64,000 nt of DNA from Lytechinus variegatus (lineage: Eukaryota > Echinodermata > Echinoidea > Temnopleuroida > Toxopneustidae). The translations under genes were made by a program, and so were the position numbers. The notes beneath the pieces are model-generated. The model had not been told where the DNA came from, did not search any database, and was given only the letters and a program-made list of their open reading frames with translations. Location of the stretch: assembly GCF_018143015.1 (NCBI RefSeq), contig NC_054748.1, positions 21,113,906 to 21,177,905 of the forward strand, given 5' to 3'. The stretch's first letter is position 1, and every line of letters starts with the position of its first letter. Below are positions 1 to 64,000 of this stretch, in pieces.

Positions 1-96
1 TTCAGAAAACCACCTTGCGATGTACATGTAGTTTTGAAGATCGCCTTGCCTCGTTAAACTGGTTTTAGCGTGAAGACACAACTGGTTATTAGACAA

Positions 97-245
97 GATA
101 GAGAGTGGACGAAATGGTAATTACATGTAGATCATGTGGATATTGGACAAACTGATGGTAGACCAAATGATAGTAGATGATATTGTTATTGGTCTATAAA
201 TTGGCGTTAGACCAACTGAAAATAAACCAATAATAGGGGCGCAAC
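97..245. repeat. Fragment of the 'agaccaaatgg' foldback repeat family
   Basis: Degenerate repeats of a phrase like 'tagaccaaatgat' / 'ggacgaaatggtaat' run through this stretch: 'gtggacgaaatggtaat', 'ggacaaactgatgg', 'tagaccaaatgatag', 'tagaccaactgaaaat'. The same vocabulary builds the large palindrome at about 58108-58468. It lies in the intron downstream of the SRSF exon. Only one arm is visible. Coordinates are approximate. Confidence 0.5.
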
Positions 246-436
246 TAGACAGATATCTTAAGTCTCTGTTTCCTTGGTTGTTCCACCAGTTGATCAAGTC
301 TTGCTTCACAACAACTGCTCCATGGAAACCTAAAAAGTAAAATAGTGTAAAGACTCTTCCGAACAGACAGATGTCAGCTGTATAGGTGGCACGCACCTAA
401 TATGAAACAAACACATTTGTAAATCATTGAACTTAC

Positions 437-651
437 TTCCCATCCATGCACTTTGCAGCGTCATTTGCGTCCCTGTCGTCTAGGAACTCCACGAAGGCGA
501 AACCAGGCGGGTTCCTGGCGATCCAGACATTGGTGATATGGCCATACTTCCCAAAGGCCTCTTCAATTTCGTGCTTTGCAGCTGAGCTCCCCAGGTCACC
601 GACGTAGACCTTGCAATCAAGGGGACCCTTGTCTCTGTAATGGGACGTCAT
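437..651 (-). CDS. SRSF3/SRSF7-like serine/arginine-rich splicing factor, first coding exon (partial)
   Basis: The minus-strand reading begins with ATG at 651-649 and encodes about 71 residues. They open with [20 protein letters not shown] and continue into [12 protein letters not shown]. These are RNP2 (KVYVGDL) and RNP1 (GFAFVEF) of an RRM, in the order and spacing of SRSF3/SRSF7, and 'PLDCKVYVG' and '[11 protein letters not shown]' are signatures of that pair. The exon ends at 437 in a consensus donor (AA|GTAAGT) that splits a codon after MDG. The rest of the RRM and the RS domain must lie beyond the left edge. Family members are nuclear proteins that bind pre-mRNA and regulate splicing. 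SRSF3 cannot be told from SRSF7 because the zinc-knuckle region, present only in SRSF7, is off the window. A 5'UTR runs upstream of 651. Confidence 0.9.
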
Positions 652-764
652 GTTATTCCGCTGCTTCTACAGATGGTAGCTGGAGATCTGCTCCTATTCT
701 GCCACTGAAAACTTTGGAAAAGAGGAAAGTAAAAAATACATGTAACACTGAAGATTTTTTCTAT

Positions 765-1263
765 TTAAAGGGGAAGTTCACCCTGACAAAAAGTTTATTG
801 TAAAAATAGCAGAAAATAATATAAAATATTGCCGAAGGTTTGAGAAAAATTCATCAGTTAATTAAAGTTATTAGAATTTCAATTATTTGATTTGTGACGT
901 CATATGCGAGCAGCATTCCTACATAGCGAATGGTAAAAAAATCAATGAGATGTAATTTTTTCAGAATAGTTTCACTGTACCTTTGGTATATCAATAGACA
1001 AATCATTTCACACCCGATCATGATATATAACTGTCACATTTGGAAAAATTAAGTCATCAGGAACAATACAAAATTTGAAATTCATGCATTTTATAATACA
1101 AAACACATGGGACAGCTGCTCGTTTATGACGTCACAAATCCAAAACTTTGAACTCTAATAACTTTCTTACTCTTTAGAGATTTTCCTCAAAACTTCAATA
1201 TTTTTTACTATTTTTCTGCTATCTTGCAAGAAATTTTTCTTCAGGATGAACTTCCTCTTTAAC
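765..1263. mobile_element. MITE with 'AAAGGGGAAGTTCACCCTGA'-type terminal inverted repeats
   Basis: The left end reads 'aaaggggaagttcaccctga' (from about 769) and the right end 'tcaggatgaacttcctcttt' (to about 1260), an imperfect inverted repeat flanked by TTTAA-like sequence. The arms stay complementary well inside: 'gatttgtgacgtcatatg' near 890 pairs with 'tatgacgtcacaaatcc' near 1125. There is no transposase reading frame, so it is a non-autonomous element of about 0.5 kb. Each arm carries one TGACGTCA site. Confidence 0.7.
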
Positions 1264-2267
1264 TCTGCATAGAATTTGAACTGTTTGTTTCTCTATTTTC
1301 ACCTTTGCTCCTTGAGCATAAAATGGATTTGGCGCAATGGAAATCACATTTATTAATATTAGGGAAGTCATATTTATTAATATTACGGAGATCGCTATAC
1401 CAAAAGCTTGGGTATCTGTTATATTGGTTGTTCCGCTGAACTCCGTTGGCTCAACTCACCAATTACAGAGACCTAACTTCGACCTTGATCAGTACAGGGA
1501 CTCAATGGAAGAAATAGAAAAGTAAAAAAAAAATAATAAAAAAAACTGAAATCTATAGCAATATCAATCTCTTCTTCTTCTTCTGGAAACAGTACAGTCC
1601 ACCGTCTGGTGTATTGTCGTACTGGTGAAGTGCAGCGTGCACTTCATTAAATACCATAGTAACCTATTAAGAGCACCGTAATGATATACATTTGGCTAAT
1701 TTTTTACCCTTTTTTCCTGCCTTGAAACTGGTTTATGATCAATTTCTTCATGAGATTCCAATTGTTCGTTCCCGTTTTGGTGCATTTCAGACAAAAACGT
1801 ACTATACTACTAATATTACTAACTACATGTATTTGTGAACTTTTAGCTAATAAAAAGCATTTAGATAAAATCTAATAAATTGTATTTATTAGCTAAAAAA
1901 GTCCAGGTCCCTGCCGGTACTCGCATGATGAGGTATGCCCTGATTGAAATCCAGAGCTACCAAGTCTCACGCATTGTGCGTGAGACTCATGCATTCAGGG
2001 TCCGTCTCACGATCTCACACATGGCACCCATTTTTCTCACGCATCGGGACCCGACAGAAAAAAAAGAAGAAAAAGTAGCATTATTCGCCAGATTATACGA
2101 CTGGCCGACCGCCTTCGCGTCTAGCCCTGCACGCGAGATCTCGAGACGAATCGAGAGTGCAGTCAGCGCACAGCTAGTACCACGATACGACGAATCGCGT
2201 GCGTGCATCGCATGGTTTTGAAGCCCATATCTCATGCGCGCGCGCCTTTTTGCAACGTATAGTGAGT
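1264..2267. other. Intergenic, no gene recognised
   Basis: AT-rich sequence upstream of the SRSF exon. From about 1955 to 2050 there are several short repeats around 'ctcacgcat' / 'gcgtgagact', including an inverted pair; related words recur at 2780-2800. I see no homology-bearing reading frame. The open frame on the plus strand at 1880-2221 has no recognisable motif. Confidence 0.5.
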
Positions 2268-2709
2268 GATTGTATTACCGAACGCGTGCATCGTATGCGT
2301 CAGAAAATAATTTCATTCGCTCAAAAGTTGGCAACATCCTTCCAAAGGGAACTTGAATAGAAAGATGATGAAAATGGTCAAAAACACATTTTCAAAAATA
2401 ATAAAATATAGTCAAAATATTCATCAGCGATCTTGTTGTTTTCTCAATTTTTCTCATAGAAAACACACGTTCGGTAATACGATACCTTTTTCAAGTGACC
2501 AAAATATTTCACATGCGAAGAGGGGTCCGATTTGAAGCTAATATTATTGAAATGAAAAACGATTTCGGCAAATTTTTTACATATTTAATTTATATTTTGT
2601 TGGTAATTGTCAATGATTGTGCATTTATGGTGGTACTAGTTAGGTGAATTTTATGACAATAATGTGTTTGATATGATTGAATTCATGAAAAGTGTTCGGT
2701 AATACAATC
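2268..2709. mobile_element. Non-autonomous element with 16-bp perfect terminal inverted repeats
   Basis: 'gattgtattaccgaac' at 2268-2283 is the exact reverse complement of 'gttcggtaatacaatc' at 2694-2709. A third, internal copy of the word ('gttcggtaatacgatacc') lies near 2469-2487. The roughly 440-bp interior is AT-rich and non-coding. It interrupts a stretch rich in 'ctcacgcat' words seen on both sides, which suggests insertion into an older repeat. Confidence 0.6.
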
Positions 2710-5307
2710 CACTACCATACGAGTGTGTAAGTACTGGCCGCGCGCCGCGCGCGCACAGAGACGTCGAGTCATGAAAATCTCACGGCGTGAGTCACGCATA
2801 GGCCTAACATTTTTTTGAACTTGGCATCTCTGGAAATCCTGTAAAAAAGTGAGAATTCATCACAAGTTACAATGAATGTAAAAATATTACATGTAACTTG
2901 TTCATCATAATCATTTTGGTGACCAGTTCTGAAACACAGGGTTGCTTTTGCTGGTGACTTTTTTTTACTTACAATCAACATTTTCATTTGTTCTACATTC
3001 ATCATGGAAACGTGATTATCTCAATTCGCTCGCGTGCATAAGAAAACGCACGCAATTGATTTCTAAATGGCCATTCTCATTATTCAGGACACGCAAGAAA
3101 AAAAAAGAGGCACGCCACATTTCGCACAAACTACAGTGTCATTCACGTTAATTTCACATTTGTTCCCGAACAAAAACGATCAAAAAATATAACAGATTCA
3201 TAAGAATAAACCGACAATGGTTGAATAGAAATAATGTCAAAAAACAAGGCAAAATTTGGCCCATATTTACCAGGACTTAGCTTCCGTCCGTCCAGACGCT
3301 TTCTTGTTAAAAAAGAACAATAGAAATTTCGTGATTGATGTCTAGCGCCCTCAATCGATAGATGTACTTCTTGGGCCTGGGAGTTTCCCCCATTTATGCA
3401 TTTCCCCATTTATTTTCTATTTTTCATTTTCCTACTATTTTGAGTAGGGGGACACTTCCCCCCCCCCCGGGATTTCCACCCATGGGTACTAAATATAGTT
3501 TTTTACACTAAATTTGTGTCTTTAAATTTGTTGTCTTGTGCAGACCAGCAGGTGCAGTATATCATTACATGTTCATATTATTAAGAGTACTAAGGATGAA
3601 GAAAGAACAGGTGTATAGAATGGATGTGGGTAGGGCAATGGAGAGAGAGAGGGAAGGTAAGAGAGAACGGGTCAAGAGGGAGAGGGACGGAGGGAAAGTG
3701 GGGGAAGAGAGGTTCATACAGAATAAACAATGTTGTGATGACATTTTAAAATTCTGCTATTTTTTTTTGTCATTTGCCCATAAGTTATATGTTGATGCAC
3801 AACTTTGTGATATATAATCATCTTAATGAGAGAGCCGGATTCACTCACAATATCTATCATATTTCATAGTGTATTTGTGTGAATTATACCTTGTATAATT
3901 CTTTGCAGTTTGGAACTCAGGGAGACTCTTTATTGAACCACAATAGGTTGCAAACAATGACAGCTCCTCATGTATTTGTCTCGCATTATAATGGGGAGAA
4001 AATAAGTATCAAGTCCTTTAAGAAGTCCTTTAAAACTCTCTTGTTCTAGGCAATTGCCTTCATTATATATATCATTCTGATTTTTGTTTGTATAAATATG
4101 TTAATTGCAATTGTGAGCGCTTTGGGCCATTTGGGAAAAGCACGTTATGAATATTGAGTATTATTATTATTATCATTATTAAGCTTAATATTTCTTTTTA
4201 TCCATATCAACCACCTAGAAAAAAATTAACTTTAGAATAAAAGAGAAAGGATATACCAAATTTTGTTCATCATCACCATCAAAGGAAGTAGACATAAAAA
4301 TAAAACAGGTCAAACATCATGTTACATATATATATATCTCAGAAGTTATTTTGTTTATTGAGTTAAATATATCTTTTTACATATAATATGCTAATATTGT
4401 CTCACATTCTTCTTTTAAAATCATTAAATATGTCCTAAGAAGATATTATGTTGAATAGACGTGTCTGTGTCTGCTCCTTAGGTTTATATTCCTTTAGTTG
4501 GTCTAATTGTTGTTGTTTTTTTTGGGGGGGAGGGGGGGTCTACCCTTCTTTTTGACTTGTGTTTCTCGTTTTGCAACTTAGTCTAAATCTCATTCAATCT
4601 GATGCCTAAAGGCAGACCAAAGAAATAGTGGCAGATGTTTTTGTGCATAACAATTACAAAAAAGCTGAAAAACAAATCTCGGCTTCTGTAAAAGCCCATA
4701 GTAGCTAAGTGAACGACTCGCTGAGCTTCTGTGGAAGCCCGTCGCACCCAAAGTGTTACAAAATGGGAAAACATAATGTTGGTCCCCAAAATTATACAAG
4801 TAAAATATAAGTTCTGACTTCTAAAATGAAGGGGGGGGCATTTTTCAAAAAAGAGCAGCCAAAATGAATATTTTCTTCTCAACAGAGGTGGCCCATCTCT
4901 GGGGTGGGGTAGGTTCCCCCCCCCCCCCCCCCCGGGCTTTTAACATGTGACATCATAAAGACTTGGATAAAATGTTATAAAACTAAACAAAGTTTCTTAT
5001 TGTACAACATCAGGCAGAAAGAAATTAATCTTAATAAGACAACGAACAATAAACTAATATTACATGTGAAAATAACATTTTGAAAAGCTGATAATTTCAC
5101 ACAATCCAGGATAAAATCACAAGCTTTCCAGTTAAAAGAAAACAGTATATTTGTAGAGAATCAAATAATTTTGCATCTGTCCCGATTACATGTACTCCTA
5201 TATCAATAATACTCACTCACTAGGTGCTGAAGTACTGAAAAGGCAGTATAAAAAGAAATAACACAATTAAAAGATTTAAAACATACTAAACCGAAGGATA
5301 GTGATAC
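2710..5307. other. Intergenic: simple repeats and homopolymer runs, no gene
   Basis: This contains a GA-rich simple repeat (about 3636-3720), C/G homopolymer runs at 3457-3470, 4525-4540, 4830-4838 and 4916-4935, a fragment reading 'agcgctttgggccatttgggaaaagcacgtt' in shorter blocks near 4115-4145 that matches a SINE tail, and AT-rich filler. No reading frame shows recognisable protein motifs. Confidence 0.5.
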
Positions 5308-5821
5308 AGGGCCCAGGTGCATAAAAGTTACTATTGTAGTAACTGCCATCCAATGGTAACTATCATGGACTCCTTGATTCTGATTGGCTATTCAGTGGAA
5401 GTGTCATGGTGTAGCAGTTCTGACACTCGCTTTGTAATCAGAGGGTCGTGTGTTCGAATCCCACCATGGCCTAGCGTCCTTTGGCAAGGCGTTAATCCAC
5501 ACTTTGCCACTCTCCACCGTGGTGTTAAATGGGTACCCGGTAGGATGTGAAAGCCTATATGTATGTAGTATGCCTAACAATTGAGTCTTGGAACTCTTGT
5601 TGGAATGCTCCCCAGGGAGTGGAGAAGGTGCATACATTGTATGCGGGCATGCAAGGATCCGATGACCAGGGTAATAATATATCTGTAAAGCGCTTAGAGA
5701 CGTCATTCCGATGTATTAAGTACTATATAAATGCGGAATATTATTATTCAGCATCGTTACCATGGTAGTTACCATCAGATGGCAAAGTTACCATAATAGT
5801 AACTTATGCGATGGGGCCCTG
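5308..5821. mobile_element. GGGCCC-ended MITE split by a SINE
   Basis: The left half (5308-5395) runs 'gggcccaggtgcataa', 'gttactattgtagtaac', 'gccatccaatggtaac' and 'ttgattctgattggct'. The right half (5752-5821) is its inverted complement: 'gttaccatggtagttacc', 'agatggcaaagttacc', 'cataatagtaacttatgcg', 'ggggccctg'. Removing the SINE restores a MITE of about 165 bp. A related copy is at 31021-31155. Confidence 0.75.
5396..5744 (+). mobile_element. tRNA-derived SINE (family A), complete
   Basis: The Pol III A box-like 'gtgtagcagttctgacactc' and B box-like 'gtcgtgtgttcgaatccc' sit about 40 bp apart, as in a tRNA gene. The family body follows ('tttggcaaggcgttaatcc', 'aaatgggtacccggtagg', 'gaccagggtaataatat', 'agcgcttagagacgtc') and an ATT-rich tail ends it. 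A direct repeat TATTCAG flanks the element (5389-5395 and 5745-5751), consistent with a target-site duplication. Short reading frames across it, such as the 'RPWWDSNTRPS' type, are not genes. Confidence 0.85.
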
Positions 5822-5913
5822 ATTGGCTAACTCACTGTAATGTCATCTGCAATGCAGATGTCTTTGATAAAATATTTCCAGTGGCGTATCAAGCTGGATT
5901 GGATACAACACCA

Positions 5914-6192
5914 TTGTGGGGGCGTCACGGTCTAATGGTTAAGACTCTCCTCGTTCAATGAGAAGGGCGTGGGTTCGATTCCAAGCCATGGCGTGTTTTC
6001 ATTCAGCAAGAAAGTTACCCATATTGTGCTGCACTCAACCCAGGTGAGGTAAATGGGTACCGGCAGGAAGTAATTCCTCAAAGAGCTGTGCACACCGGAA
6101 TCGGTAGTCTAGCTTAGCTGGGGTAATATAGGAGCGCCTTGAGCACCTAGCAAGGTGGATACGTGCGATATACAAATCATACATTATTATTT
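5914..6192 (+). mobile_element. tRNA-derived SINE (family B)
   Basis: The head has 'cacggtctaatggttaagac' (A box) and 'gcgtgggttcgattccaag' (B box). The body has 'ttcattcagcaagaaagtta', 'gctgcactcaacccaggtga' and 'ggtaaatgggtaccggcagg', and the tail ends in ATTATT. A second copy with the same body is at 31146-31430, and partial minus-strand copies lie at 12576-12672 and 24905-25045. It is not a functional tRNA gene because the stems do not close cleanly. Confidence 0.8.
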
Positions 6193-7425
6193 TAGGGGCC
6201 ATACTGCTTGTTCATAATTATTCAGCCCCTCAAAAACTATAGGCCCATATTCTGAACTCGTAATTGATTTACACTCTGTTTTAAAAGTTATGGCAGCCAA
6301 TTGTAGCACGTATCTCTAACAGTACAAGCACAATCTGTCAGCTCATTTGACACTCAAATCATGACTGGGAATAATTAGTTTCTCTTCATCATGATAACAC
6401 AAGGAAAAAGCCAAGTAAAGATAGAAACATATAACAAATATATTAATAATTTTGACATTTTAAATTCCCAAAGTTTTAACACAGATTTAGACCATGGCCT
6501 AAATTAAACCAAACTTAAGTACACAGGTCATTAGGTCTAAACCAGCTGAATCTGTGCCTGATTTCAATAGTAAAAACATCAATACATGTACGGTGATTTG
6601 GCTTATACATTGCACTTTCTCACACAGTAATACATGTACAGTGCAAATCGGTTAATTCACAATACGGTGCGCCATCTATTGGTTGCAGCGGGCAGGCCAA
6701 AATTCACAATGCCCAATGGGAAAAATTTGACATCTGTGTTGTGCGTGCTAGTACATGCATGTGATTATTCAGTGCTGGCCGACGCAGCTCGACCAGCCGG
6801 CAAATGCTCTTTACTACTTGGTCCAGAAGGTGGAAGAGAAATCTGCCTGCATATTTCTTTGCAAAATTTAGACCGTTTTTGGTGAATTCTTGCAATATGG
6901 TATTCACTTTTGAAGCATCAGTGTCATATTACAGTACCCTAGCACTGTGTGCTGCCTATCCTTTCATGTGATGTCAACCCGTGGATCCACCGAATTGACC
7001 CATATCAACTTACATTGTAACCAACCAACATAGAGGGCATATATCTCAAGTTTGCAAGCATTGAAATCTACTATAATAATTTGTATTGTACAACGCCTAC
7101 TTAGCTTGTTGTACGCGATCAAATGGGAGGCTGAATGTCACACATTCGTACCGTTGCACACAAGACGTACCATCCAAGACGTACCATCCAAAATGTACCA
7201 TTGCACGGTTTTAGGAGGTGACATCACAATGCGATTTCATTGAATAAGGTGATAATGCGCGTACAGCCCGCTGGCTAAATGTGCAATGCTGTCCAAGATC
7301 ATGTGCGCTTGTGGGCCCGGCTTGTGGGATTTTGCTTTTCGCTTTCAATATTTTTGCTCCCTTTTCATAGATTACTGGAGGGAAAAACTCTTTTTTTTCG
7401 CTAGATTCCGAGGCGTTGTACAACA
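6193..7425. other. Intergenic, no gene recognised
   Basis: AT-rich unique-looking sequence. 'tgtacaacgcctac' at about 7086-7099 is partly complementary to 'gaggcgttgtacaac' at 7411-7425, so the 7426-7588 hairpin may be the core of a longer inverted-repeat element starting near 7080. A short tandem 'agacgtaccatccaa' doublet lies near 7163-7192. No protein motifs were seen. Confidence 0.4.
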
Positions 7426-7588
7426 CAAATAGCGAATATTCTTATTCGTGCAATGGTGCGAGATTTCGCATTCGGTGAAAGAAAGAAACGCTCTATTCAA
7501 CTCGGCTAACGCCTCGTTGAATAGAGCATCTTTCTTTCACCTCATGCGAAATCTCTCACCATCGCACTAATGCCTATTCGCTATTTGT
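7426..7588. repeat. About 160-bp imperfect hairpin
   Basis: The left arm from 'aaatagcgaatattcttatt' through 'gagatttcgcat', 'ggtgaaagaaagaaa' and 'gctctattcaac' is matched by the right arm 'gttgaatagagc', 'tctttctttcacc', 'atgcgaaatctc', 'cctattcgctattt'. The loop is about 14 bases ('tcggctaacgcctc'). Arms are about 75 bp with a few mismatches. It is probably a MITE core; a transcribed hairpin RNA is possible but unsupported. Confidence 0.6.
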
Positions 7589-7698
7589 ATATTGATATAC
7601 TATCAAGAACAATGGGTGATTGGTGTTGGCATTGGTGTCGGAATATGGATTGCTTCCCCTAGGTCCAAAAATTACTCTTGAGTTTGGAAAACTGATCC

Positions 7699-7859
7699 AG
7701 GGGAGCGTTTCATCAATATTTTCATCCGACAAGTTGTCAGATCTGACATCTTTCCATGATTTTGATTGGCTGAGAGGCACTGTTCCTATGGTAACTGTCG
7801 GATAAAATGGGACTTGTCGGATAAAACGTCCAACAAGTCCTTTCATGAAATGCCCCCCA
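7699..7859. mobile_element. MITE of the 'GGGAGCGTTTCATCAATAT' family
   Basis: It starts 'ggggagcgtttcatcaat' and ends 'cctttcatgaaatgcccccc'; the ends form a short inverted repeat. Internal words 'catccgacaagttgtcag', 'ctttccatgattttgattgg' and 'acttgtcggataaaacgtc' recur almost unchanged at 31458-31745, and a decayed piece lies at 48810-48870. There is no reading frame of its own. It lies downstream of TMEM183. Confidence 0.65.
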
Positions 7860-8511
7860 GATTACACTATTGACACCTCAACAACTAGTGAGTGACTTTT
7901 CAGGACCATCTTCATTTTATGTTTGGTGTTATACTCATGTTAAAATTGACCTAACACCAACACCAAAAGGTCAACACTGAACTTGAAATCACTCAATAGA
8001 TATGCAAAAGATCGAGATACATCATTTATTTAAATACCACCTTGAAAAAAAGGGCACAAATAAAAATCGACCATTGGGTGCATTCAGCTACACTTTCAGG
8101 AGTTGGTTTATCAATCTACCTCTGTACGCTCTGGAGAAAGAGACCCCAACCTTTGGTAAATATTTAAATATTTCAGGGCACATACAATCCAATTAATCTA
8201 TTATCTTCACTAAAAAGCATGCAGAGAACGGCATCACTAGACCTAAATGTCAATGCTTCCTCATCTGAGGATGCCACGAGTGAAAGACACCATTCTCTGA
8301 AAGAGATTATGAGACTTCTGAATTCATTTCATTCCTTACATGCAAGGACGGAGCTTAGACCAGCCTTGAGGCCCCATTTTGCCGGCTTTGGCCTTGGGCC
8401 GAGTAACATGTACAAAGTCTATGGGAAAAGAGTTTTCCAGCTGCCTCATGACTCAGAACTCCGGCCTCAACTCCATTCCAGCTTGCTTGAAAGCTAATCC
8501 AAGGCATTAAC

Positions 8512-11500
8512 CTATAGTCCTTCCCAAACTATATTCTCTCTCAGGTTCGCTACGTTCTGGGCGACCGCCTTATCGATGGACCTCTGCGAACACTCGCGGA
8601 ACTGCGGGTGCCACCACTGCAGGACGTCCACTTTCAAGACCGGATCTAGGACGACCATGATGACGCTGGACTTGACGCAAGAACCCCTGCGGTCTTTCCG
8701 GCCAAACTCCAACCTGACCTTATGGTGGCGCATGTTGGCGCTGACGCTCACCGAAGCCTTCAGAAGCTGAAGACCCATGATCATCCCGGACGGCACGTCC
8801 TGGAAGCTTTCACAATGGACTCTGAGGATACACTCCCTGCGATTGTCATTAGCAAAGATGTCTCTGTCGAAGCTATTGCCTTTATGCAGCACAGCGCCCT
8901 CTTTGCTGCACAAACGGAGCTTCATAAAGTGCGTAAAATGGTGCCCCATCCTTCCGTTGGACCAAGTATAAAGGCAAGTATAATCTTTGATGGCTTCGGG
9001 TGAGGCGTGGCCTTCTCCGACAGGGCAGGGCTTGTTGAGTGAGAGTCTGTAGGGCTCATGCAGGAAGTAGAGGGCACGGATCACGAAGGCACAAAGGCCA
9101 CGGGTACGCTCTATCCCCTCCGGTTGAAGATATGGTGGAAGAACAGTACTGGGGTTGAGGTATCTGGAAAAATATGAAAGCAAATTAGAACATGCAACAA
9201 ACAATATTAAATAGCTAAGGTGAATAATACAGTATTGCAATATTGGACGGTGAGGTTTGCAGTTAGACCATGTAAGTTAGTCCTGAAAAGGACTGTCAAT
9301 TTATTATCTCTTTAAAGAACATTTAAATAGTATTTACCCTTATATCTAATTACAATGGAAACATTGGTTGTGATTTTCTGCTGTGCTCTGTTATGGTAGT
9401 GGCTATAATGGAAAAGTTACCATAGTTGTAACTAAGATTTGAGATTTAGATTTTACAAAATTATTTTTCATGACAATATTTACAATTTTATACCAGTACA
9501 AATAATATAGTTTCATAAAAATAATGACATCATTTGCAACATTGCAAAGTATTTGTATAATTTATTTACAGAAGTAACTAGTACAAGACTTAAGACAAAC
9601 AAAAGAAAACTCCTTTGCTCTTACAAAACAGGTCCCAGTTCTCTGACAGCTCCCCAACAGGGCAAGTCTGTACTGACTGAGGGAATAGTCCCATACAAAA
9701 TAATCCCAGTACATTCTTCCAAAGAAATATTCCCCTGGAGCAAAAATCTGGGCCGCGTCTTACAAAGAGTTACAATTGATCCAATCAATCCTAACTCTAT
9801 GGAAATCCATCAACGTCATAATTTTTTTACAGAAAATTTGCAAAATGTCCTTTGTAAACAAAGGAGAACAAACCATATTGTCAAGAAATCAAAGAAATTA
9901 TGGATATACATTCATATCTAGAATTTTTTGATCAAACATGCATTTGATATGTTGACTTTGCTGGCTTTCCATTGTTGCCATTGATCGGATCAATCACAAC
10001 TATTTGTAAGACAGGCCCCAGGTCACCTACCTGAAATACAATTTCTTCCAGAATGAAACTGTCCTCGTAATACTGTACGCATCTTTGCACAGACATGAGA
10101 ATGTAGCGATGTCTTCAGGTCTAACATAATCAGCAAGAATGTACCACAGGTCTATCGGGTACACCCTTGTGTCCTCCTGGACGGGTTCTAACGTTGCTTT
10201 GCCCTTCTTTTTAGAACCTGTTGGAAAACAGAGATGATGAAAGTTATTATTACTGTGCGAGTCCCAAAAAAATAACTCCTCACATATCCCCATTTTAAGG
10301 AAAAAATATGTCATGAACACATAATCATTACATATGGTTGGAAAGAGTATCTTCTCCCAAATAATTTCATACCATAATTATGTGGTATGTCTTCACGCTT
10401 GGACAATCAGTAGGTATTCTTTGCAGGGATGCAAATTTTGACTTGCGCCAACTTAAGGCATGACTGCAATGAATAAATCCAGATGCCAATGTCACAATCA
10501 TACATGAGTTACTGAAAATATTTGCAAATCCCTTTTCAATGAAATTATTTTGAAAATTGACACTAAAAAGTGTTTAATAAACAATTATAATGAAAACTAT
10601 TGAAAAGGTGTTTTAAAATGGATTTTAATACAAGTGTTGTAGCATTATGATGTCATTGACATCTGGATTCATTCATTGCAGTCATGCCTTACTTTGGCAC
10701 AAATCAAAATCTACATCACTGCAAAAAAATACATCCCGATCATCCAAGCATTAACACATACCACATAAATATGGTATCAAACTATTTGGAAGAAGATACT
10801 CTTTCAGGCCCTACATAATCAAATAGTTAAGTGTTCACTGCAAAAAATACATCCTGATCATCCAAGCATTAACACATACCACATAAATATGGTATCAAAT
10901 TATTTGGAAGAAGATACTCTTTTACACTTTTTACACAGGATTTTCTTAGCCCCGGACTATCGCTAACCCCGTACTATCCTTAACCCCGTACTATTTTTTT
11001 TTCCTTTTCACACATGCCAAATTGTTATTGCTAACCCCGGATAAGGAATGCTTGCTTTTCACACACGAAACTCGCTAACCCCGGACTAGTGGTTTTTGTC
11101 GATCATTCATAGTACAAGTACTTCACTCGTATACTTTTTACACAGGCTAAAATTTCCTTAACCCTGTACTATAGGTGGGGCTAAATTGCCATTTAGCCCC
11201 ACCTATAGTACGGGGTTAAGCTTAGCCCACTTTCGTTTTACACTAGCGATCTTAACCCCGTACTATCGCTCTTAGCACCGCAATTGCTGGGATAACCCTG
11301 CTTTTTTGCAGGGCCAAATAATCCCGTACTAAAGGTGGGGTTAGCCCACTTTGCAAAAATGCTGTGTAAAACGAAAGTGGGCTAAGCTTAACCCCGTACT
11401 ATAGGTGGGGCTAAATGGCAATTTAGCCCCACCTATAGTACGGGGTTAAGGAAATTTTAGCCTGTGTAAAAAGGGTATTACAGGCCCTACATAATTAAAT

Positions 11501-14500
11501 AGTTATGCATTCATGACATAAAAAAAAAATTGAGATGAAATGAGTCATTCGGATCAGATCATGTCACAAGTTTTCTATTATTCTTGCTACTGAGCAAATA
11601 AAAGATACAAGAAAACCTAACAGACCACCTCTTAGGGCAAGCCTAGCAAATGCATTTGGAGAGCATTTCATGGAGAATTTTGTCAGTGACTTTCAATGAC
11701 TAATTCATTCTCAGGCAATCAGAAGCAGGGATTTCCAGAAGCTTATAACATCTGTCAGTGAAAATCACTAGCAAATATCTTCATGAAACGCTCCTCTGGA
11801 ATTCAACATCACCTTTCCGTGATTTCTTCCTGGTGGTCTTGTCTCCTTCTTCATTCTCATCATCAAACTCTTGGTGAGTTGAATAGCTGGCATTGGTCTC
11901 AAAATCAGAGGGATCCTTTTCATCCCAATCTCGCTCGTCCCAAGCAAGATCTTCCTCCTTCTCCTTCTTCTCCATTTTATCTTCCACCTTTGAATCTGCT
12001 TCCTGGGTCATCAGTTTGCTCTTGACCAGAGATGCTGTCTCTTCCTTCATGTCGGCTATTTGAACTGCGATAGAGAATATAATGATACCAGCAATTACAA
12101 CTATAATGTACTACTACTACTAATAATAATACTAATAATTATAAGAAAAGCATTTGTATAGCGCTATTAATCTCTATATGTTCTAGTCTGAAGCACACTA
12201 TTATTTCTTATACTTTAGCTCAAGCTGCCATTTCTAGCTTTTTCTCAATTCATGCAAGCAATTAAATCCTGCATTGAACCCCTTTACATGTATTTCATCT
12301 GGGCTGAGTGCAGCGTGTTCGAATCCCACCGCTAAATGGGTACCCGGTAGGATGTGAAAGTCATTGTAGCTTGTCCAGTACTGTGTGCGCCTCACCGGCG
12401 ACTGACTGGAATACTCCCCAGGGAGTGGAGGATGTGCACACATTGTGTGCGGGAATGACTGATTGAATCCGATGACCGGGGTAATAATATATCTGTGAAG
12501 CGCTTAGACACGTCGTTCCGATGTATTAAGCGCTATATAAAAGCGGATTATTATTATTATTATTATTACAACGTTGCCAAATTTCTTGCTGAATAAAACA
12601 TGCAATGGCTGGGATTTGATTCCACGACCCTCTCATTGACAGAGTCAGAACCACTAGACCACAATGCCCCCACAAATAACTGATTCAACATCACCAATCA
12701 ATTTCTATTTCTGAACAAGGAAATTAATTTTAAGAAGTCATTTTTATGCTGATAAAATAATAGTAGCTTATTTATCCTACTGAGTTAAGAATATTGTAGG
12801 CCCATAATCTGGGTCTTTGTCTTTATAGGTAACAACAGTACATCTTTCCCTGCTTGCAATCAACAACACTTTATTAAATGTGAACTAGCAATTATCCATA
12901 CAAAAAACCCAGAATAAGTAACAGTATGAAATATTGTTCATTGGGAAACCTTACCCGTATCATACTTCATCCGAAAAGATTTCTTGCTCACTCTCAACGG
13001 CAACCTTGCTGCAGGATTATCAGCAAAATCACCAAGCTTGAAATCTGCAAAGAATATTGATAAGATAAAAATTAAAATAATACGAACAAAAAACAAATGT
13101 CAATGACTTTATGAGGCATAATTTGATAAGCAATCTGGCATTCTCGGTTGCATTACGTGATTCAAAATAGCAGCAGTGCTGACTTTCAAAACAGCTAATC
13201 AACTTGCTACATGAAAGTAGATGAAAGCATTGTATAAAGCCTATCATAATACTTTTCCCAAGTTTTCTGTTTTTTTTCTTCTCGGTATTGGCGTAGTGTC
13301 ATTATACGACAAAGGGTTAAGTGTTATTGTACGACAAAGGGTTAAGTGCATATGTGCCAAATACATGATCCAATGAATGAAACATATTTTGCATCTACAA
13401 CCAAAACAACAAGACAATGCCTCTAACAATTGAATGAAACAAGCACAAAGAAACACAAAATCTTGAAATGTCAAATTTTAGACAGACTTCTTTTCATAAA
13501 AGAAGAAAACAAGGCCAAGAGGGGTCTGTTTTTTTGTAAAAAAAAACCCAAAAACTTTATTATGGGCTTAGATAAGTCTTAAATTATGGCAAAAACCATT
13601 TAGACATTTAAAACAACAGCATTGGGACAGAGAGAAATCAAGTATTTTTGTCCTGTCTTGTATTCTTGTAAATGCTTACAATCAAAGTGTTGATCATTAT
13701 GGCAACTGAAGATAGACTTGATTAATCACACTGACGATTCTTGCACAGTGAACGTGCTGTGACTGTTGATTTTAAAATGTCAGAAAATATTACTTCATCC
13801 CAGAATAAATGTTTGCTGAAAATTGGTCAAAGTATGACTCAACAAACTATTCATTGACAATGTTGAATTCAATTTTTATTTAAATAAGAAAATAATTCAA
13901 AAATTGAGTCTCAGTTTGACGACTTATTAACAAAGCACCAAAGGTAAACTGAAGTTCTGAACCTTAAGTTGAATTTTAAATAGAGAGTAGATTAATAAAT
14001 TTGCTAAAATAATATTAATTTATTGATAAAGTAACTTGTTCTTGACATGATGAACCAACTAAGACAAAGTCAGAATAATTTGAGTCACAATAAGTGAAGA
14101 ACACAACCTGAATAAAGAAAGTGAATAGAAGTCTACTGCAGCACAGATGGTCACTGCAGCTGCACTCAGTCAGTCTCACCCTCACTCTCACTCACTCAGC
14201 TTTGCCGCTGTGAGCTGTGCTAGCCATGCTAGCTCCTCAGGTCAATTTACATCGAGGACGAGGCCGGGTACTGACTACCCTCGCATACATGGCAGACTAC
14301 ATCTAGAACTAGAAGCAGAGTTGACTGTGTAAATATCCTAAAAAATATTTTCCAAAATCTGTCGCAATAAGACAAAGGTCACAATCGATCAGGGGTTAGC
14401 ATTTCGCAATAGTCACCGCGCCGCACGCAAACGTCATCGCAAGCGTAACATATACGGAAACTCCGCTACAACTGCCGGAAAACTCCGGGCGTCCGTTTTT

Positions 14501-14646
14501 GCCAATCGCCCCTTGAGGCTTGGCCCGAGCCGCATGAAATAAAAAACTTACACAGAAGTCCATACATGGGACACATGATATTTACCAGCTTGGTTGAGAT
14601 AACCGCCACAATCCCGCCCTTTTCTCTGTTTTGACCTTCGAGGCAT
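8512..14646 (-). CDS. TMEM183A: TMEM183-like F-box domain protein, complete five-exon gene
   Basis: Coding exons on the minus strand: 14646-14586 (ATG at 14646-14644), 13044-12955, 12064-11813, 10217-10031, 9163-8512 (stop TAG at 8514-8512). All four introns are GT-AG and the phases join exactly, giving 413 residues. The basic N-terminus (MPRRSKQRKGR) is followed by an acidic, K/E-rich linker in exon 3 (about residues 52-134). An F-box-like region at about residues 154-198 (YPIDLWYILADYVRPEDI, then FWKKLYFRYL) follows. The C-terminal part keeps NMRHHKVRLEF and QWWHPQF, both TMEM183 hallmarks. Vertebrate TMEM183 is a little shorter (about 376 aa as I recall) and named for one predicted membrane segment just before MRHHRVRL. 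Here that stretch (SGMIMGLQLLKASVSVSAN) is only weakly hydrophobic. The biochemical role of the family is not established; an F-box suggests, but does not prove, SCF ubiquitin-ligase contact. Confidence 0.9.
9748..10021. mobile_element. MITE of the 'CTTACAAAGAGTTGCGATTG' family, in TMEM183 intron 4
   Basis: It begins 'gggccgcgtcttacaaag', 'agttacaattgatccaatc' and ends 'ttgatcggatcaatcac', 'aactatttgtaagacaggcc', forming an inverted repeat. The inside shares 'aaatttgcaaaatgtccttt', 'gtaaacaaaggagaac' and 'gttgactttgctggctttcc' with the copy at 30027-30276 in the opposite orientation. The right end stops about 8 bp before the splice donor of TMEM183 exon 4. Confidence 0.75.
10345..10802. mobile_element. 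Long inverted-repeat (hairpin) element in TMEM183 intron 3
   Basis: The left arm has 'aaagagtatcttctcccaaa', 'cataccataattatgtggta', 'gcttggacaatcagtag' and 'gcatgactgcaatgaat'. The right arm has the complements 'attcattgcagtcatgcc', 'gatcatccaagcattaac', 'taccacataaatatggtat' and 'ggaagaagatactcttt'. Arms are about 160 bp around a central AT-rich region. There is no coding capacity. A partial extra copy of the right arm follows at 10834-10922. Confidence 0.7.
10834..10922. repeat. Second copy of the right arm of the preceding hairpin element
   Basis: It repeats 'cactgcaaaaaatacatcc', 'gatcatccaagcattaac', 'taccacataaatatggtat' and 'ggaagaagatactctt' almost exactly as at 10717-10802. The spacer between the two copies includes 'caggccctacataatcaaat', which is repeated again at 11481. 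Confidence 0.75.
10923..11476. mobile_element. Foldback element built of 'AACCCCGTACTAT' repeats
   Basis: The ends form an inverted repeat: 'ctttttacacaggattttc' at the left, and the complement of 'gcctgtgtaaaaag' at the right (11460-11473). The interior repeats the phrase 'ttaaccccgtactat' or its complement at about 10963, 10982, 11158, 11203, 11253, 11390 and 11442. Two near-perfect hairpins with 'gtactataggtggggcta' and 'tagccccacctatagtac' arms occur at about 11165-11220 and 11395-11450. A phrase 'ttttacacagg' or 'ttttcacaca' precedes several units. No reading frame. It lies in TMEM183 intron 3. Confidence 0.75.
12280..12575 (+). mobile_element. tRNA-derived SINE (family A), head damaged
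   Basis: Only the B box part of the head survives ('gcagcgtgttcgaatccc'); the body 'aaatgggtacccggtagg', 'ctccccagggagtgga', 'gaccggggtaataatat', 'agcgcttagacacgtc' and the (ATT)n tail are intact. The usual segment between B box and 'gctaaatggg' is deleted. It lies in TMEM183 intron 2. Confidence 0.75.
12576..12672 (-). mobile_element. SINE head fragment (family B type), minus strand
   Basis: Read on the minus strand it has 'gtggtctagtggttctgac' (A box-like), 'gtcgtggaatcaaatccc' (B box-like) and 'ttcagcaagaaatttgg'. It is truncated against the ATT tail of the preceding SINE, so the two lie tail to tail. Confidence 0.65.
13045..14585 (-). other. TMEM183 intron 1: no recognised element
   Basis: AT-rich intron of about 1.5 kb. 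The only internal structure I noticed is a short direct repeat 'acgacaaagggttaagtg' at about 13307-13350 and a CT-rich stretch near 14165-14200. G+C rises toward exon 1 (14410-14530), as is usual near a promoter. Confidence 0.5.
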
Positions 14647-14951
14647 TTCTTGTGATCCTCGAATATCCCATCTCCTATTTCCTCTGTTGCATATTACTTG
14701 GGCTGACAAAATATTCGTGTATCAATATTAGAGTAACTTTGAGGAAATCTTCGGGCACTGACGTTGTGCGAAGAGAACTATGGAAGCAGTGAAGGGGGGG
14801 GGGGCGGGCGGGGCGCGCGACCGCGCTGCCCCCCCCCGGGCCACTTACATTGACGAGTGGATACCATGCGCGACCCCCAAAACACGTAAAAAGGATGTCT
14901 TTTTCACGATAGGGCACGTTACGTACGTAACGTGATAAGGGTGTCAAAAAC

Positions 14952-15169
14952 CTTGGAATAGCCTAAGTAATGAATTAGTAAATGCACCCAGTGTCCACAG
15001 CTTCGAAAATGGATTGGATAAGTATTGGAGATGTGAACCTGTGAAGTTCAAGTTTGATGCTGACCCACCAGGACATGACCCGGCCAACCTAAAAAGGAGA
15101 CAGAATTTGGAACTGAATATAGAGTCTTAGACTGCGTTCAGAAGCATCCATAGGTATCCATAGGTAGGT
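14952..15169 (+). mobile_element. 5'-truncated LINE 3' end inserted in the foldback element
   Basis: A reading frame at 14966-15130 ends in TAG and contains VNAPSVHSFENGLDKYW. This is the typical C-terminal region of non-LTR retrotransposon reverse-transcriptase ORFs (the 'VNSFKNRLDKHW' type), followed by a tail rich in R/N/E (NLKRRQNLELNIES). The 3' tail carries the short repeat 'atccataggt'. AAAAAC at 14946-14951 and 15170-15175 flanks the insert and is a plausible target duplication. Other copies of the host element lack this block. Confidence 0.7.
14966..15130 (+). pseudogene. C-terminal remnant of a LINE reverse transcriptase ORF
   Basis: About 54 residues are in frame with the element's own stop codon. 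The core reverse-transcriptase motifs are absent because the copy is 5'-truncated, so it cannot encode an active enzyme. The clade cannot be assigned from this tail. Confidence 0.6.
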
Positions 15170-15468
15170 AAAAACGCAAAAATAATGAAAAAAGATCTAT
15201 TTCGCTAGGAAAATTACGTGTTTAGGATGGAATATGCGGGGATGATAAAACAAAATTAAAATGTTTTATAAGGGATGTCCTTTTTGCCCCAACACTTTGT
15301 GTTTAGAGTCCGATTTGCGCGAGGTGTAGAAGGTGGGGTCGGGCCAACCAAATAAGGTAAAGCCGACGACCGATAAGGACGGCCCGTAACAATAAAACAT
15401 TCCCGTGTACTAGCTTGTTTAGGGGTTCATTTCAGGGAATACTTGCCAAGAGTATCGGTTTGTTTCCA

Positions 15469-15561
15469 TAGGCGGCGGAAGCGGGGGGGACGGGGGGGAC
15501 GTGTCCCCCCCTAAATTTGAGGAGGGGGGGACGGTCCCCCCCCTAAATTTGTAGCTGATGA

Positions 15562-15599
<38 letters not shown>

Positions 15600-15716
15600 T
15601 GTCAATTTATTTTCCTACACGTCCCCCCTAGGTTGAGAACCTTTTTTTTTTTTTTTTGCTTGTCAAATTTTTTCTTGGGTTGTCCCCTCCTAAAATTTTT
15701 GGCTTCCGCCGCCAGT
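15469..15716. mobile_element. 248-bp element with GGCGGCGGAAGC ends and poly-T, hAT-like
   Basis: 'ggcggcggaagc' at the left and 'gcttccgccgcc' at the right are exact complements. The direct repeat GTTTGTTTCCA (15458-15468 and 15717-15727) brackets it and shows insertion into the foldback element. The interior has C/G runs ('gtccccccctaaatttg' twice) and T runs of about 30 and 15. There is no coding potential. Confidence 0.75.
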
Positions 15717-16588
15717 GTTTGTTTCCAATACTTGTTAAGGGTAGGGTTTCACACGCCAATACTTGTTTAGGGGTGCATTTTCAGAATATGGAAATTACGT
15801 GTTTAGGGTGCTTTTCGAGACCGGCATATGGTCGCGCAGTATATCCACTCGTGAATGGAAGTGCCCCCCCCCCGCTCCGGGGATATGGATGAGGGGCGTT
15901 GGGGCAATGCAAGAAACTTGCGATCAATTGCAAATCTATTTTCGGTGCCTAAATCAATGACATCTCTTTTAATTAATTGTAAACTTGTAATTGATTGCAG
16001 AACTGCTTTATGTATGATCAGAAATGTAATCTGATTTATACAGCTACCCGGGGGGGCCACTTCCATTCACGAGTGGATACCATGCGCGACCATGGGGTCT
16101 CGAAAAGCACCCTAAACACGTAATTTCCATATTCTGAAAATGCACCCCTTAACAAGTATTGGGTTGTCAAACCCTACCCTTAACAAGTATTGGAAACAAA
16201 ACGATAATCTTGGAAAATATTCCCTGAAATGAACCCCTAAACAAGTACAGGAATGTTTTATTGTTACGGGTCCTTCGGTCGTCGGCTTTACCTTGTTTGG
16301 TTTAGTACGACCCCACCTTCTACACCTCGCGCAAATCGGACTCTAAACACGAAGTGTTGGGGAAAAATGGACATCCTTTATAAAACATTTTAATTTTGTT
16401 TTATCATCCCCGCAAATTCGACCCTAAACACGTAATTGTCCTAGCGAAATAGATACCCTTTTTTCATTATTTTGTGTTTTTGACACCCTTATCACGTTAC
16501 GTACGTAACGTGCCCTATCGTGAAAAAGACATCCTTTTTACGTGTTTTTTTTGGTCGCGCATGGTATCCACTCGTCAATGTAAGTGCC

Positions 16589-18032
16589 CAGGGGCGTAGA
16601 TAGCGGGGGGGATGCATCCCCCCAGAATTTTAGGTGGGGGGGATGGTGTGTACAATCATCCCCCCCCCAGGTTTCTGTGGGGGAAGAAGCAAAACTATAC
16701 AGTAATAAAGCAATGAATGCTAGTTAAAATCAATCAATAATAATAGCAGTAATAATCATAACGTACAGCAATGACAAACATGATAAAAATTGGACTTTTA
16801 TTCAGAGTCAATCATCTTATATGCATTTACAACTTTTAAGTAATAACAACTGTCTTGCGTCGTCATATACAGTTAAGGATCGTTATTCAGAGTTTCACCA
16901 AGTACATTTCCTTATAATAATTATGTATTTGCAAAGGAGATAAGTTCAAAATATTTCATTACAGATTTAAGAAAGTGTCGCTTAATCACTCCCTTTCAGA
17001 GCAATTGCTTTCATAACACATTAACACTGTTCAAACGAATTAATAAGAAATTACCTATACACATACACTGACCCTTTTCCCTGCTGGCCATGTCCTCAAC
17101 CCCTACTTTGCAAAGGAAAGGTGAAAATTTTCAGTCTCTAAGGAGCGAATTAGTAAATGAATGATTTTGGAATGAAAGTGCAAATTTTGGATGGCCTCAG
17201 TGATATCCGAGGTTTTTTTCACTCAATATTTTTGGCGCAAAAATTTTGGAATTACTTATACCAGTGATTTCTGTACGTGCGCAGTCTTCTAGGTTTGAAG
17301 GTTATAAACTGTTACATTTCATTACCTATGTTTTTATCATAATCATCATAACAAGGTACATAATAAGAAATGAATCGAAATTATAACAAGTTACTATCTA
17401 TACAGTTTACTTCCGACAACCCGGTGAGGTTTATTCCATTTCCATACTTAATTCAATCAAGCCTTTGTAATCATGGTAATTTTAGACAGAGTGTGCTTAT
17501 CATTTTAGTGTCCGCATATCTGCACGTGGATAAGAAATATAATGTTGAGCTTTTTTTATTTTACCCCTATTACTATAATTGTAATTGATATTTTTTTTTA
17601 GTTATTTGGCTGTTTATTTGTTTATTCCTTTAGTTGTTGATTCATTCGTTTGATCATTAACAATATCGCTACTTTTAAAAGAGTATACTACTATACTAGT
17701 AAAATAAGGAATACTAGTTATTCTAGATCATGTTTAGCAGGACTGTCATGACCAAGATGATAACTAGACATCCGACAAATGACATTTCTCTTATGATCAT
17801 CTTTACTCATTGTCATTAATCAAACAAAAGATTACTGCCATGAAAAATGTGCAAGGAAGTTTGTTTATTACTGGATGCCCTGTTTATTGCTGAAAGCAAA
17901 GTGATTAAAAGACACACGAGATTATCCATGAGGCAGATCGTGTTATTTTGTTATCTTTAACTCGTCTGCTTTGGCCCATGATATTTTGTTTTTATCGAGT
18001 ACGTTATCTCCTTCATTCTTTATATTTATATA

Positions 18033-18075
<43 letters not shown>

Positions 18076-18154
18076 TATATAATATATATATATATAAAGT
18101 ATGACCCAGCTAGGGATCATCCCTCCCAGGTCTAAGGACCTGTCTACGCCACTG
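16589..18154. mobile_element. hAT-like non-autonomous element (CAGGGGCGTAGA ends)
   Basis: The left end CAGGGGCGTAGA and the right end TCTACGCCACTG form a 12-bp inverted repeat with one mismatch, starting with the CAG typical of hAT elements. A perfect 8-bp duplication TAAGTGCC flanks it (16581-16588 and 18155-18162), the usual hAT length. Its 1.57 kb is AT-rich, with C/G runs near the left end and a (TA)n block at 18037-18097. I found no transposase domain in any frame. Confidence 0.8.
18037..18097. repeat. (TA)n microsatellite
   Basis: About 60 bases of nearly pure TA dinucleotide with two short interruptions (AAATATATATAA), near the right end of the hAT-like element. Confidence 0.9.
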
Positions 18155-18941
18155 TAAGTGCCCCCCCCCGGGACAGCTAACATTGATCTATTCATTCTAA
18201 AATGACAACAGAATATTTGCGATTGATTGCAAATATTTTCTTGCAACTGTACCCCATAAGACTATGCGAGACTGGGATTTAAATCCACTCTCTATTGATA
18301 ATTACCAAAAGTCATCTAACTGACCAATTTTAACCTCAATTGAACCCGGGAACTGAACATCATGGCAGTATCAATCCCTTGCCCCCCGCCCCCTTTTCAT
18401 ACATAGTCAGCCATACAGGGTATGCCTATAGGCCTATTAGAGATCAAAGTGCTTATGTTAATGAATGGAATGAAATATAATGGGAGCAGATCATTTTCTG
18501 AAGATAAGAAAGCAAAACAATTAAGCCGCGAGCAAAATACATTTGGCACAGACGGGGCACAGGCCGGGGCGCGAACGTACCATGATGGGAAAGAATGATA
18601 GCATTAAGGGGCTGTTTAATCACCCCCCCCCCCAAACACACACCGGACTCATATAATCATGGTTGCCACGGGAGCAGCAGAACTTAAAAAACTACCCGTG
18701 TACAAAAAAATACCACTAATCTGATTGTGATATATTTTGCCACCTCACTGACCCCCCCCCCCCTCCTCCTCCCCGGCATGTGCCATAAAATGTCCAACTA
18801 TTTTGCTCACTTGCTTTACTTTCTCATCTTGAAAAAATATTATGCCCCCATTTAATTTCATTTATCAATTATCATTATCAGCATTTAGATCTGATTTCCA
18901 GGCCTTATTTTTAGGATCTCCTTGGCGACCCCCTCATCATC

Positions 18942-19625
18942 GGGGGGGGGGGGCACTTACATTGACGAGTGGATACCATGCGCGACCAAAAACACGTGAA
19001 AGGGATGTCTTTTTCAAGATAGGGCACGTTACGTACGTAACGTGATAAGGGTGTCAAAAACACAAAAATATTGAAAAAAAGGTATCTATTTCGCTCGGAA
19101 AAATATACGTGTTTAGCAGTTTAGGGTCAAATATGCGGGAATGATAAAACAAAATCAAAATGTTTTATAAAGGATGTTCTTTTTGCCCCAACACTACGTG
19201 TAGTTTAGAGTCCGATTTGCGCGAGGTGTGGAAGGTTGTACCGTACTAAACTAAAATAATGATGTGTAAAGGTAAAACCGACGAACACGGACCCGTTACA
19301 TAAAAATAAAAAATCGCTGTACTTGTTTAGGGGTTCATTTCAGGGAATACTTGCCAAGAATATCGTTTTGTTTTCAATACTTGTTAAGGGGTGCATTTTA
19401 GAAATATGGAAAATACATCGCTGTAATTGTTTAGGGGCTCAATTTTGTGAATACTTACCAATAGTATTTGTTTCCAATACTCGTTAAGGGTAGGGTTTCA
19501 CACGCCAATACTTGTTAAGGGGTGCATTTTCAGAATATGGAAATTACGTGTTTAGGGTGCTTTTCAAAACCCCGTGGTCGCGCATGGTATCCACTCGTCA
19601 ATGGAAGTGGCCCCTTCGGGGGCTG
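18942..19625. mobile_element. Foldback element with the 20-bp ACGT palindrome, copy 3 (internally duplicated)
   Basis: It starts after a G run with 'gcacttacattgacgagtgg', has the palindrome at 19025-19044, and ends 'ggtatccactcgtcaatgg', 'aagtggcccc'. It is longer than the 554-bp copy because a segment of about 110 bp ('cgctgtacttgtttagggg' to 'aaatatggaaaataca') is followed by a diverged repeat of itself from about 19421. The orientation is the same as copy 1. I see no clear target duplication. Confidence 0.8.
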
Positions 19626-19719
19626 CATATCGGCAAACAGTGTATCTTTAGGGATGGGACAAATTCGACGACAAAGACCATGCAAATAAACGAAGTCGTA
19701 ATGAACCAAGAATTTTGAT

Positions 19720-19945
19720 GGGGATCAATATCAGGCATATCGCGTAAAATCAATTAAAAGTGCATGCGAGCAAGCAAAAATTTTGACATTTTCATACCAA
19801 ACTCCAAGTTTGTGATATATTTTGACATAATATTCATAAAATGATTCCATAATTCACCCTTATCTTATATTTACTTTTTCACATTCTCTCTCTTTTTTTA
19901 GTCTTGATTTTTTTGAGGGGGCAAGAGCCCCCGCCCCTCCCCCAT
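19720..19945. mobile_element. Decayed piece of the GTGGCGTA hAT-like family
   Basis: Words 'cgcgtaaaatcaatt', 'gcgagcaagcaaaaatttt', 'ttttgacataatattca', 'aaatgattccataattca' and the terminal G/C runs parallel the complete element at 58939-59199 in the same order. The terminal inverted repeats are not preserved. Confidence 0.5.
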
Positions 19946-20247
19946 TATATAGCTATATAAAATTGATACTGACACCTTCTTTAAAATTAACCGCTATACT
20001 AAAGATCGAAGTGGCATACTAATTACTGTACAGTATAGTTCCATCATGATGTATTTCTCGACTCATGTTTTCATTACAACCAACGTCGATAACGCAAATA
20101 CCCTTTTCATTGTTTGATTTTTATGCTTTAGAAAGACGAAACTAGTACCCTTGAGTCTGTTAGCAATACATTATATGGATGTTTATTCAGCATGTTCAGG
20201 AAGGATATTGGTCACCTTTAGTTTGTAAAATAAATTCTCGGTTCAGG

Positions 20248-20443
20248 GCGGATCCAGGATTTTCCAAAGAGGGGGGGGGGGCACATTTTCCCCCGAGGAA
20301 AAATTTTACAAGCAAAAAAACCAAAAAGAAAGAAAAAGGTCTTCACATTCAAAGGGAGGGGGCACATTTGTATTTTAACGGATTTCGATTGTACCTCTCA
20401 AGGGGGGGGGCAAGGCCGGCCCGTGCCCTCCCCTGGATCCGCC
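20248..20443. mobile_element. Short element with 12-bp perfect ends GGCGGATCCAGG
   Basis: GGCGGATCCAGG at 20248-20259 is the exact complement of CCTGGATCCGCC at 20432-20443. The interior is made of G runs and A-rich stretches with no gene. Related 'ggatccaggatttt' or 'aatcctggatccg' ends recur at about 21220-21240 and 59916-59935, so this is a dispersed family, plausibly hAT-like. Confidence 0.7.
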
Positions 20444-21477
20444 AGGTTTCAGAATTGATATTATTCCTATGATGGGGGTGAATTTGACAATTACTGGGAA
20501 ATATACGCGCAATGCAAAGATTTTACCTGACGTCATGTATCTGTATCTGACTTCCGACCGCTCCCGCGCAAAGCATCGACGCAGATATATTCAATCATTT
20601 TTTTAAAGAAAATGCTCTGTTTACTTATTTTTACTTTAACAAAAAGCACAATTTATGCTTCCCTTTTCTCCCTTAACTCCTGCCTTAACTACTCATCCTC
20701 CAATTCCTTTTCTACCTCCCAAATTGGGGGGGGGGGCGTTTTTAAGGGGGTGGGAATTAGCAACGGCCCCACCGCCACATACTTTACACTTACACTATAA
20801 ATTCAAAATTCGGGTATACTAAAATATCGGACCCCTTTCTTTATCTCCTACTGTCCGTCTATCTCTCCCTACCCTCTCCCTCTCTCTGCCTAGGAGTATA
20901 CCCGAGTCCAAGGTACAGTGAACGATCTCGAACTGTTTTGGCTTCAAAGATATTGCCAGGATGACTAATGGTTTTTTTATTCTTCTCTTTGTTTTTAGAA
21001 TTGCTAGAATCATCAGGTTAATTGGCAGAAAGGGAGCAAGTGGCACATGTCAGGATCAGGGGAGGAGGAAGATGCGGCTGTTTTTTTTCTCTGCGGGTTA
21101 TTTTTTTTTATTGTCAGTATTTTCTGGAGACCTAAGCCCGATAGCTCCTCCGGTTTGTGAGTGAGGGCCTTTTTATTTTTTTCTGCAGATTTTTGGAACG
21201 AAATACACCCCTTCTGAAGAAAAATCCTGGATCCGGGACTGCATATCGACCAAAACATTAATTAAAAAAATAGTGATCATTTAAATTACTAGTAGACCGG
21301 GCCTTTGGTATGCATGAATTATCGAAGGTATCGAAAATTACATTGTATGTGAGCGTATTTCCTTCTTTCCTTTTTTTTTCAATAACAGGATTTTTTTAAA
21401 CAAGTGCACACCTAGTTACCAATAATGCATATAGCATTTCCATTTATTTGAAAGCAAGATTACAGAGCATTGTAGAT

Positions 21478-21568
21478 TAAATGCCTTGCTCACGGGCATA
21501 TTATGTGCCGCGGCTCGAACCGGACTTCCCATGTATAGCCAGGCGCCTTAGGCTTAGAACACTCGGCC
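21478..21568 (-). mobile_element. tRNA-derived SINE head fragment, minus strand
   Basis: Read on the minus strand: 'gtggccgagtgttctaagcc' (A box, Leu/Ser-like) and 'gtccggttcgagccgcgg' (B box). The body that would follow is not one of the other SINE families in the window. It is too damaged to be a tRNA gene. Confidence 0.55.
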
Positions 21569-21597
21569 ACGGAATGTTAATTGCATCTCGATTCCTC

Positions 21598-21850
21598 CCC
21601 GGGGGGGGGGGGTACTCACGATATAAGGCCTACGGGGATGTGCTGCTGGCCTATACCACCGGTAGGCCTATAGGTCCATATTCTCCTCCAATTTTGGATG
21701 ATAACTTTGTTTTTTTGGCTCGTCAAATCTTAATAAATCCTTAGTAATGGGTACCTTTTCAGCCAAAATGACCCGTAAATATGGGATCTGAACCTTCAGC
21801 CGCACACCCCCGTCCAAACCAAATCTAAGTACCCCGGGGGGGGGGGGGGT
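21598..21850. repeat. G-run-bounded element with GGGGTACT / AGTACCCC ends
   Basis: Both ends carry CCCCGGGG followed by long G runs. Just inside, 'ggggtactcac' at the left and 'ctaagtaccccgggg' at the right are inverted. The interior includes 'cctacggggatgtgctgctg' and 'gccaaaatgacccgtaaata'. The architecture recalls the foldback elements that start and end in CCCGGGG, but the sequence is different. Confidence 0.5.
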
Positions 21851-21886
21851 GGGCTCGGCCTCATGCCCAGCGCTGTTTTATAAATG

Positions 21887-21912
21887 GTCATGTGACGTAT
21901 CAGTCACGTGAT
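21887..21912 (+). promoter_or_regulatory. Paired E-box-like sites upstream of the ArsS-like gene
   Basis: GTCATGTGAC (21887-21896) and GTCACGTGAT (21903-21912) lie about 180 bp before the start codon. The second contains the CACGTG core with the GTCACGTGA flank preferred by USF/MiT-type bHLH-zip factors in animals. Functional use is inference. I see no clear TATA box. Confidence 0.35.
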
Positions 21913-22089
21913 TTTGTCCTACCTGTGAACCATTGCCGATGCCGATGTATTTCGTTTCCGACAAAAACAAAGCTATCATGACTTGAAACTTTAGTTTCAC
22001 ATATTATAATTTTGGACAAATCTGTGAGTTCTATTTGTTCAATTTATTTTACATGAGCAGGAAACTTGTAACAGCGAGAAGACATCGAA

Positions 22090-25000
22090 ATGCTTCGCTT
22101 GTCTTCTATTTGCAGGCGAGCTGGAGCTCAAGCTCCAGTAACTGCCTTTGCCAGTAGGGCCTTGATCGGTGAATCGACGCCAGAGTTCCGGGGAAGAGCG
22201 AGCCCATGCAACCGCCCCTTTCTTCAGAACACCTCGTCATTCCATACACACTTCGTTTTGAGCCGTCCTGTTCCAGATTTGCCAGACTTTAATACCAGTG
22301 TGAACATCCATGAACACAAGCTGAACAGACCTGTTAAGCCAACAAAAAACACAAATGCACAGACACAGAAGAAAAAAGAACGGGCGAAATTGGTGAGATA
22401 ATCCATTGTCAAATATCCATTGAAAATGAATTACATTGCCTAGCCTTTTAATTTAATTATTGGTTGGAACTTGGAGTAGGTTTTGGACACTCATTCAATG
22501 AACAAGGTTATAATATAATGGTTTTGAATGAAGTTAGGCCTACTCCGCAAATTCATTTTAATTTATGTTACATCTATATAGTACAACTCCAATTTCCCAA
22601 ATAAAAAGTTCTTCTACTTAAATATATTCTACAATGTATTATACATACATGATGTAAGCATTATTAATTATTATTATTATAGTATTATTAGGTGATCTGT
22701 CAATTGACAGATCACCTCTTATGTTTCTATGAATTTTCTTTTTTATTTATTTCTTTATTCTTTTTATTTATTTTTCTTTTTCCACCCTTTTCTTGTTCCA
22801 CCAAAATCAGCAAAACTATTCAATCAATTTTCATCAAAATATTATCAATTATGGACAGTTATCATACAATGTCACAATAGGCCAAAAATGTGCAAAAACA
22901 TGCTTTTACAAAATTCTATATAACTCTTCAGATAGTCCGTTGACCCCCAAATTTTCTTTTATATTCGGATAGAGTAGGACTTGTAGATGTGATTTCATGT
23001 CACATTTGACAATAAATTTTATCATAACGTCATCAAATTGGCGTCAAAACTAAAATTTTCAATTTTTGTTTTATTACGTTTCAATAATTTTGCAAATATG
23101 ACTATAACTCCGTAATCATTGGTCGCTTTTCGCCCGGTTTTCGACATATTGTAGTTGGATATTCTTCCATATTATGTTACATTTTTATCATCTTGAGCAG
23201 GAGATCATCATGAATATTAGCAATGTATAGAAGTATATTATTATGATAAAACTTTCACTTGAAAAATTCAATTTGAGGTTATATTTTATCGTTGCCTTGC
23301 AAGTGTATGGCAGTTACTATGGTCTGATGGTTAGTGCATCTGCCTTGCAATGCGAGGTCCCTGGATCGACATCCATCAGCATCTATTTTTTCATTTATTA
23401 AATTTTGTCTCATTTTGCATGTAACCCCTATAAGCCGGTTTGGGGTTCCATTTTGCGCATGATAAGAAGTTCATTCGTATAATTCAGTGACATGATTGTT
23501 TTATATTTAATGAGATATTAGCAACAACCTTGATGTCTTGGTTATTCTTTTGAATTGTATGTTTCATTACATCCATAAAAACAACAACGCGTGCACTAGC
23601 AACTGGTATTTGAAACTTGGCTACGTATTGTTATAAGCACACGCTAACGCATTCCAAGAAGAAATGCAACAAATGCCTCCGTCAGTGTTCATTGCTTTGC
23701 TATTCTATTCACCAGGTCTAAGCAATTTCTTCATCTTGCTATGCAAGACATGCTTGCATAATATCTCGCAATGAAATCTACATATCGTCATGTAAGAAAT
23801 TAAATGTCATAACTGCTCATGAGGTAACAAAATACTGGTCTATGCATACTGATTTAAATTTTTCAAAACTGGATTTTAGATTCTTGCTTTCGTCAACACT
23901 ATGCTCACTATTTTGTGTTATCGCTTGCTAAATTGGAATTGGCATTCTTTACAAAAACAAGATCTTTTCATACCACCTTTTATTTCAATGTCTTTCAAAA
24001 GTATTCAGCATGTCCTTTCATTAATAAAACTGGGCTTATTCTCATGAAGCTCATATTGATTTGCATTAACATGGTGATCATGAGAAAAAAAAATAGATCG
24101 TGATCGTGATCATGAGATTCACAGACAGATCACCTAATTCGTCCTCAAGAAGAATTAAAATTCTAGTTTTTATTAATATTAATTTTATTATTACTATTGG
24201 ATAGTATTATTAGTATTAATCTTTTCTTCACAGGAATATAAGGAAAGACCTAAACAAATCACTTTTCAGGTAAAAATCACAAACTGCAGGTTCCCAAACT
24301 ACATCTGCTAAAATTTCACAATATCCAAACCATAACAGTTTTAGGAAGTCGTATATTATTTTTAGTAACTTGATTAACTTGGGTGGGGGGGGGGGGGTAG
24401 TACCAGTATCTTAGAGAATATAGGCCTACCATGTCCATGATGTTATTGTTGGGTACTTAATAGTTTTTAATTAAACATATTTAATAGCCTATCTCAATCT
24501 TATTCAAAATGAAGAAGCTTTGTAAACAAGACCTATTGGCATGATAATGAAAAATAATGAAGGCAGCACATGTTTCGGATAACATCGTAAATCTCAACGT
24601 GAGGGGTATGAGTCCCACCCATGCCGAAACGTGCACTATAACGTTGTGTGTTAGCATGCCTCACCACTGTATTCAGTGCAGGTGTGAATGCAGTTGTTAA
24701 ACACTCCGTCCATCGGAAAGGATGCAAATGTTAGTCCAGTGTATAGGAGAGTCACAACCTATGCACGTTAAAACCAATACACTATTCGTCCAAGAGTAGG
24801 GTGTTCACCCGGTGTATTGCACCTGCCGGTCCCGGCACACTTCATGTCAAGTACCCGATGCGTTTATGCCAAGGAGGGCCCAGCATCATATACATCCAGA
24901 TCCAATACACAGTAAAAACCTCACCTGGGTTTAGTACAGCCTAGTGTGGATAAATCCCTCGCTGAAGAAAGTAATGCAAAGTTGAGTCCCCATGACCTGC

Positions 25001-28000
25001 TGGTTTACAGGCGAGAGTCAGAACCACTAGACCACAACACTTCCAAATTGATTGAATCAATAGACTGAACACTCAAGGTGGTTTGCAAATTCAGTGACGA
25101 GAAGCATTTGTGATTTGATGATCTATTATTCATACTCCTTGTTTTCATCACACCATCTAAAGAGTAAGAAAATTTTCATGATCATCAGTTTAGCAGTAGC
25201 CAGAATATAGTCAAAGTCTCAGAAGCAAGCAGTACTTCAAACAATTGTAAAATTTGGTCTATGCCATGTCTATCTTTCTAAATATTTGAACTAAATAGGA
25301 TGCTATGTCAGGAAAGATCATGCAACATCTTCATCAATTTTATTTTGTTGTTCCTGTAGGGCTCCCTTATCCCTGAGACTCTGAAGGAGATGGAGAACGA
25401 TGAAGAATTCAAGATCACTGCCCAGAAACTCAAGCAAATGGGACAGGCCAAGCTGACGAGGGAAGAGAGAAAGAAGAGGCAGAGGGCGCTAGACAACCTG
25501 GGCGTTCCAAACTTCAGAGATTTCCTCAAACAGTATCATCATGAAGAAACAGGAGGTAGATTTGTATACAGCAAAAGAACCCCCCCCTCCTTCGGAAAAT
25601 AGTTGGGTTACATTTGCTTATAGTTTATTCCTGTGCCGCATTTTAGTTAATGGCTAACTTGAGTATATCATGGAAAATGTTTTTATGCAACATGCCACAT
25701 AAATTTTTTATCATACATATATTCCCATACAGGTTACCCATAAACCAGGGTTCTTAATTAGTTTTGTTATCAGAAATCTGTACTATGCTAATGCCCATCG
25801 ACCGAACAAGTAGCATGGGATAAAGGGGGCCAACTAAAGGGCATCTGTTGAGAGTTGAGGGGGTGGGGCCCTAAATCATTTATACAAATTTATTTTCATT
25901 TAGAAAAAATGTCTTGGATATATGCCACTTTGAAAGGCCCGATGTGAGCTGCTTATCAAGAACATTTTTGCTCTATTTTTATGAAGAGGTGTTGTGGCTT
26001 AGTGGATAGGTTTACGGTCATTGAACCAAAAAGGTGCGGAGTTCAAATCCAACTGCAGCACTTGCATCCTTTGGCAAGGTGTTTATCTGCATTTGTCATT
26101 CTCTACCAGATATAGTAAATGGATACCCGGGCAGGAAACGCTTAGAAACATTAAGTATCAAGCACCGTACTGTATAAATGTAATCATGATTAAATATTAG
26201 TAGGAAGTAGTTCTCTGAATTCTCAAGTGTCTAATCAGGGTAGCTGTGTTAAAGCTACAGAAATAGTATGTTGCAATATAAATGGCTATATATTTTTATC
26301 TCAACAGAGAAGTGCTCATCCCTCCTGCGAAAGATCGACATTGAGATCCTGCAATTGAACATCGGTCTTTACTGTAACCAGGCCTGCAACCACTGCCACG
26401 TTGAATCTTCTCCTCGGCGGAAGGAGATGATGGATCGAGAGACGGCAGAGAAGTGCATTGACATCCTGGAAAAGAGTCCCAACGTTCATACACTTGATCT
26501 TACAGGTTGGTGGGTTGTATTAAAAGACTTTTAATCGAAACTTGATTTCATTTGATAATCCACCGGCAGTACGTGTAGCTGCTGTTGTTGTTTTTGTTTT
26601 TTAATACTTTATAGTGTGTTTTCTTTCTCTTATGGCATTGTATTTTGTTTTGATGATATCAATTGTACTGATCTTTGCTATTGTTAAAAGAAAAAAAATT
26701 GTCACAACTGTATTGCAATAAATAATATTATTAACCGTATCAGACATCTGAGCAGGGCAACTTTGAAACATTGTTGCCTGCTTAACACTGGGATCGAATG
26801 GCCGGTCAATAAAATTCCAATTGTTTATCCACGGGCCCAATTTATTGCCCGCTCAAGAAAGTCAATGAGAAAATGCGTGGAAATGTGGCGGGCAATAAAA
26901 GGCAGCTCTAACATCCGGGTATTCTACGCGTTTTGTACGCGTCCTTGAACCGCGCAGTGCTATACGTCATAATGGTAATGAAGTTGAGACAACGCTGGAT
27001 ACTGCGTCCCTAGGCCAGGGATACGTCACAATGGTAAAGTTCAGAAGCCCAGTCTGCTCAACATGAGAAACTAGATTCTCATTCTAAAAATTTAAAATAT
27101 CTAAATTTTAACGATTTGGCTCTAGATGTCTGATTTGGTTAATAATAGCAATATTGACTGGCCTGGGGGCGAAAGGACATATATCGCCCTCACTAAATTG
27201 ATATCACCCTCGTCTACGACTCGGGCGATATAAATCTAGTTTGGGCGATATATGTCGTATCGCCCCGAGGCCAGTCAATATTGCTTTAATAAATAAAGTG
27301 AATATAAATGGAAGGATGGATACATGGATGGACAGATGGTGCATTCGTATCCAACCCCTATGTGTGGCACCTTACTTTGCCTGTCCAAAGCTTTAGTAAA
27401 TCCTTACAAACATGACTATAGTATTGCAATTCATTACTAAACTATATGAATGTGTATACCCTAGAAAAAATTATGGTGTGGCTTGTGTAGATTTTGGTAC
27501 GGGCAGCGAAATTAAGCAGAAGAACGGTAACACAAATGTCATTAGTCTATTTATATTTATTGCTATGCAAGCTACAAGAATCATAAGAACCATTTATATT
27601 ACATTTTTCAAAAATACAAAAATACTTAAATAATATTATTTTACATATTTTCTTAGGTTTCATTATCCATAAAAATAGTAAAATTGAACAAACGAAAAAA
27701 ATCAACTCCAAAAAAGTTGTCTGGGAGAAAATGGTCACAAAATCTGAGCGAAGTGGACCTTCCTAATAGCAACACTGCTGTGTGTTGCTGCCCTCTACGT
27801 CCGTTGGTCTAAGATAAGACTGTCAGATAAATAGACCATCTGCTTTTAATGCCAAGTGCATACAAAACCACACTGTAGCCTTGGATTGAGTCAAACCTGC
27901 CTGTTAAAATCATATTCATCCTTTACCTTTCAGGTGGGGCTCCAGAGCTGTGTTCTCAGTTTCGTTACCTGGCGAGCGAGGGTCGGAGGCTGGGTCGTAA

Positions 28001-31000
28001 GGTCATCGACCGCTGCAACTTGACCGCCTTACTGGAGCCGGGTCAAGAGGACACCCCAGAGTTCATGGCCGAGCTCGGGGTCACAGTCATAGCATCACTT
28101 CCATGTTACAGGTGTATATTATTGTTAAATTGCCACTTGTTATACACCCTCTTGGTCTACCCCCCACTCAGTGTTATTTAGGGTACGTCTATGCTCGTTC
28201 CCTCCCTTTGAAAGCACCCCCCTATCAAAGGTCTGCCAAAATTTCAGAACCCCCCTTTCGAGGGATTTTTCGCTGTCTTTTTCTGCCTTGGAGACCCCTC
28301 TAAATCTGGAACACTGCTCACTGTACCTCCTATCTCAGGTGAGCTCTCATTCCAACAAAACGTCCGTACTAGGCCCGTTTTGAAAGTCCATTTTTGATGC
28401 ACGTGTACACGGCGTGTTTTTCGGTCGTGTACACGTTGTAAACAATGTGAGAGCGAGTTCTGTTTTCATGTCGACACGGACCCGCATCAATATGTCATAA
28501 AAAGGGGTCTATATAGCCTAAGTCACGGTTTTAAAGCTTACCTGAGAAGTTTGAAGTATCAATCCACAAAAATTGGTGCAAATTAAAAGTTTACTCGGCT
28601 TAGCAGCGCATTAAATTAATAAAGAATGCAAAAGAAAATCAGTGCAGGGCCCTAGCTATCGCCGACGCTCGGTGGATGCGCATTTTGTATACTGTACCGT
28701 ACATGCATGCACAGATCGCTGCAGAATAAGTGTAACTGAAGTTATCGATTAATTTTCATTATTATGTTGCCAATTTGAAGAGCGTTTGTTTGTAGGCTTG
28801 TGTGCGAGCGTATAACACGTAAGTTGTAGCGATGATCGCTATCGCAATTGATGATTCTCAAATTGACTCTGAGTGTGATTGAGCAACGCTTTCGAGCTTT
28901 TGAGACCGGAGCAGACCCATTTCGTGCCGATTTCGTGGTACAAAAACGTGAGTCTCCAGAAAGAATGGATTGAATTGGCAATTTTGGAAGTGAACTCACT
29001 CTGGATTAATTGAAATATGTTGACATATTAGTAATTAAAACGTGCAGTGTCTGAGAACTAAGATTTAATGTGAGGCTGTGAGCTTGTTTATGCAGATGCT
29101 ACCGTGTACACGGTGATGGAATTTAGTACACGTGCACTGACTTGACCGTGCGTGTACACGTGTACCCGAAACGGGCCTAGTCCGTCCTTTACTTTTCAAA
29201 AATCAAAATGAAATAATCCTGAATTCAGGATTATTCGGGCTCATTCGAATGAGCTTTGAAAACTAGCAGGAATTTCAGGAATTTGATCCCAGGATTTGAT
29301 CAATTTTTTTATGTTATTCAAATTATTTTATAATCCCCTTTTAAAATTTCTCAGGAGTCCAAAGAGAGAGATAAAAAACAGCCCCTTTTTAAAGAAATCT
29401 CCGGGTGAAAATACAAATACACCCCCTTTTTTACAATTTGCGGGCCGGACTTGTCCCGCGAAAAGTACCCCTTTACCGGACATTTTGGAACACGCATGCG
29501 GTCCTTCTCACCCGGAGTAGGGGGGGGCAGGCCCAAAACCACCAATAAGTCACCAGGGAAGGTTCTCTGTTAATAGCCAAAATAGTAGATTGGTTTTCAA
29601 AAGGCAAAAATTCAAAACCTTGCTTGTCTGAAGGAGCATTTCTTCATCTTTATACTGTAAAAATGTAGATTTGGAAAGTTGAATAGAAAACAAGATACAA
29701 AAGTTTCTTTGATGCAGATTTTTGCAGACAGCTTGGAAGTTTAATTGAAATTGCAGTGTGCACATCTCATGCTTGAGTGAACAGAAACTTCAAATGTTGT
29801 TTTTTCCTTTATTCTCTGAAGCTCTGCACTTTGTTTTATCTGCATTCAATCAAGCATTTGAGTAAGTTATTATTTTTCAAGTTTGGCAAATCATATATCA
29901 TTTTATTAAAGCTTGGGGTAACTGGTCATGCTTGTTCAAACTCAATCAAAATCTCAACATTTATTTTGGGAGACTTATAATTGGTTTTGTGGTGACTGGT
30001 CATATTTGATCTCCTTCCAGATGGTCAGGGCCCCATCTTACAAAGAGTTGCGATTGATCCAATCAATCGCAACTATGGAAAGCCAGCAAAGTCAACATAT
30101 AAAATGCATGTTTGTTCAAAAAAAATTCTATTGATTTCTTGACAGTTTGGTGTGATCTCCTATGTTTACAAAGGACATTTTGCAAATTTCCTGTAGAAAA
30201 GATTATGACACTGATGGATTTCCATACAGTTACGATTAATTGGATCAATCGTAACTCTTGGTACGACGGGGCCCCAGATCATCTACTAACCATTTCGTCC
30301 AATTCCCACTCAGGCTATATGCATTTCTTTGAGGTCTACTACCACTTATTCTATATATGTTTTATAGGTCCACACCCACTTTCTGTTTGGCATCATCTCA
30401 GATGTTCAGATCACATTTGATCTACAACCAAGATCGTCTACTAACCATTGTCTTATTCGCCTTTAGGCCATACACATGTCAAATAACCTACTTGGTCTAA
30501 CAAACCTTATGGGGTGTTGCAAGAAACTTGCGATCAATCGCATGTCTATTTTTAGTCCCTAAATCAATCATATGTCTTGCAGTTAATTGCGAATTAGTGA
30601 TTGATTGCTAATTTGCTCCTTGAAACAAGAAGTGTAATCTGATATGCTATAGCTATCGTTGATCTGTCAGTTGCAATTGATTGCAACTATTTTCTTACAA
30701 CACCCCCTAAGTCTATATTCTTTATAGGTCTACATCCACTTTCAATACTTTCCGTTTGGTCTCATACCAGATGATCTGCAAATAGTCTAATTTCTGAAAG
30801 TTTCTGTGAAGGTTTCTGAAGGTACTAACCACTGTCTAATTCGCAATTGGGCCATTCACATTTGAAAAAATCCATTCGGACTAACACCACTCTATGGTTT
30901 ATAGATGAATTGTTTACGTACCAAATTTTAATTTTACAAAGTGCGAAAAAGATAATACATGAATAAACCCATCTTCGTAACTACCTTGGAAACTAATATT

Positions 31001-34000
31001 ATGATATGTGGGGCAATGCTGGGCCTGTTGCAAAAAAGTTACCATTATGGGAACGCTGCCATCCAATAACTTGTATGGAATCCTTGATTCTGATTGGCTG
31101 TCAATCATCGTTTCCATGGTAATTACCGTTGGATGGCAAAGTTACTATAATGGTCTAATGTTAGTGACTCTTGTCTAGAATCAGAGGGATGAGGGTTTGA
31201 TTCCAGGCCATGGCGTACTGTCCTTCAGCAAGAAATTCACCCACATTGTGCTGCACTCAACCCAGGTGAGGTTACTAGGTACCTGGTAGGAATTTATTCC
31301 TTGAAATGCTGCGCGCGTCAGAGCTGCTCTGCTAAAGCCAGGGTAATTATGCTGCGTTACTGTAGAGCGCTTAGAGACTTCTGATAAAGTAAGTGTTAAG
31401 CGCTATATAAGCAAGTATAATTATTATGATTGACTGCTGAGCCCCATTATGACTTTATAGAACGGGGGCGTTTCATGAAATGACTCGTCAGACGTTTTAT
31501 CCGACAAGTCCCATTTTATCCGACTGCAGTTACTATAGGAACAGTGCCTCTCGGCCAATCAAAATCATGGAAAGATGTCAGGGGAGCGTTTCATCAATAT
31601 TTTCATCCGACAAGTTGTCCGGGCAAGTTGTCAGATCTGACATCTTTCCATGATATTGATTGGCTGTTCCTATGTAACTGTTGGATAAAATAAGACTTGT
31701 CGGATAAAACGTCAGACAAGTCCTTTCATGAAACCCCCCCCCCCAGGTCTCAGGGTCCTGTATCACAAAGGTTAGCGATTAATTGTATGCTTCATTTTCA
31801 CTATTGATTATATACAGTGCATCCCAGAATAAACGAAACCGAGATTTAGCGACCATTTATCATAACTTAATCATAAATAGAATAGATAAATGACCTACCA
31901 ATTTAAAGCTTAGAATCTCTTCTTTCATCTGATATTACTTAGCTTATTTCTTATTCACGCATGAGTGAGCAAAAACAATTTGAAGAAAGGATACCAAAAA
32001 CTCATTTGGCGAGGGGTATCTGGGTTTCAAAAAGAAAACCACATTTCTGAAAAGTTCAATGTCTGCTCTTTAATTTGGTACCTCAATTACAGAAAATGGT
32101 CAAGAAATAAAAAAGTTCTGGTCATTTGAAATTTATGATTAAGTAATGATAAATGATCGCTAAATCTCGGTTTTGTTTTTTCTGGGACGCACTGTATTGT
32201 ACAATGCAATCAATCGTAGAAAAAAGCTTTGTGTTACGGGCCCCTGATGCTTTTTTTTTTTTTTTTTCAAGAATACTTATTTCTAATTGATATTTTTTGC
32301 AGTGCCAAGAATGTCAACCTACAGAGGGGTAGTCAAGTCTTCCAACGCAGCGTTGCAGCATTACAAACTCTGAATGAGCTTGGCTATGGGCAACCCGGGA
32401 GCGGTCTGGAATTACATCTGGTTTATAACCCTCTAGGTAACGATAGACTTAAAGGAAAATGAAAAATTTGGAATAAGTAGGCTTGTGTCGAAACAGAAAA
32501 AAATCAAAGAAACAGATCAACGAAAGTTTGAGAAAAATCGGACAAACAATGAGAAAGTTATGAGCATTTGAATATTTCAATCACTAATGCTATGGAGATC
32601 CTCCCATTGGCAATGCGACCAGGATGTGTGATGTCGCATGTGAACAACTTTCCCTTTGATGGACTATAAAATACCCCCAAAATGTCTCTTTTTGCTTATT
32701 TCTGATGGTGATACAAACTCTTATCCATGATGTATTCTTTCAATAACTGTATTACATGCCCTTCTATAGAAAGAACACATGATCTACTGATAGATGTGAT
32801 AATAGAGGCAATTTAAGTGAAATATATACTAGAGTAATGGGGAAATTTGTCCACATGGGACCTCACATATCTTTGTTGCATTGCCAATTTGAGGATCTCC
32901 ATAGCATTAGTGATCACAATATTCAAATGCTCATAACCTTCTCATTCTTTGTCTGATTAAACTCAAACTTTTGTTGATCTGTTTCTTTGATTTTTCTGTT
33001 TTCACACAAGCTATCTTGTTCTAAACGTTTCATTCTCCTTAATGTGGCGCAGGATTGATCCTGTACGTGGTGGGCAAAAGAAAGGATCACCAGTAAACAT
33101 TGCACCATTGTTGAACACCTGGGCACAGGTGTATTTAAACTGAGTTAAAAAGAAACCGATCAAACTTTACAATGGCACTACACAAATTCCACACAGTCAA
33201 AATGAATAATGTTTTTACACAGGCTAGCCTCAATAATCTTTTCTAAGCACATGTCAATAATTGAGATCACAGAGAGGCTATAGCCCCTCACATCAAATGC
33301 TTTCAGAATCAAAAGTCACAAAAGGGCAAAAGAAAGACAAATGAAAATGAGCTGGGATCAAACAAAATTTCCAGTTTACTTCATATGTCCTTCATGATAA
33401 TGTTTTAGTGATTGGCTCAGTCACAAAGAAGCTACAGGAAATTAACATCAGAATTTTGAATGACAGTTTCTTTGGAACCTTTTCTTTCTATTATGAATAT
33501 TACTGAGCTCAATTCGCTCAAAATGGCATTCGCGAGAGATTTCAATTCTGACAGAATTGAAGAGAGTTTGAAATATGCTGCCCAAAAGCTCAGAATAGAT
33601 GACTTTAAGGACCTGCAGGCTTCAGCGATATGTTTAGTACTTAATGGAGAGGATTGTTTTGTAAGTTTACCGACTGGATTCTGAAAAATTGCAATAATTA
33701 TGCCAGGCTCTGCCATTGTCGTTTGACTTTCTACGTTCGAGACTGAGAGCAGTGAGACAGAAGCCGCCAGTGCCAGCCGCAGGGAAGTGTGTCACGCATA
33801 TGATAACCATATATGCATATTGATGACCTTACCAGTGATGATAGTGTTGTGTAGTATGTATTTAACTTCCTGTTATCCTTTCAGTCATTCACCCTCACTT
33901 GTTTACAAACTCTCCCAATGTTATCTAAGAATCCCAAACCCCCAATACCATTTAACTGCTAAGCCTTGACCATTTAAGACCAACCCTCAGTGACGTCAGC

Positions 34001-36262
34001 TAACTTCATGGAAGAAGTATGACTCACACTCCAGCCCGGGCTCCAGCCCTAGTCACTTGCACAGAGCATCACCACACCCCAGATACCAGAGAGTTTGATA
34101 GACAGTTAATTGTAGACCAATCAGATCAAGTTTAGATCACTCCCACCTTAAATTGTTACACCCCAAAACAAATGATATAAATAAGACTTCTTGATTATTA
34201 GAAGAGAATACCAACCCTAGAATACTAGACCCACACTCATCCAGATAGACTAACTGACTTCAAGACTTAGACGTCCATCCAATATTATTTTAACTTCACT
34301 CCGAATCTCAATCTGATACTTCAAATTGTGAATTGTCAACTGCAAGTGATGATTAAATACTTTGTGATTTGAACTGTATAACTTTCTGCAAAGTTTCCTC
34401 ATTACGCTTCCCTTCAATAATCACCGATCCGATCCCAACACAACACGACAATAGGCGCTCGGGCTGTGCCCTCGTCCATCAGTCTGCTTCGCACGACCAG
34501 TAACTTGCCCACTATTGCCCTGCGCATATCAGATAGGCTAGGTTGTGTGTGGATTGCATGCTGGTGTATAATCATAATTTAGTCTACCCACAGTGATATC
34601 AAGAATCTTTCAATCTTGTTCTTAAATTCAGAACCTTTTCTTTTTATTTCATACAGGTGGTTTCCTCCCACCGCCTCAGGGTCCGTTGGAGCAGAAGTAC
34701 AAAGAGGAGTTGGATGAAGCCTTCGGTATCAAGTTCAATAACCTCTTCACAATCACCAATGTCCCGGTCAAAAGGTTTACAGATTTCCTGGTTAGAAGGT
34801 AATCTTCTTTCTCATTCTTTTTCTTCTTTGCTTTTATTCATCTATCTTTTTATCTCTTTATTGATTGAATAATCGACTTGATTGTTTCATTCATTCGTTC
34901 TTTCGTTCCTTTATTTGTCGTTCATTCATTCATTTATCCATTCATTTATTCATTTAATTATGTAGTTAATAAATTACTTTGTTTCTTTATTAGTTAGTAC
35001 TTCTGAGTCGCAAGACCGCTAGAGAAAGCCTTCTCCCATAGACTTTATACATGTGACTTGGGTGGAGGCTGAGGCCAAGGCCTCGGGGTCTGCCTCGAGT
35101 GCATCCCTATTAGAGATATTGCTCATATATTTGAAGTGCTTTATAAAAGTATATTTTCAATACTATTTTTTGTGATTTTGATGATCATGATCATAGGTGT
35201 GTTCTTTTGTCTTCAGGAACGAGTTGGAAGACTACATGAACATGCTGGTCCGTAACTTCAACCCGGCGGCCGTTGAAGGTCTGATGTGCAGGAACTACAT
35301 CAACGTTGGTTGGGATGGACGTATCTTTGACTGTGATCTCAACCAGCAGTTGGACCTGTCAAGCAGAAGACCTCTAAATATCCAATCAGGTAAAATCAAC
35401 AACAACAACAGATCTCAGGAAAATTAATGTTTGACTGAGGTTCTACCAGGTGTTGCGTACACTGCTGTCGACCAGTCTTGCAGAAGTAGTGCAACTTGGG
35501 AGGGACATCACAATAGGGGTCACCTTGCAAGCAAGGATTGTGAAATAAATAAATGCAGTCTTTATAAGATGGGGACAACATTAAACTTGATATCATGCAA
35601 CCTAGATTAGGTTATCTTATTTTATATTGAATCTATGCAAGATGTTCCTTTTCTTTGAGATAAGTTATGTTATTCTGCTTGCTTTTGGTAAAATAATGTT
35701 ATACTGTATAATGATAATTAAATATTTGAAGATCTTCTTTAATTCTTTGTTATACATTTGCTTAATGAATATGATTTGTATATTCTGTTTACCATTTGGG
35801 TAATATAATAGTGTTCTAAATATTTGACTGTCTTGTAATTACTTTCTTGTTATGCACATGTAGTTGCTATATGAATATTACTACAACTACTAATTATAAG
35901 GATGATATAAGCAATAATGATAATGATGATGATGACAATATGGCTTGTATTTGAACCTGCAGCATTCTGATTCAAACTCCCAAGACTAATCCACTGCACC
36001 ACAATGCTTCCCATATGATATTTATGTAAATTTCAAGACTATACAACTTAATATACACTTGATAAGTATCTTCTCTATAATTGTTATTATCTTCCACATC
36101 ATAGATACTTCCGGACATGCCATTCCAAGTGGACTGAAAGGACCCAGCATTTGGGATATTACATCAGCTACTGACTTTGCCGACCTCGGAATCGTCACTG
36201 ACAACCACTGTTTCGGCTGCACGGCTGGTAGCGGTTCATCTTGCCAGGGGGCCACGGTTTAA
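22090..36262 (+). CDS. ArsS-like radical SAM protein (arsenosugar biosynthesis type), complete eight-exon gene
   Basis: Exons: 22090-22392, 25360-25555, 26308-26505, 27934-28111, 32303-32436, 34657-34798, 35217-35389, 36105-36262. All introns are GT-AG, all phases close, and the product is 493 residues. Residues 1-26 are rich in Arg/Ala/Ser with no acidic residue, a possible mitochondrial presequence. The radical-SAM CX3CX2C cluster motif is C189-C193-C196 in LNIGLYCNQACNHCH. TGGAPE (232-237), RCNL, SLPCY (287-291) and LVYNPLGGFLPPPQ follow. The C-terminal domain (DUF3641 type) has LMCR (C408), DCDLNQ (C423) and HCFGCTAGSGSSC (C477, C480, C488), candidate auxiliary-cluster ligands. Bacterial ArsS, about 330 residues, acts after the methyltransferase ArsM and is proposed to transfer the 5'-deoxyadenosyl group to dimethylarsenite. 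Here about 170 residues precede the catalytic core. No ArsM gene is nearby. The substrate in this animal is inference. Confidence 0.9.
22688..24137. mobile_element. 1.45-kb element with TTAGGTGATCTGTC inverted ends, ArsS-like intron 1
   Basis: TTAGGTGATCTGTC at 22688-22701 is the exact complement of GACAGATCACCTAA at 24124-24137. The left end forms a 26-bp perfect hairpin ('ggtgatctgtcaa' with 'ttgacagatcacc', 22691-22716). A second hairpin, 'atgatcatgag' type, lies just inside the right end (24071-24116). There is no transposase frame. A tRNA-like segment lies inside at 23312-23385. Confidence 0.75.
23312..23385 (+). other. tRNA-like segment inside the transposon
   Basis: 'gcagttactatggtctgatgg', read in parts, gives the A box-like 'tggtctgatggttagtgcatc' region, then 'ttgcaatgcgaggtccctgg' and the B box-like 'ggtccctggatcgacatcc'. 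The B box has lost the canonical GGTTCGA, so it is not an active tRNA. It is either a SINE fossil captured by the element or part of the family. Confidence 0.5.
24138..24904 (+). other. ArsS-like intron 1, remainder
   Basis: AT-rich intron with a G run at 24383-24397. 24590-24850 includes 'ccacccatgccgaaacgtgc' and 'ttcacccggtgtattgcacc', which look like body sequence of a tRNA-derived SINE, but no complete head is visible. Confidence 0.35.
24905..25045 (-). mobile_element. SINE head and body fragment, minus strand
   Basis: Minus-strand reading: 'gtggtctagtggttctgac' (A box), 'tggggactcaactttgca', 'ttcttcagcgagggattt', 'ctgtactaaacccaggtga'. This is the family B arrangement with a degraded B box. 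It lies in ArsS-like intron 1. Confidence 0.6.
25985..26200 (+). mobile_element. tRNA-derived SINE, diverged
   Basis: A box-like 'gtggcttagtggataggttt', B box-like 'gtgcggagttcaaatcca', then 'cctttggcaaggtgttta', 'aaatggatacccgggcagg' and 'cgcttagaaacattaagtat'. This is a shortened relative of family A, ending in an AT-rich tail. It lies in ArsS-like intron 2. Confidence 0.65.
27147..27284. repeat. 138-bp hairpin element
   Basis: 'gcaatattgactggcctggg' at the left is the near-perfect complement of 'cgaggccagtcaatattgc' at the right. 'ggacatatatcgcccgctc'-like left-arm and 'gggcgatatatgtcgtatcg' right-arm sequences continue the stem, and 'gggcgata' is repeated inside. It looks like a small MITE in ArsS-like intron 3. 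Confidence 0.65.
28370..29179. mobile_element. 810-bp hAT-like non-autonomous element, ArsS-like intron 4
   Basis: The ends TAGGCCCGTTTTG / CGAAACGGGCCTA are inverted. They are flanked by GTCCGTAC (28362-28369) and GTCCGTCC (29180-29187), an 8-bp duplication with one mismatch, the hAT length. Near both ends the element repeats 'cgtgtacacg' type words (28398-28432 and 29100-29165). No transposase domain was found. Confidence 0.75.
30027..30276. mobile_element. MITE of the 'CTTACAAAGAGTTGCGATTG' family
   Basis: Ends 'agggccccatcttacaaag' and 'ttggtacgacggggcccc' with inner arms 'gttgcgattgatccaatc' and 'ttaattggatcaatcgtaac' form an inverted repeat. The interior shares 'ttacaaaggacattttgcaa' with the copy at 9748-10021. 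It is intact, about 250 bp, in ArsS-like intron 4. Confidence 0.8.
30282..30900. repeat. 'Taaccatttcgtccaa' foldback-family fragment, interrupted by a MITE
   Basis: Repeated phrases such as 'tctactaaccatttcgtcc', 'tctactaaccattgtctta', 'acttggtctaacaaacc' and 'actaaccactgtctaattcg' use the vocabulary of the 58108-58468 palindrome. The run stops at 30510, resumes at 30709, and the sequence between is an intact unrelated MITE. Confidence 0.55.
30511..30708. mobile_element. 'GCAAGAAACTTGCGATCAAT' MITE, intact reference copy
   Basis: It starts 'ggggtgttgcaagaaacttg' and ends 'gcaactattttcttacaaca', 'cccccta', with inner inverted arms 'gcgatcaatcgc' / 'ttgcaattgattgcaac'. It has no gene. It is the template that reveals the split copy at 15901-18255; a reversed copy lies at 41727-41941. 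Confidence 0.8.
31021..31155. mobile_element. MITE of the 'GTTACCATTATGG' family
   Basis: 'aagttaccattatgggaac', 'gctgccatccaataac', 'ccttgattctgattggctg' at the left, and 'catggtaattaccgttgga', 'tggcaaagttactataatgg' at the right, match the host MITE at 5308-5821 in the same order, with inverted ends. Confidence 0.7.
31146..31430 (+). mobile_element. tRNA-derived SINE (family B)
   Basis: The head is 'ataatggtctaatgttagtg' (A box, damaged) and 'gatgagggtttgattccagg' (B box). The body 'ttcagcaagaaattcaccc', 'gctgcactcaacccaggtga' and tail 'agcgcttagagacttctg', 'taagcgctatataagc' follow. It abuts the preceding MITE. Confidence 0.75.
31458..31745. mobile_element. Two abutting copies of the 'GCGTTTCATCAATAT' MITE, head to head
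   Basis: 31458-31579 is a reversed, truncated copy ('gggggcgtttcatgaaatg' to 'atcatggaaagatgtca'). 31580-31745 is a forward copy ('ggggagcgtttcatcaatat' to 'cctttcatgaaacccccccc'). The forward copy has a small internal duplication of 'caagttgtc'. Both match 7699-7859. Confidence 0.7.
31743..32250. mobile_element. 'GGGTCCTGTATCACAAAGGTTAGCG' MITE split by a TA-targeted element
   Basis: The left half ends at 31814 after 'cacaaaggttagcgattaat'. The right half (32195-32250) is 'acaatgcaatcaatcgtag', 'aaaagctttgtgttacggg', 'cccctg'. Together they match the intact family copy at 42882-43009. Confidence 0.75.
31815..32194. mobile_element. 380-bp Tc1/mariner-like MITE with TA duplication
   Basis: The left end 'cagtgcatcccagaataaac' and the right end 'tttctgggacgcactg' are inverted, and the arms continue as 'ccgagatttagcgaccattt' / 'aatgatcgctaaatctcgg' and 'atcataacttaatcataaat' / 'atttatgattaagtaatgat'. 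TA flanks both sides (31813-31814 and 32195-32196). This is a long-arm foldback without a transposase. Confidence 0.85.
32452..33047. mobile_element. MITE with 'AAAGGAAAATGAAAAATTTGG' type ends, ArsS-like intron 5
   Basis: It starts directly after the donor of exon 5 ('cttaaaggaaaatgaa') and ends '...cattctccttaatg'. Inner arms 'aaaatcaaagaaacagatca', 'acgaaagtttgagaaaaatc' and 'gagcatttgaatattt' are matched by 'aaatgctcataacctt', 'actcaaacttttgttgatct', 'gtttctttgatttttctg'. It is similar in design to the elements at 765 and 40227. Confidence 0.65.
33460..33684 (+). pseudogene. RecQ-like helicase fragment, cut off at the Walker A motif
   Basis: About 74 residues resemble the N-terminal part of invertebrate RecQ-like ATP-dependent helicases. 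The segment around DDFKDLQASAICLVLNGEDC leads into FVSLPTGF, where a functional protein would continue GKS (Walker A). Instead a TGA follows directly and the next codons do not continue the family. No downstream helicase motifs are found in the neighbouring 1 kb. It is therefore a broken copy in ArsS-like intron 5, on the same strand. Assignment rests on this short motif set. Confidence 0.5.
33790..34450 (+). mobile_element. Possible solo LTR
   Basis: A stretch that begins TGTCACGC, ends CACGACA and carries a TATA-like 'gatataaataagac' (about 34173) and a compact C-rich left part fits an LTR of a Ty3-type retrotransposon. 'cgcagggaag' immediately before resembles a short polypurine tract. I see no target duplication, no second LTR and no gag-pol sequence, so this stays tentative. 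Confidence 0.35.
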
Positions 36263-37454
36263 TTCAAGTGACATCAGAATTTGAACAGCCAAGGTCAAAG
36301 GTAAAAGGTGGTGGCATATCTAGAGGGGGGGGGGCAAAATTCAGGGAATTGCTCATTGAATAACCAAAATTGGACAGAATTATTCTCACAAGAACCAAAG
36401 GTTATTTCTTCTGTGCAGTATATTAGTATACTTGATCGTTCCACAACAATATTCTGCCATTTTTGTGGGGTTCTATGTTTTTACACCAACTTTGCTTGAC
36501 CTACATTATTCATGGCTTACCATATTTATATGAATTCACTCAAATGTGTACAATTTTGCATACATATATTGAAACCTTAATTATAGTATCCAAACATGAG
36601 GAAATTATCATTTAAGTGATTGGGTAACTCTGTGGAGGTTTGCGAAAATTTGAGATGCGGGGCCCTCCATGTTGTTCGTGTATGCAATGATGTTCCAAGA
36701 AAAACCCTGAACTCTTGATTTCACAAGCATCATTATACGCGTTGCAATAAGTACATGTAAAATATTGCTGATTTCTTGTCCATAGCATATGGTGTTTAAT
36801 TTGATAAGTGTCCGTATAAGTGCATATGAATGTAGTTATCATTATCGCAGGTTTCGCAGCAATTAAGTGTCCAATAAGATTAAAATCCTAGGTGATTCCC
36901 GTCTGACCTAAAGGTTTGCAATTATGATTATGTACAGCATTAGCTGCATGAGAAAAAAATCTTATATCATATATTATGTATATTGTATATTGTTAAGTTT
37001 CATATGAGAATTTGTTATGTTATTATGTTATGTGTTCCTGGAAATTAAATAAACATAAACATAAACATATCCTGAATGAAATGGAATGATCCCTTTCATA
37101 ATTTCACTCACAACATCAAGGAAATTTTATCATTCAGCAAAAAGAGCCGTTTCTTACATTATTACATAGAATGTAGCATCAGTCTTACGTCTGTCCATGT
37201 ATATGGTAATGATGATGCTACAGTGTTTTTATTGTACTTATCTCTTACTGAGCATCTCTGTTTTGAAGAAAAATGAAGAAAACAGAATAATGAAAATGAA
37301 GCTGTAGGCTATTATGGCAACTGTCTCAATCAAAATTCAGTTCTAATGAAGTATGTTTTAAACTTGTAGGAGACATATGATGTGAAAACCCCATCAATGC
37401 ACTTGATGCACATGAAACCTTTTTTATCAGATAGAAAATTGTGAGAATTTTATT
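36263..37454 (+). other. 3' flank of the ArsS-like gene
   Basis: This should contain the 3'UTR. A possible polyadenylation region is 'aattaaataaacataaac' at about 37044-37062. A G run lies at 36326-36335. No other gene is recognisable. Confidence 0.4.
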
Positions 37455-38075
37455 TCGGTTCTTTAGAGAACCAACTATTGTACGATTTGTATTACATTAT
37501 ATGAGATGAACTTCTGTAAATAGTATACTTTAGTTGTTAAAGCAGATACGAACCAATAGCGCCATCTTGAGTTCTCAACTACCTGGCCAGTTTCCTGACC
37601 CATAGTGCTAATGTAGTCTAGTAATATAGACCCATTTGAATGATAGCATGCTAATCAACTACTTATTCCATTTATACCGCAAAAATTATGCTACCAAGTA
37701 GCAAAATAATTACTTTTCCTCTCATTTTAGTTTCTCTATACAGTTTTAGGTCAATTTATATACTTTAGTATAATAACTGAAAATGTATATTTTAAGACTA
37801 TGTATTTTTAACACGCAGTCAATGAGAGACCACACCAGTAAACTCCCTCTCAAAGAGAATGATTACATGTAAATTACATGAATTAATTGTTTTTAGTTCT
37901 TAAGAGAACTATTATGTGAGATGAACTTCTGTAAATAGTTTCTTTAGTTCTTAAGAGAATGATTAGATGAGATGCAGTACTTAAAGAAATTTTGTTTTAG
38001 TTCTTAAGAGAACTTTTTTATTAGATGAAGAACTGTAAAGAGTTGAATTTTTGTTTCTCTCAGAGAGAACTGTGA
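37455..38075. repeat. Degenerate minisatellite with palindromic core GTTCTTAAGAGAAC
   Basis: Units of roughly 53-55 bp start 'gttctt(a/t)agagaac' and continue 'gatgaacttctgtaaatag'. Clear units start near 37457, 37892, 37943, 37998 and, decayed, 38053. Each unit core is a self-complementary 14-mer. Sequence between 37530 and 37890 is not obviously repetitive. Confidence 0.6.
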
Positions 38076-38085
38076 TATTAACCCG

Positions 38086-38207
38086 GGCCCTGTAACACAA
38101 AGTAAAGTGATTGATTGTAAAACTTATTTCATAATTGATTGCATTGAAAAATCATGTGCTATCAATTTTAGGTAATTAATCATAAAAGTTTGTGATACAG
38201 GGTCTGG
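38086..38207. mobile_element. MITE of the 'GGGCCCTGTAACACAAAG' family
   Basis: Ends 'cgggccctgtaacacaaag' and 'aagtttgtgatacagggtc' are inverted, with inner arms 'tgattgattgtaaaactt' and 'ggtaattaatcataaaag'. About 122 bp; relatives at 31743, 42882 and 62062. Confidence 0.75.
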
Positions 38208-38489
38208 TGGACTGATACAATCAGCTTTAATTTTATTAAATCATAATGTAGACAATTTTCAATTAAAATGAAATTTCTGTTTATTTTAACCCGTTGGAGA
38301 CTTGATTTTTTTGCTCTAACACGTTTTCCATAGACTCCAGAATGCATAAATGCGGACTCGGCTTTTAACGTTTTAATCTGAAGACATACACATGTACAGC
38401 TGAGACCAGAAGTTTACATATATACATGTACATGCACATCCAGGAAATTTAAAGAAAAGTTGACACTTGCCGAATGTAAAATTTACATG

Positions 38490-38835
38490 GAAGAGCCGTG
38501 GTGTAGTGGTTCTGACTCTCGCCTTGTAAACAGAGGGTCGTGTGTTCGAATCCCACCGCGGTCTAGCGTCCTTTGGCAAGGCGTTAATCCACACTTTGCC
38601 ACTCTCGACCCAGGTGCTAAATGGGTACCCGGTAGGATGCGAAAGATATTGTATGTTTGATTTTGCCAGCAGCAAAATGTGGCTGCGATGAATGCAAAGA
38701 ATGCTCTCCAGGGAGTGGAATTTGTGCACTTTTCGTGCTTGATTGAAATGAATCCGATGACCGGGGTAATAATATGCTGTAACGTGCTTTGGGCCATTCT
38801 GGGAAAAGCGCTTTATAAAAATTGGCTATTATTAT
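38490..38835 (+). mobile_element. tRNA-derived SINE (family A), complete and well preserved
   Basis: A box 'gtggtgtagtggttctgact' and B box 'ggtcgtgtgttcgaatccc' are close to consensus. The body 'tttggcaaggcgttaatcc', 'tttgccactctcgaccca', 'gggtacccggtaggatgc' and tail 'gctttgggccattctgggaa', (ATT)n follow. The minus-strand copy at 59508-59850 is nearly identical, so this subfamily may be young. Confidence 0.9.
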
Positions 38836-39796
38836 TATTACTGTATCTTTAAAATATTTGTGCTATCATGACAAATTTGATATCAAACAAATGAATATGT
38901 CATGCCCATTCATCACATTGCTTTGTCGTCAGGAGCTGAAAAATATTTACATGTAAATGTCATTTTTTCAAAAAATCTTCATATTTTAGACAAATCAAGA
39001 ATAAAAACTTGACAAAAATATTTCATATTTGTGCTTGTTAGTCTTCTCAACACAAACATTTCAGATTACACTTATTTATACACCCGTCCTAGACAAGATA
39101 ATATTATGCTACAACGCTGGGTGTCCGTATGACCATCTGTATGATATTAGCATGGATCCCAGGAAGCCTATAGATTTTGAGGTCAAAATATCAAAGGTCA
39201 AAGTCACACTGACATGTTTTCATCTACCCTTCTGAAGTCCTTGTAAACGCGATAACTTCAGATTAACTTAACCAAGACTCATAAAATTTGGTGTGTATGT
39301 TACTAGCATGAATCCCAGCAATTCTATTGATTTTGAGGTCAGAGGGTCAAAGGTGAAGTCGCCATCTTCCATTTTTCTTGCTTAACCAATAACTCCATTT
39401 TCTGTGTTACAGGCGGGCATATTATGTGCTCGCCATTGTGACAATCTTGTTGTTCAGTGGCGACATATCATGATGGAAAATGTAGGCCCTTATTTCTATG
39501 ACATGTTTGAAAATATAATAACAAACAATAGAATATATTTAGCATAAATATTACTTTTTTTTCTTAAAAGAAAATTTTACCCGAAATGTACTGTAATCCC
39601 AACGGCGTCCCTATCATGTGAAAGAGCTGAATTCACTTGATTTCACTTCATTTGATACCTAATTTGTCATGAAAGCATAGATATTTTATAAGATACAGTA
39701 AATTTATGATGTTTTGGCAAGTGTCCACTTATTTTTTATTTTCTTGGTGTATGTAAGCTTCTGGCCTCAACTATAGCACACACATTGCGCATACAT

Positions 39797-40206
39797 TCGT
39801 GATTCCGAAGCTTCATTATTCCGAAGGTTCAGTTATTCCAAAGGATTGTATTTCGGAAGGTTCGTTTATTCGAAAATGAAATAAGGTCCGTAATTCCGAA
39901 GGTTCATCAATCAGAAAACGAAATGAGGTTTGTAATTTCGGAAAATTCGTTAATTCGAAAACGAAATAAGGTTCATAATTCCGAAGGTTTGTTAGTCCGA
40001 AAACGTAATGATTAACAAACCTTTTTCCTTTTCGGACTAACGAACCTTCAGAACATCGAACCTTATTTTGTTTTCGGATTATCGAACCTTCGGAATTACG
40101 AATCTTCAGAATAACGCCACAAATGTTCGGATTAACGAACCCTTTTACGTTTTCGGATTAATGAACATCGCGGTATAGGCAATTTACGTGTTTCGGAATT
40201 ACGAAG
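39797..40206. repeat. Palindrome built of 'TTCGGAATTACGAAC' units
   Basis: The left arm repeats 'attccgaaggttc', 'ttaattcgaaaacgaaata' and 'aggttcataattccgaagg'. The right arm is the mirror: 'ttttcggactaacgaacctt', 'ttttcggattatcgaacc', 'ttcggaattacgaa'. The centre is near 40010-40025. At least eight TTCGNNANTNCGAA-like words occur in about 410 bp. Confidence 0.8.
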
Positions 40207-40226
40207 TGTAACCCACACATTTTACT

Positions 40227-40815
40227 TAAAGGGGAATCCAGCCTTGGCCATAAAATGGTGTGTTGGGAAGGAGAAAAATAAATTAAACAGAATGGTGAAA
40301 GTTTGAAAGCAATAAGAAAGCTATTGCTGTTTTTAAAATTGAGATCACTAATACTTTGTAGACTTCAAATTGGCAACTGGGTAAGTAAATTATGACAAGG
40401 GGCAAGGACAACTTTCCCATAGGCCATGTACTTTATTATCAGGGATTTGTGGTTTTCTCCTAAGTACCCATTCCCCTGTGGCAGTAATCTAAGTATAACC
40501 CAGATAGCATATTGTTTTATGTCCTCATGAAAGAAAAATACAATTTGAAATAAAACTTTTGGGAAAAATGACAATTTAGCCATAATATGTATTGGAGTAC
40601 ATGGAAGAGTAGTCCTTGCCTTACATCACTATGACATCCCATATGTGGTCAATTTGAAGTCTCCATGGGTATAGTGATTACCAATATTTACAACATTTAA
40701 AAATTCTTAACTTTCTTGTTTGTCTAATGTTGTTCAAACTTTCAGCTATCAACTTGTCTGATTTTTCTTTTCCTTATAAAAACAAGTTTTTATTTGGGTT
40801 GGATTCCCCTTTAAT
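40227..40815. mobile_element. MITE with 'AAAGGGGAATCCAGCC' ends
   Basis: 'ttaaaggggaatccagcc' at the left and 'ggttggattcccctttaa' at the right are inverted and flanked by TTAA-like sequence. Inner arms 'gaaagtttgaaagcaataag', 'attgagatcactaatact' mirror 'agtgattaccaatatttac', 'gttgttcaaactttcagc'. About 590 bp, non-coding. Confidence 0.75.
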
Positions 40816-41726
40816 GTATACTTAGATTCTGAGGGGTTTTCTATGAGAAACAGGTCAGTATTGAAATTATGTATTGCCAGAGATAATAACAGTATTACAT
40901 CAAAACATTTAACTTTTTAAAATGTGCCTGATTACTTTGCAATTTTTATGTATATCAACTTTCAAAAGTTTGTGTACTTTCTGTAAAACTTGCATGGCTA
41001 ATTGCAACATGTAAACTTTCTAAAAGTTTTGTTTGTAGTATTTTTAAATTTTGTCTAAGTAAGCTTGTTTTTATTGAAAAAAAATTCCTATTTAATTCAA
41101 CCCAATGGGGGGTGTACCTTTTTAGCCCCCTTTTACATTTTTCTGATAAATCAACAACCCCCAAAGGTCGCACCACAACTCAACTTTCAATTCACTCATT
41201 AAGGCATATCAAATTGACGAAATAGAAAAAAATGACAAAATGTACTATTTGATGAATTAAAAAGAATTTATTTTATGTACAGTCATTGAATGAGTCACAA
41301 ATACAATATTTACTTAATCACTTATTCTAGTTTAATGTACAGCATTTGTAGTTAATGTACCATCAATGCAAAGTTAAAGGATTGTGAAATGCAATCGGAT
41401 ACCGCCATTTCCTCCAAATTATTTCCAACCTGAAATAATCTGTAATGTACATGAATATTCATGTGTCATACCCTCATAGAGGAAAATTATAAAAGTAACT
41501 ATTGTTTTCCTTCCAAATGTGAAATGATTCATCGTGGAAGATGGGTAATGCAACTGATTTGCACCCCTGTTGTACTGTACATAGGTCCTTCAATTGCCAA
41601 TTTTAAGTTTGCCATTTATCTTTGAGCTATGCTATACTTATTCAATTGTGTGTTATACATGAATGCAGCATGTTGCTTCATGATTTATAGGATATACAGT
41701 GGTGTTTCACAAAGTGTGTGACTTAG

Positions 41727-41941
41727 AGGTTGTTGCAAAAATTGCAATCTATAGCAAATTTCAGATGGGAATTCACAATTGATAGATCAATTTTAACTAA
41801 AGCAAACCAGCTTGTAGTTTGTTGATTGAAGAAGCATACCTTCAATCACTCACAAATCTGCAGTTAAATGCATGACTTTGAATTGATATTTGGACCTATA
41901 ATTGACTTGCGATCGATTGCAAGTTTCTTGCATCGCTCCAT
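41727..41941. mobile_element. 'GCAAGAAACTTGCGATCAAT' MITE, reversed copy
   Basis: The right end reads 'cttgcgatcgattgcaagtt', 'tcttgcatcgctcc', the complement of the family's left end. The left end 'aggttgttgcaaaaattgca' is its partner. It is more diverged than the 30511 copy. Confidence 0.65.
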
Positions 41942-42696
41942 TAGAATCATGCTTAAATGCTGACATGCACATGATTATTAACGCGCAATCTTAATGATTG
42001 GTACGCAGTAACATAATACTCTCAGCATGATTTGACCAAATGGTAAAGCCTACATGAATAATATGGCACGCAACTTAGCCTTTGGGCGAGTCCCACGCGC
42101 TACTTGTCCGCCCAATAGGGTTTCGAAAAATAGGGCACTGTTGCTAACAGGGGTGATGATTGGACCATGCTGGTGTGCACTGGATATTAGTCTCAGTATT
42201 CAGACGCATTTATGGTGCATTTTGGGAAATATCAAAGCCCAGTGCCTTGGCTAAAGGCTACACGCGTAAGGGTAACTCTAAGTCACACTTAAACCTTTGT
42301 GAAACACCCCCATAAAGTATCTAAAAGCAGTGGTATGACTATATAGATGTACATATACATGTAGGTCGCAGGTGTATGTATATTCATCTTATTAAAAATC
42401 ATCTCGTATCATGGAAAGGATCCCAATAAAACTCATGTAGTCGGGTATCTTATCCATATCCCTCACTTACCTATAATTGTAGATACATTTACACAAAATA
42501 TTTTCATCAAGTATAAAACAGATATATTCCAAATGTTATTACATTGATATATTGAGAATTAATAGTGTACAACATTTTTAGCTAACATGTCTAATTGCGT
42601 TTAAGTTAAGTTTTAACTGTAGCATACAATTAGCAACAACGAAAAAAAATAAACATGAACAATACATTATAAAGCTACACGTACATCATTGCAGGT

Positions 42697-42868
42697 GGGA
42701 GTTTCATAAAGCTGTTCCTAAATTAAGAGCGACTTTAAGAACGACTGGTGATCCTTCCTCATGCGCTTAATCAACATCAATGAAAATGTGTATATCATGT
42801 ATCACAAGAAAGGATCAGCAGTCCCTTGTAAAGTCGCTTGTAACTTATGAACAGCTTTATGAAACACA
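42697..42868. mobile_element. MITE of the 'GTTTCATAAAGCTGTTC' family
   Basis: 'gagtttcataaagctgttcc', 'gactttaagaacgactggtg', 'atccttcctcatg' at the left mirror 'aggatcagcagtcccttg', 'taaagtcgcttgtaactta', 'gaacagctttatgaaacac' at the right. About 170 bp. A second copy is at 44280-44460. Confidence 0.8.
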
Positions 42869-42881
42869 CACCAGGGGCCTG

Positions 42882-43009
42882 TTACACAAAGCTTAGCAAT
42901 GATCATAAAACAATTTTCTGTGATTGATTGCATTGTTTACAATGTACGATCAATCGTGAAAATCAACCGTATGATCAATCGCTAACCTTTGTGTTACGGG
43001 ACCCATGAC
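42882..43009. mobile_element. MITE of the 'GGGCCTGTTACACAAAGCTTAGC' family, intact
   Basis: Ends 'ggggcctgttacacaaagc' and 'ctaacctttgtgttacggg' are inverted; inner arms include 'tgattgattgcattg' and 'tacgatcaatcgtg'. This copy is the template for the split one at 31743-32250. Confidence 0.8.
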
Positions 43010-44279
43010 TCATTGAAACTCATGTATAGAGTCTTTTTCATTCGTGCAAAGCACCTAATATTGTTCGTAAATGCATGAAAGTTAACAACTTTTTACAAAG
43101 ACTAAGTAAGTAATAAATGAAAAATCAAGTAACAGAGCACACATAACTTAGCTGATTTAGCATACGTAGATTTGAATATTCTATCAATATTAAACAAATA
43201 TATTTTTAATAAAAAAAAAATCTCTATGATTCGTGAAATTGATATATATCTGGTAAATTAAAAATATAATTCTGGAATGTAGCACATTTGGGACATATAA
43301 ATACACCTTGTAATTTCTAGTTCCTACACAATTAGCAAATATATAGCAAAATCAGTTATATTAGGGGTCCTAAATAAATATTTGAATATTAAGGCTTTCC
43401 TTATAAAAATGTATGCTTACTTGCTAAAAAATATTGTGAATACACTGCCTGATGAATTGAGCAGTTTTCTTGAATACTTCTGGAATATATCGCTGTGATC
43501 TTTAAAAAGAAAACTCAAACACGAATATAAATCAAACCTCACTTGGTTGAAAAGGGGCAATATTATTTATACCAAAGATAAGAATATCATTTAAATAATA
43601 GAACGAAAAGATGATTGGACAATTTTTACTAGTTTTGATCAACGTTATCTTATAAAGCACTTGTGAAATGATGTGTTTATATGAACCACTCTTCCTTTGC
43701 ATTATATCTTACTTGGGAAGTAGTATTTTAGAAAAAAAAGGTCGTGATGAATCCTAGAGTTTTCAAAGCTTATTTTATTAATTGAGGGTGCAATGAAAAT
43801 GCAATGTTAATGTAATAAGTGACAATCACTTTTTTCACGAGTTAATTTTGAAATATACAGAAGAAATGCAGAGAGGAAAAGATCACTTTGAATAAATTGT
43901 GCTTTCTAAACAAAAGATAATATTCCAGCTTCTTTGTACTTACAATGTAGATCTAAAAAAAATATTACAATAATTCACATATTATATACAGTATCAATGA
44001 ATATGAAAATACCAAATTACTTTGATGAATGTAATTATGATGTAAGATGAAAATAATTTTACCCCCAAAGTGTGTGTTATTACATTACACTTAATCCACC
44101 ATTTGTTTTAACTTGTTTTTAAATATGAACAGATATCATCTTTAAAACGTGAATATAAAGAAACCAAATATTACTTGCAAGTAACTTTTACATGCATATT
44201 GTGATCAGAATGATATGAATAAATCAATTATAAGTAACCATCCAATTTGTTTTGGCTCTTATTCTTTTTTTCAAACCTG
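43010..44279. other. Very AT-rich intergenic stretch
   Basis: No repeats of the families above and no coding motifs were recognised. Long A/T stretches dominate. Confidence 0.5.
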
Positions 44280-44460
44280 GCGGGTGTTTCATAAAGCTGT
44301 TCATAAGTTAATAGGTACTTTATGAACAGTAACTGGTGATCCTTTCATGTGGTAAATGGTATACACCAAAATGTTTGTAGGCGATAGTTTAGCAAGTAAG
44401 AAAGGATCCCCAGTTATTCTTAAAGTGGCTCTTAACTTACTAACAGCTTTATGAAACATC
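44280..44460. mobile_element. MITE of the 'GTTTCATAAAGCTGTTC' family, second copy
   Basis: 'gggtgtttcataaagctgtt', 'ataggtactttatgaacag', 'taactggtgatcctttc' mirror 'gaaaggatccccagttattc', 'ttaaagtggctcttaactta', 'cagctttatgaaacatc'. Confidence 0.8.
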
Positions 44461-45480
44461 AACAAGTTGACGAACCCTCAGGTTTGACAGGTGTGTGATT
44501 CTTTCCAATATTTCGGACGTGACATTAGTTGTGCTTGCGACCTACAAAGTGAATGAAAACATAAGGTTTGATGAATTCTACATTGGTTGTTTGTATGTAC
44601 AGCGGAATGTAACGTATGATAATTGGAATGTCTCAACATCCTACGATCAATCATGCAAGATTCAAACTACAAACACGAATCACATTCTACAAAAAACTGA
44701 AGACTATTCTTTCATGAATATATTGTGCCAACCGAAGAATAGCTGATAATGGTGATCAGTGATTGAGCTGACACGAGCAGGTCAAAGTCACAAGACTGGA
44801 GAATAAAACAATCTCCCTCGGCGTTTGTGCAAGTGTCTTAGTCCCACACCAAGAAGACATAATAATGATTTAGCTCATCTCATTATTCTCCGCCAACGTT
44901 ACAGAGCCGGTTCTCAACTCTATCTCTGATGGCAAGTGAATGCAACATGCTAGATACAAGCAAATATCTTACAGTTCAACCTTATGCCCTTGACAACTGA
45001 ATTCTTTTTTGGACTTTGTACATTGTCCATTCAGTACCAGTTAGCATTAGGTTAAAAGAACAAAGCTGCTCCCATACAAAGTCTTTGAGTCCCTCAAATG
45101 AAGTTGCCTGTTAACTTAGACTGGGCTAGTTAGTCTCACTCGAGCAGCCTGATAAACAGATACAAGTCATTTCCAAACCTCATTGATTAGAACTATTTTC
45201 TGCAACATGTCTAGAAAGGTCCTGTTGGTTCATCTGAATAAATAAGGCAGTGGTCGTACCAAAGTCGCATCCTTGGCCAAATGAAGACAAGTCTTTGGAC
45301 ACTGAAGTCTTTATAGCCAAGATAAAAGGGTTTCAGGTTCTTGACATAGCACCATTATCCTTTGGCAATGGTTGTTTTCCATCTGCAATACTCATCTCAT
45401 TCACACGAGAAAAAGATCATCAATCAGTTTATCACCAACCAAGTTCGCATGTGAATGGGGTGGGAGAGAATGGATGGCCC

Positions 45481-48400
45481 TTAACAGTGATCTTCACACA
45501 TAATCTTCGACCCAACCAAGAAGTATTTGTCCCCGACGCAGAAATGCTTGTCGCACTGTGAACACTTGAAGCATTCCAAGTGGTAGCGGCATTCGGAAGA
45601 GGTCGTCATGACGAGTTCGTATGCGGGGATCGCACGGTTGCACGCCGAACACACTCCGCTTGGGGCGAATAATCTGTGGGTGAAATAGATGAGAATACAA
45701 ATATGTAAATAAACAATTTTTTGGTGAAAAGGATAGCTGAACATTACAAAAATTTTGATCAATTACATGAGACACAAATTCTCTGAAAATGACCCATGAG
45801 ATTTTCTACCTATTTGGCCAGAGGCAGATCAAACCTCTGGTGCCCTAGATGGGGGGGGGTGACTAGGTATTGGTAATTGCATTTCTAGTATCATCCACAT
45901 CCAAATTTCCTCCCCCACCCCCCGATGCACAATTTTACTGACCTTGTATACAAGCACATAGCAATGATTTACTCTGGGGGAGGGGTGACAAATGGTTGGT
46001 ATAATTGAAAGTGTCAATACTTTCCTCTCTCAAATTGGACAAGCAAAAAAAGGGGGGGGGGCAGGGGATTATCTAATCCAAAAACTTTCAACCTTTTCCC
46101 CCAGAAAAATTTGATCCCCTAAAAGGGTTATCAGCTTCTCCCCTAAAAAAAAAAAAAAAGAAAAATCCTCTCCCAAAATACCCTGCTTCTATAGCCCAGC
46201 AGGGTGGAAGCCAAAGAACAATGATCATTCATGGAAGATCCATTGGAAACTCCTATGACTCCTGCCAATACAATGCACTTTACCCAAAATAAAGGGAAAA
46301 AAACACAGCACAAAGTCATTCACTTCAAGCAGGTTGCTTGTCAAAATCACGTTATATCATCAATTACATCCGTCATTAGAATGATCGATTGGAACAATAG
46401 TCATTATGAAGGAAGCTTTGGATGACAGCCATTGTCTCTGCTTGCTTTGGCACGCGTTCAAGTTTGTGAAATTTGTCATTGAGGTGGACTCTACCCACCC
46501 ATTACTATATCTGGGTCAGGGAAAAAAAATGCATGAGGGCTTTGGGTGATTTTGCCCACGAAATGATCAAAAAAGCCTTGGAAACTCAAAAAGGAGCCCT
46601 GAAAGAGCCTGGTGCTGCCAATGTACATGGAAGTATACCATTACGGTCAAACCATGTGGTCAAATCAAATTAAAGAAGTTAGCATGATACTTCATGTACA
46701 ACATAAACACATAATGAATGCCTTCAATATGTTCACTGAAACGTTAAAAAGGAGATTTTTTTGTTGATGAGGGGTGGGGGAAGGCCCTATGGTGTTGTTA
46801 GTGACCAACTGTAAAAAAACTCAAACACAATTCTGTTTGGGAATTTATTTCAGTCTTTTGTACAATACGTGGTTGGAATAATTATATGAATATGATTGAC
46901 CAATGTTTCAACTTTTGTGATTGATCTTTTTATTAGTTTACAAAGCCAAGGTAATGTGATGAATTTTGTCATCCACTGTATCTCAAAATCTAAATCCTTA
47001 TATGGCAATATCTAGGAATTTTGTGGACACATCAGAAAAAGCTCTATTTTAGACTTATGACACAACCTTCAATCCTCTAAGAGTTCTCTATCAGAAATTA
47101 GGAATGCTTTTCAGACAATATGACTTAGCCGATACTACAATGTTTTTCAAGTACAGTTTATTTAGAGAGCTGTGCATAAAACGTCTAAATTCGGAGATGC
47201 GCAGGGTTAAACAACTGCTCCACAAAGTCTTGAATCCATTAGAGGTTTCCAGCAAAGATTCACACCTACTAACCTGAGATAATCCCGCTTGCAGAGTTTC
47301 CTTCCAAGTTTGCTGTACATGTGACAGTCAACTTCCCCCAGTCGGCACTGGCAAAGGTCACAGGAAAGACAGTCTTCGTGCCAGTATTTATCAAGAGCTC
47401 GGAGGAAGTAGCGATCCTTGATGGACTCCTTGCATCCGTGGCACTCCAAGTAGGAAGGGTTCACATTGAGGACTTCATCAACAGTTTCACTGAGGAATAG
47501 TATGAGAATATAATAGAACACATGTAAGAACAATGAAATGAATGATTTGTGGCCTTGGACTAACTAGTAGGTCCATGAAAAGAGGAATTATTGATCTGTA
47601 TCTGTGTCTATGCATACAATTGATCCTCAGACCTGATGACCTGCTAAGGTCTAGATACAGTCAAGGACCCGATGGAAGTTTGATGTATAATTGACAGTCA
47701 ACATTCCCGGTTGGCACTTGCGAAGTTCATAGAAGAGGCAGTCTTCATGCCCGTATTCATCAAGAGCTCTTATGAAGTAGTGATCCTTGGACTCCTTGCA
47801 TTCGTGGCCTCTATGTAGGAAGGGTTCACGTCAAAGATAAGAAGAAGGATATCTTATTTACATGTCTTGGCTTAAGAATTGGATCTGTGTCTATTGCAAG
47901 GACCAATGCACCAAAACCTCCAAGAAGGTTGGACACAAGGAAACGATAAGAACTAGGACATCATTTCAATAGACAAAGTCTCTTTGTGACCAAATAGTCT
48001 AGCCATGGGACTGACTTCTACTAGTAGGTCCATGGTCTGAGGAACTAGTATAGGATCTGCTCATACTGTCTTGAACCAAATCACCCGAATCTTCAAGAAA
48101 AATGGCCATGAGGATTTAATAAGAAAAAAGGGTATCAAAGTAATAGTTCGTTGAATACTGGACCCTAACAGTTGAACACAAAATGAAAGGACTGTATACC
48201 CGAATTCCCTGCAGGTAGCGCCAGGTGTTTATTAATAGCACAATAAGAATAGCAATAGCGGATGTGGCTTATCTCAGTATAAGAGAGATAAATGGTCATC
48301 GAACTAACCATCATTAATCAATGATTGCACTTTACACTTCAAGAGGAAGTTAGTGGACTTTGATGACCTGGTTGCTACTCTAGCACTTGCTGCCAATAAA

Positions 48401-51400
48401 GCCATGTCATTTGAAGAGTTGATCAATGGATATCTGGTTCTTAATCAGAAATGGAAGGGGGGGGGGGGTGTAATCAGGCTGATCTCAATCCTGTTCCTGA
48501 GACAAGCAACAGTCTTCGGGTTCAACAGTCTTCAAGTATCTTGAACATATCCGAGGTACAGTGTATTACCACTTGAATCAGATGCTGGACAGTATGGACT
48601 ACCCCTTTACCAGTGGCGTATCTGGAAAACCTCAACAGGAGGGGCAAAAAATACAAGCAAATACATAATATATACAAAGAAATGATACATTGTGATGCCA
48701 AGTTTATGTTAACCAAACGCTCTTGAGTTCAGAATATGTAACATATTGAGATGAGGGTCAAACAATATGTATTATATTGCGAAAAGAAAGGGATCATCGT
48801 CATTTCAGGGGCGCAATTCATCAACATTTTTCATCAGACAACTCTCCTTGATTTTGAATGGCTGAGAAGTATGAGACCTTTCTTCAAAGTTTATGCAAAA
48901 CATAAAATAAGTATTAGCCCTTAGCTCCATTCTAAAACGTCGAGCGACGGACAAGGTGGCAGTTAAAAAAAAATGCCCTTATTCTAAAGTATTTGACATG
49001 ATTCGGCCGGGAATTGAACCTACGACCTTCCTGGCAGGCGCCATACCAATGAGCCACCATGTCCGGTCATGTTGGAGTTACCTGGACAAAGACAAAAGGT
49101 AAAAGAGAACAATACCGAGCGTAGCAACGACCATGACCACAGCCATAGAGCATAGTGAAATGGCCATCGACGGGTTTCACATGAACTCTTTGAACCTGAT
49201 GGTATCGTAAGACACTGGAAGAACCCTAAAGCGTGTGTAAATATTACGGACTTTGTGCAGGAAATACCGTAGTTCACACTCGGACAGCAATGTTGGCATA
49301 CCCAACCCTAGAGAAACAATCCGATTAGAAATGCACGCAATAACTTCCTTCCAAAGGAACTGTGGAACCCCTGTATACATTCGATATATAAATAATATAT
49401 TCTAACGTTAGATTTATACCAATTTGAGTACATACTGATAGTTATGAAAAAGACAACAAATTTACAAATCTTGTATCAATAACTACCCCTTCAATCTTGC
49501 ATTTTGTAAGAAATCTGTAAGAACCCCATGTAAATCAATAAATAAGTTTGATATTTCGTTCAACATATTAGAGTTTGCATTCACCGAGAATGTTTGTCAT
49601 TAGAATTCATTTTGTTCACGTCTATCACTGTGAGATGATATCCATTGAAACACGTAACGCAGTAGTCAGTATACACCATTGGTAAGGTAGTCTATATGTC
49701 TTGATATCCCCATGTCATTGTCATTTAGTTTAGATTAAGGTTTATTAACCTCTTATAAAAAAAAATATTTCAGTTAGGTCCACACCGCAAAGGCAATATT
49801 ATTTGTCAGCGGTTAGGCCCAATATTTTTGGTTGGTAATGTGGTGGGTAATTATCTTAGCCACAGATGCAACATATCCAAATTCATCAATAACTTTTGCT
49901 GATAAGATGATAAGGTCCATCTTGCTTTAAAAACACGAAAGGCAAACGCATGGATCATCATATACCGGAGCATTTTTACCATGGTAAATACCATGTCGCG
50001 TAAATTGTTGCATTTGAATATTAGCGTTACTTCGTCTCTGGTTCAATTGCGACTCTCTGTACTTAAAAATCTTTATAAAGGCACCTTCACACCTGCGACC
50101 GGTTTCATAAAACTGGTTACACTTACAATTACAGTTTTACGTTTTAACAAGGAGATATCACATATCTCCTTGGTTTTAAAGCTACTGTGATTAGCTGATT
50201 GCAAACTTGTTATCATACAAGTGAAACGAAACCCTGGACGTATTAGCCAGCGTACACCGACCTGCTACTTGTATAGTGTATCAAGCCTTTCTCTCATTTG
50301 ATCACATCTCCTAATATCAAGCACTCTATTTTTGCTTCTTTATACAGAAATAATTTTGCGTTTGTACCAAAAATACAGTTCTTAAGTTCCTTTCAAGAAA
50401 TAGGGTCAGAGAGAACGACTCGCCATCATCAATACGTCGGCTTATACGTTCCAACAACACAATCTCTTTAAGAAAAAGAGTTTCGGGGAGGGGAGAAGGG
50501 GAGGAGGTTGATATACCAAAATAAATTAATGAGAATCAGAAGGGGAATCGGAATCCCAGATTAAAAACTTCCTTCGCCATCCTGTCTATCCAATGGGAAA
50601 TGCGTCCTAACGACCGTTGCCGCCGATAGACTTGTTACAGTATCCCTACAATGACATTTGATGGCAGTGACTCAACAAAACAAAATCAAGAAATGCTCCT
50701 TGATGACACTCTGCCGGGAAGACACCATCTTGAAACAATGTTCTTGGACTGTATTCCAAATTGAATTATTCATCTCAATCCTAATTGGTGCTGGTTGCAG
50801 GAGGAGTTAAGTTTAAACGCAACTCTAACATTCAAAAGCACAAGTCCAGGATACGCGCATTTCATTGGTTGAAAGGCACGTTGCGCTTGATTACAAATCT
50901 TTATGCTGTTAATATTGAGACCCGACCGGTATCTCCAGTTGGGCCACGATGATCATGAACAGCTTCTCAACGATAGTGTCCGTGTTCAAGGAGAGGGTCA
51001 CTATTTAGGTTCACTAATTAGAAAGAGGGATAACAATGCTATCGTCCCACTAACCAAACCGACCGATGGTATGTCATTGGTAATAACCTAATAGATTTGA
51101 TCGGTCTGGAGCCGGTTTTCTTGTGACTGCAGCATATGTGAGAAGGCAAGAAGCCGTGTTCATACCCATTGGTCTGTTGCTCACGTGGAGCCGTCGATGT
51201 TCGCTTCGTCTTCCTCTTCGCCATGTCATAGAAACCATAGTGACACCGTGTTCAGACCAGAGATGAAAGCACCTGTTCGCCTCTGAGGAGTGGCCGTTAT
51301 CTGTCTGAATGGCTCTCATCTGGTTCTTCTTTATATGCATCTCGTTTTCAGCAATCATCAATGGTCCGATCACGTGATGCCAGTGTTTTCATTGGCAAAC

Positions 51401-54400
51401 GATCGGTCAGTTTGGTGTTGGATTCTCCGATGTGACTGTATAGCCATGTGGCCTAACGTATAGCGTACTCTTTCGTAATTCGTTGGCAAGATCTCTTGCA
51501 ATACTGCAGTATTCCTGATATGAAGTACAATTCATTTTTTCTTTAACAAGACATGGTTGTTCCATTCATGTCAACTGGCCTTCTTCCCAAGTGAGCCCTC
51601 AATGATAAGTTTCAGAGTGTCCAAGATGTCCAAAGTGCGGCAAAACGGGAGTCCAAATGATATTTGGGTTATCTTGATTCTGTTTCCATGGGTACTTCTT
51701 CTCTACATCACTATATTTTACTTTGGCCAGCGCATGAAACATCGAGTAATGTCTGAAGGCCTATCAAATGTTGATGAAGCGCCCCGATTGGGGGGGGGGG
51801 AGGGGGGGTGCAATAGCCTTGATCGAGATTACGGGTATATTATATTTCATACGTATATATTCAACCTATCACGGATAGGATTCAAGGCATTTTAGGGTGG
51901 GCCAACATGACAACATTTTTGTTTATTATAATCCGAGATTGAAGGCTAGTTAATTGTTGTTTGTTAGGCCTATTCAATTTGAAAATCCATGGACGACTAC
52001 TGCCCACAACTCAACAATTATAATTACAGTACCTCTCCCCTGATGAGGAGGAATTAATACTCAGATTTTTTGGAATGGTGAAAATAAAGAATTTAAACGA
52101 GTTATCTGATCTCAGAACGGAAGAAATCATGACTTCTCCAATTTTCTAGAGAAAAATTGTTGAATGTTTCCTCAATTCTCCGTGATCTTTAAAGGTCGCC
52201 AGATCCCAAGAAACGTCAATTGCTTCCACCGTGTTTTCATCGAAGAGAATCATGAGAATTGAGGTTAATAACTGTCTAATTCAAACCAGGTTCGGGCGAT
52301 CCCCTCTCTGCAGTGAAACAGGGTTGTTCGGCGGAGAGAACAGATGACTCCGCGGTGGAAGGGGAGGACTGGAGGAAGCTGAAAGGCAGAACCCGGAAAT
52401 TAAACGTCTGACAAAGTTAATGAGATGCCGATGGGGTATTGTGACGTCATGGATGACCTCTACCGGAGGTCATGACCAGTTCCTCGTATGGATCAATGTA
52501 TTCGAGCGCCCTTGTGAAGTTGTATGTTACTCGTTACAGGGTGTGGCTATGTTTACATGTTGTACAAACATTGAGGTTGTGTAGATGACTTTCTCCATGG
52601 AGTTTCACACGATCCCCTCCGTAGTTGTTTAATAAAACCCTTTTTTTGCCATGGCCATGAACCATGCCGGCCGAATAGGAATTCAGAACGAAAATATATA
52701 CTCAATGATTTCGCTCCGTTATTATTACCATCGGGACCTCTAGTTTTGTAGCAATACCCTCTCGGCCCTCTCCACCGCCCCCTTCCTCCCCTCCCGTTGA
52801 CCTTCCACACCCCACCCTCTCTCACACACGCACACAAACACCGCGCAGACCCCACACCTTTGAACCCTTCCCAGAATCCAAAATGGTCTTACGGATCCAA
52901 ATGCACAATTTCTCCAACAAGGTCACTATAATTGGCCAATTACTATCGAATGATTTTATTAATCTTTAAACTGTTAATGCATTTTTGTTATTATTGCAAC
53001 AAGTTTTCTGAAACGGCCCATGAGACCATGATATTTCCATTCAAAAGGGTGTTTAACCACTTTCCACGTTCGAGAATATCACGAAAAAAGATAAAAAGAT
53101 AATCGAAGATTGAACTGAAGTGAAGATTGAACCGGAAAACGAAGACAGGGGTCTGTTGCAGAAAGAGTTGCGTTTAAACGCAAGTCAAAAAAATCAATCG
53201 CAAGTCCCAAATGCGCGCTGTTGATTGGTTGAAAATCAAGTTGCGCATGATTTTTAGAGTTGCGTTTGATTGCAACTCTTTCTGCAACGGCCCCAGATCT
53301 ATCGAGAGAGTATAACTAGAAATAGACAAATTGCATCCACACAATTGAATTAAAAATAACATCATAAAGACAATAATGCCGGTTGATGACGTCATGGACT
53401 TTGAAAATATAATCACAGGCAGCGAGGGAGGGGTAAAGGAAGGATGCAGGGTGCAACAGGTGTCCTCAATGGGAAATGAGGGGTGCAAATTGCCTCCAAG
53501 TAGGATAAGGATTGTTAAACCTTCATTTGAAATCAGATCGGGATTGACGTAATACAATATGCAGAGATTCAATTTTCTGAAGAAAGTTAAGGAATGAAGG
53601 GAAAGATTGAGGAGAGGAAGGGGAGTGTGATGATGGTGACGACAGATCAGATGAAAAAGAAGAAGAGCAAGAACGATAAGAATGGGATATTAAAGGACAG
53701 GTCCTGTTGAAGTCCACCCTAACAAAAAGATGATAGAGAAGAGCAAGAACGATAAGAATGGGATATTAAGGATAATTAAAAGAGGAAGAGGAGGAAGTAA
53801 AGGGGAGAGGAGAGGGTGAGGGCAAGAAGGAGAAGAAGGGCAAGAAGATGGAGGAGAAAAAGAAGATGGAGGAGAAGAATAAGAAAAAGAAGGAAGAGGA
53901 CGAGGAGAAGCAGATGATAGAAGAGAAAATTATAAAGATAATACAACGAAGCAGAACAACCTATGGCAGAGACACTGAAGCTTTAAGTCAACTTGGAATC
54001 TTGCCAATATATCCCTTACCATTATTGTAATTGACCAATTAATGTATTGGTGATTAACTATCGCAATACTAAACCATTTTTTCACACTATGCACAGCATT
54101 TCCTTCTTATCATTATCATTTAAAAAGTGGTTTTGACAATTTTTAAAATAAGGAACTATAAGCATACTGTACAGTGTAATATCCCAACAGGTTGTTGGGA
54201 ATAGACTCTGTAATGATCATTCCAGTGTATGAAGTGTTGTGAAACCTACATTTTCCTTGAAATATCTGAATCACTGGAAATTGCATTAGATAATTATCTC
54301 TCATAAGTAGACTTTATAAACTTTCAAGCATATTTCCACGAAGCTCATGCCTTCGTACTGAAACGAAGAACGGTGAAGATTATGTGGTTATTATAGCCCA

Positions 54401-55937
54401 TTAAAGATACATGTAGCAAACCAACCTTTCACGATAAATGGAAAATAACTTAATTCAGCCGAAAATTTGGCACGCTTTCAATTTGGATTTTGGAAACATT
54501 TTTACCCAACGCCATGACAAAGTTAAATTCAGCATCTCTGTTTTGAATAATTGTTTAAGTTAAGTTTATGCTCTCACATTAATCGCTAATTTTACCCGGG
54601 GGGCCACTTCCATTCACGAGTGGATACCATGCGCGACCATGGGGTCTCGAAAAGCACCCTAAACACGTAATTTCCATATTCTGAAAATGCACCCCTTAAC
54701 AAGTATTGGCGTGTGAAACCCTGCCCTTAACAAGTATTGGAAACAAAACGATACTCTTGGCAAAATATTCCCTGAAATGAACCCCTATACAAGTACAGGA
54801 ATGTTTCATTGTTACGGGTCCTTTGGTTGTCGGCTTGAATTACCTTATTTGGTTTTGTACGACCCCACCTTCTACACCTCGCGCAAATAGGACTCTAAAC
54901 ACGTAGTGTTGGGGCAAAAAGGACATCCTTTATAAAACATTTTAATTTTGTTTTATCATCCCCGCAAATTCGACCCTAAACACGTAATTTTCCTAGCGAA
55001 ATAGATACCCTTTTTTCATAATTTTTGTGTTTTTGACACCCTTATCACGTTACGTACGTAACGTGCCCTATCGTGAAAAGGACATCCTTTTTACGTGTTT
55101 TTTGGTCGCGCATGGTATCCACTCGTCAATGTAAGTGGCCCCCCCGGGTAATTTCATCAAATGAAGACCTCGTAAAACTAACAGACCAGAATCCATATTA
55201 CAATATTCTGTATGAAAATAACACCAGTCATTGGAGGCATGATTACATGTTGGTGTGCTCACTTTTTAGGACAATTCAACGTATGTGGTGAAAATACTGG
55301 ACACCTCCCTTTCTCCTCCTCTTCTCACAAGCTTTATTTATTGAGCGCACAAAAAATAAGATCTTAAAATTTCAGCAAGGTTCTGGTTACTTTGAAATGA
55401 AGACTTAAAGGAGAACGTTTCACGAAAAGCTAATGGAATAGACCATCGACCATGTAGACCGGTTTACTAATGTAGTCAAATTTATGGATGTTTCTTCCCT
55501 CGTAGCCTGGTAACGAGTTATTCCATTAACCTGTACCTAACAATGGTATTTCAATACTTGGAATCCACTTTGCATACATTAGTTGTTGCTATATATGTCG
55601 GACAAACTTCGGGCAATTAAGCTTTCCAGTTGTTGGAGACAACTTTTGTTAAACTGGTATGCATAAAATTTGAATATGGTAGTATAAAACCATAGAGCCA
55701 CAGCTTTATGGGAAACCGGTCCATGGTCGTACTATAAAACACAGTTTATCTATGCACAGTGACTACCACCACCACCATGCACCATACATGCACCTGTTGC
55801 GTACCCCCCACAACTTACCCATTGGAATCTACCTGCGAGTGCCGTTCCACTCTTTGCTGGTGCTCCTCGATATTCCTCATGATCGCGACAACTTTTTCCT
55901 TCCCCATGACGACAAATGGCTGCGATTGCGCTAGCAT
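45481..55937 (-). CDS. LMO2: LMO2-type LIM-only transcriptional cofactor, complete three-exon gene
   Basis: Exons on the minus strand: 55937-55819, 47489-47274, 45673-45481 (stop TAA at 45483-45481). Introns are GT-AG, phases close, and the product is 175 residues. LIM1 zinc ligands: C56, C59, H77, C80, C83, C86, C106, D109. LIM2: C120, C123, H143, C146, C149, C152, C171, H174. 'VDEVL' before LIM1, '[18 protein letters not shown]', '[15 protein letters not shown]' and '[16 protein letters not shown]' fit LMO2 rather than LMO1/3 or LMO4. LMO2 does not bind DNA; it bridges LDB1 with bHLH and GATA factors, mainly in blood and endothelial lineages in vertebrates. The start is set by a TGA directly before ATG at 55937; a second in-frame ATG lies at 55907-55905. 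The usual tail after LIM2 (about ten residues, '...YEWTK') is missing: the protein ends four residues after C171. Exon 1 is the least certain part because N-termini vary. Confidence 0.9.
47660..47845 (-). pseudogene. Decayed tandem duplicate of the LMO2 LIM1 exon
   Basis: The sequence 'gacagtcaac', 'gaggcagtcttcatgcc', 'gtattcatcaagagctc', 'agtagtgatcc', 'ggactccttgca', 'gtaggaagggttcac' parallels the functional exon (47274-47489) in the same order and spacing, on the same strand, about 370 bp away. Relative to the real exon it has a one-base deletion just after the codons for NPSY-(L/I)-E, a three-base deletion, Trp76 changed to Gly, and several zinc-ligand cysteines replaced (SCDLC became FYELR). 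It cannot fold as a LIM domain. Flanking intron words ('ctagtaggtccatg', 'ggatctg') are repeated too, at 47560-47610 and 48020-48055. Confidence 0.8.
48100..48949 (-). other. LMO2 intron 1, part
   Basis: A G run at 48458-48468, a hAT-like left end 'accagtggcgtatctgg' at 48611-48627 and a decayed 'catcaacatttttcatcag' MITE piece near 48810-48870. No exon was recognised. Confidence 0.4.
48950..49065 (-). mobile_element. tRNA-Gly-like SINE head, minus strand
   Basis: Minus-strand reading: 'tggctcattggtatggcgcc' (A box), 'tgccaggaaggtcgtagg' (GCC in the anticodon place), 'ggtcgtaggttcaattccc' (B box), 'ggccgaatcatg'. It resembles tRNA-Gly(GCC) but the acceptor stem does not close, so a SINE or tRNA pseudogene is likelier than a gene. 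Confidence 0.55.
49066..53148 (-). other. LMO2 intron 1, mostly unique sequence
   Basis: This four-kilobase stretch has the lowest density of recognisable repeats in the window. Features seen: a MITE fragment at 50796-50900, G runs at 51790-51808, and C/CA-rich sequence at 52765-52850. No coding exon is recognisable. Long open frames on both strands lack domains. The low transposon density might reflect regulatory constraint; that is inference. Confidence 0.4.
50796..50900. mobile_element. Fragment of the 'GTTGCGTTTAAACGCAA' MITE
   Basis: 'gttaagtttaaacgcaactc', 'caagtccaggatacgcgca', 'ttcattggttgaaaggcacg', 'ttgcgcttgatta' parallel the complete copy at 53149-53296, without its right end. 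Confidence 0.6.
53149..53296. mobile_element. MITE of the 'GTTGCGTTTAAACGCAA' family, intact
   Basis: The left end 'gtctgttgcagaaagagttg' and the right end 'caactctttctgcaacggc' are inverted. The inside has 'cgcaagtcccaaatgcgcgc' and 'gttgattggttgaaaatcaa'. 148 bp, in LMO2 intron 1. A further copy starts at 63921 and runs off the window. Confidence 0.85.
53755..53945. repeat. GA-rich low-complexity block
   Basis: Purine-rich sequence with repeats such as 'gaggagaagaa' and 'aagaagatggagg'. It reads as a Lys/Glu-rich frame on the plus strand, which is a composition artefact. A 36-bp segment around 'agagcaagaacgataagaa' is also tandemly repeated (53665 and 53739). Confidence 0.7.
54595..55148. 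mobile_element. Foldback element with the 20-bp ACGT palindrome, copy 4 (uninterrupted reference)
   Basis: 554 bp from 'cccggggggccacttccatt' to 'gtcaatgtaagtggccccc', 'ccggg'. TAATTTTA (54587-54594) and TAATTTCA (55149-55156) form an 8-bp duplication with one mismatch. The interior carries six same-strand copies of a CCYTWAACAMGTA-like motif (about 54657, 54692, 54724, 54781, 54892, 54974) and the palindrome 'cacgttacgtacgtaacgtg' (55046-55065). No protein is encoded. It lies in LMO2 intron 1, 0.7 kb downstream of exon 1. Confidence 0.85.
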
Positions 55938-56999
55938 TCAGCTCAAACAAACCACCTCAGGTATCCTCTCAGAATATTCTCCTCTTTCGAAGGATGATTC
56001 GGCCTCTATCGGGCTCCAAGTCGGTGAAAAGTTCCGAAAAGTTTCGATGAATACAGAGTTATTGGACACCTTTTCTGTTGTGTACGGGAGTGAGTGGTAC
56101 GCGTGCCATGCTACACAATGGTTCTTGCACAAAAGTATTTTGGTCGTGTGTGTGTGTTGATTGGGTGGTATATTCGCAACACACCTTCGTTTAAACTCCG
56201 CATGCCTGCAAGCGAGCCAGCCACGCGACCTACAATAGTCTTATTGTACAAACTTAATTCGTTTACTGCACAAGAAACAATGGTCGTTTGGGGGACATTG
56301 TATGCTAATTTATAACTTTAACAATGTCTAATTAATTCATGTGATGCTGTTTTCTGTTGATTCAATTGATTTAAATCATATTATATTCATGATTTAAGAT
56401 CAATTACGTGTTATCACACCCTCGTTAATTTGAAGGAGACAGGTTTTGAGACTATTCAAAGAACAACGGATTCTCAATTTGTGACACGCCGTGACCCTTT
56501 ACTCTTTCGTCTTTTTTGTGAATGAGATTTTTTTTATTACTTCCGCCTCGGGCGAGGGAGATCGTAAATATTGCCAGATTATTTTGGGTTTTGTGTAATG
56601 TAAATAATGTTTGAAGTTTATTTCAACCTTACATGATAGTTCATCGGTTTAATAAATTATTCGAGAGAGAGAGAGAGAAAAAAGTCGTATAGGCCTAACC
56701 TAAAATATTTCAACAGCGCAATGGAACTATTGTAATTCGGGAGGAGTCCTCCAAACATTTCACCTAAACAAGTGGAAGGGCAATAGCGGAATGAATGGAC
56801 GTATTAAAATGGAAGAGGAAAAATAAACAAAAATCGTATGAAAACAAGAGAATGATGAAATCATTTATACATTTTTGTATTGCTTGTGGACTAAAAAAAT
56901 AGTGTGCAATTACGTAATGTAAAATTCCGCTGAAATTATTTGAACATAGCAGTTTTGGTCAATTCACTTGATTTAATTGATCTTAACGGGAGGTTCTCT
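55938..56999 (-). other. LMO2 upstream region, no recognised element
   Basis: AT-rich; contains a short (GA)n at 56664-56680 and 'gtgtgtgtgtt' near 56148. It should hold the LMO2 5'UTR and promoter but no motif is convincing by eye. Confidence 0.35.
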
Positions 57000-57735
57000 T
57001 TCCCCATTTTACAAAGAGCTACGATTGACTCAATCAACTACAATTATGGAAATCCAGCAATGCCAATATAAGTATAAAATGCTTGGTTGTGTCAAAATGT
57101 TTTCTTTATTGATGATTGTGTAGGGCCTATTCATACGTGCATCGCACTTTTGACAATGCAGTGTGCTCCTTTTTGTTTATTAAAGGACATCGTGAAAATT
57201 TCCTAGAGCAAAACATGTGAAATTGATGGATCCACGTAACTCCGGGGGCGGGGGGGGGGGGGGGGCAGTCAAATGTATTGCTGTACACATGCACGCATGG
57301 CCAAATTATTTCCGAACATCCCTAAACGAGTTTTTCTCTGTGTGCAAAATAATCCCCTAAACAAGTTTTTCGCGGGCTTTATTTACACATTTTGGCCCAT
57401 ATATAAACAAGTTGCCGCCAGAATATGACCCCGGGAAAAATCTGGGGGAAAAATACCATAAACACGTTTGGCTAGTCTAAGAAAAAAAAAATACGTTTCA
57501 CCCTGCGATTGACCTTTGACCAATCTTTTAGAGCTACTTTTTTTAAAATCGGTGTTTTTTATACCCTTAACGAGCGCACGCGCGGCCCGCCTCCAAAACT
57601 AGAAAAACACCCCTTTGATTAAACGCGTTTTTTTTTGGGGGGGGGGTCACTCGTGTGTACAGCAATATATGCCCCCCCCCCCGGGACATAAAGCTTGACT
57701 GAATCAATCACAAATGCTATGTGAGACGGGAACCT
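57000..57735. mobile_element. 'CTTACAAAGAGTTGCGATTG' MITE split by a G-run foldback element
   Basis: The left part (57000-57240) has 'cattttacaaagagctacga', 'gactcaatcaactacaatta', 'tggaaatccagcaatgcc', 'aaaggacatcgtgaaaattt'. The right part (57686-57735) has 'gactgaatcaatcacaaatg', 'ctatgtgagacggg'. Joined, they follow the intact copy at 30027-30276. Confidence 0.7.
57241..57685. mobile_element. Second foldback type bounded by G/C runs, with 'CCTAAACAAGTTTTT' motifs
   Basis: Inside the CCGGGG.../...CCCGGG ends, 'caaatgtattgctgtacaca' at the left pairs with 'gtgtgtacagcaatatatg' at the right. The interior repeats 'ccctaaacgagtttttct', 'cccctaaacaagtttttcg', 'atataaacaagttgccg', 'accataaacacgtttggc' and 'cccttaacgagcgcacg'. 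The terminal repeats differ from the 54595 family, but the internal motif is the same type. Confidence 0.75.
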
Positions 57736-58107
57736 GATGCTAGCCTGTTGATCACCATGACCATGACCAAAAAATGAATGAATGACAACCCTAGAACCTT
57801 AAACTTGTTAACCGTTTGAACTTAACACCTGCTTAAAGGACATCGGGTATGATTTTAGAGAGCAATTTTGCCGAATATGCTATGTTGTGACATTAAGATA
57901 ATACGAAATATTGTGGCAACATGGCGTATGTGACAAAAAAAACAAGCAAACAAAGCTTGAAAAATAGTGTAAAATAAAACATTATTTTCTTATGGACAGA
58001 ATGTATGTGTCTTTACAATTTATCACCAAATTACATAAATCAGTAAATAAGTGTAGGCCAATATGTCGCGAAAGGGTGTGGCGGAATTATTTCCAATCGA
58101 TCTAATG

Positions 58108-58468
58108 CAAGTTCGACTAATTACCAACTCGCCTACTATCCTTTGGGCTATCGTCGATTTGTCCGCTATCCACATGTCATTTGCCATTTAGTCTACTCAT
58201 CATTTCGTCTAATAACCAGTTGGTCCAATAGCCAATTAGTCCAAATACCATGTGATCTAATTAGACCGAGTGTTAATTGGGGAAAATTAATGAAAATAAA
58301 ACGGATATTAGACCAACTGGTTATGAGACGAAATGATAATAGACGAACAGGTGATTAGATGAAGTGATTATTGGACCAAATGTTAATGGACTGAATGGCA
58401 TTAGACTAAATGTAGGTAGAACATATGATGAGTGGACGAGTTGGCAGTAGACGAATTGGCAATTTACC
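58108..58468. repeat. Palindrome built of 'agaccaactggttat' units
   Basis: The left arm reads 'cgactaattaccaactcgcc', 'catttcgtctaataaccag', 'ttggtccaatagccaatt'. The right arm is its mirror: 'attagaccaactggttat', 'gagacgaaatgataatag', 'gtggacgagttggcag', 'tagacgaattggcaattt'. The phrase changes slightly from unit to unit. Centre near 58262-58300. Confidence 0.75.
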
Positions 58469-58938
58469 TGACGTTATGAATGGGTGTATGGATGTAAACA
58501 ATATGTAAATGCAGGGACAGATACCTCTATCATGACTGCGGATGTGTTCTCTTCATGAAGAAGGGAAAAATATGAAAAAAAGGAGAGGAAATAATCTTTC
58601 CTACACCTTGGGAATGGGGCGTTCCCATGATAACAAAAACTACACACAATGCAATAATTATATAAAGTACTTTCATTGAGTAATATAATACAATGGCGGG
58701 CGGGTTTGAAAGCGCGACAAAACTTCCGCTCTTCACAGACAATAACATTACCCGACAAGTGCATTGCACTATTGATATCCATTGTATTCGTTACAAAGTT
58801 GATTTCGGAAGTGTAGTTTTTCGCGGGAAAGCGGCAACTTTCAGGGATGCCTAGCTTCCGGATAAACTTGATTTCACCTGAAGATTATGTAATGACTGTC
58901 ATATGGCTGGAATAGTGACATTCAGACATGTCAGACGC

Positions 58939-59199
58939 CAGTGGCGTATAATGAGAGAAAAAAAATAAATCAAAGGGCTAGATATGGCGTATTGCGTAAA
59001 ATTTATTTTAAAATTACGAGCGAACGATGCGAGCTAGCAAAAATTTCGAAACTCTTTACAAAAATCCACTTTTGGATAAACAGATTTTGACATAATAAAT
59101 ATTCCAAAAATGATATCATATTTTACCTTTCTCTCTTTTCTTTTTTTAAGGGGGGGGAAGAACCCCCAATGCCCCCCCCCCCCCATCTGTACGCCACTA
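58939..59199. mobile_element. hAT-like element with CAGTGGCGTA ends
   Basis: CAGTGGCGTA at the left and TACGCCACTA at the right are inverted (one mismatch). TCAGACGC (58931-58938) and TCAGAAGC (59200-59207) form an 8-bp duplication with one mismatch. 261 bp, with G and C runs near the right end and no gene. Same terminal type as the element at 16589-18154. Confidence 0.8.
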
Positions 59200-59507
59200 T
59201 CAGAAGCAAGCTCTTGAACAAACAATTCGTACTTTTTGTGAAGAGTAAAATGCGGTTTTCACGGGGTCCGCATACGATTTTCAAAGTCATTTCAAATTGG
59301 AGAGCAATTTTAAGCTCTTCATTCCAAAATACTGAAGGCAACATTGAACTATAAACCATATTTTGTACTTTGTGGTTCAAGTTCTAAGCTGGACCACGGC
59401 CAGTATACATAAGATAAACGAAGCTTTCTTTTCTAAATCTGCATTAGCTAATTCTCGTCATATATTTTGTGCATGAAGAACTCTCCGATTCTCAAACCAT
59501 TGTGATA

Positions 59508-59850
59508 ATAATAGCCAATTTTTATAAAGCGCTTTTCCCAGAATGGCCCAAAGCGCGTTACAGCATATTATTACCCCGGTCATTGGATTCATTTCAATCA
59601 AGCACGAAAAGTGCACAATTTCCACTCCCTGGGGAGCATTCCTTGCATTCATCGCAGCCACATTATGGCGCTGGCAAAATCAAACATACAATATCTTTCG
59701 CATCCTACCGGGTACCCATTTAGCACCTGGGTCGAGAGTGGCAAAGTGTGGATTAACGCCTTGCCAAAGGACGCTAGACCGCGGTGGGATTCGAACACAC
59801 GACCCTCTGTTTACAAGGCGAGAGTCAGAACCACACAAGCCGCGTAGCCT
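59508..59850 (-). mobile_element. tRNA-derived SINE (family A), minus strand
   Basis: Nearly identical in reverse to the copy at 38490-38835: 'gcgcttttcccagaatggcc' tail, 'gcatcctaccgggtaccc', 'tggcaaagtgtggattaac', 'ggtgggattcgaacacacga' (B box), 'gcgagagtcagaaccaca' (A box). The longest open frame in this area (plus strand, 59543-60046) runs through it and is not a gene. Confidence 0.9.
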
Positions 59851-60307
59851 AGTAGTAGGAGCCACCGAATCGGGGGAAAGGTCGAAGGGGGTCAGTCAAG
59901 CACCCTTCTCAGGGGTGGATCCTGGATTTTGGGGGAAGGGGACGCATTTCGTCCCCCAAATTGTGCATTTTTTTAAAGGGGGATGGAGTTTTAACGGATG
60001 CGCGCACCTGAATGAGCACCTGTTCCCAATCACTTATTTCAGTTAACGTGCAAAAAAAGATAAATATATCCACCTTATTGTGATTCCCTTTTGCCCCCTG
60101 CTCAGCTCAGCTCGCTCAGCTCCCAGTTTTCAAAACCGTTCCGCGCGCCCCCTATAAATTACAGGATTTGTATCGAATGCTTTGCAATTTTCATTTTGTT
60201 TATTAAAACATTCATTTGGTATCCGTAATGTTGCCATAAAGGTAAAACCGAATACATCATGATTGTACTCAAGGGTTTAAAGAGCCAAATGCTTTGAGGG
60301 CGCGGAA

Positions 60308-60491
60308 CAGGGGCCGCTAAACCTTTTTGAAAGTGGGGGCGAGTCAAAATTGGGGGGGGGGGCGGGGAAGGGTGACAGTGCAAAAATCAAAATCACATGA
60401 CAAGTTTTACGTTTTTGTACACGGTTTTGGGGGAAGATGGGGGGGGGGGGCTGAAGCCCATCCAGCCCCCTCCCCGTTTGAGCGGCCCCTG
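60308..60491. mobile_element. Short hAT-like element with CAGGGGCCGCT ends
   Basis: CAGGGGCCGCT at 60308-60318 is the complement of AGCGGCCCCTG at 60481-60491. G runs fill both sub-terminal regions. No target duplication is obvious and no reading frame is credible. Confidence 0.65.
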
Positions 60492-61369
60492 CAGAATCTG
60501 CCGCCTTCGGCAAATTTCCTACTAAGTCGCCGGCATTAAGTGATTGCGCCTATGGAAACTAATCAAAACCTTTTACATGCGACAGGCATCAATGTCTGAT
60601 AAAACTAATTTTAGATTATCGCCCTCTGTGGTCATTTGCAAGCACACTCGGTACCACTGTGACAGTCATGTGGTATACAAAATGACTGTATATGAGCTTG
60701 TTCATTCATACATGTAACAGTGTATTTTTATTAAGCTAAAAAAACAACAACTCCAGAAGCAGCAAATGGTGGAGCCATTTGTAGTGAGGGAAGGGGGGGG
60801 GGGCGCGGAAAGGTAACAACCCTTCTTCAGTTATTTTGCCTAAAAAAGTAATAATAATTTTTCGTCTGTTTCGTATATTCTCACGCATATGAATGCATTC
60901 TCTTCGTCTTGAAAGATAATCATATCTATCTAGTTACCGTGGTAAGGGCGCTGGGCAAATACATCAAGAACGTGCCCCGAATCTAACCAACTCCCCACCC
61001 TCTCCCGCGAAGCCCCTGCACTCTGACACTCTAAACGATCACTTGCCACCTAATACAAGTGGCCTGACCATCAATGAGGTATTAAAGCCGAGTGCAATGT
61101 TTTTGTTCATATGCAAGTGCTTTGAAGTGTAAAATGTAATTGAGCGAAGCGGTCGAGTAATAAGATCACTAATTGTTCGATTTACATTTATTTCATACAT
61201 TTTGCTCGTAAGAAGTAAAAAGAAAAATGTCCAGAATTTAAGAAAATGTCGATCTACTGATGTAAAAAAAATCAAAAAATTATTTATCGTAATGTATATA
61301 TTTTTTTCAATCCTGGTCCTCTATCGATTTTTAATGCCCCCCCTTTATTCCTGATCTCTACCGACACAA

Positions 61370-61830
61370 CCAACCACTAGCATCACCGCCGCCACTACCA
61401 TCACCACCAATACCACTACCAACATCATTTCCCGCCACCATGACCTCTTCCACCACCACCGCCGCCACCGCCACCCCCGTCATCCACCAATACTACAACT
61501 GACTCCGCTACCAACACCAACACCACTACCAACGTCATTACCCACCACCTTGGCCACAACCACCACCGTCACGCACCACCACATTATCCCCATTATCACC
61601 ACAACCATCCTCACCATGCACCACTACCACCGACACCACTACCAACACCACCACCATTGCCATCACCACCTCCACCATCACTACTACCATAATCAGTAAT
61701 GTCATCACCTCCATTACCATCACCACCACTGCTACTACGACCACCATTTTCAACACCCGACTACCATAATCACCACCACTACAAGCAACAACATTACCAC
61801 CTCCACCAATACCACCAACGCCGGAGTTAA
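61370..61830. repeat. (CCA/CAC)n-rich trinucleotide repeat
   Basis: About 460 bp of imperfect CCA/CAC/ACC triplets ('caccaccaccgccgccacc' type). Open frames here (Val/Gly-rich on the minus strand) reflect composition only. Confidence 0.85.
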
Positions 61831-62061
61831 GGCACTCTGATGGGGGTGTAAACATAACAGGAAGTTAGTTACAGAGGGGTGCTGGGCAAATACATCAAAA
61901 ACTTGCTAACTGTTCTTTGATTAGCCAAGCCGGGGTGGCAAGTAAATTTGCACTGGGGCAATTAGCTTCTGACTGACTCGTTAAGCGACCCTCTCACCTT
62001 AAAGTGCCAGTATACTTTTGCCTGAAATATTTGGGCTTCGAGATTCATTCCATGATTCGAC

Positions 62062-62231
62062 CCGGGCCCCGTAAAAAAGGTTAGCGGTTAACCATTAATT
62101 TGAAAGAGCATTTCTGATTGGTTCCTATTCAGTCTATTGAGCAAAATGCCCATAAAACGATGATCTTGATAGGCCATTTCATTTAGTTAATGATCGTTAA
62201 CTTTTGTGTTACCATGGTTACGGGGCCCCAA
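62062..62231. mobile_element. MITE of the 'GGGCCCCGTAA' family
   Basis: 'cgggccccgtaaaaaaggtt', 'agcggttaaccattaatt' at the left mirrors 'ttagttaatgatcgttaac', 'ttttgtgttaccatggttac', 'ggggcccc' at the right. It is a longer relative of the 42882 family. Confidence 0.65.
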
Positions 62232-63242
62232 GAATTATGAACCTGTCCATCGAAATGATTAAAAATGTTTAGCTATCTAGTAGTGAGGGAAGTACAGTAA
62301 ATACATTGTTGAAACGCCATGCAATCGTTATGGACATGTTGGAATGTCATGTAAGAATTACACGAAGGAAATAACGTATGCCTAATTAAGAAAGAGCACA
62401 GAGAACAATTCAAAGAAGAAAGAAGCATCAAATTAGGAAACAGTTAATAAACATTTTTATAAATTCAATTGATAATATACAACTACCTGGGGTTCAGAGG
62501 ATGAAAACTCCCCCAAAATGTCCGACTTTTTAAATGAAAAAGTTAACAACCAAATTGGAGTGGTGTTTTGCAATTGTTTTCTCAACAAAATCTGGGCAAA
62601 CTTTGGAAGACTTGCATCATTAATGTTTTTCCTCACTCCCCCTCCCCCCCCCCCGACTTTGCAAGTTGGAATGCAACTTTAAGGACACCATCATTGGTCC
62701 TTGATGACGATTGCTGGTCATATCATTTAGCCATTAGCTAAACATACACCACTAAATGCTCTCAATGCAAAGTGCTTGTGTGACGAGGTACTTCACAGGC
62801 CCTTAAAATGCAAAGCTCTTTGTACCTGGTATCATTGGTCTGTGATTAAGGTATTGGGCAGTGTCAATATTTCGGACCGATCTCCTTTTACTGCCAGCTT
62901 TTTACTCAATCTTAATTCAATTCGTGAAATAGATGCAGATAAAGTAGATTGACAGGTTAAATTTCTGAAGAGGGTAACTGCTATCCTATGTTTTTGTTGG
63001 AGTTAGGATGAAATAACAAGCATAATTTGTATTTGTTCTTTTTGCATTCTTTTCATTTTGGATTATCTGTTTCATTTACAATCATGGTCAGTTTGCAGAG
63101 GATCGCCATGGTAGCTCTTTACTTTCCAGATCAAAGTGCTGTAATAATTCTTTACTCTCTTTCCATAAAAAGTATTTCAAATTTTATTCATCATTTGCAT
63201 TAATTTTGTTCTTCTAGTTAATTAACACCCATATTCCAGGGG
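62232..63242. other. Intergenic, no gene recognised
   Basis: AT-rich; C run at 62640-62655. No element boundaries or protein motifs seen. Confidence 0.4.
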
Positions 63243-63337
63243 GAATCTATCTATCTATCTATCTATCTATCTGTCTGTCTGTCTATCTATCTGTCTGTCT
63301 GTCTGTCTGTCTGTCTATATATCTATCTATCTATCTA

Positions 63338-63385
<48 letters not shown>

Positions 63386-63395
63386 TCTATTCTAC
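63243..63395. repeat. (CTAT/CTGT)n tetranucleotide microsatellite
   Basis: About 150 bp of CTAT alternating in blocks with CTGT: (CTAT)n, (CTGT)n, (CTAT), (CTGT)n, then (CTAT)n, (CTGT)n, (CTAT)n. The block structure suggests spread of a C/T-type point change through replication slippage. Confidence 0.95.
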
Positions 63396-63920
63396 ATCTA
63401 ATCTATCAATTATTCAGTATCTGTTCATCCATCTATTCCTACCTACCTCCCTATCTACATTTAAGCACGATAAGTATATTCGTCGAACTATCCAATCCTT
63501 GCCAAGCAATGTCACGACAAAACCGCCACTCATTCAAATTAAACGAGTTAAGTGAGCTCTTTCAAGCGTAGGTAAAATAAATACTGTTTTATTCATTGGT
63601 TTTCCGGTGCTCATTTGGACCACAACTTGTTGTCAATTTAACCTCTATTCACAAAAAGAGTTGATCTTAATTCACAAAACATCTCCCATTAACAGAAAAG
63701 TCAAGTGTTTGATATGTTTTAGGGGTAAATGGGTAGAAAACGAGCACCTAGAGCTTTTGGATAAAGAGTTAAGTAAACTCATTTTCTCTTTTTTTTCATG
63801 GATTTTTTGTTATTTGTGTGTGTTGTTAGTGACTGGTGCTTGCTCGCGTCTTTAACCTCTCCACCCCTCTATCTCTCTCCCCCTCTCTCTCTTCTTTTCT
63901 CCCTCTTGCTATTGATATGA

Positions 63921-64000
63921 GGCCTGTTGTACAAAGAGTTGCGTTTACACGCAGGTCAAAATATCAAGCGCAAGTCCCAAATACGGGTGCTTCATTGGCT
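63921..64000. mobile_element. 'GTTGCGTTTAAACGCAA' MITE, left part, running off the window
   Basis: 'ggcctgttgtacaaagagtt', 'gcgtttacacgcaggtcaaa', 'cgcaagtcccaaatacggg', 'ttcattggct' match the left two-thirds of the copy at 53149-53296. Confidence 0.75.

What the first reader, a model, noticed from the sequence alone, without database searches (positions are those of the whole stretch)
22090..36262. An animal nuclear gene for an ArsS-like radical SAM enzyme
Eight exons with matching phases encode a full-length protein with the signatures of ArsS, otherwise known mainly from bacteria and algae: CNQACNHCH, TGGAPE, SLPCY, LVYNPLG, LMCR, DCDLNQ and the C-terminal HCFGCTAGSGSSC. Seven well-formed spliceosomal introns and a repeat-filled locus rule out bacterial contamination of this contig. 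If active, an animal could make or modify arsenosugars (or a related deoxyadenosyl product) itself instead of only taking them from algae. The activity is inference; family membership is seen.
Basis: partly seen in the sequence, partly recalled or inferred. Interest (0 to 1): 0.82.

Follow-up and report, generated by a model that had tools for sequence, protein, structure and literature searches.

The report
Sea urchin gene for making arsenosugars
A sea urchin chromosome carries an intact, intron-containing gene for ArsS, the enzyme that starts building arsenic-containing sugars, and the same genome holds relatives of other enzymes of that pathway, so some marine animals may make these compounds themselves rather than only eating them.

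Summary
Eight exons at 22090-36262 join through seven GT-AG introns into 493 aa, identical to Lytechinus variegatus LOC121421457. The protein passes the ArsS equivalog cut-off (TIGR04167, 401.8 bits against 300); DUF3641 matches only this gene in the 870-Mb genome. It is not recent bacterial DNA: orthologs occur in many marine invertebrates, and in the tree eukaryotes and bacteria separate cleanly.

Two further results. (1) The genome also has AS3MT-like and MTAP-like exons and one fused gene matching both NCBIfam 'arsenosugar biosynthesis glycosyltransferases' (TIGR04282 passed; TIGR04283 165 bits against 182, last exon not found), the only place either family was found. In bacteria, ArsM-like or such glycosyltransferase-like ORFs lie within 3 kb of arsS in 47 of 80 loci. 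(2) Of 153 eukaryotic proteins reaching the C-terminal motif, 86 end exactly before the residue that is Cys in urchin, the signature of an unread UGA: most animal ArsS are probably selenoproteins, and echinoderms use Cys.

Enzyme activity and arsenosugar synthesis in the animal remain inference.

The parts
22090..22392 (+). exon 1: start codon, N-terminal presequence-like part (residues 1-101)
   Evidence: pLDDT under 50 for residues 1-57; possible mitochondrial signal
25360..25555 (+). exon 2: N-terminal helical part, conserved in the eukaryotic orthologs aligned, outside the TIGR04167 match
26308..26505 (+). exon 3: radical SAM motif CNQACNHC (C189, C193, C196)
27934..28111 (+). exon 4: radical SAM core, GGAPE, SLPCY
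32303..32436 (+). exon 5: end of radical SAM core, LVYNPLG
34657..34798 (+). exon 6: start of DUF3641
35217..35389 (+). exon 7: C408-X9-G418-X4-C423, twitch-like pair of possible auxiliary cluster ligands
   Evidence: fold match to SPASM/twitch enzymes
36105..36262 (+). exon 8: HCFGCTAGSGSSC (C477, C480, C488), stop codon
36242..36244 (+). codon TGC for C488, the column at which 86 of 153 eukaryotic orthologous proteins end

Best explanation
The locus is a functional, single-copy sea urchin (Lytechinus variegatus) nuclear gene for ArsS, inherited from an early eukaryote. Proposed mechanism: AS3MT/ArsM makes dimethylarsenite. ArsS reductively cleaves SAM at a [4Fe-4S] cluster on C189/C193/C196 and joins the 5'-deoxyadenosyl group to arsenic, giving 5'-deoxy-5'-dimethylarsinyl-adenosine. 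C408, C423, C477 and C480 probably hold an auxiliary cluster, and C488 (probably Sec in most animals) is a mobile thiol that binds or reduces the arsenical. An MTAP-like phosphorylase removes adenine, and a fused CofC-like/GT2 protein (TIGR04282-TIGR04283) makes the arsenosugar. Shown here: the gene, its family, its spread, and relatives of the other genes in the genome. Inferred: every chemical step in the animal, the location in the cell, and the nature and order of the late steps.
Against: No assay, no RNA-seq of this species, no arsenic speciation. The TIGR04283 cut-off is not reached by the incomplete gene model. The E-value threshold of the genome search is not specific for some of these families: in its control, NF008823 and TIGR04283 each match 14 of 14 well-known genomes, MTAP 10, TIGR04282 3, so weight rests on the assembled-gene scores. 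TIGR04169 (peroxidase-like protein beside bacterial arsS) gave 0 matches in the urchin genome. TIGR04282 is only a hypothetical equivalog. No random-locus control was run for the bacterial neighbourhoods. The glycosyltransferase gene was not looked for in other animals. MTAP-like and AS3MT-like genes may simply serve their ordinary roles.
Confidence: 0.7

Rival explanations
1. A true ArsS-family protein that in animals acts on another substrate: it adenosylates or alkylates a different acceptor (for example a selenium, sulfur or protein substrate), and arsenosugars in urchins come from food.
For: Animals and algae share an N-terminal part outside the family model; TIGR04169, a frequent bacterial neighbour (14 of 80 loci), is absent from the urchin genome; arsS, the AS3MT-like genes and the glycosyltransferase gene lie on different contigs, C9, C11 and C3.
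Against: Equivalog-level score; relatives of ArsM and of both 'arsenosugar' glycosyltransferases in the same genome, the latter found nowhere else in it.
Confidence: 0.22
2. A detoxification enzyme that stops at the deoxyadenosyl-arsenical; full arsenosugars are not made and the glycosyltransferase gene has another role.
For: The product at that stage was found in clam kidney (passage of PMC4278203); TIGR04283 cut-off not reached by the partial model.
Against: The fused glycosyltransferase resembles genes beside arsS in 29 of 80 bacterial loci.
Confidence: 0.2
3. Bacterial or algal contamination, or a recent transfer into this urchin.
Against: Seven introns, animal clade 96 and echinoderm clade 98 in SH-aLRT, a contig of a 33-contig assembly.
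Confidence: 0.01
4. For the selenocysteine reading: the 86 proteins end at a real stop codon and simply lack the last residues.
For: No DNA of those animals could be read here; the stop could be UAA or UAG.
Against: 86 of 153 end at exactly one column, which is Cys in 66 others and Trp in one, and none ends at a neighbouring position; the bacterial family is listed as a selenoprotein (PMC13188914, passages).
Confidence: 0.07

Closest known systems
ArsS, arsenosugar biosynthesis radical SAM (seleno)protein (TIGR04167 / DUF3641 PF12345), e.g. Synechocystis SsArsS
   Same: Radical SAM Cys motif, DUF3641 domain, C-terminal HCxGCTAGxGSS-Cys; passes the family cut-off.
   Different: Nuclear, eight exons, 173 residues before the family match with a possible mitochondrial presequence, animal host; Cys where most named animal orthologs probably have Sec.
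TIGR04282 and TIGR04283 arsenosugar biosynthesis glycosyltransferases
   Same: Both domains in one urchin gene on C3; ORFs with both halves also beside arsS in 4 of 80 bacterial loci.
   Different: Unlinked to arsS in urchin (C3 against C9), with introns; order TIGR04282 then TIGR04283, the reverse of bacterial L008.
ArsL, arsinothricin radical SAM enzyme
   Same: Radical SAM enzyme forming a C-As bond (PMC8552651, passages).
   Different: Transfers 3-amino-3-carboxypropyl, not deoxyadenosyl; no ArsL family among the 15 listed for the window protein.
Viperin, an animal radical SAM enzyme
   Different: Different family: 18.5 bits against a cut-off of 180 for NF038283.

Membership tests
ArsS (TIGR04167) | Curated equivalog score | tested here: met
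   401.8 bits, cut-off 300
ArsS (TIGR04167) | Radical SAM motif CxxxCxxC and DUF3641 domain | tested here: met
   C189/C193/C196; PF04055 31.6 bits over 29.5, PF12345 164.3 over 24.9
ArsS (TIGR04167) | C-terminal HCxGCTAGxGSS followed by Cys or Sec | tested here: met
   HCFGCTAGSGSSC, codon TGC
ArsS (TIGR04167) | Genome also encodes an arsenite methyltransferase | tested here: met
   AS3MT-like exons in two similar copies on C11; 222 residues match PDB arsenite methyltransferase 8xt7 at 1.9e-76; the NF008823 curated cut-off is not reached by the partial model, 176.7 against 263
ArsS (TIGR04167) | 5'-deoxyadenosyl transfer to dimethylarsenite | not testable with these tools
   needs purified enzyme
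Selenoprotein form of ArsS | Sec (UGA) at the C-terminal position in this gene | tested here: not met
   urchin codon TGC; no SECIS among nine weak Rfam matches in 36200-40200
Selenoprotein form of ArsS | Sec at that position in other animals | tested here: inconclusive
   86 of 153 eukaryotic proteins stop exactly there, including 21 of 29 named animals reaching the motif; no DNA of those animals available
TIGR04282 / TIGR04283 glycosyltransferases (urchin C3 gene) | Curated scores | tested here: inconclusive
   TIGR04282 met (160.1, cut-off 134); TIGR04283 not met as assembled (165, cut-off 182), the match ends at profile position 195 of 221 because the last exon was not found

The most novel reading that the evidence does not exclude
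Arsenosugar synthesis is an ancestral ability of animals: the last common ancestor of sponges and bilaterians had ArsM, a selenocysteine-containing ArsS and the glycosyltransferases; echinoderms and priapulids later swapped Sec for Cys. The deoxyadenosyl-arsenical found in giant clam kidney would then be the clam's own product, and ArsS would be an unrecognised selenoprotein family of animals.
Probability: 0.45. Interest if true: 0.87.

Novelty: new member of a known kind. Interest (0 to 1): 0.75.

Why it matters
Arsenosugars in marine animals are usually ascribed to algal food or symbionts (recalled; a passage of PMC4278203, gives the algal route). Relatives of ArsM, ArsS and the glycosyltransferases in one animal genome make it directly testable whether animals make them, and offer an animal origin for the giant-clam arsenic nucleoside, with consequences for seafood arsenic and the marine arsenic cycle. 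If the Sec reading holds, it adds an animal selenoprotein family; in a metazoan selenoprotein survey (PMC3473315, passages) 'arsen', 'Fe-S' and 'methyltransferase' do not occur and the words beginning 'sam' shown are not the enzyme. It would also tie selenium to arsenic chemistry in one enzyme.

Tried and rejected
Contamination or recent transfer: rejected. SECIS remnant downstream of the urchin gene: none among nine weak Rfam matches in 36200-40200. Viral relatives: 3 partial loci out of 14 candidate stretches, not pursued. Other genes in the window: a Pfam scan of six open frames and of exon 1 gave nothing. Last exon of the glycosyltransferase gene: three weak candidates, none convincing. 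One shared Sec-to-Cys event for echinoderms and priapulid: the AU test does not reject holding the 12 Cys animal rows together (p=0.148); that there were two losses rests on the tree found (2 changes among 51 animal rows) and on accepted animal phylogeny. In that tree the echinoderms as a whole were not a starred set, while they were (98). Solved structure of ArsS: none by sequence (best E 0.0023, a YydG chain). Distances around C488 could not be measured, as no coordinates are given out; pLDDT falls below 50 from residue 490.

Rows dropped: P0016, P0060 and P0131 do not reach the motif (3 of 156). P0125 lacks the Cys pattern used for trimming and was left out of the trees. As these are the best-scoring loci, Cys forms may be over-represented. 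Each protein search lists only its best 120 of about 8000 scored hits, so the absence of vertebrates, insects or cnidarians among the names is not evidence that they lack the gene.

Literature: ten searches of an open-licence library; among the titles and abstract starts listed (only a part of the matches) none describes ArsS or its selenoprotein form in animals. Subscription journals are mostly absent. The algal selenoproteome paper (PMC7539508, passages) names an 'FeS oxidoreductase' that may be this family; I did not see its sequence. The paper on the SsArsS steps is not held.

Full report
WHAT IS THERE. I rebuilt the gene from the raw window. Eight exons between 22090 and 36262 on the + strand are joined by seven GT-AG introns with the frame kept throughout, giving 493 residues. 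The protein is identical over its full length to LOC121421457 of Lytechinus variegatus, a sea urchin. The window lies on contig 9 of an 870-Mb, 33-contig assembly; the three DUF3641 matches found in that assembly are exons 6, 7 and 8 of this gene.

AGE. Three protein searches gave 156 distinct listed proteins. Named animals are echinoderms (urchins, starfish, crinoids, a sea cucumber), two hemichordates, three amphioxus, a priapulid, bivalves, an annelid, a brachiopod, a nemertean, two copepods and a calcareous sponge; many algae also have it. In a tree of 94 chosen rows (53 named eukaryotes, 25 of the unnamed ones, every fifth bacterium), the 16 bacteria and the 78 eukaryotes separate (SH-aLRT 99), the animals form one clade of 42 rows (29 named, 13 unnamed; 96) and echinoderms one of 10 (98). 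A FastTree of 216 rows also puts bacteria on one side of a branch. The root of the animals is unresolved, and the trees do not settle where eukaryotes first got the gene. The plain reading is an old eukaryotic gene kept by many marine invertebrates.

SELENOCYSTEINE. Of 156 proteins, 153 reach the motif HCxGCxxG. Of these, 86 end exactly one residue before the position that is Cys in urchin, 66 have Cys there with a short tail, and one has Trp followed by QGTTA; none ends at a neighbouring position (the first 144 proteins gave 80, 61 and 0). Among 29 named animals whose record reaches the motif, 21 stop there (two hemichordates, three amphioxus, ten bivalves, Owenia, Lingula, Lineus, Sycon, Tigriopus, Oithona) and eight have Cys (seven echinoderms and Priapulus). 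Six rows that stop there carry MMETSP names (P0044, P0083, P0111, P0122, P0123, P0147); in the listings five of these names read 'type:complete' and the sixth is cut off at 'type:comple', that is, transcript ORFs that end at a stop codon. The Trp case is a diatom-like metagenome protein (P0154) and fits a gene caller reading UGA as Trp; a true TGG is not excluded. NCBI's family name and a 2026 review (PMC13188914, passages) already list the bacterial family as a selenoprotein with motif GxxU. I infer that most animal ArsS are selenoproteins annotated too short. Among 51 animal rows the tree needs two changes of state, read as Sec lost in echinoderms and in the priapulid lineage, though an AU test does not reject a single Cys clade (p=0.148). 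The urchin codon is TGC and no SECIS was found downstream, as expected for a Cys form. No animal DNA but the urchin's could be read, so UGA and SECIS are unproven.

PATHWAY RELATIVES IN THE SAME GENOME. ArsM: 13 NF008823 matches, none over the curated cut-off (exons match singly); four of them are paired exons of two similar copies on C11, whose aligned stretches are 89-98% identical. Five exon pieces of one copy, 222 residues, match PDB 8xt7 'Arsenite methyltransferase' at 1.9e-76. The nine other matches were not examined. Glycosyltransferases: TIGR04282 has three matches and TIGR04283 two in the whole genome; all lie on C3 within 10 kb, on one strand and in order. Ten exons with GT-AG introns (C3:24519783-24529755) give 481 residues, the last exon not found. 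They score TIGR04282 160.1 bits (cut-off 134) and TIGR04283 165 bits (cut-off 182, profile 1-195 of 221); NCBIfam calls both 'arsenosugar biosynthesis glycosyltransferase'. Pfam gives DUF2064 and Glycos_transf_2. MTAP: matches of 114.8 and 96 bits side by side on C11, below the whole-protein cut-off. TIGR04169, a peroxidase-like protein beside some bacterial arsS genes, is not found (0 matches). The same searches match 14, 14, 3 and 10 of 14 control genomes for NF008823, TIGR04283, TIGR04282 and MTAP, so single-exon matches are weak evidence alone; the assembled scores carry the weight.

BACTERIAL CONTEXT. In 80 bacterial loci with at most 3 kb of flank, ArsM-like ORFs lie on the arsS strand in 24; of five such ORFs scanned, two pass the arsenosugar ArsM model NF038099 and three stay below the ArsM cut-offs. 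ORFs like the urchin glycosyltransferase halves lie in 29 loci, and either kind in 47; the 41 glycosyltransferase hits are all on the arsS strand, and four ORFs carry both halves. No control with random loci was run. L080 has TIGR04169, arsS, TIGR04282 and TIGR04283, the three neighbours over their cut-offs; L008 has arsS, an MTAP (284.8 bits, cut-off 274.85) and a fused glycosyltransferase whose two halves are below cut-off (123.1 and 116.8). MTAP-like ORFs were matched in 10 of 80 loci, three of them weakly and three on the other strand, and TIGR04169-like in 14 of 80.

MECHANISM PROPOSED. ArsM methylates arsenite to dimethylarsenite; ArsS adds the 5'-deoxyadenosyl group (in bacteria this adenosylation is reported: passages of PMC12159101 and PMC8552651). 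An MTAP-like phosphorylase, suited to 5'-modified adenosines, would release adenine and leave arsenoribose-1-phosphate. The DUF2064/CofC-like domain could activate it as a nucleotide sugar and the GT2 domain transfer it to glycerol or a lipid. The last three steps are my inference from domain kinds and gene order. Residue 488, Cys here and probably Sec elsewhere, may bind or reduce the arsenical. The mostly Arg-rich, acid-poor N-termini of the 28 animal proteins examined (Owenia is Lys-rich instead) suggest mitochondria; no predictor was run.

FIT WITH CHEMISTRY. [quoted passage not shown] It has been ascribed to symbiotic algae (recalled). Bivalves are well represented among the arsS hits, though Tridacna itself was not among the names. 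A 2017 paper argues that metazoan ArsM is monophyletic and was present in the animal ancestor (PMC5552862, passages).

VERDICT. The gene is not odd in this species but part of an old, little-noticed animal family, and the urchin genome holds relatives of other pathway genes. Activity is the open point, and it is now easy to test.

Noticed in passing
proteins P0011-P0015, P0018-P0029 and others: Annotated animal ArsS proteins stop one residue short of the conserved Cys column, probably an unread UGA (Sec); database records are likely truncated.
   Followed up: partly
own genome C3:24519783-24529755 (L100, L101): Ten-exon gene fusing TIGR04282 and TIGR04283 domains, the only place either family was found in the genome; last exon not located.
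   Followed up: partly
own genome C11:8005993-8009143 and C11:11914606-11917754 (L096, L095): Two similar AS3MT-like genes 3.9 Mb apart on one contig: duplicates or an assembly duplication.
   Followed up: no
P0154: Diatom-like metagenome ArsS with an N-terminal CBS domain (PF00571) and Trp at the Sec/Cys column followed by QGTTA.
   Followed up: partly
window 33460-33684 (+), intron 5: Short open frame ending in letters (GEDCFVSLPTGF) that recall RecQ-type helicases; no Pfam match.
   Followed up: partly
window 38373-38825 (-) and 59528-60046 (+): Open frames with peptides such as PRWDSNTRPSVYKARVRTTTPRL and RGGIRTHDPLFTRRESEP, probably spurious frames of dispersed repeats; no Pfam match.
   Followed up: no
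P0125: An ArsS-like protein with CNQASAHC in place of CNQACxHC, lacking one radical SAM cysteine: inactive form or sequencing error.
   Followed up: no
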